From Bdellovibrio bacteriovorus HD100 (GTDB taxonomy: Bacteria > Bdellovibrionota > Bdellovibrionia > Bdellovibrionales > Bdellovibrionaceae), in assembly GCF_000196175.1 (NCBI RefSeq), contig NC_005363.1:248001-312000 (forward strand): DNA of 64,000 nucleotides, given 5' to 3'. Made by a program: the position numbers and the translations under genes. How positions within the stretch are numbered: the first letter of the stretch is position 1; every line of letters starts with the position of its first letter. Positions 1-64,000 of the stretch are shown here, piece after piece. The notes under the pieces were generated by a model. It had not been told where the DNA came from. It made no database searches and worked only from the letters and a program-made list of their open reading frames with translations.

Positions 1-1
1 T

Positions 2-1078
2 GTCCTTACCATGTGCATGATCTATCTGCTGGCCGGAGCTTTTGGCTCGGTGGTGAAGGCCATTGGCGGTGTGGATGCCACGATATACTGGGGACTCAAA
101 GTGATTCCCGAAAGCCTGATGGTTCCCGGCTTCTTTTTCCTGGCAGCGTTGATTTCGACTGCGATCGGAACTTCAATGGGAACTATTTCCGCACTGGGGC
201 CGATTGCGTTGGGGCTTTCCTCTGCGGGGGGATTGGACAAGACTCTGGTGTTCGGCGCGCTTGTCGGCGGCGCCATGTTCGGGGATAACCTGTCCTTTAT
301 TTCCGACACCACAATTGCGGCCACGCGCTCCCAGGGGGCCTCGATGCGTGACAAGTTCCGTGTGAACTTCGCCATCAGTTTGCCGGCGGCCATTCTGACA
401 ATGATTCTTCTTTATTTCACGGTGAAGTCAGGTGCGGCTGTGCCGGTGGCTTCCGGCGAACTTTACAAAGCTCTGCCGTATGCGGTGGTGCTGATTCTGG
501 CTTTGTTGGGTCTGAATGTATTTTTGGTTCTGATGCTGGGGATCGTCCTGGCGGGAGCGTTGGGATTGTTCTTTGCTGACTACACGGTCCTGCGCCTGGG
601 GCAGGACATCTATGCAGGCTTTAAGGACATGCAGGAGATCTTCCTGCTTTCCATGGTTATGGGCGGCTTGGGTCAGATGATGAAGGAGCAGGGGGGGATT
701 CAGACTCTGAAGTCCTGGCTTAAAAAGTTGCAGTTCCGCAGTGCCCGCTTGGAAAAAATGTGGCCGGAGTTCAGCATTGCCCTGTCGGTGTCCCTTGCTA
801 ACTTTGCCGTCGCGAACAACACGGTGGCCATCATCATCACCGGCGATCTGGCTCGTGAGGTGGCTAAGACCGAAGGGGTCCCACCGGCCCGCAGTGCCAG
901 TATTCTGGATATCTATTCCTGTGTAGTGCAGGGGGTGATTCCTTATGGCGCCCAGATTCTGTTGGCAAGTCAGATGGCAAAGATTTCTCCACTGGGGTTG
1001 GCCGGAAGTGTGCAGTATTGTTACTTCCTGGGTCTGGTGACTATAGTCTCGATGGTATGGAGAACCTTGCGTCGGTAA
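2..1078 (+). CDS. NhaC-family Na+/H+ antiporter, 5' end outside window
   Basis: Multi-pass inner-membrane protein of the NhaC type of sodium/proton antiporters, which exchange Na+ for H+ for pH and sodium homeostasis. The reading frame is open to the left edge, so the visible 359 codons are the C-terminal part. Usual family length is about 430-480 aa. Visible hydrophobic segments carry family-like stretches: the GTSMGTISALGPIALG loop, the GAMFGDNLSFISDTTIAATR segment with acidic residues in a membrane-like context, and VSLANFAVANNTVAIII near the end. It ends at TAA 1076-1078, 43 nt before the next gene. Family call is good; the true start cannot be seen. Confidence 0.82.
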   Translation, partial: VLTMCMIYLLAGAFGSVVKAIGGVDATIYWGLKVIPESLMVPGFFFLAALISTAIGTSMGTISALGPIALGLSSAGGLDKTLVFGALVGGAMFGDNLSFISDTTIAATRSQGASMRDKFRVNFAISLPAAILTMILLYFTVKSGAAVPVASGELYKALPYAVVLILALLGLNVFLVLMLGIVLAGALGLFFADYTVLRLGQDIYAGFKDMQEIFLLSMVMGGLGQMMKEQGGIQTLKSWLKKLQFRSARLEKMWPEFSIALSVSLANFAVANNTVAIIITGDLAREVAKTEGVPPARSASILDIYSCVVQGVIPYGAQILLASQMAKISPLGLAGSVQYCYFLGLVTIVSMVWRTLRR

Positions 1079-1121
1079 GATAAATTCGAAAGAATATCAT
1101 CTATATCCGGAGGGAAAATAC

Positions 1122-1925
1122 ATGATGTTCTTTAGAAGTCTCACTGTTGTGCTGTGTGTGTTGTCTGTGTGTGCGGTGACATCCGCCGAAGTTGTCAAAG
1201 ACAATTCCTTTTTGATTGAAGAGGCCTACAACCAGGAGGCCGGGGTTGTTCAATTCATCCAGTCATATCAGTACATTGATCCAGCCCATGAATGGACCTA
1301 TAACTTCACAAATGAGATTCCAATAACCGATGAAACTCATCAGTTTTCCTATGTGATCCCTGTGATGAAGCTGAACGGTGTTGAAGAGGAAACCCAGGTG
1401 GGTGACGTGCTCTTGAACTATCGTTATCAGTTACTCAACACTGACCTTGTCGCCATCGCTCCTCGCTTTACCCTGATTTTGCCGACCGGGGATTATAAAA
1501 AAGGTTTTGGTAACGGCGTGGCGGGTTTTCAATTCAATCAGGCGGTGTCTCTGACTCTGAGTGAAAAGTGGACCAACCATTGGAATGCCGGATTTACTTA
1601 TACTCCGGATGCAAAAAATTCGGATGGGGACACGGCTTCTGTATTCGGATTTAACTTCGGCACCAGTGTTGTTTACAATGTGACCCCGAAAACGAATCTT
1701 TTGTGTGAATTTGCCTTTAATAATGCCGAGTCTGTGGTGGCTCAGGACACCAAGGCCAACGAGTCCACCTATTACATCGTTCCTGGGATACGTACGGCCT
1801 TTGATGTAGGTCAGGAAACGGAAGTGGTTCCGGGCATTGGTGCACTGCTGGGGTTGGGTCCGTCAGCGGTAGAACATGAACGGGGTGTCTTCGTTTATCT
1901 CTCTATCGAATCCAAGCTTTGGTAG
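1122..1925 (+). CDS. Exported outer-membrane barrel-like protein
   Basis: A 267-aa protein with a signal peptide (hydrophobic core about residues 4-20, cleavage likely after TSA). The rest alternates aromatic and polar residues in short amphipathic strands and ends in an aromatic residue (KLW), as outer-membrane barrels do. The region around PRFTLILPTGDYKKGFGNG resembles the MetA-pathway-of-phenol-degradation / transporter-like barrel family, which is a tentative match. GGAGGG stands 7-12 nt before the ATG. The chemoreceptor gene starts 9 nt after its stop, so the two are probably co-transcribed. Substrate unknown. Confidence 0.65.
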   Translation: MMFFRSLTVVLCVLSVCAVTSAEVVKDNSFLIEEAYNQEAGVVQFIQSYQYIDPAHEWTYNFTNEIPITDETHQFSYVIPVMKLNGVEEETQVGDVLLNYRYQLLNTDLVAIAPRFTLILPTGDYKKGFGNGVAGFQFNQAVSLTLSEKWTNHWNAGFTYTPDAKNSDGDTASVFGFNFGTSVVYNVTPKTNLLCEFAFNNAESVVAQDTKANESTYYIVPGIRTAFDVGQETEVVPGIGALLGLGPSAVEHERGVFVYLSIESKLW

Positions 1926-1934
1926 AAGGCAGTC

Positions 1935-3350
1935 ATGAGCTGGACTTTAAGAAAAAGACTGTTGTTCCTGTGTGGGGGATTCATCGTTGTTCTGGTGGGA
2001 GTGGCGGTTCTTTCCTATGTGAATTCCACCACCTTGATGAATCAGTTTGATAATGTTGCTAAAGTTCAGCTGCCGGCGGTTCGTAACATGACTCTGGCGG
2101 ATATGATGCATGACGGTCTGCGATCCGTTGTGCTGGCATCCTTATTGGCGGCTGAAAGTAACGAAGCAGACAATCTCAAGGCGATTGCGCAAGAGACAGA
2201 GGAAAAAGCAGGTGACTTCCAACGGTATCTGCAGGCTTTGGAAGAATTGCCGTTGAACGAAGGCACTCGTCGAGCCATTGCCGAAACCAAGCCCGAAATG
2301 GAAAGGTATATTGGGCAGACCCGAAAGATTGTGGGTCTTGCCAGCACCCAGGGGTATCGGGCGGCCTTAAGCGAGCTTGAAGATTTCAACAAGAGCTTTA
2401 AGGTGCTTGAGGAAAAAATGGAAGCGCTGGGGGGGCTGATAGAAAAGGATGCCGAAGCGGCCCATCAATCGGGAGCGGGTTTGAGAACCTTGAATGTGGT
2501 GGTGGCAGGTCTTGGTGTTTTGTTCTGTTTGGCGGGTGGAATGCTTGTGACCCAGAGTCTGGTAAGTCGAATGACCCGGTTTGCGGCCAATATCGAAAGT
2601 TCGGGAGATTCACTGGATGAAACCAGTGCTCATTTGAATCGTGCCAGTCAGGATTTGGCGCAAGGTGCGACCCAGTCCGCAGCCTCACTTGAAGAAACGG
2701 TGGCTTCTCTGGAGGAGCTTTCCGGCATGGTGAAGTTGAACTCTGAAAGTGCAAAAACCGCATCAGCTTTGTCGGCCGAAAGTTTTGCCGCATCCAAGGC
2801 CGGGGCCGAGTCCGTGCAGAAACTGATAGCCTCAATGGAGACATTAAAAGAATCCTCCGCGGCGATCCGGGATGTCAGCCAGGTGATCGATGATATTGCC
2901 TTTCAGACAAACCTGCTGGCTTTAAATGCCTCAGTGGAAGCAGCCAGAGCCGGAGAGATGGGAAAAGGTTTTGCGGTGGTTGCGGATGCTGTTCGGGGAC
3001 TGGCGCAAAGAAGTGCCGATTCAGCCAAGGGCATATCCAAGATGATCGAAGAAAGTGTTTCCCGCATTCACGACGGCAGCAAGGCGGCGGCCGAAAGCGG
3101 TGAGCAGCTTCAAAAGTTTTTGGACTCAGCAAAAAAAGTGCTTGAGATCAATAACGAAATCGCCGGTGCCAGTCATGAACAGTCCCGCGGCATCACTTTG
3201 ATCAGTGAAGCAATGAACAGGCTGGATCAGGCTTCACAAAAGAACGCCCAGGTCGCGCAGGAAGTGGCGCAGACCAGCGATCAAATGTCGCAGATGTCCC
3301 ATGGGATGCAGGGGCTTGTGAGTGAATTAAAGTCCCTGGTCGGAAAGTAA
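1935..3350 (+). CDS. Methyl-accepting chemotaxis protein
   Basis: Transmembrane chemoreceptor of 471 aa. TM1 is about residues 9-28, then a periplasmic four-helix-bundle-like sensor of about 160 residues, then TM2 about 189-207. The cytoplasmic part is the MCP signalling hairpin, with a conserved tip DDIAFQTNLLALNASVEAAR and following GKGFAVVADAVRGLAQRSA, which contacts CheA and CheW. Glu/Gln-rich heptads on both arms could be methylated. No C-terminal CheR-binding pentapeptide is visible. The start ATG has GAAGG 5 nt upstream and lies 9 nt behind the barrel-like gene, which hints that both serve one sensing task. The ligand cannot be read from sequence. Confidence 0.93.
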   Translation: MSWTLRKRLLFLCGGFIVVLVGVAVLSYVNSTTLMNQFDNVAKVQLPAVRNMTLADMMHDGLRSVVLASLLAAESNEADNLKAIAQETEEKAGDFQRYLQALEELPLNEGTRRAIAETKPEMERYIGQTRKIVGLASTQGYRAALSELEDFNKSFKVLEEKMEALGGLIEKDAEAAHQSGAGLRTLNVVVAGLGVLFCLAGGMLVTQSLVSRMTRFAANIESSGDSLDETSAHLNRASQDLAQGATQSAASLEETVASLEELSGMVKLNSESAKTASALSAESFAASKAGAESVQKLIASMETLKESSAAIRDVSQVIDDIAFQTNLLALNASVEAARAGEMGKGFAVVADAVRGLAQRSADSAKGISKMIEESVSRIHDGSKAAAESGEQLQKFLDSAKKVLEINNEIAGASHEQSRGITLISEAMNRLDQASQKNAQVAQEVAQTSDQMSQMSHGMQGLVSELKSLVGK

Positions 3351-3360
3351 AGAAAGATCA

Positions 3361-3381
3361 CGGACCTCGCCTCGAGGTCCG
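3361..3381. terminator. Stem-loop after the chemoreceptor gene
   Basis: CGGACCTC and GAGGTCCG form an 8-bp stem with a 5-nt loop, 11 nt after the chemoreceptor stop. There is no T tract on either strand, so intrinsic termination is uncertain; it may protect the 3' end. Its GACCTC/GAGGTC core recurs at 3497-3516. Confidence 0.4.
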
Positions 3382-3496
3382 TAAACAAACAAGCCTTCTT
3401 GTTCTTTCATTCAGAATTTCTGCACTTGCAGTCAATCTGGTGAAAAAAGTTTTTACACCTCCAAAAACATTAAATTCCTAATGTGAGTCGGCCGAA

Positions 3497-3516
3497 GACC
3501 TCTGTGAACGGAGGTC
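3497..3516 (+). promoter_or_regulatory. Hairpin covering a ribosome-binding site
   Basis: GACCTC (3497-3502) pairs with GAGGTC (3511-3516) across an 8-nt loop. The right arm contains most of the GGAGG Shine-Dalgarno (3510-3514) of the lipoprotein that starts at 3519. Folding would therefore hide the ribosome-binding site. The left arm repeats part of the upstream stem at 3361-3381, so alternative pairings are possible. Regulatory role is inferred from pairing only. Confidence 0.4.
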
Positions 3517-3518
3517 CC

Positions 3519-4796
3519 ATGGCAGGAACCACAATAATCACCAAGTCTCTTTTGTTGGCAGCACTTTTGATTCTGGCGGCATGTGCACCAGCCAATGATT
3601 TCCCGGCGATTGATGAAACCGGCAACGAAAGCGCCTCGATTGTTCCACCGACTCCTGAAGTGGAGTCCCCGGAAGAAGAAGCGGGCGGCAATACCGGTGC
3701 AGGCGGTGGTTCAGCGGTCGCCAGTCAGAAGTTGTTGCTAAATCAGGCCATGACTCTGCGCTATGAAAAATCCGGTATCCTTGAAAATAAGGTCGAACTT
3801 CCCCCGGGAACCCAGATCGAAGTTCCGTCCAATTACGAAGTCAAACATCTGGATTACCGCACCTCCAGCGGAGCCATTGAAAGATCCAGCACCGGATTTC
3901 TGTATCCGGTGAAGATCGTTTCTGTCACTGATGCGTTCAAAACGCAGTTCCCGCAAAGCAAGATTGATGAAATCAACAAAACCTCGGGTGGACTGTTTGT
4001 TTTTGCTTCCATCGTTGGAAACCTGGAAGGAACCGAAGGCAACTTTGCAGTGGTTCAAGCGGCCTCTCCGGGGGAAGGCTTTCTGAAGTATTATCAGCCC
4101 AGCGGAAAGCCGAAGTTCAACTATGTCACTTCTGTGACCAAACGGTTTGGTGCGAAACTAAATCAGGGTGTAAAGCCTGAATCAATGTCAGCGGCTCAGC
4201 GTGAAAAGTACCAGAGCATCTTTGCAGAATTGCAGAAAGCGGTAAACCGTGAAGTGGCCACGCCCAAGTCTTATTTGATGATCGATAAAAAGGTCGCGAC
4301 CCAAAGATCCATCGACTTTGAAAAAACCGGAGCGATCACAACCACCGGGGCCTGGAGCATTGCGACTCAAGGCACGGCGGTTCGCCACGGGTTTGCGAAT
4401 GTTCCTTGTGCAGAATTTCAGTCGGAACTTTTGCGTCAGGCTTATCAGCGCGCAGGCTATCGTGTGACGGATGACTTTAACAAAACCAAAGGCAATCAGC
4501 TGATCTGGTCCAGCACTGCGGCGGTCGTGAACTATTCCATGGCCCTTTACAAGGCGGGCTGGATCGCCTGGGATTCCACAAAGTATCGCCCGATTTTGGG
4601 TGCGATCATGATGAATGGCGCAGGTTATACTCCGGGGCATACTTATATTTCCGGCAGCAATGACGGTTTGATCATCGTGGATAACGGCGCCCCTCAGGGC
4701 CGGGATTTAAGAAAAACGACAGATAAAACGATTTCCATCATGTTCCAAGTGGGTGTGTTCTTCCTTCCTCCGGGAATCAACCCGCCCGCTTGGTAA
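3519..4796 (+). CDS. NlpC/P60-like cysteine hydrolase lipoprotein (putative)
   Basis: A 425-aa protein with a lipoprotein signal: hydrophobic core ending LILAAC with the lipid-bearing Cys at 22. A Pro/Gly/Glu-rich linker follows (about residues 25-70). The C-terminal part has a Cys in NVPCAEFQ (C297) followed about 77 residues later by a GHTYIS His (H374) and then IIVDNG. This Cys...His order is that of NlpC/P60 or CHAP peptidoglycan hydrolases, though overall similarity is weak. The ATG at 3519 was chosen over an in-frame GTG at 3483 because it has GGAGG 5 nt upstream and begins the signal peptide. Its 3' end overlaps the convergent exporter gene by 20 nt. Confidence 0.55.
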   Translation: MAGTTIITKSLLLAALLILAACAPANDFPAIDETGNESASIVPPTPEVESPEEEAGGNTGAGGGSAVASQKLLLNQAMTLRYEKSGILENKVELPPGTQIEVPSNYEVKHLDYRTSSGAIERSSTGFLYPVKIVSVTDAFKTQFPQSKIDEINKTSGGLFVFASIVGNLEGTEGNFAVVQAASPGEGFLKYYQPSGKPKFNYVTSVTKRFGAKLNQGVKPESMSAAQREKYQSIFAELQKAVNREVATPKSYLMIDKKVATQRSIDFEKTGAITTTGAWSIATQGTAVRHGFANVPCAEFQSELLRQAYQRAGYRVTDDFNKTKGNQLIWSSTAAVVNYSMALYKAGWIAWDSTKYRPILGAIMMNGAGYTPGHTYISGSNDGLIIVDNGAPQGRDLRKTTDKTISIMFQVGVFFLPPGINPPAW

Positions 4797-5664
4797 GCGT
4801 CAGCACATTTCCCAGCAGACACAGAACCACACCCAGGATGATATAAGGCGTCCAGTGGAAGTTCTCAAAGAAACTGGAAAGTGTCAGAGCAATCACCGGA
4901 GAAAGCACGCTGGTATAGGCGGCTTTCTCCGCTCCAATTCTTCCTGCCAAAGACAAGTATGCGCCAAAGGCGATCACCGATCCGAACAACGCCAGATAGA
5001 ACAGCGCCCCCAGGAAACGGGCATTCAGGGGAATGCTTAAATCATGTTGCAGCACCAGGGCCACAATCAGGGTGAACAGACTTCCGTAAAGCATACCCCA
5101 GGTGTTGGTGACGACCACGGGAATGCGCTTCTGATAGCTTTTCTGCGCGACCATGTTTCCCAGGGAAGCCGAGAGTGTTGCCAGGAAGCCCACCAGCAGA
5201 CCCCAGATAGTTCTGGAACTGGGATCAAAGTTCAGAATCTCGTTCAGGAAAATGAATACGATTCCCACACCGCCCAATAAAGAACCCCAGATCACATTCT
5301 GTGTGATGGGTTTTTTGAAGAACAGACGCATTCCAAACATATTGTAGTAAACCAGCAGGGTGAAACTTAGTGCGACCATCCCTGAGCTGACCATGGTTTC
5401 CGCCACATAGGTCAGCATGTAGTTGATGGAAAACATCAGCACACCCTGGCCTGCAAACAGCAGATGATCCTGGCGGGAATACTTCAGGTTTTGTTTTTTC
5501 CAGAAACAGAAAAGTAACAAGATAGCCGTGGACAGCAGGAAACGCCAAAACACCGAAGTCACTGGCGACGCCGCATCGATCTGGAAGGTGATCACCAGCC
5601 AGGTGGAGCCCCAGATCAGGGTGCAAATTGCATATAAAATCAGATTCTCAAATCTTGCAGGCAT
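4777..5664 (-). CDS. EamA/DMT-superfamily transporter
   Basis: A 295-aa integral membrane protein with about ten hydrophobic helices in two repeats, typical of drug/metabolite (EamA, RhaT-like) exporters. Recognisable pieces are the N-terminal WGSTWLVITFQ, the end of repeat one at WGSLLGGVGIVFIFLNE, and the C-terminal YTSVLSPVIALTLS followed by ILGVVLCLLGN. No cytoplasmic domain is present. The start has no clear Shine-Dalgarno. It is convergent with the NlpC-like lipoprotein gene. Substrate cannot be predicted; amino acids and metabolites are common in the family. Confidence 0.85.
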   Translation of the reverse strand: MPARFENLILYAICTLIWGSTWLVITFQIDAASPVTSVFWRFLLSTAILLLFCFWKKQNLKYSRQDHLLFAGQGVLMFSINYMLTYVAETMVSSGMVALSFTLLVYYNMFGMRLFFKKPITQNVIWGSLLGGVGIVFIFLNEILNFDPSSRTIWGLLVGFLATLSASLGNMVAQKSYQKRIPVVVTNTWGMLYGSLFTLIVALVLQHDLSIPLNARFLGALFYLALFGSVIAFGAYLSLAGRIGAEKAAYTSVLSPVIALTLSSFFENFHWTPYIILGVVLCLLGNVLTLTKRAG

Positions 5665-5814
5665 CGGCGAAATTTAGCAGAAGGTCCAAGTACGGTCACC
5701 GGATTCCTGTCGAATCGCATCTGGGCCAATGAATCTTGTCAAAATTCCATAAGACTTCTGCCGATGCCCCCGGGGAAGGCGGATAATGATGCTGTTTAAA
5801 CAAAGGAGCATCTT

Positions 5815-6369
5815 ATGGAACCGCAAAGATCGAACTTTGAAAAAACACCTAAAGAGATTCCGAAACAAGAGAAAGTCTCGAAACCGATTCAGCGTCCTGA
5901 AGAAAAACCCGTGGTACTGGCCGAAACTGAAACCTCACCCGCGCAGTGGGTGTGCATGGTTGTCGGGGTGGCTTTTGTGCTGGTCGGAATGGCAGGGTTT
6001 GTGCTGCCGAACCTGTTTGGAATGCATCTGGGCTGGACCCACAATCTGGTGCACATCTTCTCGGGAATTGCGGCATTATGGTTTGGTGTGAACAATTCGC
6101 TGCTTTCGGCAGAGCGCTTCAGTTATGTTTTCGGAGCCATCTATGGGATGTTGGGGCTTGCCGGATTCCTTTTCGGTTCCAACACCAGTATGATTCCTCC
6201 GGCTATGGACTATGATTCGTTCTGGTGGCGTTTGGTTCCTGGCTATCTGGAGTTGGGTACCGCCGATCACATCGTGCATATTCTGATCGGGGCGGCTTTT
6301 GTGATCGGAGCCTGGCTGACGGCCCGAAAGCTGGATCGCATGGCTCCGAAGGGAACCACCTGGCATTGA
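5815..6369 (+). CDS. DUF4383-type membrane protein
   Basis: A 184-aa protein with a hydrophilic, Lys/Glu/Pro-rich N-terminus of about 45 residues, then four hydrophobic helices (about 48-65, 76-93, 102-119 and 150-167). The helices carry His residues in NLVHIFSGIAALWFG and DHIVHILIGAAFVIG, a pattern I associate with DUF4383. AAAGGAG lies about 6 nt before the ATG. It is followed by a strong hairpin terminator. Function of the family is unknown; it is probably a single-gene transcript. Confidence 0.65.
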   Translation: MEPQRSNFEKTPKEIPKQEKVSKPIQRPEEKPVVLAETETSPAQWVCMVVGVAFVLVGMAGFVLPNLFGMHLGWTHNLVHIFSGIAALWFGVNNSLLSAERFSYVFGAIYGMLGLAGFLFGSNTSMIPPAMDYDSFWWRLVPGYLELGTADHIVHILIGAAFVIGAWLTARKLDRMAPKGTTWH

Positions 6370-6378
6370 TTCGTGAAT

Positions 6379-6408
6379 AAAAAAAGCCCCGGTTTTCCGG
6401 GGCTTTCA
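6379..6408. terminator. Bidirectional intrinsic terminator
   Basis: AGCCCCGG and CCGGGGCT form a GC-rich stem with a TTTT loop. Seven A residues on the left give a long U tract for the minus-strand transcript, so it mainly ends the glnB-glnA-lipoyl operon. The right side gives only a short U tract for the plus-strand gene. Confidence 0.85.
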
Positions 6409-6422
6409 TTGATAGTTAAGGA

Positions 6423-6839
6423 CTAGTCTTCGTCCTCATCCTCGTAATCGTCGTCTTCATCCTCATCATCGTCGTCGTCGTCGTCGTCATCATCTTCGTC
6501 TTCATCGTCCTCATCGGCTTCTTCATCAGCCTCGATGCGGATCAGCCAACCCTCTTCGTAAGGGTCTTCCATGATCAAAGATGGATCGTCGATAACCTGG
6601 GAGTTCACTTCCACCACAGTTCCGGCAACCGGAGTGTAGATGTCCAGTGGACCGTCATCAGTTTCAAGGGTTCCGATTACAACATCTTCTTCGACCTGTT
6701 CATTTTCTGCAGGAAGGTCCACAGAAGAAATGGATTCGAAGTCTTCAAGACCGTCTTCGTTGATACCGATAGTGATGAGTCCATCTTCCTTTCGGATCCA
6801 CAGATAGCCCATAAAATTTCTTACGTCGTCAGATGCCAT
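6423..6839 (-). CDS. GcvH-like lipoyl-domain protein lacking the lipoyl lysine, with acidic tail
   Basis: A 138-aa protein whose residues about 8-103 follow the glycine-cleavage H-protein fold, including LDIYTPVAGTVVEVN and EDPYEEGWLIRIE. In true GcvH a lysine lies four residues before DIY in the ESVKAASDIY motif and carries lipoate. Here the matching stretch is ETDDGPLDIY, so the lysine is replaced by Asp62. From about residue 104 to the end almost every residue is Asp or Glu. AAGGAAAG precedes the ATG. It lies 74 nt behind glnA in the same direction and ends at a strong terminator, so it is probably the third gene of a glnB-glnA operon. No other glycine-cleavage genes are present. A glycine-cleavage role is unlikely; the function is unknown. 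Confidence 0.75.
   Translation of the reverse strand: MASDDVRNFMGYLWIRKEDGLITIGINEDGLEDFESISSVDLPAENEQVEEDVVIGTLETDDGPLDIYTPVAGTVVEVNSQVIDDPSLIMEDPYEEGWLIRIEADEEADEDDEDEDDDDDDDDDDEDEDDDYEDEDED
6426..6533. repeat. Low-complexity trinucleotide tract (acidic tail)
   Basis: On the plus strand this stretch is built from tcg, tca and tct triplets, with an uninterrupted run of about six cgt units. It encodes the poly-Asp/Glu tail of the GcvH-like protein on the minus strand. Such tracts can change length by slippage. Confidence 0.8.
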
Positions 6840-6913
6840 ATTCTTTCCTTATCTAAAGCTGATCTAGTCCAGCGATGCGAGCAAGCCCGCATCGCCTCCT
6901 GCGCAAAAGCGCC

Positions 6914-8326
6914 TTAACAATCGTAGTACAAGTGGAACTCGTAGGGAACCGGTCTTTGTTGAACCGGACGCACTTCTTTGTCGATTTTGTACTGAACCCA
7001 GGTCTCGATCAAGTCATCAGTGAAAACATCGCCTTTTTTCAGGAAGCTGCAGTTTTTCATCAGGTGATTCAAGCTTTCTTCCAAAGTGCCCGGAACAGAA
7101 GGGATCGCCGCTGCTTCTTGTGGAGGCAGACCGTAGATGTCTTTGTCCAGTGGATCGCCCGGATTGATTTTGTTGATGATGCCGTCAAGACCCGCCATCA
7201 GGATGGCTGCTTCTGCCAGATAAATGTTGGCAGATGGATCTGGAGTACGGAACTCAATACGTTTTGCCTTCGGATTTGGACCGGAGTTCGGGATACGCAT
7301 TGCCGCAGACCGGTTTTTGAAGCTGTAAGCCAGCTTGGTCGGAGCTTCAAAGCCCGGAACCAGACGCTTGTAAGAGTTGGTTGTCGGGTTGATGATACCG
7401 CAAAGAGCCGGAGCGTGTTTCAAAACGCCACCGATATAGTGCAAAGCCATTTCAGAAAGGCCTGCGTATTTGTTGCCGGCAAACAGGTTTTTTCCATCTT
7501 TCCACAGGGACATATGGATGTGCATGCCGGAACCGTTGTCGCCGAAGATCGGTTTTGGCATGAAGGTCACGGTTTTACCGTAGCGTTTTGCCACGTTTTT
7601 CACGATGTATTTGAACCACATCATTTTGTCGCCCATGTTCAGAGCGGTGTCGAAGCGGAAGTTGATCTCCCCCTGGCTGGAAGCGACTTCGTGGTGATGA
7701 CGTTCCACTTGCATGCCGCATCTTTCAAGCTCAAGGCAGATTTCGGTTCTTAGATCCTGCTGGGAATCTGTCGGCAGAGCCGGGAAGTAACCCTCTTTCG
7801 GACGGATTTTGTAACCCAGATTTTTGCCACCTTCGTCGCGTCCGGTGTTCCAGACAGCTTCGTCACTGTCGATCATATAGAAGGCCGAGTTGTTGGTTTG
7901 TTCGTAACGGATGTCATCAAAGATGAAGAACTCCGCTTCCGGACCGAAGTAAGCCGTGTCAGCAATGCCGGTGGACTGCATATAAGCGATGGCTTTTTTC
8001 ACCACTTGGCGAGGGTCACGGTTGTAGGCTTGAAGTGTTTCAGGAAGGCAGACATCGCAGATCAAAGACAATGTTGGAACCTGCATGAACGGGTCCATCA
8101 TCGCTGTGGAAGGATCCGGCATGATGATCATGTCTGACTCTTCGATCCCTTTCCATCCGCGGATCGAGCTTCCGTCAAAGCCGTAGCCTTCTTCAAAAGC
8201 TTCAGCAGTCAGTTGGTGCAAAGGCACAGTCAGGTGCTGCCAAGTTCCAAGCATATCGCAGAACTTCAGATCCACCATTTTCGCGCCTTTTTCATTGGCG
8301 AACTTCAATACATCTTTACCGGTCAT
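6914..8326 (-). CDS. glnA: Glutamine synthetase, type I
   Basis: ATP-dependent ligation of ammonia to glutamate, the main ammonium-assimilation step; a cytoplasmic dodecamer. The 470-aa length fits GSI. Visible signatures are [12 protein letters not shown] in the N-terminal beta-grasp part, the metal and ATP-site stretch [29 protein letters not shown] for glutamate binding, and [14 protein letters not shown]. The tyrosine in [12 protein letters not shown] corresponds to the adenylylation site of the GSI-beta subclass, so it could be controlled by GlnE. GGGAGG lies just before the ATG. It sits 31 nt behind glnB, the PII regulator, matching the common glnBA arrangement. Confidence 0.98.
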
Positions 8327-8357
8327 CGTGAGCCTCCCTGGGGGTTAAAACTATAAT

Positions 8358-8696
<339 letters not shown>

Positions 8697-8948
8697 CTAC
8701 TTCTTTGTTCGGGAAAACGAAATTCTAAATTTAGATTTTCAAAAGGATAGCAAAGGAACTCAGGAATGCAAAAACTAGAAAGGTCATTTAATTTTTTTAA
8801 TTTCTTAATAACGCAGACCAGTAAGTGTCACTGCTTGGAAAAAAAGAAAAAGCGTCGGCAAAGCGGCTTGCGGTGCCATGTGGTTTTTGGTACACACGGG
8901 ACCTCTTTTTCGGAAAATCAAACTTTGTTGTCGTACTCGGGGGGGATA

Positions 8949-9551
8949 ATGACTACAACGCGTTTTTTCGTATACGGTTCTTTTTGCGAGGGCATGGTCC
9001 ATTTCAGCAAGATCCAGAATTTCGTGGAATCTTCAGTATTTGCAAGGGTTAAGGCGACTGCCTACCGCTTGAAAGTGGGCTTCCCGGCGGTGGTCAAAGG
9101 GGGATCTGACCTGGTTCCGGGGCAACTGATTGAACTTAAGGGATCCGATCTATTGTTGAGCCTGATGGATGAGTTCCACGGCTACAACCGCATGGATCCC
9201 GACAAGAGCCTTTACTCCAGAGAAGAGATCGAAGTGCACCCGGAAGGCATGTCTGCTCCGGTGAAAGCTTGGATCTACTTCCTGAATCCTCTGAAGCTGC
9301 CGGTGAATGCCACGGTGATTTCAGGCGGCGACTGGAGACGCTCCATGGAAGAACAGCCGGTGCTGACTTCCAAACTGAGTGAAAAACAGGTTACCTATAT
9401 TCAGAGACTGGGTCGCTCCTCTGGCCGGGAGATCGTACCGATTGATTTGACGCTCTATCGTGAGCTGATGAATCTTGAGCTGATCGTCGATAAAGGTCGT
9501 CGACTGGCGCTGTCTAAACTGGGCCAAGAGGTTTACAGACACCTTGCCTAA
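8949..9551 (+). CDS. Gamma-glutamylcyclotransferase-like (AIG2/GGCT) protein
   Basis: A 200-aa protein starting MTTTRFFVYGSFCEGM, which carries the YGS phosphate-binding-like loop of the GGCT/AIG2 fold. LLSLMDEFHGYNRMDPDKSLYSREEIEV corresponds to the family's L-D-x-E-G-Y...Y-R segment. Family members release 5-oxoproline from gamma-glutamyl compounds, but the catalytic Glu seems to fall within DEFHGY and should be checked. About 80 further C-terminal residues are not typical of a bare GGCT domain. An in-frame upstream ATG at 8766 would add 61 atypical residues, so ATG 8949, behind a G-rich sequence, is preferred. It overlaps trmL by 8 nt. Confidence 0.65.
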   Translation: MTTTRFFVYGSFCEGMVHFSKIQNFVESSVFARVKATAYRLKVGFPAVVKGGSDLVPGQLIELKGSDLLLSLMDEFHGYNRMDPDKSLYSREEIEVHPEGMSAPVKAWIYFLNPLKLPVNATVISGGDWRRSMEEQPVLTSKLSEKQVTYIQRLGRSSGREIVPIDLTLYRELMNLELIVDKGRRLALSKLGQEVYRHLA

Positions 9552-10026
9552 TACAGAAAAGCTTTTCCGCATTGTTCTTATCGAGCCCGAAATCCCGCAA
9601 AACACCGGAAATATCGGGCGCACGTGTGTTGGCACCAACTGCGAACTGCACATTGTGGGAAAAATGGGCTTTGAAATCAACGACACCAATCTGAAGCGGG
9701 CGGGGCTGGATTACTGGCCTCACCTGACGTGGTATCGCCACGAAACCTTCGAGGACTGGTGGAAACACGTTGAAGATCCGTCCCGCATCTGGCTTTTCAC
9801 CACCAAGACCCAGCGCACCTATTTTGAGCCCCAATATCAATCCGGAGACTGGTTCGTTTTTGGTAAAGAAACCAAAGGACTGGATCCCGAGTTCCTGCAA
9901 AAGCACCCACAGCAGACCGTCACCATCCCCATGATTGGGGAGGGGGCTCGCAGCCTGAATCTCGCCACCAGTGTGGCGATCGCGGCTTATGAGGGTCTTC
10001 GTCAGGTGCGATTTACATTGCGATAG
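9544..10026 (+). CDS. trmL: tRNA (cytidine/uridine-34-2'-O)-methyltransferase
   Basis: SPOUT-class methyltransferase of 160 aa that 2'-O-methylates the wobble base of tRNA-Leu isoacceptors using S-adenosylmethionine. Motif 1 is PEIPQNTGNIGRTC near the N-terminus. The knot motifs are FVFGKETKGLD and IPMIGEGARSLNLATSVAIAAYE. Length matches TrmL (about 157 aa). No ATG lies ahead of motif 1, so the TTG at 9544 is the likely start. It overlaps the stop of the GGCT-like gene, implying translational coupling. Confidence 0.92.
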   Translation: MPNTEKLFRIVLIEPEIPQNTGNIGRTCVGTNCELHIVGKMGFEINDTNLKRAGLDYWPHLTWYRHETFEDWWKHVEDPSRIWLFTTKTQRTYFEPQYQSGDWFVFGKETKGLDPEFLQKHPQQTVTIPMIGEGARSLNLATSVAIAAYEGLRQVRFTLR

Positions 10027-10156
10027 TTTAAGGCTTTGGTCGGGGTCGCTCTCGAGGAAGTCTTTGAAATTCTGAATGAAATCGCGTCAATGACGCATCC
10101 AGAAATTGCCCCCTTACCTTGCCGCCTCTGTCAATTTGGGTCTATCCTCTTAGGCT

Positions 10157-12826
10157 ATGGTTACACAAATTTTGACAAAAATGTTCGGAACGAAGCACGA
10201 CCGTGAGATGAAAAAGATCCAGCCCACCGTGGATCGTATCAATGCCCTGGAACCTCAGATGGCAGCCCTTACGGATGATCAACTCAAAGCCAAAACTCCT
10301 GAGTTTCAAGAGAGACTGAAGAAGGGCGAAACAGTTCACGATATCCTGCCGGAAGCATTCGCGGTTTGCCGTGAAGCCTCCAAGCGTGTGTTGGGAATGC
10401 GCCACTATGACGTTCAGTTGATCGGTGGTTATGTTCTGAATCGCGGCAACATCGCCGAGATGAGAACGGGTGAAGGTAAAACCCTGGTGGCGACTTTGCC
10501 GGTTTACCTGAATGCTCTTACGGGCCGCGGTGTTCACGTTGTGACTGTGAATGACTATCTGGTTCGTCGTGATGCTGAGCACATGGGTCGTCTTTATGGC
10601 TGGCTGGGTCTTACCACGGGTATCATCGTTCACGGTCTGACAGATCAGCAGCGCAAACAGATGTACGCTTGTGACATCACTTATTGCACCAACAATGAAC
10701 TTGGTTTCGACTATCTTCGCGACAACATGAAGTTTGATTTGAACGACTATGTTCAAAGACCTCACTATTATGCCATCGTCGATGAGTGCGACTCCATCCT
10801 GGTCGATGAAGCGCGTACGCCGCTGATCATTTCCGGTCCTGCGGAATCCTCCACTGACAAATACTATGCTGTGAATCAGATCATCCCGCACCTGAAGCGC
10901 GATGTTCACTTCACCATGGAGGAAAAATCCAAAACAGCCTCCCTGACTGACGCCGGAAACGCGAAAGTCGAAGAGCTGATGGGACTTTCCAATCTTTATG
11001 ATCCACAAAACATCGAGATCCTGCACCACGTGTATCAGGGCCTGAAAGCTCACTATCTGTATCGTCTTGATGTGGAATACATGATCAAAGACGGCGAGAT
11101 CGTGATCGTCGATGAATTCACCGGACGTTTGATGCCAGGTCGTCGCTGGAGCGATGGTCTGCACCAGGCGATTGAAGCCAAAGAAGGCGTTGAAGTGAAG
11201 TCTGAGAATCAGACTTTGGCGACCATCACCTTCCAGAACTATTTCCGTATGTACGAAAAACTGTCTGGTATGACCGGTACGGCAGATACTGAAGCGGTGG
11301 AGTTCAAGAAAATCTACAATCTTGAAGTGAACGTGATTCCGACCAACCGTCCGATCCAGCGTAAAGATCAGGAAGACGTGGTCTACAAATCAGAAAAAGC
11401 GAAATTCAAAGCCATCACCGCCGACATCAAAGAGCGTATGGCCAAGGGTCAGCCGATTCTGGTGGGTACTGAATCCATCGAAAAATCCGAAGCTTTGAGT
11501 GCGTTCCTGCGCAAAGAGGGTGTTAAGCACGAAGTTCTGAATGCAAAACACCACGAACGTGAAGCGGAAATCATCGCGCAGGCGGGCCGCAAAGGGGCTG
11601 TGACCATCGCCACCAATATGGCGGGTCGTGGTACTGACATCATGCTGGGCGGTAACGCTGACATGCTGGCAAAAGCTCAGGTGGGCAATGATGATTCTCC
11701 GGAATTCGCGGAAGCGGTTCAGAAAATCAAACCTCAGGTTGAAGCCGAGCGTGCGGAAGTTCGCTCTGTGGGTGGTTTGTACATTATCGGTACTGAACGT
11801 CACGAATCTCGCCGTATCGACAACCAGCTGCGGGGTCGTTCCGGTCGTCAAGGGGATCCGGGTGAATCCAGATTCTATCTGTCTTTGGAAGACAAACTGA
11901 TGAGAATCTTCAACGGTGAGCGCATCCAGAAGATCATGGAAATGCTGAACATCCCTGAAGATGAACCAATCACAGCTAAAATGGTGACCAACGCGATCGA
12001 AGGCGCTCAACGCAAGGTCGAAGGTCACAACTTTGATATCCGTAAAAACCTGATGGAATACGACTCTGTGATGAATGCGCAGAGAAACGCCATCTACGGC
12101 ATGCGCCGCAAGGTTCTGGAGGGTCAGGAAATCGAAAGAACCACTTTGGACTGGCTTGGTGATGTTGTTTCCAATCTGCTGGATACGCACATCCCTGAAG
12201 GTGGAAAAAAAGAAGAGTGGAGCCTGGAAGGCCTGAACAACTCTCTGGCACAAAGCTTCGGTTTCAAAATCGACTTTGCGACCATGGCGGTGAACACCGA
12301 GACGGTCACGGACGCGGTGAAGTCCGGTGTGAAGGAAGTTTGGGAACGTCAGAAAAATTCCATGGGTCCGTTCTTTGAACAGGTTCAGAAGATGATCCTT
12401 CTTCAAAGCATCGATCACCACTGGAAGAACCACTTGTACGTGATCGACAAACTGAAAGAGGGTATCTCTTTGCGCGGTTACGCACAGAAAGACCCTTTGA
12501 TCGAGTACAAAAAAGAGGCGTTCAAAGCCTTTGAAACTTTGAACAACACCATCAAGTCTGATGCGATCGAAAAAGTGATGCGCGTTCAGCTGGTGGCTCA
12601 GCAAAACGAGCAGGAAGTTTTGGAAAGCCTGCGTCCGGAAGAAGCGGACCTGGATGAGTTGGATTATTCATCTCCTAGCGAAGCGGACATCGGTCACAGT
12701 ATTCCTGAGACTTCTGAAGATGCTCCAAAGCGCAAGATGACCTTCCAAAGCGGCCCGCGTGATGATCGTCCCATGAACCGCGAAGAGCGTCGTCGTATGG
12801 ACAAAGACACGAAGGGAAAAAGATAA
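10157..12826 (+). CDS. secA: Preprotein translocase ATPase SecA
   Basis: Motor of the Sec export pathway that drives unfolded preproteins through SecYEG. Domains in order: NBD1 with Walker [12 protein letters not shown] and DEAD-type box [16 protein letters not shown], the preprotein cross-linking domain, NBD2 with [15 protein letters not shown] and [11 protein letters not shown], then the helical scaffold and wing. The 889-aa length is normal. It ends [12 protein letters not shown] and lacks the C-terminal Cys-X-Cys...Cys-His metal-binding domain that many proteobacterial SecAs have. The next gene, which encodes a zinc ribbon, follows the TAA directly and in the same frame. The 130 nt upstream must hold the promoter, but none is clear. 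Confidence 0.98.
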
Positions 12827-13663
12827 TTGGCTTCTTGTCCAAGTTGCCACCAGCCGGTAGAGATTCTTGATAAGCATCTGGGGACTCTTTTCACGTGTTC
12901 CCACTGCAATGCGGTTTTCTTTGTCGACTGGAATGGACAGCCAGAAATGGCGCAACACGAGCCGGAGCCAGAAACTCCGGCCGAGTCGTTTTCAGAGCCT
13001 GCACAAAGCTTTCAAAACGGCACCGACTTCCAAGGGGGACAGGATTTCCAGCAGCCTGGAAATGATTTTGTTCCACCTATTCAGGATTTCTCTGCTCCGC
13101 AGGAAACTTTTACTCCCGACAATTCCATACCAGAACAATCTTATCAGGATCAGTCGTATTCCAACGAACAGCAGTATGCCGAGCAGGCGTATGAGCCTTC
13201 GCAGGATCCGGGCATGATGGCACCTCCGCAGGACAATGTTTCCTATGCGGAACCAGTGGAAGTTCCCGGTGAAGTTCCTCCAATGGAAGAAACCCCTTAC
13301 GATTTCAGCCAAACTTTGGATTCTGTGAATTCGCAGCCGCTGAATGAGCCTGCGCCGATGTCTTCAGACACGGCGGATTTTTCTGATGTCACTGATTTTG
13401 CCAACGCCGACACGGCGGTGGGGCCGCTGGCTTATACGGTCACTATTGATGGCATTGAATCCAGTCGTTTGCTTGCGCAGTTGCGAGAGGCCATGACCGA
13501 TTCCCGCTTTGGCTGGGATGTGGCGGATTTGCTGTCGCACGTGGGGGGCGGACGTCTGATTTTGCATGGCCTGACTCCGGCTAAAGCCTCTGTCCTTATC
13601 AACCGAATAAAGTATCTGCCTTTTAAAATTTCCTGGAGGCAAGATGTCCTGTCTGGTTCTTAA
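12827..13663 (+). CDS. Zinc-ribbon protein directly behind secA
   Basis: A 278-aa protein. Residues 3-30 form a CPSC...CSHC four-cysteine ribbon of the MJ0042 / zinc-ribbon type. A long Pro/Glu/Gln/Tyr-rich, probably disordered segment follows (about 40-190), then a compact C-terminal domain (about 200-278) containing GPLAYTVTIDGIES and LSHVGGGRLILHGL. The TTG start abuts the secA TAA with no gap and in the same frame; AAGGG ten nt upstream supports independent initiation. The coiled-coil gene starts inside its last 20 nt. Role unknown; the position suggests a link to SecA or envelope work. Similar ribbons occur in regulatory and motility proteins of deltaproteobacterial relatives. Confidence 0.7.
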   Translation: MASCPSCHQPVEILDKHLGTLFTCSHCNAVFFVDWNGQPEMAQHEPEPETPAESFSEPAQSFQNGTDFQGGQDFQQPGNDFVPPIQDFSAPQETFTPDNSIPEQSYQDQSYSNEQQYAEQAYEPSQDPGMMAPPQDNVSYAEPVEVPGEVPPMEETPYDFSQTLDSVNSQPLNEPAPMSSDTADFSDVTDFANADTAVGPLAYTVTIDGIESSRLLAQLREAMTDSRFGWDVADLLSHVGGGRLILHGLTPAKASVLINRIKYLPFKISWRQDVLSGS

Positions 13664-14243
13664 AATTTCGTCTAGCTTTTTGACAATCCTTTTGTCTGCT
13701 TCCGCGGCTTTGGCCAGCGGGGGAGAAGAGAGCGGCAAGCCTGCGGATGCAAAAGACGCCCCGAAAGAAGTTAAACCGCGCGAGGAAAGTTACGGCGTGG
13801 TTCAGGCTCGGGTGGCGGCTTTGGAGGCCAAGATCCGTGCGGGTGAAACGGAAATTCAAAAATTGATTTTGGAAAAGCAGCACACCAAGGATCCAGCCAA
13901 GGTGAATGAGATTCTTCAGCACATGATGACCCTGCACAAGGATCTGGCAAAGAATCTGAAGGACTACGACAAGGAAAGAACCCTTCTTAAGTACCGCTAC
14001 CCTGAAAAGGGCCTGGCGGACAAACGCGAGTATGAGCGCATTGATCTGAAATCCATCGAAGAGATGGAAAATCAGATGAGCCTGGGGTCGTCTGTAAAGC
14101 GCACCCTGAAGAAGGTTCGCACTCAGTACGAAGCTCCGGAAGATGTAAAAAAGGTGGAAGCGTCAGAGGCTGCTGACGGGCATAAAAAGTCCGTTCCTCA
14201 GGCTCCGGCCAGTCTGACTGATCCGGTCATCCTGAAAAAATAA
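13644..14243 (+). CDS. Exported coiled-coil protein
   Basis: A 199-aa protein with a signal peptide (hydrophobic about 7-23, cleavage near ALA-SGG) and a Lys/Glu-rich linker. A helical heptad stretch of about 80 residues follows (about 50-130: VQARVAALEAKIRAGETEIQ and onward). It is probably periplasmic. GGAGG lies 6 nt before the ATG inside the preceding gene, so the two are coupled. I do not recognise the family. Neighbouring secA and a BamE-like lipoprotein suggest envelope biogenesis, which is only context. Confidence 0.6.
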   Translation: MSCLVLKISSSFLTILLSASAALASGGEESGKPADAKDAPKEVKPREESYGVVQARVAALEAKIRAGETEIQKLILEKQHTKDPAKVNEILQHMMTLHKDLAKNLKDYDKERTLLKYRYPEKGLADKREYERIDLKSIEEMENQMSLGSSVKRTLKKVRTQYEAPEDVKKVEASEAADGHKKSVPQAPASLTDPVILKK

Positions 14244-14329
14244 AAATCCCTGTCCCAGTTTGAGACAAAAGAAAGTTGCTCGCTTTCGAGGAACGGGCGA
14301 AGCTGGTACCTTAGAAGAATGGGGGAAGT

Positions 14330-14773
14330 ATGCTCCGATATGCGGCTATACCGTTGATTTCGCTTGGCCTGATGCTGTCTGCCTGCCAGACATCCATGCT
14401 GAAGCAGTTTGAAGAAATCACGCCAGGAATGGAAAAAGACGACGTTCTGGATCTGATGGGCAGCCCCACCCAAACTCAAAGATTTCATGGCAAAGACCGC
14501 TGGACTTATGTGTTCTATGATAAGCGCATCAAGTTTGTGAAAGAAGTGCAGTTCTTTGAAGGCAACGCCATCTATGTTGGTGATGTCTGGCAGCCGCCGG
14601 CTGAAAAGAATGCCGTGGCCATGGATTCACTGAACGATCGCAAGAACCGCGAGATCGACGAACAGATCGCCCGCGATGTGGAAGGTCACCGTCGTTCCTA
14701 TGATGAGTATGAAAAGAAATCCAAAGGCGAAGACAAGGTTCGTTACGTTCCGGATTTCGAGCCGGTTCGTTAA
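14330..14773 (+). CDS. BamE/SmpA-OmlA domain lipoprotein
   Basis: A 147-aa lipoprotein with lipobox MLSAC (Cys19). The SmpA/OmlA domain is visible as ITPGMEKDDVLDLMGSP followed by a WTYVFYD strand, the pattern of BamE and related outer-membrane assembly or integrity proteins. A hydrophilic, charged C-terminal helix (about 95-147) is longer than in BamE. GGGGGAAG precedes the ATG. It may be the BamE of this organism or a paralogue; no other Bam gene is nearby to decide. Confidence 0.72.
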   Translation: MLRYAAIPLISLGLMLSACQTSMLKQFEEITPGMEKDDVLDLMGSPTQTQRFHGKDRWTYVFYDKRIKFVKEVQFFEGNAIYVGDVWQPPAEKNAVAMDSLNDRKNREIDEQIARDVEGHRRSYDEYEKKSKGEDKVRYVPDFEPVR

Positions 14774-14777
14774 GTAC

Positions 14778-15470
14778 TTACTGCCCCTGAGGCAACACCA
14801 GGGGTTCACCCAAGACGGAGATCACTTCATAGCCGGTGATCTCTAAAGTGTCCGAGGGATCTTTCCCGTAAAATTTCACACCCGTCCAAGCCCACTCGCG
14901 CGGCCATTCATCCACCACATTGCGGAAATAGATTTTGCCACCTTCGCGAATGCCCGGGGCGGTGATGTCGAATTCAAAATCACTGACGGGGCTGGCGAAG
15001 ATCCGGGCAAACGGAATCGGGAAGGCCGCGATGTGATTTTGATCATCGCTGACCACGCATGGGATGCGCACGACCATCTTCGGAATTTCACCGGAAATCG
15101 CCACACCTTCGGCAGAAAACAGCAAGTCCACGGTTGGATAACGATCACACACAAACACCCGGGAACCGGCAGGGCTCTTCATCAGGAACAGACCCAGTTT
15201 GATGCCGGGGCCGTCACTGAACTGATCCAGTTCGACATTCTTCAGAACCTGGTATTTGAAAGCTTTTTTGAACTCTTCCGGGGTGGCTTCGCTCAAATCG
15301 AAGCTGTCCGAGACGGAGCCCACCGAGCTTAAGCCGCCGTCCGAGGCGACTTTTCGTTGCGGGGAAAGTTTTTCGTTCAGCAGATGCAAGGCAAAGGGAA
15401 GAGCCGCCATCAGTAAGATCAGGCTCATCATGCGCGACATTTTTTGTAGCGGTGACTTTTGTCTCTTCAT
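14778..15470 (-). CDS. Membrane-anchored protein of unknown function
   Basis: A 230-aa protein with a positively charged N-terminus and one hydrophobic segment (about 14-30), followed by a soluble, presumably periplasmic, domain rich in beta strands (for example PKMVVRIPCVVS and GGKIYFRNVV). I do not recognise the family. Its ATG lies one nt behind the stop of the matrixin-like protease gene, so the two are translationally coupled and may work together. It converges on the BamE-like gene with a 4-nt gap. Confidence 0.6.
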   Translation of the reverse strand: MKRQKSPLQKMSRMMSLILLMAALPFALHLLNEKLSPQRKVASDGGLSSVGSVSDSFDLSEATPEEFKKAFKYQVLKNVELDQFSDGPGIKLGLFLMKSPAGSRVFVCDRYPTVDLLFSAEGVAISGEIPKMVVRIPCVVSDDQNHIAAFPIPFARIFASPVSDFEFDITAPGIREGGKIYFRNVVDEWPREWAWTGVKFYGKDPSDTLEITGYEVISVLGEPLVLPQGQ

Positions 15471-15471
15471 A

Positions 15472-16128
15472 TTAGTACTCGCACTTTATGGTATCACGAT
15501 CCGCCTGAGTCAGGGTGTTGCGGATGGTGTCTGAACTTAAAATACTCCACATAACGCTGGCTATGGTGTTGTCGCGGTGTTTGAGACCCAACACATGTCC
15601 CAGTTCGTGCACCATCAAACTTTCCAGATGTACACCTGAGCCCATAGACGGGGTGTCGTAAGTAAAGAAGTTAAAGAACTGGTCGTTCAGGATCAGATCT
15701 GCTTCATAGATCTGGTTGGAGCGCCAGTACAGGGTCGTCAAAGCCTGATAGTTCTTTTTCGGAGCTTCCTGCCAAGGCCAGTTGTTTAGGACGTGCACGG
15801 TGCTTTTTGAGTCTTTGGCGGCAGAGTTGGTTTGGGAATCTGTCACACGACTGAAGGTGAACAAAGTCATGCCGGCAGCATCGTTCCAGTGCTGGGCCGC
15901 TTTGTTAAGTGCGTCTTCGTATTCAGTCGGATAGCTGCCGTGAAGTTTCAATTTAACGGGGATGTTGGATTTCCAGGAAACACGCTGACCGTAAGAGTTT
16001 TGCACAAAGCCACAGTCGGCTTGATTTTCACTGGCTAATAGACCGTCGTCGCCGGGCCCAAGACTGGGGCCCTTTTCGCAGGCGCACAAAGATAGAAGTG
16101 TGAGAGAAAGGACGATCCACTTGAACAT
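15472..16128 (-). CDS. Matrixin-like zinc metalloprotease lipoprotein
   Basis: A 218-aa exported protein with a short hydrophobic signal ending LCAC (Cys17 as probable lipid site). The metzincin zinc motif HELGHVLGLKH is complete (His174, Glu175, His178, His184), and a Met-turn follows at SVMW (Met193). This is the M10 (matrixin/archaemetzincin-like) arrangement of a secreted peptidase. The N-terminal part (WKSNIPVKLKL... LNKAAQHWNDAAG) resembles the start of matrixin catalytic domains. No propeptide with a cysteine switch is seen. It is followed by the coupled unknown gene. Anchored outside the cytoplasm; substrate unknown. Confidence 0.82.
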   Translation of the reverse strand: MFKWIVLSLTLLSLCACEKGPSLGPGDDGLLASENQADCGFVQNSYGQRVSWKSNIPVKLKLHGSYPTEYEDALNKAAQHWNDAAGMTLFTFSRVTDSQTNSAAKDSKSTVHVLNNWPWQEAPKKNYQALTTLYWRSNQIYEADLILNDQFFNFFTYDTPSMGSGVHLESLMVHELGHVLGLKHRDNTIASVMWSILSSDTIRNTLTQADRDTIKCEY

Positions 16129-16194
16129 ATACTTGTCAGTTTACACGAGTTTTAAACGCGCAACCTGACAAGAAATGAATACTCGACCTAGGAC

Positions 16195-16719
16195 CTAGTT
16201 ATAGAACTGAGCGATATCGTCGTGGTTGCGGATATAGGTTTTGAAATCCGGGGACACATAGCTGGACTCATGGATTTTACCCATCGGGCATTTTTCCAAG
16301 CCCGACATGCTTTCGCCATCCCAGCCGCAAGCGCCGACATACCAAGCTAGCTGGCTGTAGTCGACTTTGTAAGCAACCAGGGTAGTTCCTTTAAAGATCG
16401 CCACGACTTCTTCCAAAACGGTTTTGCCGTCAGTGTGGAAGTCACCTTGCAAAACGGTGTCGATCCAGATGAAGGCTTGTTTGTCAGAGATGCGTTCAAG
16501 TTTTGTGAACTGAAATTTTGTCAGGAAAGAGTCGCGCACGCCGTTTGTGTAAACAATCATCTCGCGGTAAGGCTTCACGCACTCTGCAGATTTGCAAACC
16601 GATTTGTAGTCTGCGATCAAGTCGTAGAACTTGTTCGCGCCCACGAATTGCTTGTCAGCCAAGGCGTTGAAGGAAATCAGATTCACGGCCAACATCAGGC
16701 CCATCATCAGCTTTTTCAT
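16195..16719 (-). CDS. Exported protein of unknown function
   Basis: A 174-aa protein starting MKKLMMGLMLAVNLISFNALA, a clear signal peptide with cleavage after ALA. The mature part has five cysteines (in SVCKSAECVKPY, GACGW and EKCPMG), suggesting disulfides in the periplasm. I do not recognise the family. The in-frame upstream extension is rejected because GGAGAC sits just before the ATG at 16719 and the signal peptide begins there. Single gene, downstream of the acyl-CoA ligase in the same direction. Confidence 0.62.
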   Translation of the reverse strand: MKKLMMGLMLAVNLISFNALADKQFVGANKFYDLIADYKSVCKSAECVKPYREMIVYTNGVRDSFLTKFQFTKLERISDKQAFIWIDTVLQGDFHTDGKTVLEEVVAIFKGTTLVAYKVDYSQLAWYVGACGWDGESMSGLEKCPMGKIHESSYVSPDFKTYIRNHDDIAQFYN

Positions 16720-16792
16720 AAAAAGTCTCCGTTCAGGTGGACTTTGTATAACCCCCGTGGGGGCGTTTGTATAACTGAAAATGACGGACTTG

Positions 16793-18292
16793 TTAGAAGC
16801 TTTGATTCGCCGTTTCCGCAAGAACGCGCTTCAGAATCTTGCCGCTGTCCCCTTTGGGAAGGCTCGGCAAAAACACGAAATGCTTGGGAATTTTGAATTT
16901 AGCCAGATTCTGAATGCAGTGCTGGTGCAGGGTTTCCGGCGTCAGCTCATTGCTGCTGCGAACCACAAAGGCTTTGCCGACCTCGCCCCATTTGTCATCT
17001 GGAATGCCAATAACCGCAGCCTCTAAGACCCCGGGGTGGGAGCGCAGAATCTGCTCCACTTCAGGGGGGTACACATTTTCTCCACCCGAAATGAACATGT
17101 CTTTTTTGCGCCCGACAACGTAATAGTACCCTTCGTCATCACGGCGAACCAGATCACCAGTGCAAAGCCAGCCCTCTTTGATGGTTTCCTGTGTGGCCTT
17201 TTCATTGTGCCAGTAGCCTTGCATGATCATCGGACCACGCAACAACAGCTCGCCCACTTGATTGGAGCCCAATTCGCGGCCTTCCGGGTCGACGACTTTG
17301 GCTTCAATATAAAAGTTTGGAAAACCGATAGAACCGATCTTTCTGAGTGCATCTTCCTCATTCAGTGAAAACACATTCGGACCAAATTCAGTCAGACCGT
17401 AACCCTGGCGCACCGGAACGCCTTTTTTGTCCCAGGTCTTGATCAGCTCCAGCGGCATCGGTTCGCCGCCCACAATCGCATAGCGAATGCTTTCCAGGTT
17501 GATGTCGTTGAGGCGGGGGGATCTTGCCATCATTTCCATGGTGGTCGGAACACCGAACAACAGCGTCGCTTTTTCTTTTTCGCTTAAAGATAAAATCTGT
17601 TCAGCGTCGAATTTTTTTAAGAACACAACCTTGGCTCCACGATGAATGAACGGCGTCGTCAAAACATTCCAGCCGCCTGTGTGGAAGAACGGCAAAAAGA
17701 TCACCGTGCAGTCGGTTTGAGAAATATTCAAACGCAGGGTTGTGTTGATCGAGTTCCAGAAGATCATCTTGTAAGTCAGGAGGGCCCCTTTCGGGGATCC
17801 CGTCGTGCCTGACGTGTAAAGGATCATGGCCGGGTCCTCTTCCTTCGGTACGAAGGGCATTTCCCCTTGGGCCGGAGGGTTTTGCAGGTCCGTGGCAAAA
17901 CTGTCCGGTCCTTGCAGCAGATAGTGCCGGGTGTCCGGAAGGTTCTCAACGATGTCACGATAGGCTTCCTGGAACAAAACCAGTTTCGGCGAAGAATCCG
18001 TGATGATGTGATTGACCTCTCGCTGGGTCAGACGGAAGTTGACGGGCACCATGATGGCGCCCAGGCGCTGCAAAGCAAAGAACAGGAACACGTATTCCAG
18101 TTCGTTGGTGGCCAGAACCGCCACACGATCCCCTTTGCAGATGCCGAACTTTTCATGCAGCACATGTGCTCCGGCATTGGCCAGATCGAAAAATTCAGCA
18201 TAGGAAAATTCACGGCCCGTATCGCCATCTTTAATGGCGATATTTTTCGGAGAATAAAGCTTCCAGCGTTTCAGCCAATCCAGTTCCATCAT
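16793..18292 (-). CDS. Acyl-CoA synthetase (AMP-forming ligase)
   Basis: ANL-superfamily adenylating enzyme of about 499 aa that activates a carboxylic acid with ATP and transfers it to CoA (or another acceptor). Motifs present: P-loop-like LYTSGTTGSPKGAL, VRQGYGLTEFG, the TGDLVRRDDEGYYYVVGRKKDMF hinge region and the C-terminal lysine in PKGDSGKILKR. The N-terminus is near MELDWLKRWKLYSPKNIAI. Two adjacent ATGs (18292, 18289) fit GAGAAGG upstream. It lies 14 nt behind the KASIII-like gene in one operon, opposite an SDR and two hydrolases. Fatty-acid or aryl substrate is not decided by sequence. Confidence 0.9.
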   Translation of the reverse strand: MMELDWLKRWKLYSPKNIAIKDGDTGREFSYAEFFDLANAGAHVLHEKFGICKGDRVAVLATNELEYVFLFFALQRLGAIMVPVNFRLTQREVNHIITDSSPKLVLFQEAYRDIVENLPDTRHYLLQGPDSFATDLQNPPAQGEMPFVPKEEDPAMILYTSGTTGSPKGALLTYKMIFWNSINTTLRLNISQTDCTVIFLPFFHTGGWNVLTTPFIHRGAKVVFLKKFDAEQILSLSEKEKATLLFGVPTTMEMMARSPRLNDINLESIRYAIVGGEPMPLELIKTWDKKGVPVRQGYGLTEFGPNVFSLNEEDALRKIGSIGFPNFYIEAKVVDPEGRELGSNQVGELLLRGPMIMQGYWHNEKATQETIKEGWLCTGDLVRRDDEGYYYVVGRKKDMFISGGENVYPPEVEQILRSHPGVLEAAVIGIPDDKWGEVGKAFVVRSSNELTPETLHQHCIQNLAKFKIPKHFVFLPSLPKGDSGKILKRVLAETANQSF

Positions 18293-18306
18293 TACCTTCT
18301 CGTGGA

Positions 18307-19317
18307 TTAAGTGTCGTATCCCCACTCCAGAGCCAGTGCAGCCATGCTCATACCACCGCCAGAGCCCAACATAAAGACCAAGTCGCCTTTTTTCATTTTT
18401 TTCTGATTGGCCGCATCCGCTACCGCCATGCCGATGCTGGCAGATCCGGTATAACCAAAGCGGTCCATCACGTAGTGGGCGCGATCGCGCGGTAGCTCCA
18501 GTTTGTCCAAAGTTTCATAGATGCTTTGCACGTTGAACTGGGTGATGAAGAAGTGCTTGATATCAGACGGCTTCTTCTGGATACGATCCAATAGAATGTT
18601 AGTCAAACGCGGCCAGTGAATGCCATTGGTCTCAGGCGGAATGCGTTTTGGGAAAGCCAACAGGTGACCTTTGTTTTCCACCACCTGGTGGGTGACCGGC
18701 TGGGCGGTGCCCCCGGCATAGATGCCCATATAGTCGTGGTACTGACCGTCGGTGTACATCTGGCTGTCGATGAATCCTGTGTCATCTTTGGATGGTTGCA
18801 GAATCACGGCCCCTGCACCATCGGCGAACAAGGAAGCGATTTTGTAGTCATCAAAGTTCAGATACTTGGACATCGCATAGGCGCCCACCACCAGCACGTT
18901 TTTATATTTGCTGTCGGCGAAAATATATTTGGAAGCGATATCACAACCCACAACAAAGCCCGCGCACGCGGTGTTGATGTCATAAGTTCCCGCATTCACC
19001 GCACCCAGGCGGTACGCCACCACCGAGGCGGTGGACGGGGAAAGGTAATCAGGTGTGTCGGTAGAGACAATAATAAGATCCAGATCCTTTGCCGTAATGC
19101 CAGCGGTTTTCATCGCCTGTTCTGCCGCTGGCAGAATCAAATCAGACGTGCGCTGATCTTCAGTCATCCAGCGGCGTTCCTTGATGTTGCGGTTTTCCGC
19201 CAGGAAGGTTCCGATGTCTTTTTTGTAAAGATCATTGAAATATTGATTGGTGATCACACGCTCAGGCGCGTACATCCCGGTCCCTGCAATTGTCGCTTTT
19301 CTTGTCGTTGTCATCAT
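18307..19317 (-). CDS. KASIII-like condensing enzyme with altered catalytic triad
   Basis: A 336-aa thiolase-superfamily protein close in length to FabH. The nucleophile Cys118 lies in DINTACAGFVVG, and GSGGGMSMAALALEW closes the fold. FabH also uses a His (in PHQAN) and an Asn (in GNTSAAS). The corresponding stretches here read FITQFNVQSI and FGYTGSASIG, which by my alignment give Gln260 and Tyr289. It may therefore do acyl transfer, decarboxylation-independent condensation, or act on a carrier-bound acyl group, rather than standard initiation of fatty-acid synthesis. AAAGGA precedes tandem ATGs. It heads the operon with the acyl-CoA ligase and is divergent from an SDR. Confidence 0.85.
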   Translation of the reverse strand: MMTTTRKATIAGTGMYAPERVITNQYFNDLYKKDIGTFLAENRNIKERRWMTEDQRTSDLILPAAEQAMKTAGITAKDLDLIIVSTDTPDYLSPSTASVVAYRLGAVNAGTYDINTACAGFVVGCDIASKYIFADSKYKNVLVVGAYAMSKYLNFDDYKIASLFADGAGAVILQPSKDDTGFIDSQMYTDGQYHDYMGIYAGGTAQPVTHQVVENKGHLLAFPKRIPPETNGIHWPRLTNILLDRIQKKPSDIKHFFITQFNVQSIYETLDKLELPRDRAHYVMDRFGYTGSASIGMAVADAANQKKMKKGDLVFMLGSGGGMSMAALALEWGYDT

Positions 19318-19461
19318 TTAATCCTTTGCGATTTCGCTTATCTACAATTCAATTTCGCAACTTTGGCAAGAAAAGAAATTTAGAGCATTCACTCTATACT
19401 CCGAGCGAAAAAGTGCTTTTTCCTTTGACGGACCGGGGGCCTGTCGGGGTACTTCAAGTGC
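19318..19461. promoter_or_regulatory. Divergent promoter region of the KASIII/SDR cluster
   Basis: These 144 nt separate the minus-strand KASIII-ligase operon from the plus-strand SDR-hydrolase genes, so both promoters must lie here. A small inverted repeat TAGAG-N6-CTCTA (19381-19396) near the middle could be an operator. No strong -35/-10 pair stands out on either strand. Confidence 0.35.
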
Positions 19462-20211
19462 ATGACAAATATTAATTTCGATTTCAAAAACAAAAATGCC
19501 ATCGTGACCGGCGGAGCTTCCGGTATCGGTTTTCAAATCACCAAAAGCTTTTTGGAAGCCGGTGGAAATGTTTCCATCTGGGATTATTCTGAAGCAGCTT
19601 TGCAAACGGCGAAATCTGAATTTGCAAAGTACGGATCGCAGATTCACATCGCGCAAGTCGATGTGGGCAATCGTGACTCGGTAGCAAAAGCCGCGGCGTC
19701 CCTGCCGTGGACTGTGGATATTCTTGTGAACAACGCAGGTATCACCCGCGATAAGTCTTTTGCAAAAATGTCACCCGAGGACTGGGATGCCGTCATCAGT
19801 ACCAATCTGACAGGTTTGTTCAACGTCACGAAATCTGTTTTGGAAAAATTCAATCCAAACTCCAACAGCAAACGCATCATCAATATCGCGTCTGTTGTGG
19901 CGCTTTATGGAAACTTCGGTCAGACCAATTACGTGGCGGCAAAAGCCGGCGTGATCGGAATGTCCAAGACATGGGCGAAAGAACTGGGTCGCAAAGGCTT
20001 CACCTCCAATGCAATTGCTCCGGGCTTTATTGCAACAGCAATGACCAAGGCGATGCCTGCTGAAGTGCTGGATGGCATGAAAGCAAAAGTTCCAGTGGCA
20101 TGTTTGGGGGAAGTGGACGACATCGCCAATACATGTCTGTTCCTGTCCAGCGAGCAAGCGGGTTATATCAACGGCGCTGTGATCAGCGTTGATGGTGGTT
20201 TGGTTCTATAA
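19462..20211 (+). CDS. Short-chain dehydrogenase (FabG-like)
   Basis: Classical SDR oxidoreductase of 249 aa. It has the cofactor loop TGGASGIG, the NNAGITRDKSF segment and the Tyr-Lys pair in NYVAAKAGVIGMSK, with Ser in NIASVVALYGN. The C-terminal GYINGAVISVDGGLVL is typical of 3-oxoacyl-ACP reductases. Asp41 in SIWDYSE after the second strand suggests NAD(H) rather than NADP(H); this is inference. It is divergent from the KASIII-like gene and 35 nt ahead of an exported hydrolase, so it likely reduces or oxidises the product of that cluster. Confidence 0.88.
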   Translation: MTNINFDFKNKNAIVTGGASGIGFQITKSFLEAGGNVSIWDYSEAALQTAKSEFAKYGSQIHIAQVDVGNRDSVAKAAASLPWTVDILVNNAGITRDKSFAKMSPEDWDAVISTNLTGLFNVTKSVLEKFNPNSNSKRIINIASVVALYGNFGQTNYVAAKAGVIGMSKTWAKELGRKGFTSNAIAPGFIATAMTKAMPAEVLDGMKAKVPVACLGEVDDIANTCLFLSSEQAGYINGAVISVDGGLVL

Positions 20212-20246
20212 ATGATCTGACAACTTTTTTATAAGGAGTGACTTCG

Positions 20247-21248
20247 ATGAGATTTCTGTTCTTGGCTTTGAGTGTCTTGGTATCAGGTTTCTTTGTGTCC
20301 TTGGAATCTTTGGCAAAGGCTGAAGCGTTCAAAGGCTTCGTTCAGGTTGCTCCGCAAAAAGAGTTGTTTGTGGATTATGTTCCGGCCAAAGAAAAACAGC
20401 CCACCGTTGTTTTGGTCAATGGTCTGACTTACAGCACCCGCCAGTGGGATTCTTTCGTGAATGCACTGCTGGCAAAAGGTGTCGGCGTTTTGCGCTATGA
20501 TCCGATCGGGCAGGGGCAGACTTTGTTGAAGTATGCTCCGGTGGTGGCACCGATTCCGGTTCAGGATCAGGTTGTTGATCTGAAGTCGCTGTTAGATAAA
20601 ATGAATTTAAAAGGTCCTTACAATATTGCAGGACTGTCTTATGGCGGTGGTGTGGCTGCAGGCTTCACCGCCGCTTATCCATCCCTGGTGAAAAATCTGA
20701 TCATGATGGCGCCGTTCACGCGCCCGCTGGATGGTCAGGATCAGTGGATTCGTGCGCAGATCTGGGCGACTCGTCAGATTTTCCCGTTCAACAAAATGTC
20801 CGATGATGATCTGTATGATTATTATCTGCACCAGATCATCTATGCGACCTACCCGCAGGCAGAACCCATCGTGCTTGAAAATCCATTCAAGCTGGAAGCC
20901 ACCTTCCGTCTGGTTCAGGGGATTCGCAAATACCGCCCGATAGATCTGACCAGCTCCATTCCGGCGAAGTCCTTGCATTTGTTGATTGCGCGTCAGGATC
21001 AGTACATCAACACCAGCGTGCTGGATGAATACTGGGATGCAGTTCCGGAACAATCCCGCGCCAGCCGTTTGTATATCAACGGTTCTGAACACAAGATGGT
21101 GGAAGCGGTTCCGAATTTCACGGCGGCCTGGGTTTATCAGATTCTTTCCGGCAACAAAAAGCTTTCTGAGGGCCGTGACTTTGAAGGATATCCTTTCCGC
21201 GGTGAAGTTCGCAGCGGTCAGGAAGAAATTCAGGTGGGTCGCGAATGA
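20247..21248 (+). CDS. Exported alpha/beta hydrolase
   Basis: A 333-aa protein with an N-terminal signal peptide (cleavage near SLAKA) and an alpha/beta-hydrolase fold. The nucleophile is Ser in GLSYGGG, the oxyanion region is LVNGLTYSTRQWD, and Asp in LLIARQDQYI and His in NGSEHKMVE complete a probable triad. Lipid or ester substrates are plausible for a periplasmic or surface enzyme. ATG 20247 is chosen because of the AAGGAG upstream; an in-frame GTG eight nt earlier is overlapped by that site. The stop overlaps the next hydrolase start (ATGA), so the two are coupled. Confidence 0.82.
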   Translation: MRFLFLALSVLVSGFFVSLESLAKAEAFKGFVQVAPQKELFVDYVPAKEKQPTVVLVNGLTYSTRQWDSFVNALLAKGVGVLRYDPIGQGQTLLKYAPVVAPIPVQDQVVDLKSLLDKMNLKGPYNIAGLSYGGGVAAGFTAAYPSLVKNLIMMAPFTRPLDGQDQWIRAQIWATRQIFPFNKMSDDDLYDYYLHQIIYATYPQAEPIVLENPFKLEATFRLVQGIRKYRPIDLTSSIPAKSLHLLIARQDQYINTSVLDEYWDAVPEQSRASRLYINGSEHKMVEAVPNFTAAWVYQILSGNKKLSEGRDFEGYPFRGEVRSGQEEIQVGRE

Positions 21249-22021
21249 TTCATCACGAGGTTGTCGACGGGCTGGTTCCGGAAAGTGTTTTCTTTATCCA
21301 TGGGAACCTGGCTTCCAACCGCTGGTGGTATCCGGCGCAGGAATTCTGGGAAAAACATGCGGCAGGGAAAAACTATTCCGGTTCTTTGATTTACGCTGAA
21401 TTCCGCGGGTGCGGTAAAAGTGCCGCTCCTAAAGACAGTAGCGAAGTCGACATGCACCTGTTTGCCGAGGATTTCATCGCGTTGCTCAAGAAGTTGAATA
21501 AGGGTCCGTATCACCTTGTGGGGCATTCCACCGGGGGGCTGATTGCGGCACTGATGTTGTCAAAAGCACCCACTCTTTTTAAAAAGGCTGTCCTGCTTGA
21601 TCCTGTCGGGGCACAAGGCGTCACATTTGATGCTTCGATGATCACCGCGTTTGAGCAGATGAAACAAGATCGGGCGCTGACGGCGGCGGTGATTGGATCC
21701 ACGATTCATAATAATAATCCTCAATCCCAATACTTCCAGGAAGTGGTGGTGGCGGACGCCTATAAGGCCGTGCAAACCATCGGTCACTGGGTGCTTAAAG
21801 CCCTTGATGGGCTTGATGTTCGCGAGGATTTGAAGTCCGTGGAACACGAAGTTTTGGTGCTTCACGGGGAGCACGACAAGCTGCTTTCTGAGGTTGATTC
21901 TCAAGCTCTGGCGGCACTGTTTTCGCGCGGTAAATTCGCGCAAATCCCTGACTTGGGACATTGCCCAAATATCGAGAATCCCGAAGTCTTTGTGAACATC
22001 ACTCGGAGTTATCTGTTTTAG
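21245..22021 (+). CDS. Cytoplasmic alpha/beta hydrolase
   Basis: A 258-aa alpha/beta-hydrolase without a signal peptide. HGNLASNRWWYP gives the oxyanion loop, GHSTGGL the nucleophile elbow, LHGEHDKLL the acid and LGHCPNIENP the His. It starts in an ATGA overlap with the exported hydrolase. Together with the SDR upstream and the ligase and KASIII genes opposite, it may belong to a small acyl-product pathway. Esterase, lipase, haloalkane dehalogenase-like and thioesterase activities all use this fold; sequence alone does not choose. Confidence 0.8.
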   Translation: MIHHEVVDGLVPESVFFIHGNLASNRWWYPAQEFWEKHAAGKNYSGSLIYAEFRGCGKSAAPKDSSEVDMHLFAEDFIALLKKLNKGPYHLVGHSTGGLIAALMLSKAPTLFKKAVLLDPVGAQGVTFDASMITAFEQMKQDRALTAAVIGSTIHNNNPQSQYFQEVVVADAYKAVQTIGHWVLKALDGLDVREDLKSVEHEVLVLHGEHDKLLSEVDSQALAALFSRGKFAQIPDLGHCPNIENPEVFVNITRSYLF

Positions 22022-22024
22022 TGG

Positions 22025-22049
22025 TTGCGTGGCGCATTGCGCCGCGCAA
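22025..22049. terminator. Strong GC-rich stem-loop after the hydrolase genes
   Basis: TTGCG-T-GGCGC and GCGCC-G-CGCAA pair over 11 positions (one T-G wobble) around a 3-nt loop, beginning 4 nt after the stop codon. No U tract follows, so it may be a factor-assisted terminator or a 3'-end stabiliser. Confidence 0.5.
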
Positions 22050-22169
22050 AATCAACTCGACCGGGTCGGCGTAATAGGTTGCCCATCTGCCTGTTTTCGG
22101 TTAGTTATCGTTTAATATATTACAATACTGTGACAAAACTACTTTGCGTCCCCCAGGGAGTGCCAACCT

Positions 22170-22706
22170 ATGTCTGAGCCTAGAGATGAGTATAACCGTA
22201 GTGGTCTGCTGGCGTTTGCCTTTTCAATGGTATTCGTCTGTGCATTCTTCGTTTACATCGTTGCGATCAATAAAGGTGTTGATCTTGGCGAGAACGTTGT
22301 AGATCCAAATGCCCCTGCAGTAGAGGGCGCTGTTCCTGTCTTTGATATCACCAAAGTTCCAGATCCTTGGGTTTCCACTCCGGAAATGGTTGCTTACGGT
22401 AAAAAGTTCTACGCTACAAACTGCGCTATGTGCCACGGTAACGAAGGCAAAGGCGACGGTGCTGCGGGTGCAGCTTTGAATCCAAAACCACGCAACTTGG
22501 TTGAGGGTAAATGGACTCAAGGTGAAGGCGTTATTGCTCACTTTAAAGTTCTGCAAAATGGTATCAAAGGTTCCTCTATGGCGGCGTACTCTCATTTCAA
22601 GCCTGCTGACCGCTGGGCCGTGATCCATTTCATCGATTCTATCACTGAAAATAAATCTAAAGACGATCCTGCTGCAGTTGCTGAGTTTGCAAAAACCGCA
22701 CAATAA
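22170..22706 (+). CDS. Membrane-anchored c-type cytochrome
   Basis: A 178-aa protein with an uncleaved N-terminal helix (about 12-33) and one mono-heme cytochrome c domain. The heme motif CAMCH is at residues 85-89 (Cys85, Cys88, His89), and a later Met in SSMAAYSHF may be the sixth ligand. It is probably anchored in the inner membrane, facing the periplasm. First gene of the oxidase operon, 15 nt before the Sco gene, so it likely delivers electrons to the caa3 oxidase. GGGAG precedes the ATG. The 148 nt upstream hold the operon promoter; a TACAAT at 22121-22126 is a possible -10. Confidence 0.88.
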   Translation: MSEPRDEYNRSGLLAFAFSMVFVCAFFVYIVAINKGVDLGENVVDPNAPAVEGAVPVFDITKVPDPWVSTPEMVAYGKKFYATNCAMCHGNEGKGDGAAGAALNPKPRNLVEGKWTQGEGVIAHFKVLQNGIKGSSMAAYSHFKPADRWAVIHFIDSITENKSKDDPAAVAEFAKTAQ

Positions 22707-22721
22707 TTAAGGATTTAATTA

Positions 22722-23600
22722 ATGCTTGCCAATGAGCTGGTATTGAAAACAAAGACAATGGGAGCGGTACTGACAACGGCCGTTCTTGTTTTGTTTTCAG
22801 CAAGTGCTCAAGCCTACGACGGCAAGCCGGCTCCGATGGTTGCCAACGAGCAGCCCAAAGAGCTTGAAGGCGTGGGTATCGACGAAAAGTTGGGTACTAA
22901 AATCGACCTGACTTTGAAAGTGAAAGACGACAACGGCCAGGAAGTGGCGCTGGGGTCTTTCTTCGACGGTAAACATCCGGTGATCATTTCACCGGTGTAT
23001 TTTTCCTGTCCGGGTCTTTGTAACTTCCACTTGAACGGTCTGACCGACGCGCTCAAGTTGATGGATAAAGATTGGACGATTGGTAAGAAGTTTAAATTGC
23101 TGTCTGTGAGTTTTGACTCAAAAGAAACTCCCGACTTGGCGGCAAACAAAAAACAGACTTACATGAAGCTGTATGACCGCGCCGGCTCTGAAAAAGAATG
23201 GCACTTCATCACGGCGGACGAATCCACAGTGCAGGCAATGATGCAGTCACTGGGGTTCAAGTTCAGATGGGACGAGAAAGCTCAAGAGTGGGCGCACGCC
23301 TCTGCGGCGATTGTGATCACTCCGGACGGAACGATCTCGCGCTATCTGCCGGGGATTATGTTTAATCCTCAGGACATCAAGATCGCTCTGAACGAAGCGA
23401 CCGATGGTAAAATCGGAACCTTCGTCGACAGCTTGGTGCTTTATTGTTTTAAGTATGACCCACATCAAAGCAAGTACACGCTTGTTGCCTTCAACGTAAT
23501 GAAGATGGGCGGAGCGGTGATGGTTTTGGTGATGGTAATTTGGTTATTGCCTGTATGGATTCGCGCTCGCAGAGAGCAGAACAATACGGCGGGGAGATAA
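22722..23600 (+). CDS. Sco1/SenC copper chaperone
   Basis: Thioredoxin-fold protein of 292 aa that helps load the CuA centre of cytochrome oxidase. A signal peptide ends near AQA, the copper pair is in SCPGLC (Cys96, Cys100), and the distal His is in EWAHASAAIVITPDG (His192). Unusually for many Sco proteins, a C-terminal hydrophobic helix (about 258-280) anchors it after the domain. AAGGAT precedes the ATG. It is 6 nt from coxB, which encodes the CuA subunit it would serve. Confidence 0.92.
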   Translation: MLANELVLKTKTMGAVLTTAVLVLFSASAQAYDGKPAPMVANEQPKELEGVGIDEKLGTKIDLTLKVKDDNGQEVALGSFFDGKHPVIISPVYFSCPGLCNFHLNGLTDALKLMDKDWTIGKKFKLLSVSFDSKETPDLAANKKQTYMKLYDRAGSEKEWHFITADESTVQAMMQSLGFKFRWDEKAQEWAHASAAIVITPDGTISRYLPGIMFNPQDIKIALNEATDGKIGTFVDSLVLYCFKYDPHQSKYTLVAFNVMKMGGAVMVLVMVIWLLPVWIRARREQNNTAGR

Positions 23601-23606
23601 AGGTAC

Positions 23607-24563
23607 ATGATGTGGTTTAATATTGCGAAGGCCCAATCCTTCATGCCCACGCAGGGAACCGAGATTGCGAAGCAGGTCGACAATCTTTATGGATTCTTGC
23701 TTGTAACAAGTTTGATCGCCTGCGTCCTAGTGATCGGTGGGATGATCTATTTCGTTTGGAAATACAGACGCAAGTCTTCCAACGACAAGACAGCCTATAT
23801 CTCTCACAACACAGCGTTGGAGTTCTTGTGGTCATTCATTCCACTTGTAATCTTCCTGGGTGTGTTCGGCTGGGGTTGGTACATCTATCACCAAATGCGC
23901 GCGATGCCTAAAAATGCGTTGGAAATCAACGTATTGGGTAAGCAGTGGGCTTGGGAAGTTGAATACAAGAACGGTTTCAAAACCGTGAATGAGGTTGTGG
24001 TACCAATCAATCAGGACGTGAAGATCCTTCTGACTTCCTCTGATGTGATCCACTCCTTCTTCGTTCCATCCTTCCGTATTAAACAGGATGCGGTTCCAGG
24101 CCGTTACACAGCTTTGTGGTTCAAAGCTGACAAGCTGGGCGAATTCCACCTGTTCTGTACTGAGTACTGCGGTACTTCTCACTCCGGCATGATCGGTAAG
24201 TTGAGAGTTGTATCCCGTGAAGACTTCGACAAATACCTGGAACAGGGTCAGGAAGAAAGATTCCTGCCACTGGGTGAAAAAGGTAAGAAATTGTTTGCGG
24301 TTAAAGCCTGCGCGTCCTGCCACGCAGTGGACAGCCCTGCAACAATGGTCGGTCCTTCTTTGTTCCAAAAATTTGGTCACGAAGAAGTTATGGATGATGG
24401 TTCCAAGATCGTATTCGACGAAAACTACATTCGCGAATCCATCCTTGAGCCCAACAAACACATCGTTAAAGGCTTCCCTAAGGGCGTTATGCCCACCTTC
24501 CAGGGTCAGCTGAACGAAAACGAATTGAGTGCTCTTGTCGAGTACATCAAGAATCTGAAGTAA
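23607..24563 (+). CDS. coxB: Cytochrome c oxidase subunit II with fused cytochrome c
   Basis: CuA-bearing subunit of 318 aa that takes electrons from cytochrome c. Two N-terminal helices (about 28-51 and 75-94) precede the cupredoxin domain. CuA ligands are complete: His149, Cys184, Glu186, Cys188, His192 and Met195 (in CTEYCGTSHSGM). A cytochrome c domain is fused at the C-terminus with CASCH (Cys235, Cys238, His239) and a Met in GVMPTFQG. This fusion marks a caa3-type oxidase. Stop and next start are 10 nt apart. Confidence 0.96.
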   Translation: MMWFNIAKAQSFMPTQGTEIAKQVDNLYGFLLVTSLIACVLVIGGMIYFVWKYRRKSSNDKTAYISHNTALEFLWSFIPLVIFLGVFGWGWYIYHQMRAMPKNALEINVLGKQWAWEVEYKNGFKTVNEVVVPINQDVKILLTSSDVIHSFFVPSFRIKQDAVPGRYTALWFKADKLGEFHLFCTEYCGTSHSGMIGKLRVVSREDFDKYLEQGQEERFLPLGEKGKKLFAVKACASCHAVDSPATMVGPSLFQKFGHEEVMDDGSKIVFDENYIRESILEPNKHIVKGFPKGVMPTFQGQLNENELSALVEYIKNLK

Positions 24564-24573
24564 GGAGTTGAGC

Positions 24574-26181
24574 ATGGCGAAAACTACAGCTCACGGCGAC
24601 AACTATATTAATTTTGAAAAAGGCATCTGGTCCTGGCTGACTACTGTCGATCACAAACGTATCGGTTTGATGTACTTCATCACTGTTATGTTCTTCTTCT
24701 TCATCGGTGGGGTTATGGCCCTGTTGCTTCGTTTGGAACTTTTTGCTCCAAATGCGGCTCCAAACGTGGGTCAGATCCTGGCTAACGGTGACGTTTACAA
24801 TCAGGTGATGACATATCACGGGGCGATCATGGTCTTCATGGTTATCGTTCCTGGTATCCCTGCGATCCTGGGTAACTTCTTCCTGCCTTTGCAAATCGGC
24901 GCGAAGGACGTGGCCTTCCCAAGAATCAACCTGCTAAGCTGGTACTGCTTCATGGCGGGTGCGATCCTGGCGATTGCAACTTTCTTCACTACTAAAATCG
25001 ACACTGGCTGGACGTTCTACACTCCATACTCTATCAGAACGGGTACAGCGACAGCGATGATGGTTCTTGCAGCCTTCATCATGGGTATGTCCTCCATCCT
25101 GACGGGTCTGAACTTCATCGTGACCGTGCACAAACTAAGAGCTCCTGGCATGACCATGCACAGAATGCCTTTGTTCATCTGGTCTTTGTATGCAACAGCG
25201 ATCCTTCAGATGCTGGCGACTCCGGTTCTGGGTATCACATTGCTTCTTTTGGCGGTGGAAAGATTCCTAGGTATCGGTATCTTCGATCCTAAACTGGGTG
25301 GTGACCCGGTATTGTTCCAGCACTTCTTCTGGTTCTACTCTCACCCTGCGGTTTACATCATGATCATCCCGGCAATGGGTATCATCTCTGAGCTGATCAC
25401 GACCTTCTCCAAAAAAGTCATCTTCGGTTACACGGCGATTGCATACTCTTCTTTGGGTATCGCGGCTGTATCCTTCTTTGTTTGGGGTCACCACATGTTC
25501 GTGTCCGGTCAGTCTGAAACGACCGGCATCATCTTCTCCTTCCTGACAATGCTGGTAGGGGTTCCGACGGCGATCAAGATGTTCAACTGGGTTGCGACCT
25601 TCTATAAAGGTTCCGTGTCCTTCCAGTCTCCGATGCTTTATGCTTTGGGCTTCATGTTCCTGTTCGCCATCGGTGGTGTGACTGGGGTTATGCTTGCGAC
25701 TTTGCCAATCGACGTACACTTCCACGACACTTACTTCGTGGTAGCTCACTTCCACTATGTGATGGTGGGTGGTACTTTGATGGCATTGATGGGCGGCTAC
25801 TTCTACTGGTTCCCGAAAATGTTCGGTAAGATGTACAACGAAACCACAGCTCGTATTTCTTTCGTGTTCATCTTCATCGGTTTCAACGTGACCTTCTTCC
25901 CTCAGTTCGTTCTGGGCGCGATGGGTATGCCTCGTCGTTACTTCGACTACATCCCGGCGTACGAGAACCTGAATAAGATCTCCACAGTGGGTTCTTGGTT
26001 GATCCTTATCGGCTTCCTGTTCGGTCTTTACACAATCGTTCAGGGTCTGTTGAAAGGTGAAAAAGCTCCGATGAATCCTTGGGGCTCTAAAACTTTGGAG
26101 TGGCAGACGGCTTCTCCTCCTCCACATGACAACTTCAGTGTTGAACCAGTAGTAACAGCGGGGCCTTATGAGTACAGATAA
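24574..26181 (+). CDS. coxA: Cytochrome c oxidase subunit I
   Basis: Catalytic heme-copper subunit of 535 aa with about 12 helices; reduces O2 to water and pumps protons. The low-spin heme His is in MTYHGAIMVF, the CuB His in YSHPAVY and WGHHMFV, and the heme ligands in FHDTYFVVAHFHYVM. The D-channel Glu of HPEVY is replaced: the motif reads FYSHPAVYI, the Tyr-Ser variant of A2-type oxidases such as Thermus caa3. ATG 24574 follows AAGGAG; the in-frame TTG two codons earlier is rejected. It overlaps coxC by 14 nt. Confidence 0.97.
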   Translation: MAKTTAHGDNYINFEKGIWSWLTTVDHKRIGLMYFITVMFFFFIGGVMALLLRLELFAPNAAPNVGQILANGDVYNQVMTYHGAIMVFMVIVPGIPAILGNFFLPLQIGAKDVAFPRINLLSWYCFMAGAILAIATFFTTKIDTGWTFYTPYSIRTGTATAMMVLAAFIMGMSSILTGLNFIVTVHKLRAPGMTMHRMPLFIWSLYATAILQMLATPVLGITLLLLAVERFLGIGIFDPKLGGDPVLFQHFFWFYSHPAVYIMIIPAMGIISELITTFSKKVIFGYTAIAYSSLGIAAVSFFVWGHHMFVSGQSETTGIIFSFLTMLVGVPTAIKMFNWVATFYKGSVSFQSPMLYALGFMFLFAIGGVTGVMLATLPIDVHFHDTYFVVAHFHYVMVGGTLMALMGGYFYWFPKMFGKMYNETTARISFVFIFIGFNVTFFPQFVLGAMGMPRRYFDYIPAYENLNKISTVGSWLILIGFLFGLYTIVQGLLKGEKAPMNPWGSKTLEWQTASPPPHDNFSVEPVVTAGPYEYR

Positions 26182-26833
26182 TACAGCACACGGCGCTCAC
26201 ACAGCACACGTAGCTCACCACTTTAAAACGGCTGAGCAACAGTATTCCTCTGGTAAAGAGGGTATCTGGTTGTTCATGCTTACAGAGATCCTGATGTTCG
26301 GTGCGATCTTTGTGGGTTACGCTCTTTATCACAATGAATATCCGGCGATGTTCGCTGAAGGTGCGAAGTCTCTTGATTGGAAGATGGGTTTCGTAAATAC
26401 CCTGGTTCTGATCTTCTCGTCCTTCACTATGGCGATCTCGATCTCCTTCATCCAGAAGAACCAGCAGAAAAAAGCGGTCCTTGCCCTGGCAACGACTGTA
26501 CTTTGCGGCGCGATCTTCATGGTGATCAAGTACTTCGAATACCAGCATAAATTCCACCTGGGTCTGTTCCCGGGTAAATTCCTGGATGTTGCGAAAGTGG
26601 GCGCAGAACACGCAAACCTTGGTTTGTACTTCGGCTTCTACTACGTGATGACGGGCCTGCACGGTATCCACGTCTTGTTGGGTATGGGTCTGATCACCTG
26701 GTGTTTGATCCGCACAATGCGCGGTGATTTCCACAGTCAGTACTGGATCGTGGTAGAGGGTGTTGGTTTGTTCTGGCACATCGTCGACTTGATCTGGATC
26801 TTCCTATTCCCTCTTCTGTATTTGGTGGGGTAA
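26168..26833 (+). CDS. coxC: Cytochrome c oxidase subunit III
   Basis: Seven-helix-type subunit III family protein of 221 aa that stabilises the oxidase core. Starts with a His-rich hydrophilic stretch, then helices with KEGIWLFMLTEILMFGAIF, HANLGLYFGFYYVMTGLHGIHVLLGM and the C-terminal VEGVGLFWHIVDLIWIFLFPLLYLVG. It begins inside the last 14 nt of coxA and ends 3 nt before coxD, as part of one operon. Confidence 0.95.
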   Translation: MSTDNTAHGAHTAHVAHHFKTAEQQYSSGKEGIWLFMLTEILMFGAIFVGYALYHNEYPAMFAEGAKSLDWKMGFVNTLVLIFSSFTMAISISFIQKNQQKKAVLALATTVLCGAIFMVIKYFEYQHKFHLGLFPGKFLDVAKVGAEHANLGLYFGFYYVMTGLHGIHVLLGMGLITWCLIRTMRGDFHSQYWIVVEGVGLFWHIVDLIWIFLFPLLYLVG

Positions 26834-26836
26834 CAA

Positions 26837-27172
26837 ATGGCTCAACATAACGACAGTAATTCGAATGTTCTTCATCCGCACATCACGCCACTGGCAACTT
26901 ACTTCAAAGTTGCCCTGGCTTTGTTCGGTCTGACCTTCCTGACAATCATCGCCCACAACTTCAGAGCTGAATTGGGTGCTTTGGCTGCGCCAGTGGCGTT
27001 CCTGATTGCTTTGGTTAAGGCTACATTGGTCTGCCTTTGGTTCATGCACTTGAAAGACGACACCAAGATGAATCGCTTTGTCTTTGCATCTGGTTTCTTC
27101 TTCCTGGCGTTGCTGTTCGCGATCTGCGCGATCGACTTCGCGACTCGCGTTCACGAAGTCAGCCCGCTGTAA
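26837..27172 (+). CDS. coxD: Cytochrome c oxidase subunit IV
   Basis: Small 111-aa membrane protein with three hydrophobic helices (about 23-43, 50-73 and 81-105). It matches prokaryotic cytochrome oxidase subunit IV (CoxD/CtaF), with the family-like VKATLVCLWFMHLKDD. A His-rich start precedes the helices. It sits between coxC and the heme O synthase gene. Confidence 0.88.
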   Translation: MAQHNDSNSNVLHPHITPLATYFKVALALFGLTFLTIIAHNFRAELGALAAPVAFLIALVKATLVCLWFMHLKDDTKMNRFVFASGFFFLALLFAICAIDFATRVHEVSPL

Positions 27173-27179
27173 GATTATC

Positions 27180-28058
27180 GTGCTACGAATCTACGCAGAT
27201 CTTACCAAGTTTGGCATAGTCGTTTTCTCAGTCCTAGCGGGACTGGCCGGCTATGCCACTGGTTTTCAGATCGAAAATCCCTTTGATTGGAAAATCTTTT
27301 TAGAAACCCTGCTGGGGATTTATTTCCTCAGCTCGGGCTCTCTTGCGCTCAATCAGGTTCAAGACTGGAAGATCGACCAAAAAATGCCCCGTACAGCCAA
27401 GCGTCCGATCCCTTCCGGTAAAATCAAGCCGGCAGCGGCGGGTATTTTGTCGGTAGGTCTTTTGCTGGTCGGTATGAACATGCTGTTCAAGCTGGAGCCT
27501 GTGGCCGGCTGGGTGGGGTTGTTCTGCGTTTTCCTTTATAACGGTCCTTATACTTTGTGGTGGAAACGCCGTTGGGTCTTTGCGGCCGTTCCGGGGGCGA
27601 TCCCGGGGGCTTTGCCAGTGACTATCGGTTACGCGGTGGCAAATCCGGACATCTTCAACTCGGAGTCTTTGTATCTGTTCCTGATCATGTTCCTGTGGCA
27701 GATGCCGCACTTCTGGGTGCTGGCAATCCGTTACAAAGATGACTATGCAGCGGGCGGGATTCCGACTTTGCCGGTGGCTTTGGGCATGGAAAAAACCATG
27801 TTCCAGGTCGGCCTTTACACCTTAGTTTATGTGGGTGTGGCTTTGGCGGCGCCGATGTTTGTTCACGCCAGCTGGATGTTTGTTCTGCTGACGTTCCCGT
27901 TTGTGTTCAAGGTTCTGCAAGAGTTCTATCGCTACTACAAGTCCAATGGGACTGAACGTTGGCTGGCCTTCTTTATGTGGCTCAACGTTTCCATGTTAGT
28001 CTTCATCATCATCCCGGTGATTGATAAATGGAACTTCCTCTTCATTCATCATAACTAA
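27180..28058 (+). CDS. ctaB: Protoheme IX farnesyltransferase (heme O synthase)
   Basis: UbiA-family prenyltransferase of 293 aa that adds farnesyl to heme B, the first step towards the heme A/O of the oxidase. Eight or nine helices are visible. The first Asp-rich motif is NQVQDWKIDQKMPRTAKRPI and the second is AIRYKDDYAAGGIPTLPV. The GTG at 27180 was chosen because it starts directly at LRIYADLTKFGI, 7 nt after coxD; the longer in-frame extension would run through coxD in another frame. No heme A synthase (ctaA) gene is in the window. Confidence 0.95.
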   Translation: MLRIYADLTKFGIVVFSVLAGLAGYATGFQIENPFDWKIFLETLLGIYFLSSGSLALNQVQDWKIDQKMPRTAKRPIPSGKIKPAAAGILSVGLLLVGMNMLFKLEPVAGWVGLFCVFLYNGPYTLWWKRRWVFAAVPGAIPGALPVTIGYAVANPDIFNSESLYLFLIMFLWQMPHFWVLAIRYKDDYAAGGIPTLPVALGMEKTMFQVGLYTLVYVGVALAAPMFVHASWMFVLLTFPFVFKVLQEFYRYYKSNGTERWLAFFMWLNVSMLVFIIIPVIDKWNFLFIHHN

Positions 28059-28061
28059 AAG

Positions 28062-28087
28062 AAAAGGCCCGTTTCCGGGCCTTTTTT
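28062..28087. terminator. Bidirectional intrinsic terminator after ctaB
   Basis: AAAAGGCCCG and CGGGCCTTTT form a stem with a short TTTC loop and a run of six T residues. It ends the oxidase operon and, on the other strand, overlaps the end of maiA. Confidence 0.88.
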
Positions 28088-28742
28088 ATTTTTTGAATTC
28101 TTCGGGTGTATCCATCTGATTGAAGGGGTGGGCTTTCTTGAAAGCTTCCAGCTTCAGGCAGTTGTTGTTGATCTTCACCAGGGTCGGGAATTTGGTGATG
28201 TCGGCTTTGTATCTTTGAGACGTTAAAAGCTGCGGAATCAGGAAGATGTCGGCCATGGTGATTTCATCGCCGAAGCTGTAAGTTCCAGAGAACTCTTTAA
28301 GGGTTGTTTCTAGAACTTCCAAGCCCTGATAGATCCAGTGCTGGGCCCATTCGTCTTTTTGGTCCTGATCGTAGCCGTGTTTGCTGGTCAGGTACTTCAG
28401 GGTTTTCAGATTGGCCATCGGGTGCATAAAGGAATTGATCACCTCGCACACTTGGCGGATGCGGGCACGTTTGTAGGCATCTTTCGGCATCAGTGGGGTT
28501 TGTGGGAAGACCTCATCCAGATACTCGATGATGGCAAAGGATTCCGGGATGATCTTGCCGTCGTGAACCAGCGTGGGAACACCGCCCAGTGGGTTGATGG
28601 CTTTGTATTCGGGGGTCAGCTGTTCGCTCTTCAAAAGATTGATGGGCTTGTATTCAAAGGCCAGGCCCTTGTGGTGCAAAGCCAGACGAACACGGTATGA
28701 AGTGGAGCTTCGAAAATAGTTGTAAAGTACTATCGAGGACAT
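28086..28742 (-). CDS. maiA: Maleylacetoacetate isomerase (zeta-class GST)
   Basis: Glutathione-dependent isomerase of 218 aa that converts maleylacetoacetate to fumarylacetoacetate in tyrosine and homogentisate breakdown. The N-terminal thioredoxin domain begins YNYFRSSTSYRVRLALHHKG, which contains the zeta-class SSxSxRVR signature, followed by NPLGGVPTLVHDGKIIPESFAI for glutathione binding. An all-helical C-terminal domain includes GDEITMADIFLIPQL. GGAG upstream supports ATG 28742. The matching next-step enzyme lies 1.4 kb away on the other strand. Confidence 0.9.
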   Translation of the reverse strand: MSSIVLYNYFRSSTSYRVRLALHHKGLAFEYKPINLLKSEQLTPEYKAINPLGGVPTLVHDGKIIPESFAIIEYLDEVFPQTPLMPKDAYKRARIRQVCEVINSFMHPMANLKTLKYLTSKHGYDQDQKDEWAQHWIYQGLEVLETTLKEFSGTYSFGDEITMADIFLIPQLLTSQRYKADITKFPTLVKINNNCLKLEAFKKAHPFNQMDTPEEFKK

Positions 28743-28806
28743 ATACTGACTCCTATTGAGCCTCACATTTCATTCTGCTTTTGATTTTCAGTCAAAGGAC
28801 TTTTCG

Positions 28807-29532
28807 ATGCCCAATCGCTTTATCTTTTCTCTGCGTTTTTCCTCTAAAGTATTTCTGAAAATGGCAGTCCTGGCTTTTGCCATGATCGTCTTCATGACCT
28901 TATTCCGACTGAATCTCTATTTTCTTTCGGTCTTTCATGCGACTCCGGATGCGGCGTTTGTTGAAATTGCCCAGTCCTTCCTGGCCGGCTTCCGTTTTGA
29001 TCTTTTGATTTTTGGATTTCTTTTTATCCCGCTATATTTTCTGGTGATGATTCAGGCGGTTTTGCAGAAATGGCCGCGCGCAGGCTTTCTGTTTTATAAA
29101 GTCTATTTCACGATTGTCTGGTTCCTGATCTGCGCGTTGACGTTTGTGGACTTCTTCCATTTCGCGAAGTACGGAAAACGCATGTGTTTTGCGGATTACA
29201 ATTCCTGGAACATGCAAAGCTGGCTGGAACAGTTCCAGTCCATGCCGCCGAACCAGTCCTGGATCTTCTGTATCATCACAGTTCTTTTGTTCAGCCTTGG
29301 ATACATGCTGGTGAAAAGCCTTAAGTTCGGGGAGTGGAAAGACGAGTATTCTCCACAGGCCGGGTCGAAGTTTGAAGTCCTGTGGCGTGTGCTGCTTCCC
29401 CTGGTGATGATTGTTTTGGCCGCTCGTGGAACCGTTGAAGCACACCATCTGGCTTTGGAGCACAGCGAGGTGTCGCTGGATAAGGTTATAAACGAGATGG
29501 CACTAAATGCTGTGTGGTGTTTTGATAAGTAA
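28807..29532 (+). CDS. Membrane domain of an LTA-synthase/phosphoglycerol-transferase type protein, no catalytic domain
   Basis: A 241-aa protein with five hydrophobic helices (for example VFLKMAVLAFAMIVFMTLFR, FRFDLLIFGFLFIPLYFLVM and IFCIITVLLFSLGYML). The order, the FVDFFHFAKYGKR motif and the closing segment around LEHSEVSLDKVINEMALN resemble the N-terminal membrane part of LTA-synthase-like sulfatase-fold enzymes. Those continue into an extracellular catalytic domain, but here the frame stops at 29532 and the next gene is unrelated. It may be a remnant or a stand-alone membrane protein. AAAGGAC precedes ATG 28807. Confidence 0.6.
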   Translation: MPNRFIFSLRFSSKVFLKMAVLAFAMIVFMTLFRLNLYFLSVFHATPDAAFVEIAQSFLAGFRFDLLIFGFLFIPLYFLVMIQAVLQKWPRAGFLFYKVYFTIVWFLICALTFVDFFHFAKYGKRMCFADYNSWNMQSWLEQFQSMPPNQSWIFCIITVLLFSLGYMLVKSLKFGEWKDEYSPQAGSKFEVLWRVLLPLVMIVLAARGTVEAHHLALEHSEVSLDKVINEMALNAVWCFDK

Positions 29533-29586
29533 TTAAAATTATGGGACTATTTGAGGGCTTCAATGAAAGCCTTTAGGAGGATTAAA

Positions 29587-30144
29587 ATGAAAAAGTTGGC
29601 TCTAACAGTGATGGCGGTTTTGGGTATGATGTCATCCGTTGCGATGGCAGATATTGATTATGGTTTGGAAGTGGGTATTCGTCAGCAGTCCGGTGAAGTG
29701 GATTCTAATTTGGCTTCTGTAAAATCCCAAATGGGTTTCCAGTTCGGTGCAACAGCTCATTTCCCGATCTCCGGTGCATGGCACATGCGCACAGGTCTGC
29801 TTTACACTCAAAGACCGGTGATTGTTGAAACAGATGCGACTGGTGATGAAAACAAGATCAGCATGAACTATCTGGATGTTCCAGTGGCGCTTATGTACAA
29901 ATTCGAAGAATACGCAGGCGTGTTCGCCGGTGTATCTTTGGGTCTGAATCTGGACAGCGATGCTGAAGTCGGTAAGGTGAACGATGTAAAATCGCCACTG
30001 ACTCCGATCATCTTCGGTGCCAGCTTCAAATTTGCCCCGCAACTGGGCGCGACTTTGTACTATGAAACTGCCAGCGGTGACGCCGCAGACGGTCTGAAAA
30101 ACTACCGCGCGGTGGGCGCGAACTTGCAGATCACTTTTGACTAA
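29587..30144 (+). CDS. Outer-membrane beta-barrel protein
   Basis: A 185-aa protein with a signal peptide (MKKLALTVMAVLGMM, cleavage after AMA) and a small barrel of about eight strands with alternating residues, for example WHMRTGLLYTQRPVIV and FAPQLGATLYYETASG. It ends in an aromatic-containing strand, LQITFD. It looks like the OmpA/OprF-type or opacity-like porin family of small barrels. AGGAGG lies just ahead of ATG 29587, so the longer in-frame version is rejected. It is 23 nt ahead of the FAH-family gene. Confidence 0.72.
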   Translation: MKKLALTVMAVLGMMSSVAMADIDYGLEVGIRQQSGEVDSNLASVKSQMGFQFGATAHFPISGAWHMRTGLLYTQRPVIVETDATGDENKISMNYLDVPVALMYKFEEYAGVFAGVSLGLNLDSDAEVGKVNDVKSPLTPIIFGASFKFAPQLGATLYYETASGDAADGLKNYRAVGANLQITFD

Positions 30145-30167
30145 GAATTTTTTGAATAGGATACGAC

Positions 30168-31148
30168 GTGAAATTAGGTTCTCTTAAATCGTCTCAAAGC
30201 ATGGATGGTGAATTGTGTGTGATCAGCCGCGATCTGAAGACCGCGGTGAAGGCCACGGCGATTGCCCCTTCCTTGCGTGAGGCGATGGAAAAATGGTCCG
30301 AGAAAGAAGCTTCCCTGAAGAAACTTTCTGACGACTTGAATGCGGGCAAAGCGACCGGTGCATTTGCCGTTAAAGAAGGTGACTTCCATTCTGCGCTTCC
30401 GCGCACGTGGTTGTTTGCTGATGGTTCTGCTTTTATCTATCACATCAAGCTGGTGCGCATGGCGCGCAAAGCTCCACTGCCAGAGACATTGAGCACCGTT
30501 CCTTTGATGTATCAGGGCGAATGTGGCCAATTCCTGGCGCCGACCGAAGACATCCCTCAGCGTGATTTCGCGCACGGGACAGACTTTGAAGGTGAAGTGG
30601 GTGTGGTGACTGATTTCGTGCCAATGGGTGTGACACCGGACGAAGCACTGAAATACATCCGTCTGTATGTTCTGATCAATGACGTGTCTTTGCGTGGTTT
30701 GATCCCTGAAGAGCTGGCGGCGGGCTTTGGCTTCTTCCAAAGCAAGCCGGCATCAGCCCTGGCTCCGTTTGCTGTGACGGCAGACGAGCTGGGTGAAGCC
30801 TTGAAAGACGGGCGCATTCATCTGCCTCTGAACGTGAAGTACAATGGGGAATTCTTTGGTAAAGCCAATGCAGGCGCCATGCACTTCCACTTTGGTCAGT
30901 TGATTGCTCACGCAGCAAAAACCCGCAATCTGGCGGCTGGATCCGTGATCGGCAGTGGAACTGTTTCCAATGAAGATCACGCCAATGGTTCAAGCTGTCT
31001 GGCGGAAAAACGCATGATTGAGCAAATCGAGACAGGCGCGATCAAAACGCCATTTATGAAGTCCGGCGACACCGTTGAAATGGAAATGTTCAACGCTCAA
31101 GGTGAAAGCATCTTCGGACGCATCTTCCAGAAGGTGAAGGCTGTTTAA
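30168..31148 (+). CDS. Fumarylacetoacetate hydrolase-family protein
   Basis: A 326-aa FAH-fold hydrolase. The metal site and catalytic region include TDFEGEVGVVTDF (acidic ligands), LINDVSLRGL, the HFHFGQLIAHAAKTR segment and IGSGTVSN. It would cleave fumarylacetoacetate to fumarate and acetoacetate, the last step after MaiA; a different 3-oxo substrate is possible since the family is broad. The GTG at 30168 is used as start, with TAGGA upstream. It lies behind a small porin-like gene, not next to maiA, and hppD and hmgA are not in the window. Confidence 0.82.
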   Translation: MKLGSLKSSQSMDGELCVISRDLKTAVKATAIAPSLREAMEKWSEKEASLKKLSDDLNAGKATGAFAVKEGDFHSALPRTWLFADGSAFIYHIKLVRMARKAPLPETLSTVPLMYQGECGQFLAPTEDIPQRDFAHGTDFEGEVGVVTDFVPMGVTPDEALKYIRLYVLINDVSLRGLIPEELAAGFGFFQSKPASALAPFAVTADELGEALKDGRIHLPLNVKYNGEFFGKANAGAMHFHFGQLIAHAAKTRNLAAGSVIGSGTVSNEDHANGSSCLAEKRMIEQIETGAIKTPFMKSGDTVEMEMFNAQGESIFGRIFQKVKAV

Positions 31149-31157
31149 GCCTTCACC
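31133..31157. terminator. Perfect inverted repeat spanning the FAH stop codon
   Basis: GGTGAAGGC and GCCTTCACC pair perfectly (9 bp) around a 7-nt loop that contains the TAA stop of the FAH-family gene. Only a weak U-rich stretch follows. A second stem (GGCCCTT/AAGGGCC, 31168-31186) overlaps the sodC stop on the other strand. Confidence 0.5.
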
Positions 31158-31176
31158 CGTTCTTTCGGGCCCTTGC

Positions 31177-31746
31177 TTAAAGGGCCTGAATCACTCCACA
31201 CGCAATACGCGCACCAGAGTTTCCTGCCGGTTGGGATTTCAAATCATCCTTGTCCGCGTGAATCACAACCGCTTTACCGATAATGCTTTCAGCACCTGGC
31301 TTCATGGTCATGCCTTTGATAACCAAAGTTGTGATCGCCTTGGATTTATTGTCAGCAATCAGGTTCCCCATATCACCCACATGACGTCCATGACCGTCGT
31401 GACCTGCGTGAGATCCTTTGGTCGGATTGAAGTGGCCACCGGCTGAAGAAAAGTCCGCAGCAGAACAATCACCTTTTTCATGGATATGGAATCCATGAGG
31501 GCCAGGCTTAATGCCTTCAACCATGGTTTCGATTTTCATTTCGCCATCACCTTCGGTGAAGTGAATGATGCCCTTCAGTTTAGAACCTTTGATGGTCTTC
31601 AGAACCGCTTGGGCTTTTTGAGGAGCGGCTGTCGCCGTCGGGGTTGGAGTGGATTCAGCAGGGGCTGGAGCTTCCGCCTTCTTTGATTTGTACATACAAG
31701 AAGTCATCGCAACGGCCAACAAACTGACAAGCAACATTCTTTTCAT
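31177..31746 (-). CDS. sodC: Cu/Zn superoxide dismutase lipoprotein
   Basis: Periplasmic enzyme of 189 aa that converts superoxide to peroxide and oxygen. Signal peptide with lipobox MTSC (Cys17), then an Ala/Pro/Thr linker (about 24-43), then the SOD domain. Copper ligands are in GPHGFHIHEKGDC, zinc ligands in the His-rich GGHFNPTKGSHAGHDGHGRHVGDMGN, and the active-site Arg in GNSGARIACGVI. The two Cys for the structural disulfide are present. It is probably tethered to a membrane, as with other lipoprotein SodC. It converges on the FAH gene. Confidence 0.95.
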   Translation of the reverse strand: MKRMLLVSLLAVAMTSCMYKSKKAEAPAPAESTPTPTATAAPQKAQAVLKTIKGSKLKGIIHFTEGDGEMKIETMVEGIKPGPHGFHIHEKGDCSAADFSSAGGHFNPTKGSHAGHDGHGRHVGDMGNLIADNKSKAITTLVIKGMTMKPGAESIIGKAVVIHADKDDLKSQPAGNSGARIACGVIQAL

Positions 31747-31803
31747 AGGGATCCCCTTTCAGTGTTGTGCTGAATATTGTCCCTGATCCCTTAGTTGATG
31801 TCA

Positions 31804-31926
31804 TCAGCCATTCGCCAGATAGGCTATAATACCGACTACGATGAATGTGGTCAGATAGAAGTAAATTACCACACGTCCAAGGCGAATTTTCGGAGCCAGA
31901 ATAGCTCTCGTTTCAAGAGTCGTCAT
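31804..31926 (-). CDS. Small single-helix membrane protein (40 aa)
   Basis: ATG at 31926-31924 opens a 40-codon frame ending TGA at 31806-31804, with GGGAGG ideally placed upstream (about 31933-31938). The product has a basic N-terminal half (APKIRLGRV) and one hydrophobic helix about 19-38 (VVIYFYLTTFIVVGIIAYLA), so it is a likely inner-membrane small protein. A palindrome resembling a Fur box lies about 17 nt before the start. It is 57 nt ahead of sodC in the same direction. Function unknown; evidence is start signal, hydrophobic profile and context. Confidence 0.6.
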   Translation of the reverse strand: MTTLETRAILAPKIRLGRVVIYFYLTTFIVVGIIAYLANG

Positions 31927-31942
31927 AGTGACCTCCCTTTAC

Positions 31943-31959
31943 TGAGAATGATTTTCTCA
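31943..31959. promoter_or_regulatory. Fur-box-like palindrome
   Basis: TGAGAATGATTTTCTCA has outer arms TGAGAA/TTCTCA and matches the 7-1-7 Fur consensus TGATAAT-N-ATTATCA at 11 of 14 informative positions by my count. It lies just upstream of the 40-aa membrane protein and could also reach sodC. Binding by Fur or a relative such as PerR or Zur is inferred. Confidence 0.4.
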
Positions 31960-32168
31960 TGGTTCTGCGCAATCTCACCAATAGATAAAAGCTAATCACC
32001 TCATAGAGAAAATCTTATGTCTTTCCCTTGTGATTTCGAGATGAGGTTGAATACGGAACTAAGTCCAGTTTTGAGAATGAAAGCCCTTTGAGAACGTCGG
32101 CATAGGGCATCATCCAGTGACCTTCCAGAAAGCCGCAGACAAGCTTAAGAGGCAGAAGGAGTTCGCCT

Positions 32169-35100
32169 ATGATCAGCTTGTTTTTCTCTCTTCTAACCAC
32201 GGTGTCTTTTGCTCAGCAAAAGGTTCAGGTACAGACATTCACTCCACAGGGGTTTGTAAAGTCTGTCGAGCAAGTGCGGGTTGAATTCAATCAACCGATG
32301 GTCCGATTTGGCGAGATCAAACTGGATTCCCCGGTGCAGAGTTCTTGCTTTGACGCAAAAAAAGGACAGGGCCGCTGGATCGACACCAAGAACTGGGTCT
32401 TTGATTTCACCGAACCTCTGGCTGGCGGACAATCGTGTGAAGTGAAGGTCCATGCACAGACTTTCAGTTTCAACACCGGCGGGCCGCACATCAAAAACAT
32501 CTTCCCGCAAACCTACCGCGATGTGGATCCCGAGCAGAGCTTTGTGGTCTTTGTGGATTCAGCCGTAAAAACCGAATCCCTGGCTGCGGGTGTGTACTTT
32601 GTGATCGAGGGACTGGGGGACCGTGTTCCAGTGCAAGTCATCACCGGGGGCGAAGCCACGAAGACTTATCAGGCGGCGGAAAGCGAATACAGGTACGAAA
32701 AAGAGCTGTTCAAAGGGGACTATGTCGTTTTGAAAGCGCAGCGCCCATTCCCCGCCGGAGCACGTGTCAGTCTGGTGTGGTCGAAGTCGGTGCAGTCTCC
32801 TTCCGGGTATGCCTCGAAAGAAGATGAAGTTTTTGAGTTCAATGTGCGTGAGCCTTTTAAACTGTCTTTCAACTGTGATCGTGAAGCTGCGAACCGCCCA
32901 TGTGTTCCCTTGATGGGAATGCGCCTGAACTCGTCCTCCGCATTTTCGGCGAAGCTGGCGCAGGAAGTTTATATCCAGTCCGCCGACGGAAAGAAAATCA
33001 AAGCCACGAATCTGGATGCAGCTGCGGGTGGCAAAGATACGGTCAGTTATTTGGAATTCAAGGGACCTTTTGTCGCCAACAGCCAGTACACTGTTGTGAT
33101 TCCGGCAAAAATGAAAGACGAGGATGACCGTCTTTTGTCCAATCAATCTCAGTTCCCGTTAAAAGTAAAAACGGGGGAAGATCCGTCACTGCTTAAGTTT
33201 TCCTCCACTTTCGGCGTGATCGAATCCGGTCCTGAAGCCGCGATGGCTGTGACTTTGCGTCGCGTGGAAAAGTCTGTGGACACTCAGTTTGCAGGCTGGA
33301 CGGGGCAGTTGAAGGCCAATGACTTTAAGTCCGTCATCAAAGCGCTGGGCGAAGTGATGCGCAATCCTTACGGCGAAGAAGCCATGAAAAACTGGCAGGG
33401 AAAAACCACGCAGAAAATCAAAGTTGATAAGCCGGCGAAAGCCACCGACCTGGAGGTTGTGGGAATTCCTTTGAAAGCTTCGGGTTTCTATGTGGTGGAA
33501 ATGAAAAGCCCGCTCTTGGGGCAAAACCTGCTGGATCAGAAGAAACCTTTCTATGTGCGCTCGGCAGGGCTTGTGACAAACATGTCCGTGCACGTGAAGC
33601 ACACGCGCAACGAAGCCTGGGTGTGGGTGACAGAGCTTAAAACCACCAAGGTGATCGCGGGCGCGAAGGTGTCCATCTTTGATAATGCCGGAAATGTTAT
33701 TTCCGGCGCGACCACGGATGCGCGGGGTTGGGCTTCATTCAAGTTCACAAAACCTGTTGATGATTGGGCGACCGATCCGCAAAGCGGTTTTTATGGTGGC
33801 TTCTTTGCCATGGCAGAAAAAGGCGATGACTTCAGTTTCACGCACACCAGTTGGGATAAGGGCATTGAGTCCTGGCGCTTCCAGATTCGCTCAGGCGAAA
33901 CGGATTCCCCATGGCTGGGCCACGCGGTTTTGGATCGCACCTTGCTAAAGCCTGAAGAAAAGCTGTCAGCAAAGATCGTTCTGCGTAAGACCAGCCTTTC
34001 TGGCTTCTCTTTACCAGCAGGGAATGAATGGCCGACTCATCTGACGGTGGCCCATGATTCAGGACTTCAGACTTTCAAGCTGCCTCTGACCTGGAATAAA
34101 AAAACTGGCGTGGCCCTGTTAACCTGGCCGGTTCCTGCGGGTGCGAAGCTGGGCCGTTGGACCCTGACCTTGGAAAAAGACACACCAGCGATGAACATTG
34201 CCATCGGCGACGTGGCAGTGGAAAACTTCCGTGTGCCTTTAATGCAGGTAAGACTGGATGGAACAAAGCCGGTTTATGTGCAGGAAAAGAATATTCCGGT
34301 TCAGGTGTCGGGCACTTACTTTGCCGGGGGGCCTGCCGGGGAATTGCCAGTGAAGATGCGCTGGAACGTTGAGCCCGGATACTTCTCGCCACAAAATGAA
34401 GACTTCCAGGAATATGCTTTCGCCAACGGTGCTGTCAGTGAAGGTCTGTTCCGTCAGGGCGAAGAAGAGATTCAGCGTCATGTCCCGCAAAGCGGCACGC
34501 GTGATTTCAAATTGAACAAACAAGGCGTGGCCCAGGAATCCATCTCGGGGATCAAATACGCAGCAGCCCCGCAGAATCTGCGCACTGAAATTGAATACAA
34601 AGACCCGAATGGCGAAATTCAGTCCCTGAGCCGCACGTTCCCGCTGTGGTCTTCGTCCTTGGTTCTGGGGATGAAGTCCCGCGGCTGGTCCGCAACTCCG
34701 GATAAGGTGGAGTTTGATGTGGTCGCTCTGGATCTGCAGCAGCGCCCACTGAAAAATCAGAATGTTCAGGTCGATCTCTATACCAGCCGTTATTACACTC
34801 ATCGTAAGCGTCTGGTGGGTGGCTTCTATGCCTATGAAGATTTCCGTGAATACAAAAAGGTCGGCGAACTGTGTCGCGGGGTCACAGATACAAGCGGACA
34901 GTTCCTGTGTAAGGGGAAAACCAAGGTTTCCGGTTCCGTGATTGCAGTGGTGTCTGGAAAAGATGCCCAAGGCCGCACGAGCTATAGCAACGTCACTCAA
35001 TGGATTATCCGTCCCGGTGAAAATCAGTGGTTTGGATCTGAAGACAATGATCGCGCGGATCTGATTCCATTTAAGAAAACCTATGAACCCGGTGAAACCG

Positions 35101-37637
35101 CCGAGTTCCAGCTGCGCACACCATTCCCGCAGGCCAAAGTTCTGGTGACGGTCGAACGTGATGGCATTTTGCATTCAGAAGTCATCGACGTCAGCGGCGA
35201 CAGTCCGGTGGTTCGTGTTCCTATCAAAAAAGAATACGCTCCGAATGTGGTGGTATCAGCCTTTGCGATCCGGGGACGACTGGCGGATCCTAAGCCAACA
35301 GCGTTGGTGGACTTGGCGAAGCCCGCTTACAAACTGGGCCTTGCGCAAATCAAAGTGGGCTGGAAAGAAAACACTTTGAAGGTCGCTGTGGCTACGGACA
35401 AAAAGACTTACAGTGCCCGTCAGAAATCCCAGGTCACCATCAGTGTGAAGGACAGTCAGGGGCGCCCAGCATCTAGTGCAGAAGTGGCTTTGGTGGCGGT
35501 GGATGAAGGGCTGCTGGCTTTGCGCGATAATGATTCCTGGGATTTGCTGTCTTCGATGATGCGTTTACGCCCGCACACGGTGCAGACTGCGACCTCGCAG
35601 ACCCAAGTGGTGGGTCGTCGTCACTTTGGTTTAAAAGCGGTGCCGATTGGCGGTGACGGTGCCGGAGGCCTGCGCCGCGAGTTGTTTGATACTTTGTTGT
35701 ACTGGAACCCAAGTGTGAAACTGAACGCCAAAGGCGAAGCCAAAGTGGATATCAAACTGAATGACTCCACCACCAGCTTCCGCATTGTGGCAGTGGCGCT
35801 GCAGGGGCAGGATCAGTTTGGCACGGGCTGGACATCCATTCAGTCGTCCCAAGACGTCATGATCATGCCGGGGCTGTCCTCGGTGGTTCGTGATGGCGAT
35901 GAATTCCAGGCAGGCTTCACGGTGAGAAATGCCTCGGACAAGATTCAGAATCTGAATTTGAATCTGGCAGTGACTCCAAATGCGGGAACACACCCGGTGC
36001 AGACATTGCGTTTGGCAGCGGGTGAAGCCAAAGAGATCTTCTGGAAAATCAAAGTTCCTGCCGGGGCTTCTCAGCTGGAATATGTCTTAAGTGCGCGCAC
36101 CTCTGATGGTCGTGCGGTGGATGAGATCAAAAAGACCCAGCAGGTTCTTCCGGTGCGTGTGGCAAGAATTTATCAGAGCGAATTCGGCAACTGGCCTGAT
36201 TTCAAGAAACTTTCCCTGCAGCAGCCTGCCGGGGCGGATCTTGCCCAAAGTTCTCTTGTTGTTGAATTGAAAAGTTCGTTGGGTGGTTCCTCGGAAGGCA
36301 TTCGTGAATTCTGGAAGAACTATGTCTATTCATGCCTTGAACAGCAGGTTTCCAGAACTGTGTCTTTGAATGACAAAAAGTCCTGGCAGAAGCTGGAAGA
36401 AAAGCTTGATACCTATTTGGATGGCAACGGGCTGCTGCGCTACTTCCCTGGCAATGCCGTTTCCGGCAGTGTGAATCTGACAGCTTACGTCTTGAATATC
36501 GCGCATGAAGCGGGCTTCACTTTCAGCGATGAACATGAAAACCGCATGCTCGATGCCATGAACGCTTATGCAGAAGGCCGCCTGCGTGAAAGTCATGAAG
36601 CCGATCGCGCCGACAGTGTTCTTAAAAAGATCACCGTTATGGAAACTCTGTCCCGCTATCGCCGACTGAATGTCGCCACCATCCCGGCGGTTGAGTATTC
36701 GCCGAATCAGTGGCCGATGTACACGTTGATTGAATGGTATCAGATTCATCTGTGGGAAAAAGACATCCCAGGCCGCGAACAAACCCTGAAAGATATCGAA
36801 TCCATTTTGCGCAATCGGTTCTATTTCTCGGCCAAGCGTTTGCAGTTTAAAGACGAGCGTTTGGAATCCATGCCGTGGCTGATGCGCGATTCAGAAAGCT
36901 CGGTCTTGCGTTTGATTCTGACCATGATGAAGCTTCCACAGTGGCAGTCTGATATTCCTCGCCTTTATCAGGGGGCTTGGTTTCTTCAACAAGAAGGGGC
37001 CTGGGCCCTGACCTCAGACAACGCCTGGGGCGCGATTGTGATGAGACGCCTGCAAGAACACTATGGCAAAGAGAAAGTCGAAGGCACCTTCGTGGCCGAG
37101 CTTGCCGGCGCGTCTGAAAAGTATGCTTGGTCCAAAGGCAGCTCTGGTTCCTTGAGTCTTCCTTGGCGCCAGGACAAGGCCGAGCTGAAAATGGATCAGC
37201 AGGGCGCGGGTCGTCCGTGGATCACGGTTTCAGTCAAGGCCGCGGTGCCGGTGACTAAAGCGGTCTTTGCCGGGTTTAACGTCGAAAAGACCATCACGGC
37301 GGTTGAACAGAAAGAAAAAGGCCGCTGGAGTGTCGGGGACATCGCCAAGGTTCAATTGAAGGTCAAAGCCAAGGCCCCACAGACATGGGTGGTGGTGGAA
37401 GACCCTATTCCAACGGGTGCCAGTGTGATTCAGGCTTCTTACGCCACTTCGGTGGAAAGAAAGTCTGAACTGATTCGCTTCTATCATTCCTGGTTCCCGC
37501 AAGAAGAACAGGTGATGGAATACACCCTGCGTATCAATCAGTCAGGAACCTATGTGCTGCCAGCTCCACGGGTCGAAGCCATGTACAGCCCGGATCTGTT
37601 TGCTGAATTGCCAGAATCGGTCTGGAGCGTGCAATGA
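32169..37637 (+). CDS. Bacterial alpha-2-macroglobulin
   Basis: Large (1822 aa) periplasmic protease trap. A signal peptide ends after VSFA, followed directly by QQKV with no lipobox Cys, unlike E. coli YfhM. A series of macroglobulin-type beta domains follows, including the bait region, then an MG7-like segment, a complement-like helical TED domain and a C-terminal receptor-like domain. The thioester motif CLEQ starts at Cys1389 (YSCLEQQ), so it should trap proteases covalently. AAGGAG is 7 nt ahead of the ATG. The stop overlaps the PBP1C start (ATGA), the usual A2M-PBP1C pairing, which is thought to protect the cell wall when proteases breach the envelope. Confidence 0.96.
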   Translation: MISLFFSLLTTVSFAQQKVQVQTFTPQGFVKSVEQVRVEFNQPMVRFGEIKLDSPVQSSCFDAKKGQGRWIDTKNWVFDFTEPLAGGQSCEVKVHAQTFSFNTGGPHIKNIFPQTYRDVDPEQSFVVFVDSAVKTESLAAGVYFVIEGLGDRVPVQVITGGEATKTYQAAESEYRYEKELFKGDYVVLKAQRPFPAGARVSLVWSKSVQSPSGYASKEDEVFEFNVREPFKLSFNCDREAANRPCVPLMGMRLNSSSAFSAKLAQEVYIQSADGKKIKATNLDAAAGGKDTVSYLEFKGPFVANSQYTVVIPAKMKDEDDRLLSNQSQFPLKVKTGEDPSLLKFSSTFGVIESGPEAAMAVTLRRVEKSVDTQFAGWTGQLKANDFKSVIKALGEVMRNPYGEEAMKNWQGKTTQKIKVDKPAKATDLEVVGIPLKASGFYVVEMKSPLLGQNLLDQKKPFYVRSAGLVTNMSVHVKHTRNEAWVWVTELKTTKVIAGAKVSIFDNAGNVISGATTDARGWASFKFTKPVDDWATDPQSGFYGGFFAMAEKGDDFSFTHTSWDKGIESWRFQIRSGETDSPWLGHAVLDRTLLKPEEKLSAKIVLRKTSLSGFSLPAGNEWPTHLTVAHDSGLQTFKLPLTWNKKTGVALLTWPVPAGAKLGRWTLTLEKDTPAMNIAIGDVAVENFRVPLMQVRLDGTKPVYVQEKNIPVQVSGTYFAGGPAGELPVKMRWNVEPGYFSPQNEDFQEYAFANGAVSEGLFRQGEEEIQRHVPQSGTRDFKLNKQGVAQESISGIKYAAAPQNLRTEIEYKDPNGEIQSLSRTFPLWSSSLVLGMKSRGWSATPDKVEFDVVALDLQQRPLKNQNVQVDLYTSRYYTHRKRLVGGFYAYEDFREYKKVGELCRGVTDTSGQFLCKGKTKVSGSVIAVVSGKDAQGRTSYSNVTQWIIRPGENQWFGSEDNDRADLIPFKKTYEPGETAEFQLRTPFPQAKVLVTVERDGILHSEVIDVSGDSPVVRVPIKKEYAPNVVVSAFAIRGRLADPKPTALVDLAKPAYKLGLAQIKVGWKENTLKVAVATDKKTYSARQKSQVTISVKDSQGRPASSAEVALVAVDEGLLALRDNDSWDLLSSMMRLRPHTVQTATSQTQVVGRRHFGLKAVPIGGDGAGGLRRELFDTLLYWNPSVKLNAKGEAKVDIKLNDSTTSFRIVAVALQGQDQFGTGWTSIQSSQDVMIMPGLSSVVRDGDEFQAGFTVRNASDKIQNLNLNLAVTPNAGTHPVQTLRLAAGEAKEIFWKIKVPAGASQLEYVLSARTSDGRAVDEIKKTQQVLPVRVARIYQSEFGNWPDFKKLSLQQPAGADLAQSSLVVELKSSLGGSSEGIREFWKNYVYSCLEQQVSRTVSLNDKKSWQKLEEKLDTYLDGNGLLRYFPGNAVSGSVNLTAYVLNIAHEAGFTFSDEHENRMLDAMNAYAEGRLRESHEADRADSVLKKITVMETLSRYRRLNVATIPAVEYSPNQWPMYTLIEWYQIHLWEKDIPGREQTLKDIESILRNRFYFSAKRLQFKDERLESMPWLMRDSESSVLRLILTMMKLPQWQSDIPRLYQGAWFLQQEGAWALTSDNAWGAIVMRRLQEHYGKEKVEGTFVAELAGASEKYAWSKGSSGSLSLPWRQDKAELKMDQQGAGRPWITVSVKAAVPVTKAVFAGFNVEKTITAVEQKEKGRWSVGDIAKVQLKVKAKAPQTWVVVEDPIPTGASVIQASYATSVERKSELIRFYHSWFPQEEQVMEYTLRINQSGTYVLPAPRVEAMYSPDLFAELPESVWSVQ

Positions 37638-39652
37638 GAAAGAAACTGATCTGGGGACTTGCAGTGGCCGGGGTGCTGGGGGGAGTGGCTGGTGTGGCCA
37701 TCATTGCCAGCAGCGTGCCTTCCTTGCCAGCCTATGATTCGGTGAAAAAATCCTATGTCAGTTCCGATCTTTTCCTGGTGGACCGCAATGGCAAACCTTT
37801 GCATCAGTGGCGCCAGGATCTGAAAGAGCGCACATTGTTGTGGGCGGATCACAAGGATATCGCTCCGGCCATGATCACGGCCTTGCTAAAATCCGAGGAT
37901 AAGAACTTCTTCCATCACTGGGGTGTGGATCCCTTGGCGATGGCAGCTTCGGTGTATCAGCGCAGTGTGAAGGATTCCCCGCGCGGGGCCAGCACCATCA
38001 CCATGCAGTTGGTGAAGCTGCTTCATCCCAATAAAAAAACCTGGCAGGGGCTGTCCGGAAAAATACGCCAGTCTTTCGCAGCCATGATGCTTGAAAGCCA
38101 ATGGAGCAAAGAGCAGATCCTGGAAAGCTATTTGAACCTGGTCAGCTTCCGCGGGGAACTGCGCGGGGTGAACGCGGCCTCGTGGATGATGTTTGGTAAA
38201 AGTGCAGCGGATCTTTCCCGGGTGGATGCGACCCTCTTGTCGGTCCTGATTCGTTCACCAAATTCTGAAACAGCCCAGTGGGAAAAGCGCGCCTGCTGGC
38301 AGGAACCAGATCTGTGTGCGACCTTCAAAGACAGCATCAGTCGTATTCAGCCGCAGAAGATGATTTCTCAGAATCAGCAGGCCTTGCACTTGGCCCAGCG
38401 GTTTTCCAAAGAAGGCCGTCGTGGGCAGATCCAAACAACCCTGGATCGCGATCTGCAAAGCTATATCCAGGAACAGATCACTTCCCAGATTCGCAGGCTG
38501 CAGGCACAGAACGTGAATGATGCCGCGGTGATTGTGATTGAAAACCGCACCGGCGAGGTCTTTGCCTATGTTGGAGGATCCGGTGATCTTTCCAGCGCGC
38601 CTTATGTCGACGGGGTGCAATCCCTAAGACAGGCAGGGTCCACATTAAAACCATTCTTGTATGCCACGGCATTTGAAAAGAAATTGTTGAATCCGGAATC
38701 CTGGCTTGAGGATTCCGCTGTGGATATCGTCTTTGACCGGGGAGTTTACAAACCCCAAAATCACGACCGTCAGTTCTATGGCTGGGTGATGGTGAAGACG
38801 GCCCTGGGATCTTCACTGAATGTTCCGGCCGTGAAGGCCTTTAAACTTTTGAATGATGAATCCTTCTGGGGAAAGTTAAAGGCTCTGAATTTTAGAAACC
38901 TGGAAGAACCCGAACACTATGGCCCGGCCTTGGCGCTGGGGGTGGCGGATGTGACCCTGGAAGATCTGGCGCAAGGTTATCGAACCTTGGCGCAGGATGG
39001 ATTCTTGTCGTCGCTAAAGTTTGAACCTCACCAGGAAACCGCCGAAGCCACGGAAGTGTTTGAGGCTGCCAGTGCACGCGAAGTGAAAGAAATCCTGTCC
39101 GACAATCAGAACCGCGCCTTGGGGTTTGGTCTGGATTCAGCTTTGGCACTGCCGGGGGCGGCGGTGAAAACCGGCACCAGCAAAGACATGCGCGACAACT
39201 GGTGTGTGGGCATGAATGACCGCTTCACTGTCGGTGTGTGGGTTGGAAACTTCAGCGGAGAACCCATGTGGAATGTGATGGGCGTCAGTGGTGCGGCCCC
39301 GATCTGGAAGCGCACCATGATCTGGCTGCAGGATCACTATCCGTCGGAAGCCCGAATGGCTGAAGTCGTACCGGTCAAAGAGTCTCAGCCTGAAGCTTAT
39401 CCGGGGGCGCGGATTTTGTATCCGCAGGATGGCATGGTGCTGGCGCTGGATCCGGCGATCCCGGCGGGCAATCAGAAGATGCCGCTGCTGGTGGAAAATT
39501 CTTTGAAGAAAGATCTGTACTGGAAAATCAACGAAGACAAAAAAATAAAGGCGACCGAGTCTTATCTATGGTCGCCTTCACTGGGTCGTCACCACTTTGT
39601 GCTTTATGAAGGAGACAGCAAAGTGGCCGAGGTTTCTGTTCTGGTGAAATAA
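37634..39652 (+). CDS. pbpC: Penicillin-binding protein 1C
   Basis: Bifunctional murein polymerase of 672 aa in the inner membrane. An N-terminal anchor helix (about 5-27) is followed by a GT51 glycosyltransferase with catalytic Glu88 in LKSEDKNFFHHWGVDP and the RGASTITMQL motif. The transpeptidase has SxxK at Ser336 (GSTLKPF), SLN in SSLNVPA and KTGTS at 512-516. The C-terminal about 90 residues form the BiPBP_C domain. It is coupled to the alpha-2-macroglobulin gene. Its 3' end touches the convergent OsmC gene with no gap. Confidence 0.95.
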   Translation: MRKKLIWGLAVAGVLGGVAGVAIIASSVPSLPAYDSVKKSYVSSDLFLVDRNGKPLHQWRQDLKERTLLWADHKDIAPAMITALLKSEDKNFFHHWGVDPLAMAASVYQRSVKDSPRGASTITMQLVKLLHPNKKTWQGLSGKIRQSFAAMMLESQWSKEQILESYLNLVSFRGELRGVNAASWMMFGKSAADLSRVDATLLSVLIRSPNSETAQWEKRACWQEPDLCATFKDSISRIQPQKMISQNQQALHLAQRFSKEGRRGQIQTTLDRDLQSYIQEQITSQIRRLQAQNVNDAAVIVIENRTGEVFAYVGGSGDLSSAPYVDGVQSLRQAGSTLKPFLYATAFEKKLLNPESWLEDSAVDIVFDRGVYKPQNHDRQFYGWVMVKTALGSSLNVPAVKAFKLLNDESFWGKLKALNFRNLEEPEHYGPALALGVADVTLEDLAQGYRTLAQDGFLSSLKFEPHQETAEATEVFEAASAREVKEILSDNQNRALGFGLDSALALPGAAVKTGTSKDMRDNWCVGMNDRFTVGVWVGNFSGEPMWNVMGVSGAAPIWKRTMIWLQDHYPSEARMAEVVPVKESQPEAYPGARILYPQDGMVLALDPAIPAGNQKMPLLVENSLKKDLYWKINEDKKIKATESYLWSPSLGRHHFVLYEGDSKVAEVSVLVK

Positions 39653-40060
39653 CTAGATGTCATAGTGGAACAAAACCGGAACCTGCATGTCCGGGTGAAC
39701 GCTTTGTTTCACCGGGCAGGTCATGGCGATTTGTTCCAGTTTCTTTCTGTAGTCGTGCGGGATGCTTTGAGGCATGTGAAGAACCACATTCAGCTTCACG
39801 ATACGGCGCGGGTTTACGCCCATTTCTTTTTCCACTTCAAAGCGGGCGCCTTTCAGCTCCACGCCGTCTTTTTCGGCGGCAATAGCCATCACCGTCATCA
39901 TGCAGCTGCCCATGGCGGCACCCACAAGATCGGTCGGAGAAAATGATTCACCTTTGCCATTGTTGTCTTTAGGGGCGTCAGTTTCCAGCGCGGCACCGGA
40001 TGGGCCGTGTTTGATTTCACTGTGTTTGTGACCTTGATAGACTCCGGACATTTTAACCAT
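39653..40060 (-). CDS. OsmC/Ohr-family protein
   Basis: A 135-aa OsmC-fold protein of the peroxide-detoxifying family. The two conserved Cys are present: Cys53 in MGSCMMTVMAIAAEKDGVEL and Cys115 in MTCPVKQSVHPD. They form the redox pair of OsmC/Ohr enzymes, which reduce organic hydroperoxides; YhfA-like members have no proven role. GGAG precedes the ATG. It stands alone between pbpC and the phosphorelay operon. Confidence 0.85.
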   Translation of the reverse strand: MVKMSGVYQGHKHSEIKHGPSGAALETDAPKDNNGKGESFSPTDLVGAAMGSCMMTVMAIAAEKDGVELKGARFEVEKEMGVNPRRIVKLNVVLHMPQSIPHDYRKKLEQIAMTCPVKQSVHPDMQVPVLFHYDI

Positions 40061-40112
40061 GGGGCAACTCCTGTGAAGTTAACATGGCCTCAAATCGGGA
40101 GCCGGTCAAATC

Positions 40113-40616
40113 TTAGGACGACATTTCCTCGATAATCTTACGCAGTCTCATTTCGGAAGACTTGGACATATCCGCATAGATTTTTCGAAGGTGAGAGGAT
40201 CTCACAGCATCGTTTTTGGAGGACTTCATCTCACGGCCGAACTTCAAAGCCGCACAGACGCTTTCGATCACGACTTTGCGTTTGGAATCCTTGGTGATGA
40301 AGTCAAAGGCGCCTAAAGAAAGAGCTTCCAGGGCGCGGGAATGATCACCGTGAGCAGTCAGCACCACAAACGGAGTCATCTGACCCAAAGAGCGCACATA
40401 AGCCAAAAACTTAAGACCGTTCATATGGGGCATTTCAATATCAGACAAGATGGTGTCGAATTCCTGGGCTTTGACGAACTGAAGAGCGGCAGAGCCGTCC
40501 TCGGCTTCCACGATTTCATCCACAAATTCTTTGAGGAAATGCTTCAACAGCTCACGGATATCAGAGTCGTCCTCGACGATGAGCAATCGGCTTTTCTCTT
40601 CTTGTGGCGCAGCCAT
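40113..40616 (-). CDS. Response regulator receiver protein
   Basis: A 167-aa protein with one receiver domain (about 8-125), phospho-acceptor Asp59 in ILSDIEMPHMNG, acidic pair in VEDDSD, Thr in VVLTAHG and the usual Lys in FITKDS. The last 45 residues are a charged helical extension with no DNA-binding domain that I can see. AGGAG precedes the ATG. It lies 11 nt behind the hybrid kinase gene and is a natural final acceptor or output of that relay. Confidence 0.9.
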   Translation of the reverse strand: MAAPQEEKSRLLIVEDDSDIRELLKHFLKEFVDEIVEAEDGSAALQFVKAQEFDTILSDIEMPHMNGLKFLAYVRSLGQMTPFVVLTAHGDHSRALEALSLGAFDFITKDSKRKVVIESVCAALKFGREMKSSKNDAVRSSHLRKIYADMSKSSEMRLRKIIEEMSS

Positions 40617-40627
40617 CCTTGGTTCTC

Positions 40628-44026
<3,399 letters not shown>

Positions 44027-44032
44027 AGGCTC

Positions 44033-44344
44033 CTACATCGGGACGTAATGGATCTCTATATTCAGAAAGTGAATGCGCATTTTCTTAACAAGGTCAGGCA
44101 ATGGAGTTGCATCGTTTTTCTTCGCGGCAACTTCCATTTGGGCGGCAAGGTCGCTGAGTTCAGCGAAACCGTAACCAGCAGCAGCACCTTTGATTTTGTG
44201 AGCCATTTGCGCGATGGACTGGAGATCGTTTTTCTCCACGAGAGCGCTAAGGGACTCAATGTCCTTCTTCCGATTCTCAATAAACTGAGGAATCAGATCT
44301 TGTAGATCAGCATCGATTTCAACCTTCACCTTAGACATTTCCAT
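44033..44344 (-). CDS. Histidine phosphotransfer (Hpt) protein
   Basis: A 103-aa single Hpt domain, helical throughout. The phospho-accepting His49 is in MAHKIKGAAAGYGF, the classic Hpt signature, followed by LSDLAAQME. AAGGAGG lies just before the ATG (tandem ATGs at 44344 and 44338). It is the first gene of the operon and is only 6 nt from the hybrid kinase. It would carry phosphate between the kinase receiver and the response regulator. Confidence 0.92.
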   Translation of the reverse strand: MEMSKVKVEIDADLQDLIPQFIENRKKDIESLSALVEKNDLQSIAQMAHKIKGAAAGYGFAELSDLAAQMEVAAKKNDATPLPDLVKKMRIHFLNIEIHYVPM

Positions 44345-44437
44345 GCCCTCCTTATCCTCGAAAACCGCTCATGTTTACAATTCATATTAGTTTATGACAG
44401 TGTTTATTGCATACATTTAATACCAAGAGTAAATTCG

Positions 44438-45355
44438 ATGAGAAATTTTCAGGAGAGCCCTTTGCTAAAGCATTTGCTGGTATATTTTTTACCGGTTTTT
44501 TTGATTACATGCACGTCACAAAAGGAACTGGGAAGTCGTGAGAAGCCCATTCAATTTGCATTGGTGCCGGGCCAGGATTCCGCCGTTCTTATGGAGAATG
44601 GAAAGCTGCTGGAAAAATGGATTCTGGAAAAATCCGGGCTGCATGTGCGCATGCAAGTGCCGGTCAGCTATGTCGCTGTGGTTGAGGCGATTGGCTCGCA
44701 GCGGGTGGATGTGGCGATCCTAAATACGTTCGGCTATCTTTTGGCCCACGACAGGTATGGGGCGCAGGCAAAGCTGATTGGTGTGAACCGCGGCACTTCG
44801 GAATACTGGGGCCAGATCATCACGGCCGATCCGAAAATCAAGTCTCTGAACGATCTGCAAGGAAAGAAATTTGCCTTCGTGGATCCGGCATCGACGTCAG
44901 GGTATGTCCTGCCAGCGAAGCTTTTCAAAGATCATAGTATCAAGCTGGCCGAAACGGTGTTTGCCGGTAAACACGACAGCGTGGTGACGATGGTGTATCA
45001 GGGGCGCGTGCATGCCGGGGCGACTTATCACACGCCTTCCGAAGACGGAGTTCCTCAGGATGCGCGCCGACTGGTGAAAGAACAGTTTCCAGACGTCTAT
45101 GAAAAAGTGCGGATTATTCAGAAGACCGACTCCATTCCCAGTGATCCGGTGGTGTTTCGCAAGGACTTTCCGGCCGATATCGGGGCTCGGTTGATCGCGG
45201 CACTGAAAAGTTTCCCGTCCACTCCGGAAGGGGCCAAAGCACTGAAAAACCTCTATCACCTGGAGGGATTCAAGGATTGCTCGGACAAAGACTATGAACA
45301 AGCCCGCAAAATCCTGCTGGAAATAAGCCAGCAGGTTCAGGAACCCGCAAAGTAA
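44438..45355 (+). CDS. PhnD-like substrate-binding lipoprotein
   Basis: A 305-aa periplasmic-binding-protein fold of the phosphate/phosphonate (PhnD) family. The signal peptide ends with lipobox LITC (Cys27 by my count). RVDVAILNTFGYLLAHDRYG, GQIITADPKIKSLNDLQGKKFAFVDPASTSGYVLPA and the GRVHAGATYH segment are typical. No ABC permease or ATPase gene is nearby. It is divergent from the Hpt/kinase/regulator operon with 93 nt between them, so it may feed ligand to that sensor kinase rather than to a transporter. That role is inferred from context. Confidence 0.85.
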   Translation: MRNFQESPLLKHLLVYFLPVFLITCTSQKELGSREKPIQFALVPGQDSAVLMENGKLLEKWILEKSGLHVRMQVPVSYVAVVEAIGSQRVDVAILNTFGYLLAHDRYGAQAKLIGVNRGTSEYWGQIITADPKIKSLNDLQGKKFAFVDPASTSGYVLPAKLFKDHSIKLAETVFAGKHDSVVTMVYQGRVHAGATYHTPSEDGVPQDARRLVKEQFPDVYEKVRIIQKTDSIPSDPVVFRKDFPADIGARLIAALKSFPSTPEGAKALKNLYHLEGFKDCSDKDYEQARKILLEISQQVQEPAK

Positions 45356-45573
45356 TCAGTGACTTACGGTCTTTTCGCACTCGACCTTGAAAAAACGGGC
45401 TGAGTGCGGTTTAATAACCTAATGAGCCGCGCAACATTCGCAAATCTTATTCTAAGATTCTGTTGCAGCAGAGAAATTCTGCTGAAGGCCTAGTTTTACC
45501 TTTTTAGTTCCCCGCATTTTTTCAAAATTCAAATTAACTTAAAACAAACGCTCTTATTCCTTTAGGAGGAGTT

Positions 45574-45990
45574 ATGAACAACAACAACAGCACTGAGCCT
45601 CGCATTTTAGTCACTGATCAGGATTTCCATCGTCTGTCTGCATTGGTTTCCCAGGTGGAAGGACCCTTTGCCGAAGCACTGGAAGAAGAACTGAGCCGCG
45701 CCAACGTGATCGCGCAAAAAGAGATTCCAAAAAACGTGGTGACGATGAATTCCCGCGTGCAGTTCCTGGATGAAGTTTCCGGTCAGGAAAGTGAAATGAC
45801 CCTGGTTTATCCGCAGGATGCAAAACTGGAAGAAGGCCGCCTGTCCATTCTGGCACCTGTCGGTATTGCGTTGCTGGGTCTAAGTGTCGGTCAGGAGATC
45901 AACTGGAAGCTGCCAAACGGGCAAAGCAAAAAACTGAAAGTGCAGGCGGTGACTTACCAGCCGGAAGCATCAGGAAATTTTGATCTTTAA
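45574..45990 (+). CDS. Rnk/GreA-C-like protein
   Basis: A 138-aa protein with a helical N-terminal hairpin (DFHRLSALVSQVEG... LEEELSRANVI) and a C-terminal GreA/GreB-C-like domain (SRVQFLDEVSGQESEMTLVYPQDA, LSILAPVGIALLGLSVGQEI). This is the regulator-of-nucleoside-diphosphate-kinase (Rnk) pattern. Such proteins bind RNA polymerase without a full coiled-coil. AGGAGGAG lies before the ATG. About 218 nt upstream are free of genes. Its end overlaps the convergent exported-protein gene by 4 nt. Confidence 0.85.
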   Translation: MNNNNSTEPRILVTDQDFHRLSALVSQVEGPFAEALEEELSRANVIAQKEIPKNVVTMNSRVQFLDEVSGQESEMTLVYPQDAKLEEGRLSILAPVGIALLGLSVGQEINWKLPNGQSKKLKVQAVTYQPEASGNFDL

Positions 45991-46367
45991 TCGCGAAGCT
46001 CTCGGCACACGAGAGCTTTCTTTTCTTCGTTTTTGGTGTAGGTGGCTTTGAATTCACGGCCACCCTGTGACAAAGACAGTTGCGCATCGACGCGAACGTC
46101 TTTGGAGTTCCACAGCTGCACATAGGTTTGATTGTCCAAAAGGGGAATCTGATAAACGCGGGTCGGGGTGCTTTCAACGACCACCAGATTCTGCAGCAGA
46201 TCGACTTTACCCATCTGCATGTTTTCCGCGGGATCAAAATACTTTTTCATACGCAGGGAAGCAAAGTTCCCGTACTCGCCGTCAAAGCGGCAGGTGTAGA
46301 CCGAACTTTCTTCGGCTTGAGTTGTAGCAGCACTTGCGATGATGAGCCCCAGCAGCCATTTCTTCAT
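45987..46367 (-). CDS. Small exported protein of unknown function
   Basis: A 126-aa protein with a signal peptide (MKKWLLGLIIASAATTQA), then a short domain with two cysteines (TCRFDGEYG and LVCRELRD) that could form a disulfide, and beta-strand-like sequence between. Family not recognised. The start at 46367 fits the signal peptide better than an in-frame upstream ATG that would add 15 residues. It is convergent with the Rnk-like gene. Confidence 0.55.
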   Translation of the reverse strand: MKKWLLGLIIASAATTQAEESSVYTCRFDGEYGNFASLRMKKYFDPAENMQMGKVDLLQNLVVVESTPTRVYQIPLLDNQTYVQLWNSKDVRVDAQLSLSQGGREFKATYTKNEEKKALVCRELRD

Positions 46368-46494
46368 GCAAATCTTATCGTGTTTCTGGTCTTCGGGCTT
46401 AACGCCCGGCAACTGGCCTATGGCCCAGTTTCAAAGTCTTGACGACGGAAAAACAGGGGCGCATTTTGAATTATTCCCAGAAGGAGTCACTTTC

Positions 46495-47475
46495 ATGCGT
46501 GCAGTTGAAATCACCCAACCCGGCGGACCTGAAGTTTTAAAAATCACCGAACGAACCAAGCCTGAACCTGCCATCGGCGAAGTGCTGATCGAGATCCATG
46601 CCTCGGGTGTGAATCGTCCGGACTGCGCGCAAAGACAGGGAACTTATCCACCACCTCCGGGGGCCTCCGATATTCCGGGGCTTGAGATTGCCGGAAAGAT
46701 TGTGGCCGTGGGTGCGGGTGTCAGCAAATGGAAAGTCGGCGACATGGTGTGTGCGCTGGTTTCTGGTGGTGGTTATGCTGAATACGTTGCGGCCCCTGAG
46801 GGGCAGTGCCTGCCTGTTCCAACGGGAATGAGTGTTGTTGAAGCCGCCGCTTTGCCAGAGACCTTCTTCACCGTTTGGACCAACTTGTTTGAAAGCGGTC
46901 GCCTGCAAAAAGGCGAAAGTGTTCTGATTCACGGCGGAGCCGGCGGCATCGGCACGACGGCCATTCAAATGGCCTCGGCCATGGGTGTGCGGGTTTTCAC
47001 GACGGTGGGGAAAAAGGAATCCGTATCGATATGTCAGGAGCTGGGGGCTGAACGAGTGATCCTGTACAAGGAAGAGGATTTTGTCAGTGTGGTGAAATCA
47101 CTTACGGCTGACAAGGGTGTGGATGTGATTCTGGATATGGTGGGTGGGGATTACTTTGCCCGCAATATTGAGGCCCTGGCCGTCCAGGGGCGGCTGGTGC
47201 AGATCGCAACGATGCAAGGGGCGAAGGTGGAGCTGGATTTGCGCAAAGTGATGTTTAAGCGTCTGACTTTGACAGGTTCAACCCTGCGCGCACGCCCGGT
47301 CGCAGAAAAATCCCGCATTGCCACGGCGTTGTTGCAGAATATCTGGCCGCTCTTGAATAAAAATCAAATGCGACCGGTGATTTATAAAGTTTTGAAACTG
47401 GAACAGGCCGCTGAGGCCCACGCGATGATGGAAGCCAGTCAGCACACCGGAAAGATTGTGCTGACGACCCGTTAG
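46495..47475 (+). CDS. NAD(P)H quinone oxidoreductase (zinc-independent MDR)
   Basis: A 326-aa medium-chain dehydrogenase of the quinone-oxidoreductase/PIG3 type, reducing quinones or enones with NADPH. GroES-like N-terminal half has GLEIAGKIVAVGAGVSKWKVGD, the Rossmann half has HGGAGGIGTTAIQMASAMGVRV, and no structural-zinc cysteines are visible. AAGGAG sits 8 nt ahead of ATG 46495; longer in-frame extensions lack a start signal. It is convergent with the M14 peptidase gene (6-nt gap). Confidence 0.9.
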   Translation: MRAVEITQPGGPEVLKITERTKPEPAIGEVLIEIHASGVNRPDCAQRQGTYPPPPGASDIPGLEIAGKIVAVGAGVSKWKVGDMVCALVSGGGYAEYVAAPEGQCLPVPTGMSVVEAAALPETFFTVWTNLFESGRLQKGESVLIHGGAGGIGTTAIQMASAMGVRVFTTVGKKESVSICQELGAERVILYKEEDFVSVVKSLTADKGVDVILDMVGGDYFARNIEALAVQGRLVQIATMQGAKVELDLRKVMFKRLTLTGSTLRARPVAEKSRIATALLQNIWPLLNKNQMRPVIYKVLKLEQAAEAHAMMEASQHTGKIVLTTR

Positions 47476-47481
47476 ACAAGT

Positions 47482-48348
47482 TTATTCCAAGTGCTCTCTT
47501 TGACGGGAGCTCTTGTCGCATTTGCCGGTGAAGGCATGATTCACAGCGCGCTGTTTCGGCGCGTTTTCAAAGAAGCGGCGAAGACCCGGCACATTCACTT
47601 CAATCATTTGTTTCATCTGATTTTGGGACGGGGAATGAGTCGTGCCCATTTCAAAGAGCAATGACCACACGCCATGTTTCCAGTAAGCATAGTCTTCAAA
47701 TGCGCCATCGGCGGCATAAAGAAGTTCTTTGGAGTTCCCCACTTCATAACCACTTTCCACCACGGCGTCTTTGGAAAGGCCGATGAAGGTGCTGTCGTAT
47801 TCGGTTTTGGTGTCACGTGTGGAAAAACCCCAAGGATAAAGAACGGCCGGCCAGTGCGTGTGCAAAGTGGCGGAGCTGACGATCTTGGCGTTTTCCAGGA
47901 ACTCTGCCAAAGCTTTCGTGGCTTTGGAGCGGTGAGAGGCGCCGTTCACACACGGACCCGGGTAATCACGGTTGGGATCCACGGTGCCACTGGAAGTGCG
48001 CTCATAGCGATTGCGGGAGTTGTAGCCGGAGATATTCAAAACCGGAATCACGTACACGGTGTGACCTGGAATCGGATTTCTGGCAAAAGCTTCAGCGGCC
48101 CCCAGGGCAACAGCGGTGGATCCGTATTCATTGCCGTGGTGAGTGGCAACAATCAGATCGGCGATTTCACCGTTTCCGATTTTAAGACCCGAGATCATCT
48201 GACCGGAATCAGACGGACCGATATCGATCCATTGAGCGTTGGTGGGATTTTCCTGAACAATGCGGCGAAGAGTGTCAGTCACACTCGCGTAATTGCTTGC
48301 AGGAGCGGCTTTCGTCATCAGAAATAGAGACAGAATCATTTCTAGCAT
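47482..48348 (-). CDS. M14-family zinc carboxypeptidase, exported
   Basis: A 288-aa peptidase. A short hydrophobic N-terminus (MLEMILSLFLMTKAAPAS) looks like a signal peptide. Zinc ligands are in ATHHGNEYGS (His and Glu) and TLHTHWPAVLYP (His), DPNRDYP carries the conserved Arg-like segment and LLFEMGTTHS the catalytic Glu. Relatives include MpaA-type enzymes that cut gamma-D-Glu-DAP bonds in murein peptides, but general carboxypeptidase activity is equally possible. The start among nearby Met codons is uncertain. Convergent with the quinone oxidoreductase gene. Confidence 0.82.
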   Translation of the reverse strand: MLEMILSLFLMTKAAPASNYASVTDTLRRIVQENPTNAQWIDIGPSDSGQMISGLKIGNGEIADLIVATHHGNEYGSTAVALGAAEAFARNPIPGHTVYVIPVLNISGYNSRNRYERTSSGTVDPNRDYPGPCVNGASHRSKATKALAEFLENAKIVSSATLHTHWPAVLYPWGFSTRDTKTEYDSTFIGLSKDAVVESGYEVGNSKELLYAADGAFEDYAYWKHGVWSLLFEMGTTHSPSQNQMKQMIEVNVPGLRRFFENAPKQRAVNHAFTGKCDKSSRQREHLE

Positions 48349-48462
48349 GAATTCAGGCTCAGCGCGTTCCTGTCTTAAGTCAAAAGCCCCTCCGCCAATC
48401 TGGATCAAGGTCCAAAAGGTACCTGCTTACTTTTTCCGAAGCGCTGTGCCAGAGTCAATAGT

Positions 48463-49362
48463 ATGAATTTTCCCGCACCGTTCGTGAAAAACATCCGCGA
48501 CACTTTTGGCATGGCCGGTGAGGAGTGGCTGCAAGGTCTTCCGTCATTGCTGCGAGGTCTTTGTCTGCGCTGGGATCTGACGATCACCGGTCGCGCTGAA
48601 GATCTGTCTTATAACTTTGTGGGATATGCACGCACCAATGCGGATAAAAAACCTGTGGTCCTCAAAGTACTTTGCCCGGATGGGATTTTGGATAAAGAAC
48701 TGCTATGGCTGAAGTCTTATCCCGAAGTCACCCCCGCGGTTTTGGCGGTGGAGGCCGAGCAGCGGGCTTTTATGATGCAGATGGTTTTGCCGGGGAATTC
48801 TTTAAAGTCACTGGTGAAACAAGGCAAGGACGCTGAGGCCACGGCGGTGATTGCGCAAATGATCCGGGCTTTGGGAAAAGAGCGTCCTGCAGGAGTGCTC
48901 CCTTATAAGCATGTGCGTGACTTCTTGCCGACACTGTCGCTGCTGCATGGGAAACTTCCTTCCGAACTGGTGCTGCTGGTGGCGGTTCTTTATGACGAGC
49001 TCTGCATGACGGCTCCGCGGGACGTGCTTTTGCACGGCGATCTTCACCATGACAATATCCTGGCTTCGGGGGATGGGTGGAAGATCATTGATCCTCACGG
49101 ATACTTGGGCGACCCGGCCTTTGAAGTCGGGGCAATGATTTCAAACCCTCTGGACTGTTATCCATCGGGACCAGCACTGGAAAAAATTCTGGAGCAGAGA
49201 CTGAACATCCTTTACGGTGAGCTTGCCATGGATCCTTATCGGATTCTGGGCTGGGCGTTTTGTTATTCCATGCTTTCTGCAGCCTGGAGCGTGGAGGACC
49301 GGCAGGAGGTCCCGGAGAACCTCTTGCAAATCGTGCGGATTTTAGCCAGCAAACTGACATGA
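48463..49362 (+). CDS. Aminoglycoside/hydroxyurea-phosphotransferase-like kinase
   Basis: A 299-aa kinase-fold protein of the APH(6)/hydroxyurea-resistance type. The Brenner motif is LLHGDLHHDNIL and the metal-binding loop is KIIDPHGYLGDPAFEVG. The N-lobe has YNFVGYARTNADKKPVVLKVL with a Lys for ATP. Members phosphorylate streptomycin or other small molecules, though many chromosomal copies have no known antibiotic role. Divergent from the M14 peptidase gene. Resistance is not implied without testing. Confidence 0.8.
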   Translation: MNFPAPFVKNIRDTFGMAGEEWLQGLPSLLRGLCLRWDLTITGRAEDLSYNFVGYARTNADKKPVVLKVLCPDGILDKELLWLKSYPEVTPAVLAVEAEQRAFMMQMVLPGNSLKSLVKQGKDAEATAVIAQMIRALGKERPAGVLPYKHVRDFLPTLSLLHGKLPSELVLLVAVLYDELCMTAPRDVLLHGDLHHDNILASGDGWKIIDPHGYLGDPAFEVGAMISNPLDCYPSGPALEKILEQRLNILYGELAMDPYRILGWAFCYSMLSAAWSVEDRQEVPENLLQIVRILASKLT

Positions 49363-49449
49363 TTGAGAGATGCTGTTGCAGGACCACTGACAGAAAACAG
49401 CCGGACAAAGCGCATTCTTCTTTCTAGAATAAAAAAAGGGGGGGCGTTT

Positions 49450-50064
49450 ATGTTGAATGAAAATCCTCTGGGCGAAATTCAAAAAATTGAAAACGATATT
49501 TATCGGTTGCAGCGTCGACTGGAAGCCTTAAGAAAAGAAAACCCTCCGCTGGAAGTCAAAAACTACATCTTCAAAAATCTGAACGGGGAAGTCACTTTGC
49601 GCGATCTTTTTGATGGCAAGGACCGACTGCTGGCCATTCATAATATGGGACAGGGATGTCGCTCCTGCACACTGTGGGCGGATGGCTACAATGCTTTTTT
49701 GCCTGCGCTGGAAGAACAGTTCACTGTTGTGCTTTTTTCAAAAGACGCCCCGGAAGTGCAGCGTCGTTTTGCCAATGACCGTGGCTGGCGTTTTAATATG
49801 GTGTCTCATGGGGGCGGTCTTTATATCCGTGAACAAAGTGTGGTGCCGGGCAGGAACAATATGCCGGGACTGGTGTACTACGAACGGCGCGGAGAGCGGA
49901 TCTTCAAAAAAAACAGCAGCGTGGTGGGACCTGGGGATACCTTTTGCCCGGTGTGGAGTCTGCTCAGTCTGGCCGGCATCGGCATGGATGAGTGGACGCC
50001 CCAGTACCGTTACTGGAGCCGCCCGGAAAGACTGGACGACGGCGGTATGAATCTGAGTCTTTAG
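49450..50064 (+). CDS. DUF899-type thioredoxin-fold protein
   Basis: A 204-aa protein with an N-terminal helix (PLGEIQKIENDIYRLQRRLE) followed by a thioredoxin-like fold. The redox-like motif GCRSC lies in NMGQGCRSCTLWADGYNAFLP, and FVLSK-like strands follow. This is the DUF899 pattern (dithiol-disulfide isomerase-like). Longer in-frame extension upstream is rejected because a G-rich Shine-Dalgarno lies just ahead of ATG 49450. It is convergent with the pirin gene, overlapping by 4 nt. Confidence 0.8.
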   Translation: MLNENPLGEIQKIENDIYRLQRRLEALRKENPPLEVKNYIFKNLNGEVTLRDLFDGKDRLLAIHNMGQGCRSCTLWADGYNAFLPALEEQFTVVLFSKDAPEVQRRFANDRGWRFNMVSHGGGLYIREQSVVPGRNNMPGLVYYERRGERIFKKNSSVVGPGDTFCPVWSLLSLAGIGMDEWTPQYRYWSRPERLDDGGMNLSL

Positions 50065-50909
50065 CCGAATTTCCCGGCTTGATAGTCTTCAATGGCCTCG
50101 ATGATTTCTGCTTTGGTGTTCATCACAAACGGTCCGTGTGAAATCACGGGCTCATTGAAAGGATCAGCATGGGCAAAAAGGATCACGGCATCTTCTTCCG
50201 CATTCACCCGCAAGGTGTCACCGTCGTTGTTAAATTCAACCAGCTGAAACCGTTCGGCGGTCTGGCCATTAACCGTCACAGTTCCGCGCACGACATAAAA
50301 GAAAACATTCCGCGGGGCTGACACGGTCAGATCCAGCTGGGCGGATGTTTTCAGGTGAAGCACCTGGCACTGAATATCCACCAAAGGATTGAAAGCGCCT
50401 TTTTCCCCCATCCAGGTTCCTGAGACCACATCCACGGTCACTTTGCCATCGTCGGTTTTGATCTTGGGAATGTCCGGAGCCTGCAGACCTTTATAGTTGG
50501 GTTTGGTTCTTTTAAGTTTGGCGGGAAGATTCACCCACAGCTGAAGAATCTCCAACGGTCCGCCATTTTTCATAAATTCGGCGGAAGAGACCTCTTCATG
50601 GACCAGGCCGTCTCCGGCAGTCATCCATTGCACACCACCGGCGTTGATCACACTTTCGTGTCCGCCGCTGTCCCGATGGGCGATGTCGCCTTCAAGAATG
50701 AAAGTCACTGTTTCAAAGCCGCGGTGCGGATGGGGACCGAAGGGCAGACCCTGATTCGGAGAGGGATAAGTCTGTGGACCGTGGTGATTCAAAAACAAAA
50801 ATGGATCCACGATGCGCACTTGATTGGTGGGAAGTGCGCGTCGCGTGACAAGATCGTCAATATCCTCACGGATTGCGGAGGCCACTTGTTTTATTGATCG
50901 TTGCTTCAT
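50061..50909 (-). CDS. Pirin-family cupin protein
   Basis: A 282-aa bicupin of the pirin family. The N-terminal cupin has FGPHPHRGFETVTFILEGDIAHRDS (metal-binding His pair) and GDGLVHEEVS; the C-terminal half has VFFYVVRGTVTVNG. Some pirins have quercetinase activity or redox-sensing roles. AAGGAAC precedes ATG 50909. Its start lies inside the last 44 nt of the upstream SpoIIAA-like gene, so the two are co-transcribed. Confidence 0.9.
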   Translation of the reverse strand: MKQRSIKQVASAIREDIDDLVTRRALPTNQVRIVDPFLFLNHHGPQTYPSPNQGLPFGPHPHRGFETVTFILEGDIAHRDSGGHESVINAGGVQWMTAGDGLVHEEVSSAEFMKNGGPLEILQLWVNLPAKLKRTKPNYKGLQAPDIPKIKTDDGKVTVDVVSGTWMGEKGAFNPLVDIQCQVLHLKTSAQLDLTVSAPRNVFFYVVRGTVTVNGQTAERFQLVEFNNDGDTLRVNAEEDAVILFAHADPFNEPVISHGPFVMNTKAEIIEAIEDYQAGKFG

Positions 50910-51276
50910 CAGGTTCCTTTTCCGCCAGCCAGGCGCGGGCCTGATCCAGCTCTTTGCGAGTGAAAACCTCGATGTCAGTGCCCACAATCGGATCAAAGAA
51001 ATTACTGACGTTTTTCACCCAGTGGATGTCTGTGACTATAGCAGCTTTTGGAATTTTCTTGAGATTTTTTATGCCAAAACGAAGGTCCTTCCAGAAGGCG
51101 GCAAGCTCTACCTTGCCGATATCACGAACTTCTTCCAAAACACTGACTTCACCCCAGTCATCAATGCGTTTTTGTATCAGATTCAGAAGAGGTACAACGG
51201 AATCCTTACTAATATCTCCATCGACCAGAATTTCTATGTATTTGAATTCCGGGTGTTCAGCGGTCACTTTCAGCAT
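50866..51276 (-). CDS. SpoIIAA/STAS-like protein
   Basis: A 136-aa cytoplasmic protein of the SpoIIAA-like (STAS/SEC14-related) family. It begins MLKVTAEHPEFKYIEILVDG and contains LAAFWKDLRFGIKNLKKIPKAAIVTD, typical of the family. Function in other bacteria is unclear; lipid or anti-sigma links have been suggested for the fold. AAGGAG lies ahead of ATG 51276, so a longer in-frame start is rejected. It overlaps pirin by 44 nt. Confidence 0.75.
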   Translation of the reverse strand: MLKVTAEHPEFKYIEILVDGDISKDSVVPLLNLIQKRIDDWGEVSVLEEVRDIGKVELAAFWKDLRFGIKNLKKIPKAAIVTDIHWVKNVSNFFDPIVGTDIEVFTRKELDQARAWLAEKEPDEATINKTSGLRNP

Positions 51277-51387
51277 GGCAAACTCCTTCTTGCGGATGAG
51301 TTTGTTATCGTCTTTCACAAGGCCGAGCGGGGACAAATTAAATTCCCCCTCCTTGTTGAACGGCAAAGTGCATGGTAGCGTTCAGGC

Positions 51388-52551
51388 ATGAAATCAGTAA
51401 CTTCCGTTCTTCCCAGTGTGGCGACAGGCATCGTGGCGGTGCTGGTGGGCTTTGCAAGCTCTGTGGCCCTTTTATTTCAAGCAGCACAGGCCGCGGGGGC
51501 TACGACGTCTCAGGCGAGTTCCTGGGTCTTTGCCGTTTGTGTCGGGGCGGGGTTGGTTTCGATTCTTTTCTCGTGGCATTACAAGATGCCGATTCTTGCC
51601 GCGTGGTCCACGCCGGGCACCGCTTTGTTGGTGGCAAGTTTTGCGACTCCCATCCCGATGCCGGAAGTGATCGGAGCTTTTGTCTTCTGTGGTGTGCTGA
51701 TCGTGCTTTCCGGGGTCACGGGAATTTTTGCCCGCGTGGCCAACCGGATTCCGGTGGCGTTGGCGTCGGCGATGCTCGCCGGGGTCTTGGTGCGTTTTGG
51801 GATGGATGTGTTTCATTCGCTGAAGGCACAGCCGGTGCTGGTGCTGATCATGCTGGCGGTTTATTTTGCCGCCCGCCGTTTCAGTCCGCGTTTTTCCGTG
51901 CTCTTTGTGTTGCTGGCGGGTGTGCTGGTGGCGCAGGTGCAAGGGATGTTGGATTTTTCTTCCGTGCAACTTGAATTTGCCAAGCCGGAGTTTGTGGTTC
52001 CGGCGTTCTCTTTCCCGGTGATGATTGGGATTGGTTTGCCGCTCTTTGTGGTGACGATGGCCTCGCAGAATCTGACAGGGGTGGCCGTATTAAAAGCTTC
52101 CGGCTATCAGCCGCCGATTTCTCCGGTGATCACCGGAACGGGTCTTGCCACGATGTTGCTGGCACCCTTCGGCGCTTTCTCTGTGAACTTTGCTGCAATC
52201 ACGGCGGCGATTTGTGCGGGGCCGGAAGCCCACAAAGATCCTGCCAAGCGCTATATCAGCTCTATTTCTGCCGGAGTTTTCTATTTGCTGATTTCACTTT
52301 TTGCCGCCTCGATCATGGCGATTTTTGCGGTCTTCCCGAAAGAGCTGGTTTTGTCGGTGGCAGGCATCGCCTTGTTTGCGACAATTGCCAACGGTCTGGC
52401 ATCTGCCATGCGTGAGGACTGGAGCCGAGAGGCGGCTCTGCTCACGTTCCTGGTGACAGCTTCGGGAGTGACATTGTGGGGGATCGGCTCGCCGTTTTGG
52501 GGTTTGGTGGCCGGGGGCATTGGCCTTGTGGTGACAAGGCCTGCAAAATAG
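51388..52551 (+). CDS. benE: BenE-family benzoate/H+ symporter-like transporter
   Basis: A 387-aa membrane protein with about 12 helices. N-terminal SVTSVLPSVATGIVAVLVGFASSVALLFQAAQAAGAT and AAWSTPGTALL are characteristic of BenE, as is GVAVLKASGYQPPISPVITGTG. Family members take up benzoate with protons. No benzoate-degradation genes are near, so the true substrate is open. Divergent from the SpoIIAA-like gene; no clear Shine-Dalgarno. It is convergent with rsmG, whose stop follows directly. Confidence 0.9.
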   Translation: MKSVTSVLPSVATGIVAVLVGFASSVALLFQAAQAAGATTSQASSWVFAVCVGAGLVSILFSWHYKMPILAAWSTPGTALLVASFATPIPMPEVIGAFVFCGVLIVLSGVTGIFARVANRIPVALASAMLAGVLVRFGMDVFHSLKAQPVLVLIMLAVYFAARRFSPRFSVLFVLLAGVLVAQVQGMLDFSSVQLEFAKPEFVVPAFSFPVMIGIGLPLFVVTMASQNLTGVAVLKASGYQPPISPVITGTGLATMLLAPFGAFSVNFAAITAAICAGPEAHKDPAKRYISSISAGVFYLLISLFAASIMAIFAVFPKELVLSVAGIALFATIANGLASAMREDWSREAALLTFLVTASGVTLWGIGSPFWGLVAGGIGLVVTRPAK

Positions 52552-53169
52552 TTAAATAAGAACCAGATGGCGTTCCACTTCCAGCACCGGGGAGCTCAGG
52601 GGCTGGACGGTGACTTTCAGATCCTTGAACTTTTTGCGCGCCAACGCGACTTCTTCGTCGATCTTTTCTTTGCGGCCTTTGAGCAGGAAGTACTTGCCGC
52701 CCTTTTTGTAGTAATCACGGCTGAATTCCAAAATCACATCAACAGGTTTGAAGGCACGCGAAGTGACCACTTCGATTTTTTCAAGCTTTGGTGGGATCTC
52801 GCCGTGAATGCGCAGATTCGGCGCAATGCTTACGCAGCGATTTAAGAAGTCCTGCTTCAGTTTGGATTTTTCAAACAGATGATATTCCACGTTCGGGAAC
52901 TGAATGGCATAGATCACACCCGGCAGTCCACCGCCAGAACCAAAATCCGCCGCGACTTTCACATCTTTCGGAAAGTCCTTGATCGGGAGCAGGCAGTCGA
53001 TGACGTGATTGTCGATCAGCTCCTCATAGGTCATTTTGCGGCTGATCAGATTCAATTCTTCATTGGAGGACCACAACAGATCCAGATAAGCCTTCAGCTG
53101 AGGCAGCGCTGCTTCGTTGAAACCAAGCTGTAAAAAGACCGGACGACGTTTTTCGAAATGTTCAGACAT
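52552..53169 (-). CDS. rsmG: 16S rRNA (guanine-527-N7)-methyltransferase
   Basis: SAM-dependent enzyme of 205 aa that methylates G527 in 16S rRNA; loss gives low-level streptomycin resistance in other bacteria. The SAM-binding loop is AADFGSGGGLPGV, followed by YHLFEKSKLKQDFL, and the domain order matches GidB. Often next to mnmG, but here it stands alone, ending flush against benE. G-rich sequence precedes the ATG. Confidence 0.93.
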   Translation of the reverse strand: MSEHFEKRRPVFLQLGFNEAALPQLKAYLDLLWSSNEELNLISRKMTYEELIDNHVIDCLLPIKDFPKDVKVAADFGSGGGLPGVIYAIQFPNVEYHLFEKSKLKQDFLNRCVSIAPNLRIHGEIPPKLEKIEVVTSRAFKPVDVILEFSRDYYKKGGKYFLLKGRKEKIDEEVALARKKFKDLKVTVQPLSSPVLEVERHLVLI

Positions 53170-53365
53170 CCCCCAGTTGTAAAGACTTCGTCGCCAAAAG
53201 GGAAGTTCAGACTCAAGCGACGTTCACTTTTTTGCCACGAACAGGCCTTCGGTGTGTAGGAAATCCATGATTTTCGGTTTATGGAAAAAGGCCCAGAAAA
53301 TTACAAAAACTTCGACAGTTTGAACAACAGTCAAGAGGGTCCAAATTTGTGCCGATGGGTTCAGA

Positions 53366-54130
53366 ATGAAAAACACCCCTCAACACAAACTTTTTTTCGT
53401 AGTCGCCCTGTTGCTTGTTGTTCAGATCCTGGCGGGTTGTAAATCTTCTAGCTCCACGACGGCAGGTTCCACAGAGAACTCCTCGTCGTCGACTCCTGAT
53501 CCTGATACCGGCACCACAACGCCGGATCCTATCGAACCGGAAGTCGTTCCGCCGGTGACGCCTCCTTCGGTGGATAGCAATCTGCGCGAAGTCATTCCTC
53601 TTTGGGAAGACAAGGTTGCTGACGGCAAGGCTTGGTCTACCCACGTTTACAGTGCACTGGATAAGCTGGGTCCGAATCTGCTGGATGTGATTCCTGCGGA
53701 CCGCAGCTTGTTTTGTCCGAAGTATTCCAGCTTGTCCTATGCTCAGCGCAAGCAGTATTGGGCTTTTGTGCTGTCGTCCATGGTCAGATTTGAGAGTAAC
53801 TTTAAAACCGCAATGTCCTACACCGAGGATTTTAACGACAGCAACGGCAATCGTGTGATCAGCCGGGGCTTGTTGCAGATTTCCATCGAGTCAGGCAATG
53901 CTTATGGCTGTGGTTTTAAGTCCACCAAAGATCTTCATGATCCTTTGCAGAACCTGAGCTGTGGTATCAGAATTCTGGATCGCTGGGTGAGTCGCGACGG
54001 GCGTATTGCCGGTAAAGTGGATGGAGCCTGGAAAGGTGGCGCCCGCTACTGGTCTGTGCTGCGTGCCGGTGACAAGACCAGCTATAAGTCCATCGTCAGC
54101 TGGAGCCAGAATCTGTCTATTTGCAAGTAG
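53366..54130 (+). CDS. Lytic transglycosylase-like lipoprotein
   Basis: A 254-aa lipoprotein with lipobox LAGC (Cys25) and a low-complexity Ser/Thr/Pro linker (about 27-70). The C-terminal domain has a probable catalytic Glu143 in MVRFESNF, then SRGLLQIS about 40 residues later and CGIRILDRWV. This Glu...Gly-Leu-Leu-Gln-Ile-Ser layout is that of SLT-type murein lyases. It is likely tethered in the envelope to cut peptidoglycan. The start lacks a strong Shine-Dalgarno. 196 nt upstream hold no other gene that I can support. Confidence 0.7.
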   Translation: MKNTPQHKLFFVVALLLVVQILAGCKSSSSTTAGSTENSSSSTPDPDTGTTTPDPIEPEVVPPVTPPSVDSNLREVIPLWEDKVADGKAWSTHVYSALDKLGPNLLDVIPADRSLFCPKYSSLSYAQRKQYWAFVLSSMVRFESNFKTAMSYTEDFNDSNGNRVISRGLLQISIESGNAYGCGFKSTKDLHDPLQNLSCGIRILDRWVSRDGRIAGKVDGAWKGGARYWSVLRAGDKTSYKSIVSWSQNLSICK

Positions 54131-54191
54131 ATCGTTTTGATCTTCACCGGATCGGTGCTATGCTGGGTTCGCTTAAACAAAAGGAGCATCC

Positions 54192-54689
54192 ATGGCATCG
54201 ATCACACTCAAAGGCAATCCCGTTAACACTTCCGGCACTCTTCCTGAAGCGGGCACTGCCGCCAAAGACTTCAAATTTGTGCGCAACGATCTTTCTGAAG
54301 TCTCTTTGCACACCTTCGCAGGCAAAAAGAAAGTTTTGAACATCTTCCCAAGCGTGGACACCGGCACTTGTGCTGCTTCTGTTCGTCGTTTCAATCAGGA
54401 AGCCTCCAAACTGGATAACACGGTTGTTCTGAACATCTCTGCGGACCTGCCGTTTGCCCAAGCCCGTTTCTGTGGCGCTGAAGGCATCAAGAACTGCGAG
54501 ACTGTTTCCACTTTCCGCAGCTCTTTTGGCAAGGACTGGGGCGTTCAGATCGTGGATTCTCCGCTGGCGGGTCTTCTTTCCCGTGCGGTGGTGACTCTTT
54601 CTGCAGATAACAAGATTTTGTATGTTGAGCAGGTGTCCGAGATCGTCAATGAGCCAAATTACGAAGCGGCTTTGGCGTCTTTGAAGTAA
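54192..54689 (+). CDS. tpx: Thiol peroxidase
   Basis: Atypical 2-Cys peroxiredoxin of 165 aa that reduces hydrogen and organic peroxides using thioredoxin. Peroxidatic Cys60 in [14 protein letters not shown] and resolving Cys94 in ARFCGAEG match the E. coli Tpx positions closely. AAAGGAG precedes the ATG. It is a single-gene transcript ended by a strong hairpin terminator. Confidence 0.96.
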
Positions 54690-54708
54690 TCAGGTCTGTT
54701 ATAATTGC

Positions 54709-54747
54709 AAAGCGGCTTTGGGCGAAGGCTCAAAGCCGCTTTTTTTT
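54709..54747 (+). terminator. Intrinsic terminator after tpx
   Basis: AAAGCGGCTTTG and CAAAGCCGCTTT form a perfect 12-bp stem with a 10-nt loop, followed by eight T residues. It lies 20 nt after the tpx stop and 36 nt ahead of the helicase start, so the helicase has its own promoter. Confidence 0.92.
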
Positions 54748-54783
54748 GTCTCTTTTCAACGGGTTGTGGTACACCTGCCCGCT

Positions 54784-56139
54784 ATGAAATTGCATAATTC
54801 CCCCGTTCGCGCCCATACCTTTCAGGAAATGAACCTGGCACCCGTGCTGTTGCCGGCTTTAACGAAAATGAAAATCTCCAAACCGACGCCGGTGCAAAGC
54901 CAGGCGATCCCGGCAAGCCTGGATGGTTCTGATATCATCGCCATCGCCCAAACCGGCAGCGGCAAGACGCTGGCTTTCGCCTTGTCTTTGCTGACCACTT
55001 TGCAGAAGAAACCTGAGGCGCGTGGTTTGATTCTGGTGCCCAGCCGTGAAATGGCCCAGCAGATCTACAAGGTCTTTCTGGAGCTTTGTGCAGAAATGCC
55101 GGTGTCTGTGTGTCTGGCAATCGGCGGGACCACGGGTTCCAAACAAGCCAACCAACTGAAGAAAAATCCGCGTCTGATCATCGCGACTCCGGGTCGCATG
55201 AATGACCATCTCTCCGGCAACAAGCTGCTTTTGCAGAATGTGGAAGTGATCGTCCTGGATGAAGCCGACCGCATGCTGGACATGGGCTTTGCCCCGCAGC
55301 TTCGCACGATTCAAAGCACCCTGCGTGGTCCGCGCCAGACGATGATGTTCTCGGCAAGTTTTGGTTCCAATGTGGAATCCATCGCACAACTGTTCATGAA
55401 ACCTGATGTGGTGATGGTGCGTTCGGAAAAAGCCGAAGCCCCGGTGGAAAGTCTGAAGCAAAAAGTGCTGTTCCTGGATCGTTCCATGAAAAATGACCGT
55501 TTGCTGGATGAACTCAACGCCACTCGCGGCGGTGTGATTGTCTTCACGGGCAATCAGGAAAACTGCGAGGCAGTCGGGAACTATTTGAAGGAATACGGCT
55601 TTTCGACCGACCTGATTCACGGGGGGCTTTCTCAGGGACAAAGAAACCGTGTGGTGCGAGGCTTCCGCGAAGGTGAAATCCGCATCGTGGTGGCGACCGA
55701 TCTGCTGGCGCGGGGCCTGGATGTGCCGCATGTGGATCATGTGGTGAATTTTGATCTGCCATTCCAGTCAGAGGACTTCCTGCACCGAATCGGACGGACC
55801 GCTCGCGCGGGCCGTGGTGGTGAGGCCATCACCTTTGTCACGCCGTCAGACACACGCATGTACGCCAAAATCAAAGGCTACTTGCAGGGCGCTCAGGAAA
55901 TCAAAGTCGATCCGACTTTTGCCTTCATTGATCGCTCGAAAAAGTTTGATAAAAACAAACCTGCCAAAGGCAATGAACCTGCGCGCCGAAATGCGCCGGG
56001 GAAACCTCAAGCCGTGAAAAAGGCGGCTCCTGCCGGCAAGCCAAAAAGCAAGGGTGGCAAAATCAACCCCTTTGCCGGCAAGACGGTAGCACCCAAAAAA
56101 TCGGGTGCAAAGAAATCAGGATTTGCGAAGAGAAAATAA
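54784..56139 (+). CDS. DEAD-box ATP-dependent RNA helicase (RhlE-like)
   Basis: A 451-aa RNA helicase. Q motif PTPVQSQAI, motif I AQTGSGKT, motif II VLDEADRM, motif III FSASF, and C-terminal motifs RGLDVPHVDHVVNFD and HRIGRTARAGRGG are all present. The last about 80 residues are Lys/Ala/Gly/Pro-rich and basic, suited to RNA binding. Motif III reads SAS rather than the usual SAT, a small variation. The ATG at 54784 is preferred since an in-frame extension would start inside the tpx terminator. No clear Shine-Dalgarno. Confidence 0.92.
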   Translation: MKLHNSPVRAHTFQEMNLAPVLLPALTKMKISKPTPVQSQAIPASLDGSDIIAIAQTGSGKTLAFALSLLTTLQKKPEARGLILVPSREMAQQIYKVFLELCAEMPVSVCLAIGGTTGSKQANQLKKNPRLIIATPGRMNDHLSGNKLLLQNVEVIVLDEADRMLDMGFAPQLRTIQSTLRGPRQTMMFSASFGSNVESIAQLFMKPDVVMVRSEKAEAPVESLKQKVLFLDRSMKNDRLLDELNATRGGVIVFTGNQENCEAVGNYLKEYGFSTDLIHGGLSQGQRNRVVRGFREGEIRIVVATDLLARGLDVPHVDHVVNFDLPFQSEDFLHRIGRTARAGRGGEAITFVTPSDTRMYAKIKGYLQGAQEIKVDPTFAFIDRSKKFDKNKPAKGNEPARRNAPGKPQAVKKAAPAGKPKSKGGKINPFAGKTVAPKKSGAKKSGFAKRK

Positions 56140-56141
56140 AC

Positions 56142-56170
56142 AAAAGGCCCTCTGAAAAGAGGGCCTTTTT
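56142..56170. terminator. Bidirectional intrinsic terminator
   Basis: AAAAGGCCCTCT and AGAGGGCCTTTT pair perfectly around a GAAA loop, with T-rich flanks on both strands. It ends the helicase and, on the minus strand, the three-lipoprotein operon. Confidence 0.92.
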
Positions 56171-56172
56171 AG

Positions 56173-56499
56173 TTAGATCTTTTTAGCCTGATTAGGCAGG
56201 CAAAGTCCCTGCATCAGGATCTTGTTCGTCCAGGAAAAGAATCCCAGACTGGTGGAATACTGCGTGGTGATGGCTGTCACTTGCCCCTGAGGGCAGGCGC
56301 GCATCAGTTTGTTATAGGCTTCATCCACATAGTCGGTATTTCCGATGAAATGGAAGATCACAAACTGTTCAGAATAAGCCTTGACCATTTCGCCGCTTTC
56401 AATCGGCGCTGCGGGCGCAAAATCCGAGGTGTGCACCTCATGAATGGAGTGCGCACAGGACGCCAGGAAAAGGAAAAGGGACAGTCCCAGGGCTTTCAT
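56173..56499 (-). CDS. Small lipoprotein, paralogue 3 of a tandem trio
   Basis: A 108-aa lipoprotein (lipobox ASC, Cys15). Body motifs GNTDYVDEAYNKLMRACPQGQV and a C-terminal QGLC match those of its two upstream neighbours. The two Cys (in RACPQG and GLC) probably form a disulfide. It starts directly after the TAA of the previous gene with no gap (TAA-ATG), so it is translationally coupled. Third and last gene of the group. Function unknown; I do not recognise a named family. Confidence 0.65.
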   Translation of the reverse strand: MKALGLSLFLFLASCAHSIHEVHTSDFAPAAPIESGEMVKAYSEQFVIFHFIGNTDYVDEAYNKLMRACPQGQVTAITTQYSTSLGFFSWTNKILMQGLCLPNQAKKI

Positions 56500-56859
56500 T
56501 TATGAATTCCCCGCTTTTTTCGTTGTCACAGCCTTCGCCGCTGGAGCCGTGTTGCAGAAGCCGGTGGTCACCACGTGCTTTTTGAACACCAGGAGGTAAG
56601 CGATGGTTTCGTCCTTGGTCAGGATGCCGGAAACAACACCGTTCGGGCATTGTCTTTTCAGGTCTTCAACCAGCGGATCGATATAGTCGTTGTCGAAATT
56701 GAAACCCAGAATAATCCAGCGGGATACTTCCGCCTTCACGGGGGTGTTGCGGTTGGCGGGAATCGGAGTCAAAGAAACGGAATTCACACTGGCACAACCC
56801 ACCAGGCCAGAGCCAAGAACAAGAACAGACAAGAGAGCTTTGGATAGACTCTGGAACAT
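56500..56859 (-). CDS. Small lipoprotein, paralogue 2 of a tandem trio
   Basis: A 119-aa lipoprotein (lipobox LVGC, Cys22). It shares with its neighbours an ANRNTPV segment, FDNDYIDPLVEDLKRQCPNGVVSGI and a VTTGFC end. A short Ala/Lys tail follows the second conserved Cys. AAGGAG precedes the ATG, which lies one nt after the preceding stop. Probable outer- or inner-membrane anchored protein of unknown role, co-expressed with both paralogues. Confidence 0.65.
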   Translation of the reverse strand: MFQSLSKALLSVLVLGSGLVGCASVNSVSLTPIPANRNTPVKAEVSRWIILGFNFDNDYIDPLVEDLKRQCPNGVVSGILTKDETIAYLLVFKKHVVTTGFCNTAPAAKAVTTKKAGNS

Positions 56860-56860
56860 T

Positions 56861-57358
56861 TTAGATATCTCCTTTGTTGGAATTCATGATTTCGTTGTGG
56901 CTGACATCAGCCGGGGGCGCTTGACGGGCTTTGCGGCAAAACCCGGTGACTTTCACGATCTCACCTGACACCGCCGGGTACTTGCGCATTTCACGGATCG
57001 ACATCAAGCCTGTCACGTTGCCTGAAGGGCATTTTTGATAGATTTCATAAATCAGCTTTTCGGCAAACCGCTGATTGTAAGTCACATTTCCGGTGCGAGG
57101 ACCCATCTGGAAAAGAGAGATAAGAGCTGCAATTCCCGCGGCATCGTCACCACCCTGGGTGTTGGAAGCCTTCAACAGGCCGCCAATCTCCTCAGTGCTG
57201 ACGCCCACTTCGCTCATCAGAATTTCAAAGGGGATTTGCACCGCTGTGTTGCGGTTGTCGATGGAGCCCACCTGCACATGGTGCAAGACGGCGCATCCGG
57301 AAAGGCCCAAAACAAGCACAGGGCTGAGAACTTTAAAAAGTGCATTCGGTTTTTTCAT
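56861..57358 (-). CDS. Small lipoprotein, paralogue 1 of a tandem trio
   Basis: A 165-aa lipoprotein (lipobox LSGC, Cys22), the first and longest of the trio. It contains the shared DNRNTAVQ segment, then an insertion (about residues 48-85) absent from the others, then the family core QKCPSGNVTGLMSI and VTGFC. The ATG 57358 follows AGGA by eight nt; an ATG nine nt earlier is an alternative. Role unknown; the conserved Cys pair and anchor suggest a periplasmic domain. Confidence 0.65.
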   Translation of the reverse strand: MKKPNALFKVLSPVLVLGLSGCAVLHHVQVGSIDNRNTAVQIPFEILMSEVGVSTEEIGGLLKASNTQGGDDAAGIAALISLFQMGPRTGNVTYNQRFAEKLIYEIYQKCPSGNVTGLMSIREMRKYPAVSGEIVKVTGFCRKARQAPPADVSHNEIMNSNKGDI

Positions 57359-57664
57359 GGAACTCATCCTAAAGAATCCAAAGTTGTTAAACCACAACTT
57401 CTGCCTGGCGTTAGGACCACGAACTTCGTCGGCGACGGAAACTGACTCGCCTCGATATAGGGCCAATGTTTTATCACAAATTCACGTCTCAACTCGTCGG
57501 TGAACGATCTGAGTCTTAGTATGGTATAGTTTCTTCATATGGGTGTTTGGCTATATCTTTAGCGTGGGCGCTGTGTTCTACTGAAGTCACTTAGTCGTTC
57601 ACATACTTCATCAGATGTCCTTTTGTCTTCTGCGAATGGCCCCTAGCTTTCTAAGGAGGCAAAT
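57359..57664. other. 306-nt gene-free region with divergent promoters
   Basis: It lies between the lipoprotein trio (minus) and the RRM gene (plus). A TATAGT at 57525-57530 could be a -10 for the RRM gene, leaving a leader of roughly 130 nt, but no good -35 is visible. A strong AAGGAGG sits before the RRM start. I see no small gene or RNA gene that I can support. Confidence 0.35.
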
Positions 57665-57979
57665 ATGGGAAAAAAAATATACGTCGGTAATCTTTCATAC
57701 AATGTGGATCAGGATCAGCTTGGTGGCTTGTTTGCTGATTTCGGCACTGTTGATTCCGTAAACATCATCACAGACCGTGACACTGGTCGCAGCAAAGGTT
57801 TCGCATTTGTTGAAATGTCTTCGGACTCTGAAGCAACTGCTGCGATTGACAAGCTGAATGGCATGGATCTTGGTGGTCGTGCGATGAATATCTCTGAAGC
57901 TAAACCACAAGAGCCGCGCTCTGGTGGCGGTCCACGTCGCAATGGCGGTGGATTCGGCGGATCTCGTCGTTCTTACTAG
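57665..57979 (+). CDS. Glycine-rich RRM RNA-binding protein
   Basis: A 104-aa protein. One RRM domain (about 4-80) with RNP2 IYVGNLSYNV and RNP1 KGFAFVEM, then a short Gly/Arg tail (about 85-104). Bacterial RRM proteins of this kind bind single-stranded RNA and are often cold-induced. AAGGAGG lies 6 nt before the ATG. It is followed by an intrinsic terminator and then by infA. RNA targets are unknown. Confidence 0.92.
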   Translation: MGKKIYVGNLSYNVDQDQLGGLFADFGTVDSVNIITDRDTGRSKGFAFVEMSSDSEATAAIDKLNGMDLGGRAMNISEAKPQEPRSGGGPRRNGGGFGGSRRSY

Positions 57980-57996
57980 TATTATCATAGGCAGTC

Positions 57997-58024
57997 GGCC
58001 GGTACTTTAAAATACCGGCCTTTT
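57997..58024 (+). terminator. Intrinsic terminator between RRM gene and infA
   Basis: GGCCGGTA and TACCGGCC form an 8-bp stem with a CTTTAAAA loop, followed by TTTT. It ends the RRM transcript 18 nt after its stop; the short tract may allow some read-through into infA. Confidence 0.8.
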
Positions 58025-58045
58025 CATTTCTAAACAGGGAGGCCT

Positions 58046-58267
58046 ATGGCTAAGGACGATTTAGTAAGTATTGATGGGAAAGTTTCTGATATGTCCGGCG
58101 GGGGTGTTTATTTCATCACTCTTGATAACGGAGTCGATATTCGTGCACGTTTGTGCGGAAAAATGAAAAAGTTCAGAATCAAGGTTGTGGTCGGTGACCG
58201 TGTCACTGTGGGGTTGTCCCCTTATGATCCAACCCACGGCCTGATCACCCACCGATTCAAGGCTTAA
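58046..58267 (+). CDS. infA: Translation initiation factor IF-1
   Basis: S1-fold (OB) protein of 73 aa that occupies the ribosomal A site during initiation. SGKM-like CGKMKK, VGDRVTVGLSPYDPTHGLITHRFK matches IF-1 closely; the N-terminal half (DLVSIDGKVSDMSGGGVYFI) is more divergent than usual. GGGAGG precedes the ATG. It lies alone behind the RRM gene rather than in a ribosomal operon, so it could be a second copy; the window cannot tell. Confidence 0.9.
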   Translation: MAKDDLVSIDGKVSDMSGGGVYFITLDNGVDIRARLCGKMKKFRIKVVVGDRVTVGLSPYDPTHGLITHRFKA

Positions 58268-58275
58268 GGCCTCAA

Positions 58276-58308
58276 AAAGCGCGAATCGCAATTAGAAACG
58301 ATTCGCGT
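58276..58308 (-). terminator. Intrinsic terminator overlapping the end of dadA
   Basis: GCGAATCG (58281-58288) and CGATTCGC (58299-58306) pair, extended by one more base pair, and on the minus strand are followed by CTTTTTGAG. The loop holds the dadA stop codon, so the stem would form partly from its last codons. Confidence 0.6.
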
Positions 58309-59539
58309 TCACAACCGACATATCAATAAACGGCTTCTTTCCTTCGACAAGGTCTGCGACCAGCAATCCTGTGCCTGCGCCACTTTGCAGTCCCAGCATC
58401 TGGTGACCCACGGCCAAAACAAGATTATTCAGATTCTGATGATATCCAATCAAAGGCACACCATCCGGAGTGCACGGGCGAAGGCCCGCCCACAGTTCCT
58501 GTACCTGAAGCTCCTCTGGAAGATGCAAAAATTCTCTGGCGCCCTTTTTGATGCTTTCAACACGTCTTTGGGTGATTGAGAAGTCCTGGTCCACCAGCTC
58601 CAGTGTGCCGGCGATGCGCAGTGTGTTTTCGCGCGGGGTGATGGCGATCTTTTTTTCGACCAGCATGATCGGGTATTGCGGCTGTTTTTCCAGGGTCGGA
58701 ACAATCATCGCATAGCCTTTGCCACCCAGAATCGGCACCCGCAGACGCATCATCTTGGCCAGGGATTTGGACCAGCTGCCGGTGGCCATGACAATCTGTT
58801 TGGCGCGAATGGTGCCTTGGGATGTCTTTACCGATTCGATACGGTTGCCAGAGATTTCCATATCCTGCAGCTCGCAGTTTTCCAGAATTTCACCACCGTT
58901 TTTGCGGATTTCTTTGGCCAGGGCCTGAACCACTAGATAGGGTTCGGCCATGGCTTCCTTGTCAAAGTAAACACCGCCCAAAAGGGGAGCTTTCAGTGCT
59001 GGCTCCATCTGCTGGATGTCGTCGCTGTTTAAGACCTTGCCGGTGACGCCGATGTTTTTGACGTATTCCAGCTCTTCGACGGCAGCAGCCACGCCGGCTT
59101 GGGTGCGGCTGACCATCATCAGGCCTTTTTGTTGGAAGCGGATTTCCGGATAAAGCTGCCCCAGCTTTTCATATTCGGTCAGACTTTTTTGGGAAAGCAC
59201 CACCAAGGCATCCACCGCGCGGCGTGCTTGGGTGGCGTTCATGTTCTTCATAAAGTGGTACATCCAGTTCGCCAGATCCAAAGATAATGAAGGTTTGATG
59301 TAAAGAGGACCTTCGGGATTCAGCAGCCACTTCATGGATTTAATCAGCATGCCAGGCATTGGCAGGGGCATGGCAAAACAAGGGGTCATCCATCCGGCAT
59401 TGCCGTAAGAACAGCCTTTGCCGACGGCGCCCTTATCAATCACACACACCTTGGCGCCACGACGAGAAAGTTCAGCACCCACAGACGCGCCAATAATACC
59501 GGCGCCCACGACCAGAATATCCACTTCTTTATTTTGCAT
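58292..59539 (-). CDS. dadA: D-amino-acid dehydrogenase (FAD-dependent)
   Basis: Flavoprotein of 415 aa (DadA/DAO family) that oxidises D-amino acids such as D-alanine to 2-oxo acids, passing electrons to the respiratory chain. N-terminal FAD loop VVGAGIIGASVGAELSRRG, GCSYGNAGWMTP near the flavin, and C-terminal WAGLRPCTPDGVPLIGY then GHQMLGLQSGAGTG are typical. Such an enzyme suits an organism that degrades peptidoglycan peptides. The ATG at 59539 is chosen because MQNKEVDILVVGAG begins right at the FAD domain. Confidence 0.88.
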   Translation of the reverse strand: MQNKEVDILVVGAGIIGASVGAELSRRGAKVCVIDKGAVGKGCSYGNAGWMTPCFAMPLPMPGMLIKSMKWLLNPEGPLYIKPSLSLDLANWMYHFMKNMNATQARRAVDALVVLSQKSLTEYEKLGQLYPEIRFQQKGLMMVSRTQAGVAAAVEELEYVKNIGVTGKVLNSDDIQQMEPALKAPLLGGVYFDKEAMAEPYLVVQALAKEIRKNGGEILENCELQDMEISGNRIESVKTSQGTIRAKQIVMATGSWSKSLAKMMRLRVPILGGKGYAMIVPTLEKQPQYPIMLVEKKIAITPRENTLRIAGTLELVDQDFSITQRRVESIKKGAREFLHLPEELQVQELWAGLRPCTPDGVPLIGYHQNLNNLVLAVGHQMLGLQSGAGTGLLVADLVEGKKPFIDMSVVNANRF

Positions 59540-59618
59540 TTCTACATTTGATAAAGTTTCACACTCAAAAGCAAGTGGGGCTGGGCCTGAATTTTCGTGG
59601 TCATGAGGATATTTGCAT

Positions 59619-60203
59619 TTAGTGAAGGTCGTCGTGAATATCCGCTGGACGATAGCGCAGGAACACGTTTCCATTTTTAAAACTGCGGCACTCTACCAGC
59701 TTCAGATCCCGGCGGGATTTCAGTCCCTCAAACTGGGATCGGCCCGAACCTAAAAGCAAAGGCAGCACCACAACGGAATATTCATCAATCAGCTTGGCCT
59801 CGGCCAGCTGGGCGACAATGCTACCGCTTCCCAGGATGGCGATGTCCGGCCCATTTTGCTTTTTTAGCTTTCTGATTTCACTGACCAGGTCACCTTTGAT
59901 CAGCTCTGAGTTTTCCCAGGTCACTTCGTTCAGACTGTGCGAGACCACGTATTTTTTCATGCGGTTCATGCCCTCGGCAATTTCGGGCATGGCCTCTTTG
60001 GCCGAAGGGGTGGGCCAGAAGCTGGCCATCATGTCATAGGTTTTTCTTCCAAACAGCAGGGCACCGCCACCTTTGGCATTCCCGGCGACAAAGGCGGTGA
60101 ATTCGTCGTCTTGTTCCTGATTATGGGCCCAGCTCATGTCTGAAATTTTATCCGCAAAATAGCCATCCAGCGAAACAGAGTTAAAGACGGTGATAGTGCG
60201 CAT
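59619..60203 (-). CDS. DHFR/RibD-C-domain reductase
   Basis: A 194-aa protein of the dihydrofolate-reductase-like / RibD C-terminal family. It begins MRTITVFNSVSLDGYFADK, has GGGALLFGRKTYDMMASFWP, DIAILGSGSIVAQLAEAKLIDEY and VVVLPLLLGSG, which are signature pieces of the YyaP/YwjB-type subgroup. It probably reduces a pterin or related compound with NADPH. AAGGAGG precedes ATG 60203; the longer frame is rejected. Stand-alone gene. Confidence 0.87.
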   Translation of the reverse strand: MRTITVFNSVSLDGYFADKISDMSWAHNQEQDDEFTAFVAGNAKGGGALLFGRKTYDMMASFWPTPSAKEAMPEIAEGMNRMKKYVVSHSLNEVTWENSELIKGDLVSEIRKLKKQNGPDIAILGSGSIVAQLAEAKLIDEYSVVVLPLLLGSGRSQFEGLKSRRDLKLVECRSFKNGNVFLRYRPADIHDDLH

Positions 60204-60386
60204 AGGGCCTCCTTGCAGTGCCCTTATTTTAAGTCCGTTTCGGGGTTTTGAAACCCTGCAATTTGTCATTTCGATTTAAGGCCCGGTTGATGGGTAAATT
60301 CTGGAAATTTCTTCCTTTTTTCAATTAAAGGTCCCGCTTTTTCAGGCCCTGTGGTAGATGCTTCGTTTAATTCCAAGAGGTTTCCC

Positions 60387-61625
60387 GTGAAGTTTGAAAA
60401 GTTCCATTTGTCCGAAGATCTGCTGCGTAACCTGACCGACAATGGTTTCTTCAGAACCACCGACATCCAGTACAAAGCCATTCCTTCCATTCTGAAGGGC
60501 GAGGACGTCCTGGCGATTGCTCAAACCGGAACCGGAAAAACCGCCGCCTTTGCCATTCCAATCATCAATATGATCCACACGGAAAAAAGCAGCAAACGTG
60601 CGATTGGGATCAAATGTCTGATTTTGGTTCCAACCCGTGAATTGGCTCAGCAGATCGGCGAGGTCTTCAATAAACTTTCCAAGCACACCAAGGTGAAGCC
60701 TTTTGCCCTGTTTGGGGGCGTGGAACAAGATGCGCAAATTCAGAAACTTCAGGACGGGATTGATATTCTGATTTCGACTCCGGGTCGCATGTTTGATCTG
60801 ATTGCCCAAGGGCATGTGGACATCAGCCGCATTGAAACTTTGGTGCTGGATGAAGCCGATCACATGCTGGATCTGGGCTTTATTGATGACATCACCTCTG
60901 TGAAGCGCAAGCTGACGAAACGTCACCAGACTTTGTTCTTCTCTGCGACGATCAATCCTGAAATCAAAAAGCTGGCGTTTTCTCAAGTTCGCAGCAGTGC
61001 GATTCGCATTCAGATTTCCCCGGAAGATCCCGTATCTAAAAACATCACGCACTTCGTGATGCACGTTGAAATGGACGACAAGCGTTTCTTCCTGGCGGAA
61101 TACCTGCGCCAGAATCCGGATGGAAAATTTATTATCTTTGTTCGTACGCGCGTGCGTGCGGAACGTGTTGCAAAAGCCCTGGCTCGCGTCGAAGTTCAGT
61201 CTTTGACCCTGCATGGGGAAAAGGATCAGACCGACCGTGCGGAGGTTATGAAGACCTTCCGCAAAGGGGATTGTAAGATTCTTATCGCCACGGACTTGAG
61301 TGCTCGTGGTATCGACATCCCGGATGTCACTCATGTGATCAACTATGACCTTCCCGAAAAGCCGGAGAACTACGTTCACCGCATCGGCCGCACGGGTCGT
61401 GGCTTCAATAAAGGTGTGGCGGTTTCTTTCTGCAGTACGGAAGAAAAGCCGTTGCTGGCAGAGGTTGAGTCTTTGATCACCAAAAAGATCGAAGTCCTTA
61501 AGGTCAGCAAACAGGATTATAAGGCTATCGTTGAAACACAAGACCTGTCTTTGGATGCAAGTCTGCAGGAGCTTTTGAACAGCGAAGACAACTACAAGAA
61601 GGCTTCCAAAAGAAAGAAGAAGTAG
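60387..61625 (+). CDS. DEAD-box ATP-dependent RNA helicase (second copy)
   Basis: A 412-aa RNA helicase, distinct from the one at 54.8 kb. Motifs: IQYKAIPSIL (Q motif), AQTGTGKT, PTRELAQQ, VLDEADHML, FFSATI, IFVRTRVRAE, ARGIDIPDVTHVINYD and HRIGRTGRGF. A short basic tail closes it. The start is taken as GTG 60387 (VKFEKFHLS), with AAGAGG upstream, since the conserved FEKF region begins there. It converges on the arsenate-reductase-like gene. Confidence 0.93.
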   Translation: MKFEKFHLSEDLLRNLTDNGFFRTTDIQYKAIPSILKGEDVLAIAQTGTGKTAAFAIPIINMIHTEKSSKRAIGIKCLILVPTRELAQQIGEVFNKLSKHTKVKPFALFGGVEQDAQIQKLQDGIDILISTPGRMFDLIAQGHVDISRIETLVLDEADHMLDLGFIDDITSVKRKLTKRHQTLFFSATINPEIKKLAFSQVRSSAIRIQISPEDPVSKNITHFVMHVEMDDKRFFLAEYLRQNPDGKFIIFVRTRVRAERVAKALARVEVQSLTLHGEKDQTDRAEVMKTFRKGDCKILIATDLSARGIDIPDVTHVINYDLPEKPENYVHRIGRTGRGFNKGVAVSFCSTEEKPLLAEVESLITKKIEVLKVSKQDYKAIVETQDLSLDASLQELLNSEDNYKKASKRKKK

Positions 61626-61645
61626 AACGGCGCCGAACGATCTGC

Positions 61646-61993
61646 CTAGTTCTTCTCTAAAAGTTCCTGGATCTTTTCAAAAGGACGTCCGATGGCAGCG
61701 GCTTTGCTGCCAATCAGGATCGGGCGTTCCATCAGCTTGGGCTTTTTTGCCAGATGCTGAATCACTTTCTCGGTACTATTCACATCAAAAGGCGCCTCGG
61801 TGAAAAGCGCTTCTTTCGTGCGTACCAAGCTCGACACCGGGGTGCCGAGCTTTTGGATCAGCGAACGCAGTTCGGCTTCATCTAAAGGGTCCTCAAGATA
61901 CTTGCGCACCTCAAGCCCTTCGATGGAACGAAGGGCTTCAATCGCCTCGCGGCTTTTACTGCAGCTGGGATTGTGAAGCAGAACCCACGTCAT
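61646..61993 (-). CDS. Arsenate reductase (ArsC/Spx)-family protein
   Basis: A 115-aa thioredoxin-fold protein of the glutaredoxin-linked ArsC type. Cys11 in LLHNPSCSKSREA is the arsenate-attacking residue, and the family Arg is in ERPILIGSKAAAIGRP. True ArsC, Spx-like or YffB-like function cannot be separated; no arsenic operon is near. It lies 2 nt behind the glutathione-peroxidase gene and is likely co-transcribed with it, pointing to thiol redox or stress work. Confidence 0.82.
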   Translation of the reverse strand: MTWVLLHNPSCSKSREAIEALRSIEGLEVRKYLEDPLDEAELRSLIQKLGTPVSSLVRTKEALFTEAPFDVNSTEKVIQHLAKKPKLMERPILIGSKAAAIGRPFEKIQELLEKN

Positions 61994-61995
61994 GA

Positions 61996-62544
61996 CTAGC
62001 GAGCCAGCTCAGCTTCAATCGCTTTTACGATTGTGGGATCTTCCGGAGTCATGTCAGGAGCAAAACGTGCCACCACGTTGCCGGATTTGCCGATCAGGAA
62101 CTTTTCAAAGTTCCACATGATGTCGGAAGGACCGCCAGACAGAAGGCCGTGCTCTTCCAGAACAGATTTCAGTTTGCCGCCCGGAACCTGTTGTGCTGCC
62201 GGCTGCAGAGTCGTCAGTTGTTGATACAGTGGATGTTGGCCTTCACCTTTAACAACCATTTTTGCAAACACCGGGAACTTCACACCGAATTGAGTGCGGC
62301 AGAATTCCTGGATCTGTTCGTTGGAGCCGGGCTCTTGAGCGCCGAACTCGTTGGCCGGGAAGGCCAGAACGCGCAGTCCCTGGGATTCGTATTTTTGATG
62401 AATTTTTTCAAGACCCTCATACTGTGGGGTCAGTCCGCATTCAGAAGCCACGTTCACAACCAAAAGAACTTTGCCGCTATAGTCAGCCAAAGTCGCCTTT
62501 TTACCATCTGCCGTGTTGAATTCGATGTGATTAAGAGTGCTCAT
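61996..62544 (-). CDS. Glutathione peroxidase-family protein
   Basis: A 182-aa peroxidase. The catalytic Cys36 in VNVASECGLTPQY stands where animal enzymes have selenocysteine; LAFPANEFGAQEPGSNEQIQEFC and WNFEKFLIGKSG complete the family motifs (Gln and Trp of the catalytic set). It reduces peroxides with thioredoxin or glutathione. AAAGGAT precedes the ATG. Operon with the ArsC-like gene. Confidence 0.94.
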   Translation of the reverse strand: MSTLNHIEFNTADGKKATLADYSGKVLLVVNVASECGLTPQYEGLEKIHQKYESQGLRVLAFPANEFGAQEPGSNEQIQEFCRTQFGVKFPVFAKMVVKGEGQHPLYQQLTTLQPAAQQVPGGKLKSVLEEHGLLSGGPSDIMWNFEKFLIGKSGNVVARFAPDMTPEDPTIVKAIEAELAR

Positions 62545-62753
62545 TAGAATCCTTTCAATGGGTGCTTATCCCTGGATAGGCAGATCTTTATCCAATACCG
62601 GGCGGCAGGTAAAGGGACTTTTTGTGTGTACTCCTAATAGAGGTCCACCCATAGTCCAGCCAGTCTGGAGTCTGTTTCATTTTGTGTTCCCAATTCTGGA
62701 CCTGATCTTCCATGTTTCTTGCTGAATGTCAGGCCGAAATCCATAATTGAATC

Positions 62754-63509
62754 ATGGATTTATTTATTGTTACCGGCGGTTCCAAGGGACTGGGGGAGCA
62801 GGTGTGTCTGCAAGCTCTTGAAAGAGGGCATCAGGTCATCAACCTGTCGCGCACTCGGCCAAACATTAAGTCAGAGCGCTTTAAACATGTCACAGCCGAT
62901 TTCAGTCGGGGATTGAAAACAGTTCAGAAAGTGGACTCTGTTCTGCAAGACATCTCGATGACGGCATTCAAAAAGATTCATCTGATCAACAATGCGGCGC
63001 TGATCAATCCGGTGGGCTCATTGGTGGATCTGGATCCGGCCGAGATGAACACCCACCTGGTCACGAATTTGATTTCTCCGCTATTGCTGTCACAAGTGTG
63101 TGCGCGGATTGCGACAGAAGAAAAGAAGCCGCTGACGGTCTTCAATATTGGGTCCGGAGCTTCGTTCCGTCCTATTGCCGGGTGGTCGATGTATTGCTCC
63201 TCGAAAGCCGGTCTTAAGATGTTTACCGAGAACACGGATTTGGATCTTCAGATGGCCAGGAACAAGAGGATCAAAATTTATCACTTCAGTCCCGGGGTTC
63301 TGGATACGCAGATGCAACAGACCATTCGTGGTTTAAAGAAAAAAGATTTTCCTGATGTCGCGAACTTCAAAAAGTTGAAGTCCGAAGACCAGCTGCGCGA
63401 TCCAGCGGATGTGGCGTCTTTGGTTGTCAGATTCTGCCTGTTCCCACAAACGTCTCAAGGTCAGTCATGTCTGATTACTGTTCAGGATTTAGAGGGGTCT
63501 TTGAAATGA
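62754..63509 (+). CDS. Short-chain dehydrogenase, sepiapterin-reductase-like
   Basis: A 251-aa SDR. NADP loop TGGSKGLGEQ, LINNAALINPVGSL and Ser...Tyr...Lys in FNIGSGASFRPIAGWSMYCSSKAG give the catalytic set; LSRT after the second strand suggests NADP(H). Similar SDRs include benzil reductase and sepiapterin reductase; the substrate is open. It is coupled to the FG-GAP gene (ATGA overlap), an unusual pairing. No clear Shine-Dalgarno upstream. Confidence 0.82.
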   Translation: MDLFIVTGGSKGLGEQVCLQALERGHQVINLSRTRPNIKSERFKHVTADFSRGLKTVQKVDSVLQDISMTAFKKIHLINNAALINPVGSLVDLDPAEMNTHLVTNLISPLLLSQVCARIATEEKKPLTVFNIGSGASFRPIAGWSMYCSSKAGLKMFTENTDLDLQMARNKRIKIYHFSPGVLDTQMQQTIRGLKKKDFPDVANFKKLKSEDQLRDPADVASLVVRFCLFPQTSQGQSCLITVQDLEGSLK

Positions 63510-64000
63510 ATCGTACTTTCTTCTGTGCGGCAGTGATAGCGGTGTGTTTTTTGTTGGGCTTTAAGGTTGCTAATCCGGAAGGTGCGCCTCGGGCGGGAAA
63601 AGAAGATCTCAGTTCCACGGCCTCGCAGTTTCAGGATGTGACGGGGGCGACCGGAATTCCCAAAGTTCATTCCGGAACAATCGTCTTTGGAGACTATGAC
63701 GGTGATGGCTGGGTGGATATGCTGGCTGCGGGTCGCTTGTTCCGTAACGTCAGCAACTCCAGCAATATTCGCTTCACTGATGTGACTGATTCCGTGGGTA
63801 TTGTAGATCTGAAGGGGGCGCCGTTGTTTGTTGATATCGACAACAACGGCTTGCTGGATATACTGACCACCAAGGGACAAGCCTTCGTGCAAGTGTCTGC
63901 AGGTCGCTTTGTAGAATCTTCGAAGGCGTTGCGGTTTGCACTGCCTGATCATGCTCATGACATGGCGATCGTCGATGTCAACAAAGACGGCCTGATGGAT
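63506..64000 (+). CDS. FG-GAP/VCBS-repeat exported protein, 3' end outside window
   Basis: 165 codons are visible and the frame is open to the right edge. A hydrophobic N-terminus (about 4-20, FFCAAVIAVCFLLGF) looks like a signal peptide or anchor. It is followed by FG-GAP repeats with calcium-type acidic loops: FGDYDGDGWVDML, FVDIDNNGLLDIL and IVDVNKDGLMD. Such repeats build beta-propellers of surface or secreted proteins (for example ASPIC/UnbV-type). AGAGGGG precedes the ATG, which overlaps the SDR stop. The rest of the protein cannot be described. Confidence 0.8.
   Translation, partial: MNRTFFCAAVIAVCFLLGFKVANPEGAPRAGKEDLSSTASQFQDVTGATGIPKVHSGTIVFGDYDGDGWVDMLAAGRLFRNVSNSSNIRFTDVTDSVGIVDLKGAPLFVDIDNNGLLDILTTKGQAFVQVSAGRFVESSKALRFALPDHAHDMAIVDVNKDGLMD

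Follow-up and report, generated by a model that had tools for sequence, protein, structure and literature searches.

The locus

In the window (the whole stretch of DNA analysed, 64,000 nucleotides of the Bdellovibrio bacteriovorus HD100 genome) gene X occupies 6423..6839 of the minus strand. It begins at an ATG with an AAGGA-type ribosome-binding site and encodes a protein of 138 amino acids with a GcvH fold, an aspartate (Asp62) in place of the lipoyl lysine and an acidic tail. On the minus strand the order is glnB–glnA–X. Profile matches identify glnB (8358..8696) as the gene of a PII protein and glnA (6914..8326) as that of a type I glutamine synthetase (GSI); the gaps are 31 bp between glnB and glnA and 74 bp between glnA and X. 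The sole T-run terminator found in this array, a terminator-like hairpin with its T-run reading from 6407 to 6382 on the minus strand, lies behind X. Thus the three genes are co-directional and end on one terminator, as an earlier note on this DNA had described. We found in addition a strong hairpin without a T-run in the gap between glnA and X (~6872..6896, minus strand). Because of this hairpin, co-transcription of glnA and X can be called likely at most.

On the plus strand lie a divergent gene for a gamma-glutamylcyclotransferase of the AIG2-like type (GGCT; 8949..9551), a trmL-like tRNA methyltransferase gene (9544..10026) and secA (10157..12826), the last identified from sequence. This cluster of neighbours recurs in most relatives, and GGCT is the steadiest neighbour of X.

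A GcvH paralogue without its lipoyl lysine

GcvH, the H-protein of glycine cleavage, is the textbook case of a protein working solely through its lipoyl lysine. What stands at this site in X? When X is aligned with the GcvH of the same genome, Asp62 falls opposite the lipoyl lysine (ETDD-GPLDIY versus ESVK-AVSDLY), confirming the assignment in the earlier note. The hairpin ETDDGPLDIY (residues 59–68; 6636..6665, minus strand) thus replaces the lipoyl-lysine turn ESVKAVSDLY. The single lysine of the protein, K17, is distant from the hairpin, and X contains neither cysteine nor histidine.

The homology to GcvH is clear, with 82 bits against Pfam GCV_H (PF01597; cut-off 22.2) and Foldseek E values of 1e-8 to 1e-9. 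However, at 72.2 bits X falls under the curated cut-off of 115.85 of TIGR00527, the GcvH equivalog, and unlike GcvH it is acid-tailed and lies outside the gcv locus. The canonical GcvH gene (L001; G000:C1:632731-633087) adjoins a gcvT-like gene at 633 kb and gcvP is found at 643 kb, while X, at C1:254.5 kb, is unlinked to gcvT/gcvP.

Does X belong to one of the known families of GcvH-like proteins? GcvH-L of Firmicutes works by lipoylation with macrodomain and sirtuin partners. Its fold is GcvH-like, and the structure 5a35 matches X with a TMq of 0.61, but X has no lysine at the site and no macrodomain or sirtuin neighbours. Two NCBIfam models, TIGR03077 (not_gcvH) and NF045810 (GcvH_rel_desulf), are named as non-GcvH relatives of GcvH; against these X scores 46 bits (cut-off 144) and 45 bits (cut-off 150), respectively, and is a member of neither. 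The lipoate-binding proteins LbpA of sulfur oxidation are, like X, GcvH-fold paralogues outside glycine cleavage. They retain the lysine in 95 of 95 sequences and mostly two conserved cysteines (PMC6067878); X, with no cysteine and no lysine at the site, is not an LbpA. Searches of the open literature, Bdellovibrio transcriptomes and proteomes included and subscription papers mostly outside their scope, returned no description of X.

The fold itself was modelled with AlphaFold2 from the sequences of 28 orthologues. The core (residues 1–104; 6528..6839, minus strand) is predicted confidently, at a block-mean pLDDT of 89–94 over residues 11–100; residues 111–138 of the tail, at ~52–56, are predicted to be disordered. 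In a Foldseek search of the PDB with X, 22 matches were obtained at E <= 0.001 and every one is a GcvH-type chain (24–35% identity, TMq 0.61–0.71 but mostly ~0.70, rmsd mostly 1.2–1.7). A profile search of PDB sequences agrees. The model indicates that X retains the H-protein fold.

Conservation across the order

We searched 60 genomes, the window's own and 59 relatives reaching into other families of the order. X was found in 55 of them, and a separate canonical GcvH is present in nearly all. The earlier note had proposed that the loss of the lysine, the acidic tail and the linkage to glnA be followed among homologues. The three traits behave differently: the loss of the lysine is complete, the tail is general in the family of X (f1) and short in several other relatives, and the linkage holds where both genes occur without being universal. 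No orthologue among the 55 keeps a lysine at the lipoyl site; most have Asp there, the others Gln, Glu, Ser, Gly or Asn.

Is the altered site simply decaying? The 28 sequences of f1 share a mean column identity of 63% and 20 invariant positions, among which are W14, T23, G25, N27, E59, T60, G63, L65, D66, P70, G73, E77, N79 and W98. Six of these (E59, T60, G63, L65, D66 and P70) sit in or beside the changed hairpin, the tip of which is among the best-conserved parts of the protein; hence the site has not decayed. The dN/dS of the core is ~0.02–0.11, by a rough Nei–Gojobori estimate in which dS is high for distant pairs. Judged by these comparisons, purifying selection acts strongly on the core, and X is a genuine, conserved protein and not a pseudogene.

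The acidic tail

The earlier note had observed that nearly all residues from about 104 onwards are Asp or Glu. The count is 32 of 34 in residues 105–138 (6426..6527, minus strand). In all, 59 of the 138 residues of X are acidic, giving a net charge of -55 for the whole protein and of -23 for residues 1–104.

A run of at least 12 consecutive GAN codons occurs in the 3.78-Mb genome only in X and in a non-coding (GAA)n microsatellite, a long one outside the window (L115; G000:C1:1693950-1694005). In 50 tails, comprising 1600 codons, 86% of the codons are GAN, with third bases T, C, A and G in the numbers 432, 432, 349 and 156. Since the third bases are mixed, it is the acidity and not a DNA repeat that is conserved. 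The third-base mix and the genome-wide search for GAN runs together dispose of an origin of the tail by chance or by repeat slippage.

Tail length differs among strains. Outside f1 an acidic tail is found in part of the relatives (L068, L074, L077, L082 and L083), and in several others of the order the tail is short, 17–23 residues, of which just 30–50% are acidic. Since the tail is not universal in the order, the function of X cannot reside in it alone.

Relatives beyond the order

Related proteins were found in the class of G177, which contains Candidatus Adiutrix and other deltaproteobacterial metagenome-assembled genomes (MAGs), and which we call Desulfobacterota-type by name. Of the 63 genomes in this class, about 25 encode a GcvH-like protein with GRG-, GSG- or GKG-type hairpins instead of ESVK, and tails of 43–74 residues that are 56–68% Asp/Glu. 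A few, some with GKG-type hairpins, have a lysine in the aligned column, but within an unrelated motif. The genes lie beside lgt, cobS or an isocitrate-dehydrogenase-like gene, and not beside nitrogen genes. GcvP is absent from 11 of 11 genomes tested in this class and present in five of five Bdellovibrionales tested; in three genomes tested from the class the altered form is the only GcvH-like gene, absence being somewhat doubtful in MAGs in both instances.

In trees, the GcvHs that bear the lysine form one group across the two phyla, separate from the altered forms, with a support of 93 (84 without the hairpin columns). X is monophyletic with a support of 96 (85 without these columns), and it joins the Desulfobacterota-type group at 71–72, which weakly suggests a single origin of the two.

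Other GcvH paralogues were encountered in the same phylum outside the order. Their hairpins are changed, and the lysine is kept in some and not in others. Those at L150-L156 (L150, L153 and others belong to one family) have a hairpin of the EGEK, EGAK or EGSK type with the lysine at the aligned place, and from their sequences these are possible intermediates. The lysine-bearing forms beyond the order, whether of the EGEK/EGAK type or among the GKG-type hairpins, may be lipoylated; as a probe of lipoylation capacity the LIAS_N profile was uninformative, giving no match even in the window's own genome. In other families of the phylum, lysine-less GcvH-like genes lie directly upstream of, or overlap, a HisKA histidine kinase gene (L158-L166), an arrangement that suggests a signalling partner; these altered paralogues do not group with X in the trees. 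Lastly, four genomes (G002, G016, G019 and G044) carry a second GcvH paralogue (L089-L092) with SVKN, SVRQ, SILK or SVKF at the lipoyl site, near a gene for a Fur-family regulator in L089 and L092 and adjoining a methyltransferase-like gene in L090-L092. Their sequences perhaps represent another lineage that is losing its lysine.

The neighbourhood of X

How constant is the association of X with nitrogen genes? Of the 60 genomes, 55 have X, 42 have type I GlnA and 39 have PII. X and glnA are both present in 38; in 34 of these, which span several families of the order, X lies less than 200 bp downstream of glnA and is read in the same direction. On the other hand, X is retained without type I GlnA in 17 of its 55 genomes and without PII in 20, and four genomes possess GlnA and PII yet have no X. 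Over the 60 genomes the presence of X and that of GSI are not associated (Fisher p = 1). The gap between glnA and X contains terminator-like hairpins with T-runs in some genera (L066, L070 and L072); in many other genomes it measures 9–40 bp.

GGCT, followed by trmL and secA, forms a steadier block of neighbours than glnBA. X and GGCT are divergent in all 46 genomes where both were found, 154–628 bp apart where glnBA is missing and mostly ~2 kb apart where glnBA intervenes. Since regional gene order is generally stable, we did not take this co-occurrence as a functional link. The simplest history would be an ancestral arrangement with ggct facing away from glnB–glnA–X, followed by repeated losses of glnBA that left X in place. 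At L075, L077, L080, L084 and L086, loci from several families of the order without glnBA at that place, X is convergent with a spoVR–yeaH–prkA cluster.

In one genome, G030, which is without GSI and PII, a type III glutamine synthetase gene begins 105 bp downstream of X in the same orientation (L065:1551-3767, minus strand). The product has 738 amino acids with GSIII_N, Gln-synt_C and C-terminal domains, and no terminator was found between the two genes. The arrangement has the appearance of an in-place, non-orthologous replacement of the missing glnB and type I glnA. Among the 17 genomes without GSI, 16 have a weak match in an open frame of 640–763 amino acids, the size expected of type III, one of them confirmed by Pfam. 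Type I GlnA and PII have been lost together repeatedly in the Bdellovibrionales (G025, G027, G028, G032, G037, G043, G049, G054 and others), leaving the type III-like synthetase of 640–763 amino acids alone. In G012, G026 and G031 GlnA is kept and PII was not detected.

What might X do?

We consider, with middling confidence, that X, a GcvH paralogue, no longer bears lipoic acid and persists as a binding protein in its own right, acting through its hairpin tip and its acidic tail. The reading draws on the predicted fold, the order-wide loss of the lysine, the fixed tip, the acidity conserved in the family and the retention of X without GSI or PII, as well as that of its second-phylum relatives without GcvP. 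The swinging lipoyl arm of GcvH is borne on the hairpin, which brings it into the partner enzymes. In X the hairpin would instead be a fixed acidic, Gly–Pro tip that most likely touches another protein, and the disordered tail would contribute electrostatic attraction towards a basic surface or bound metal. On this view X would serve as an adaptor or inhibitor and would carry no chemistry itself. The earlier suggestion of a repurposed lipoyl-domain protein is well supported by the absence of the lysine from all 55 orthologues, the low dN/dS, the conserved tip and the presence of a canonical GcvH and of GcvP elsewhere.

What might the partner be? The earlier note tied X to nitrogen metabolism and possibly to GlnA itself. 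The 60-genome table, in which X persists without either, excludes type I GlnA and PII as dedicated, obligate partners; glutamine synthetase of one type or another is still a candidate. Hence it is possible, though we think it unlikely, that X regulates glutamine synthetase, binding GlnA or any type of the enzyme encoded in the same operon. The cyanobacterial proteins IF7 and IF17 are inactivating factors of glutamine synthetase. X, being small and encoded beside glnA, resembles these and the proteins GlnR and GlnK1, all of them small and encoded beside the synthetase or controlling it. It differs from all four in having no detected sequence relation to them and in persisting without type I GlnA and PII. 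Control of the synthetase by a bound protein has its precedent in GlnR and GlnK1, both described as protein regulators of the enzyme (PMC9249791 and PMC10651883). The close linkage to glnA in 34 of 38 genomes speaks for such a role, as does the type III gene behind X in G030; by our own estimate, such an adjacency would arise by chance in one of ~16 genomes with a probability of ~1%. Against it stand the 17 GSI-less genomes that keep X, with the type III-like enzyme elsewhere in ~15 of them, and the four that have GSI and PII but no X. Moreover, terminator-like hairpins interrupt the glnA–X gap in some genera, the relatives in the second phylum lie away from gln genes, and the genome also encodes GlnE, so that the usual control of the synthetase is already present.

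A broader proposal, which we regard as speculative and rather doubtful, is that of a hyperacidic, non-lipoylated GcvH-fold family for signalling or adaptor functions, extending over two phyla, whose member in Bdellovibrio would bind whichever glutamine synthetase is present and control it separately from PII and GlnE.

Could X be a dead mimic of a substrate? It would bind LipA, LipB or lipoate ligase, or else GcvT or GcvP, and interfere with, or scaffold, lipoylation or glycine cleavage. X has retained the fold that these enzymes recognise, human LIAS–H-protein complexes are among its top structural matches, and those Bdellovibrionales genomes that were tested possess a canonical GcvH together with GcvP. 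Yet the very hairpin that would make the contact is altered in a fixed manner, X is unlinked to gcv genes and the relatives in the second phylum occur in genomes that, in 11 of 11 tested, are without GcvP. We judge the mimic improbable. Still more improbable, to our minds, is a buffer or chaperone of cations in which the tail binds Mg2+, Mn2+ or Ca2+, for example for a metal-dependent synthetase. A net charge of -55, with 59 acidic residues in 138, would suit such a protein, but the universal part of X is its core and not its tail, many relatives being short-tailed, and no known metal-binding motif was seen in its sequence. That X is a decaying copy of GcvH with slipped (GAN)n repeats, as the lost attachment site and the strain-variable tail might suggest, is scarcely credible and is refuted by a dN/dS of ~0.02–0.11, an invariant core, mixed third bases in a tail that is 86% GAN and a distribution over 55 of 60 genomes.

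We return to X as a stand-alone binding protein. As far as the sequences tell, the combination of a lost lysine and an acidic tail recurs in another bacterial phylum. Proteins of this kind are probably annotated automatically as "glycine cleavage system protein H", which misleads metabolic reconstructions. If our preferred reading is true, a strongly conserved, lineage-wide branch that lost the lysine, fixed another hairpin and acquired a disordered Asp/Glu tail shows that the H-protein fold can be converted into a pure binding module.
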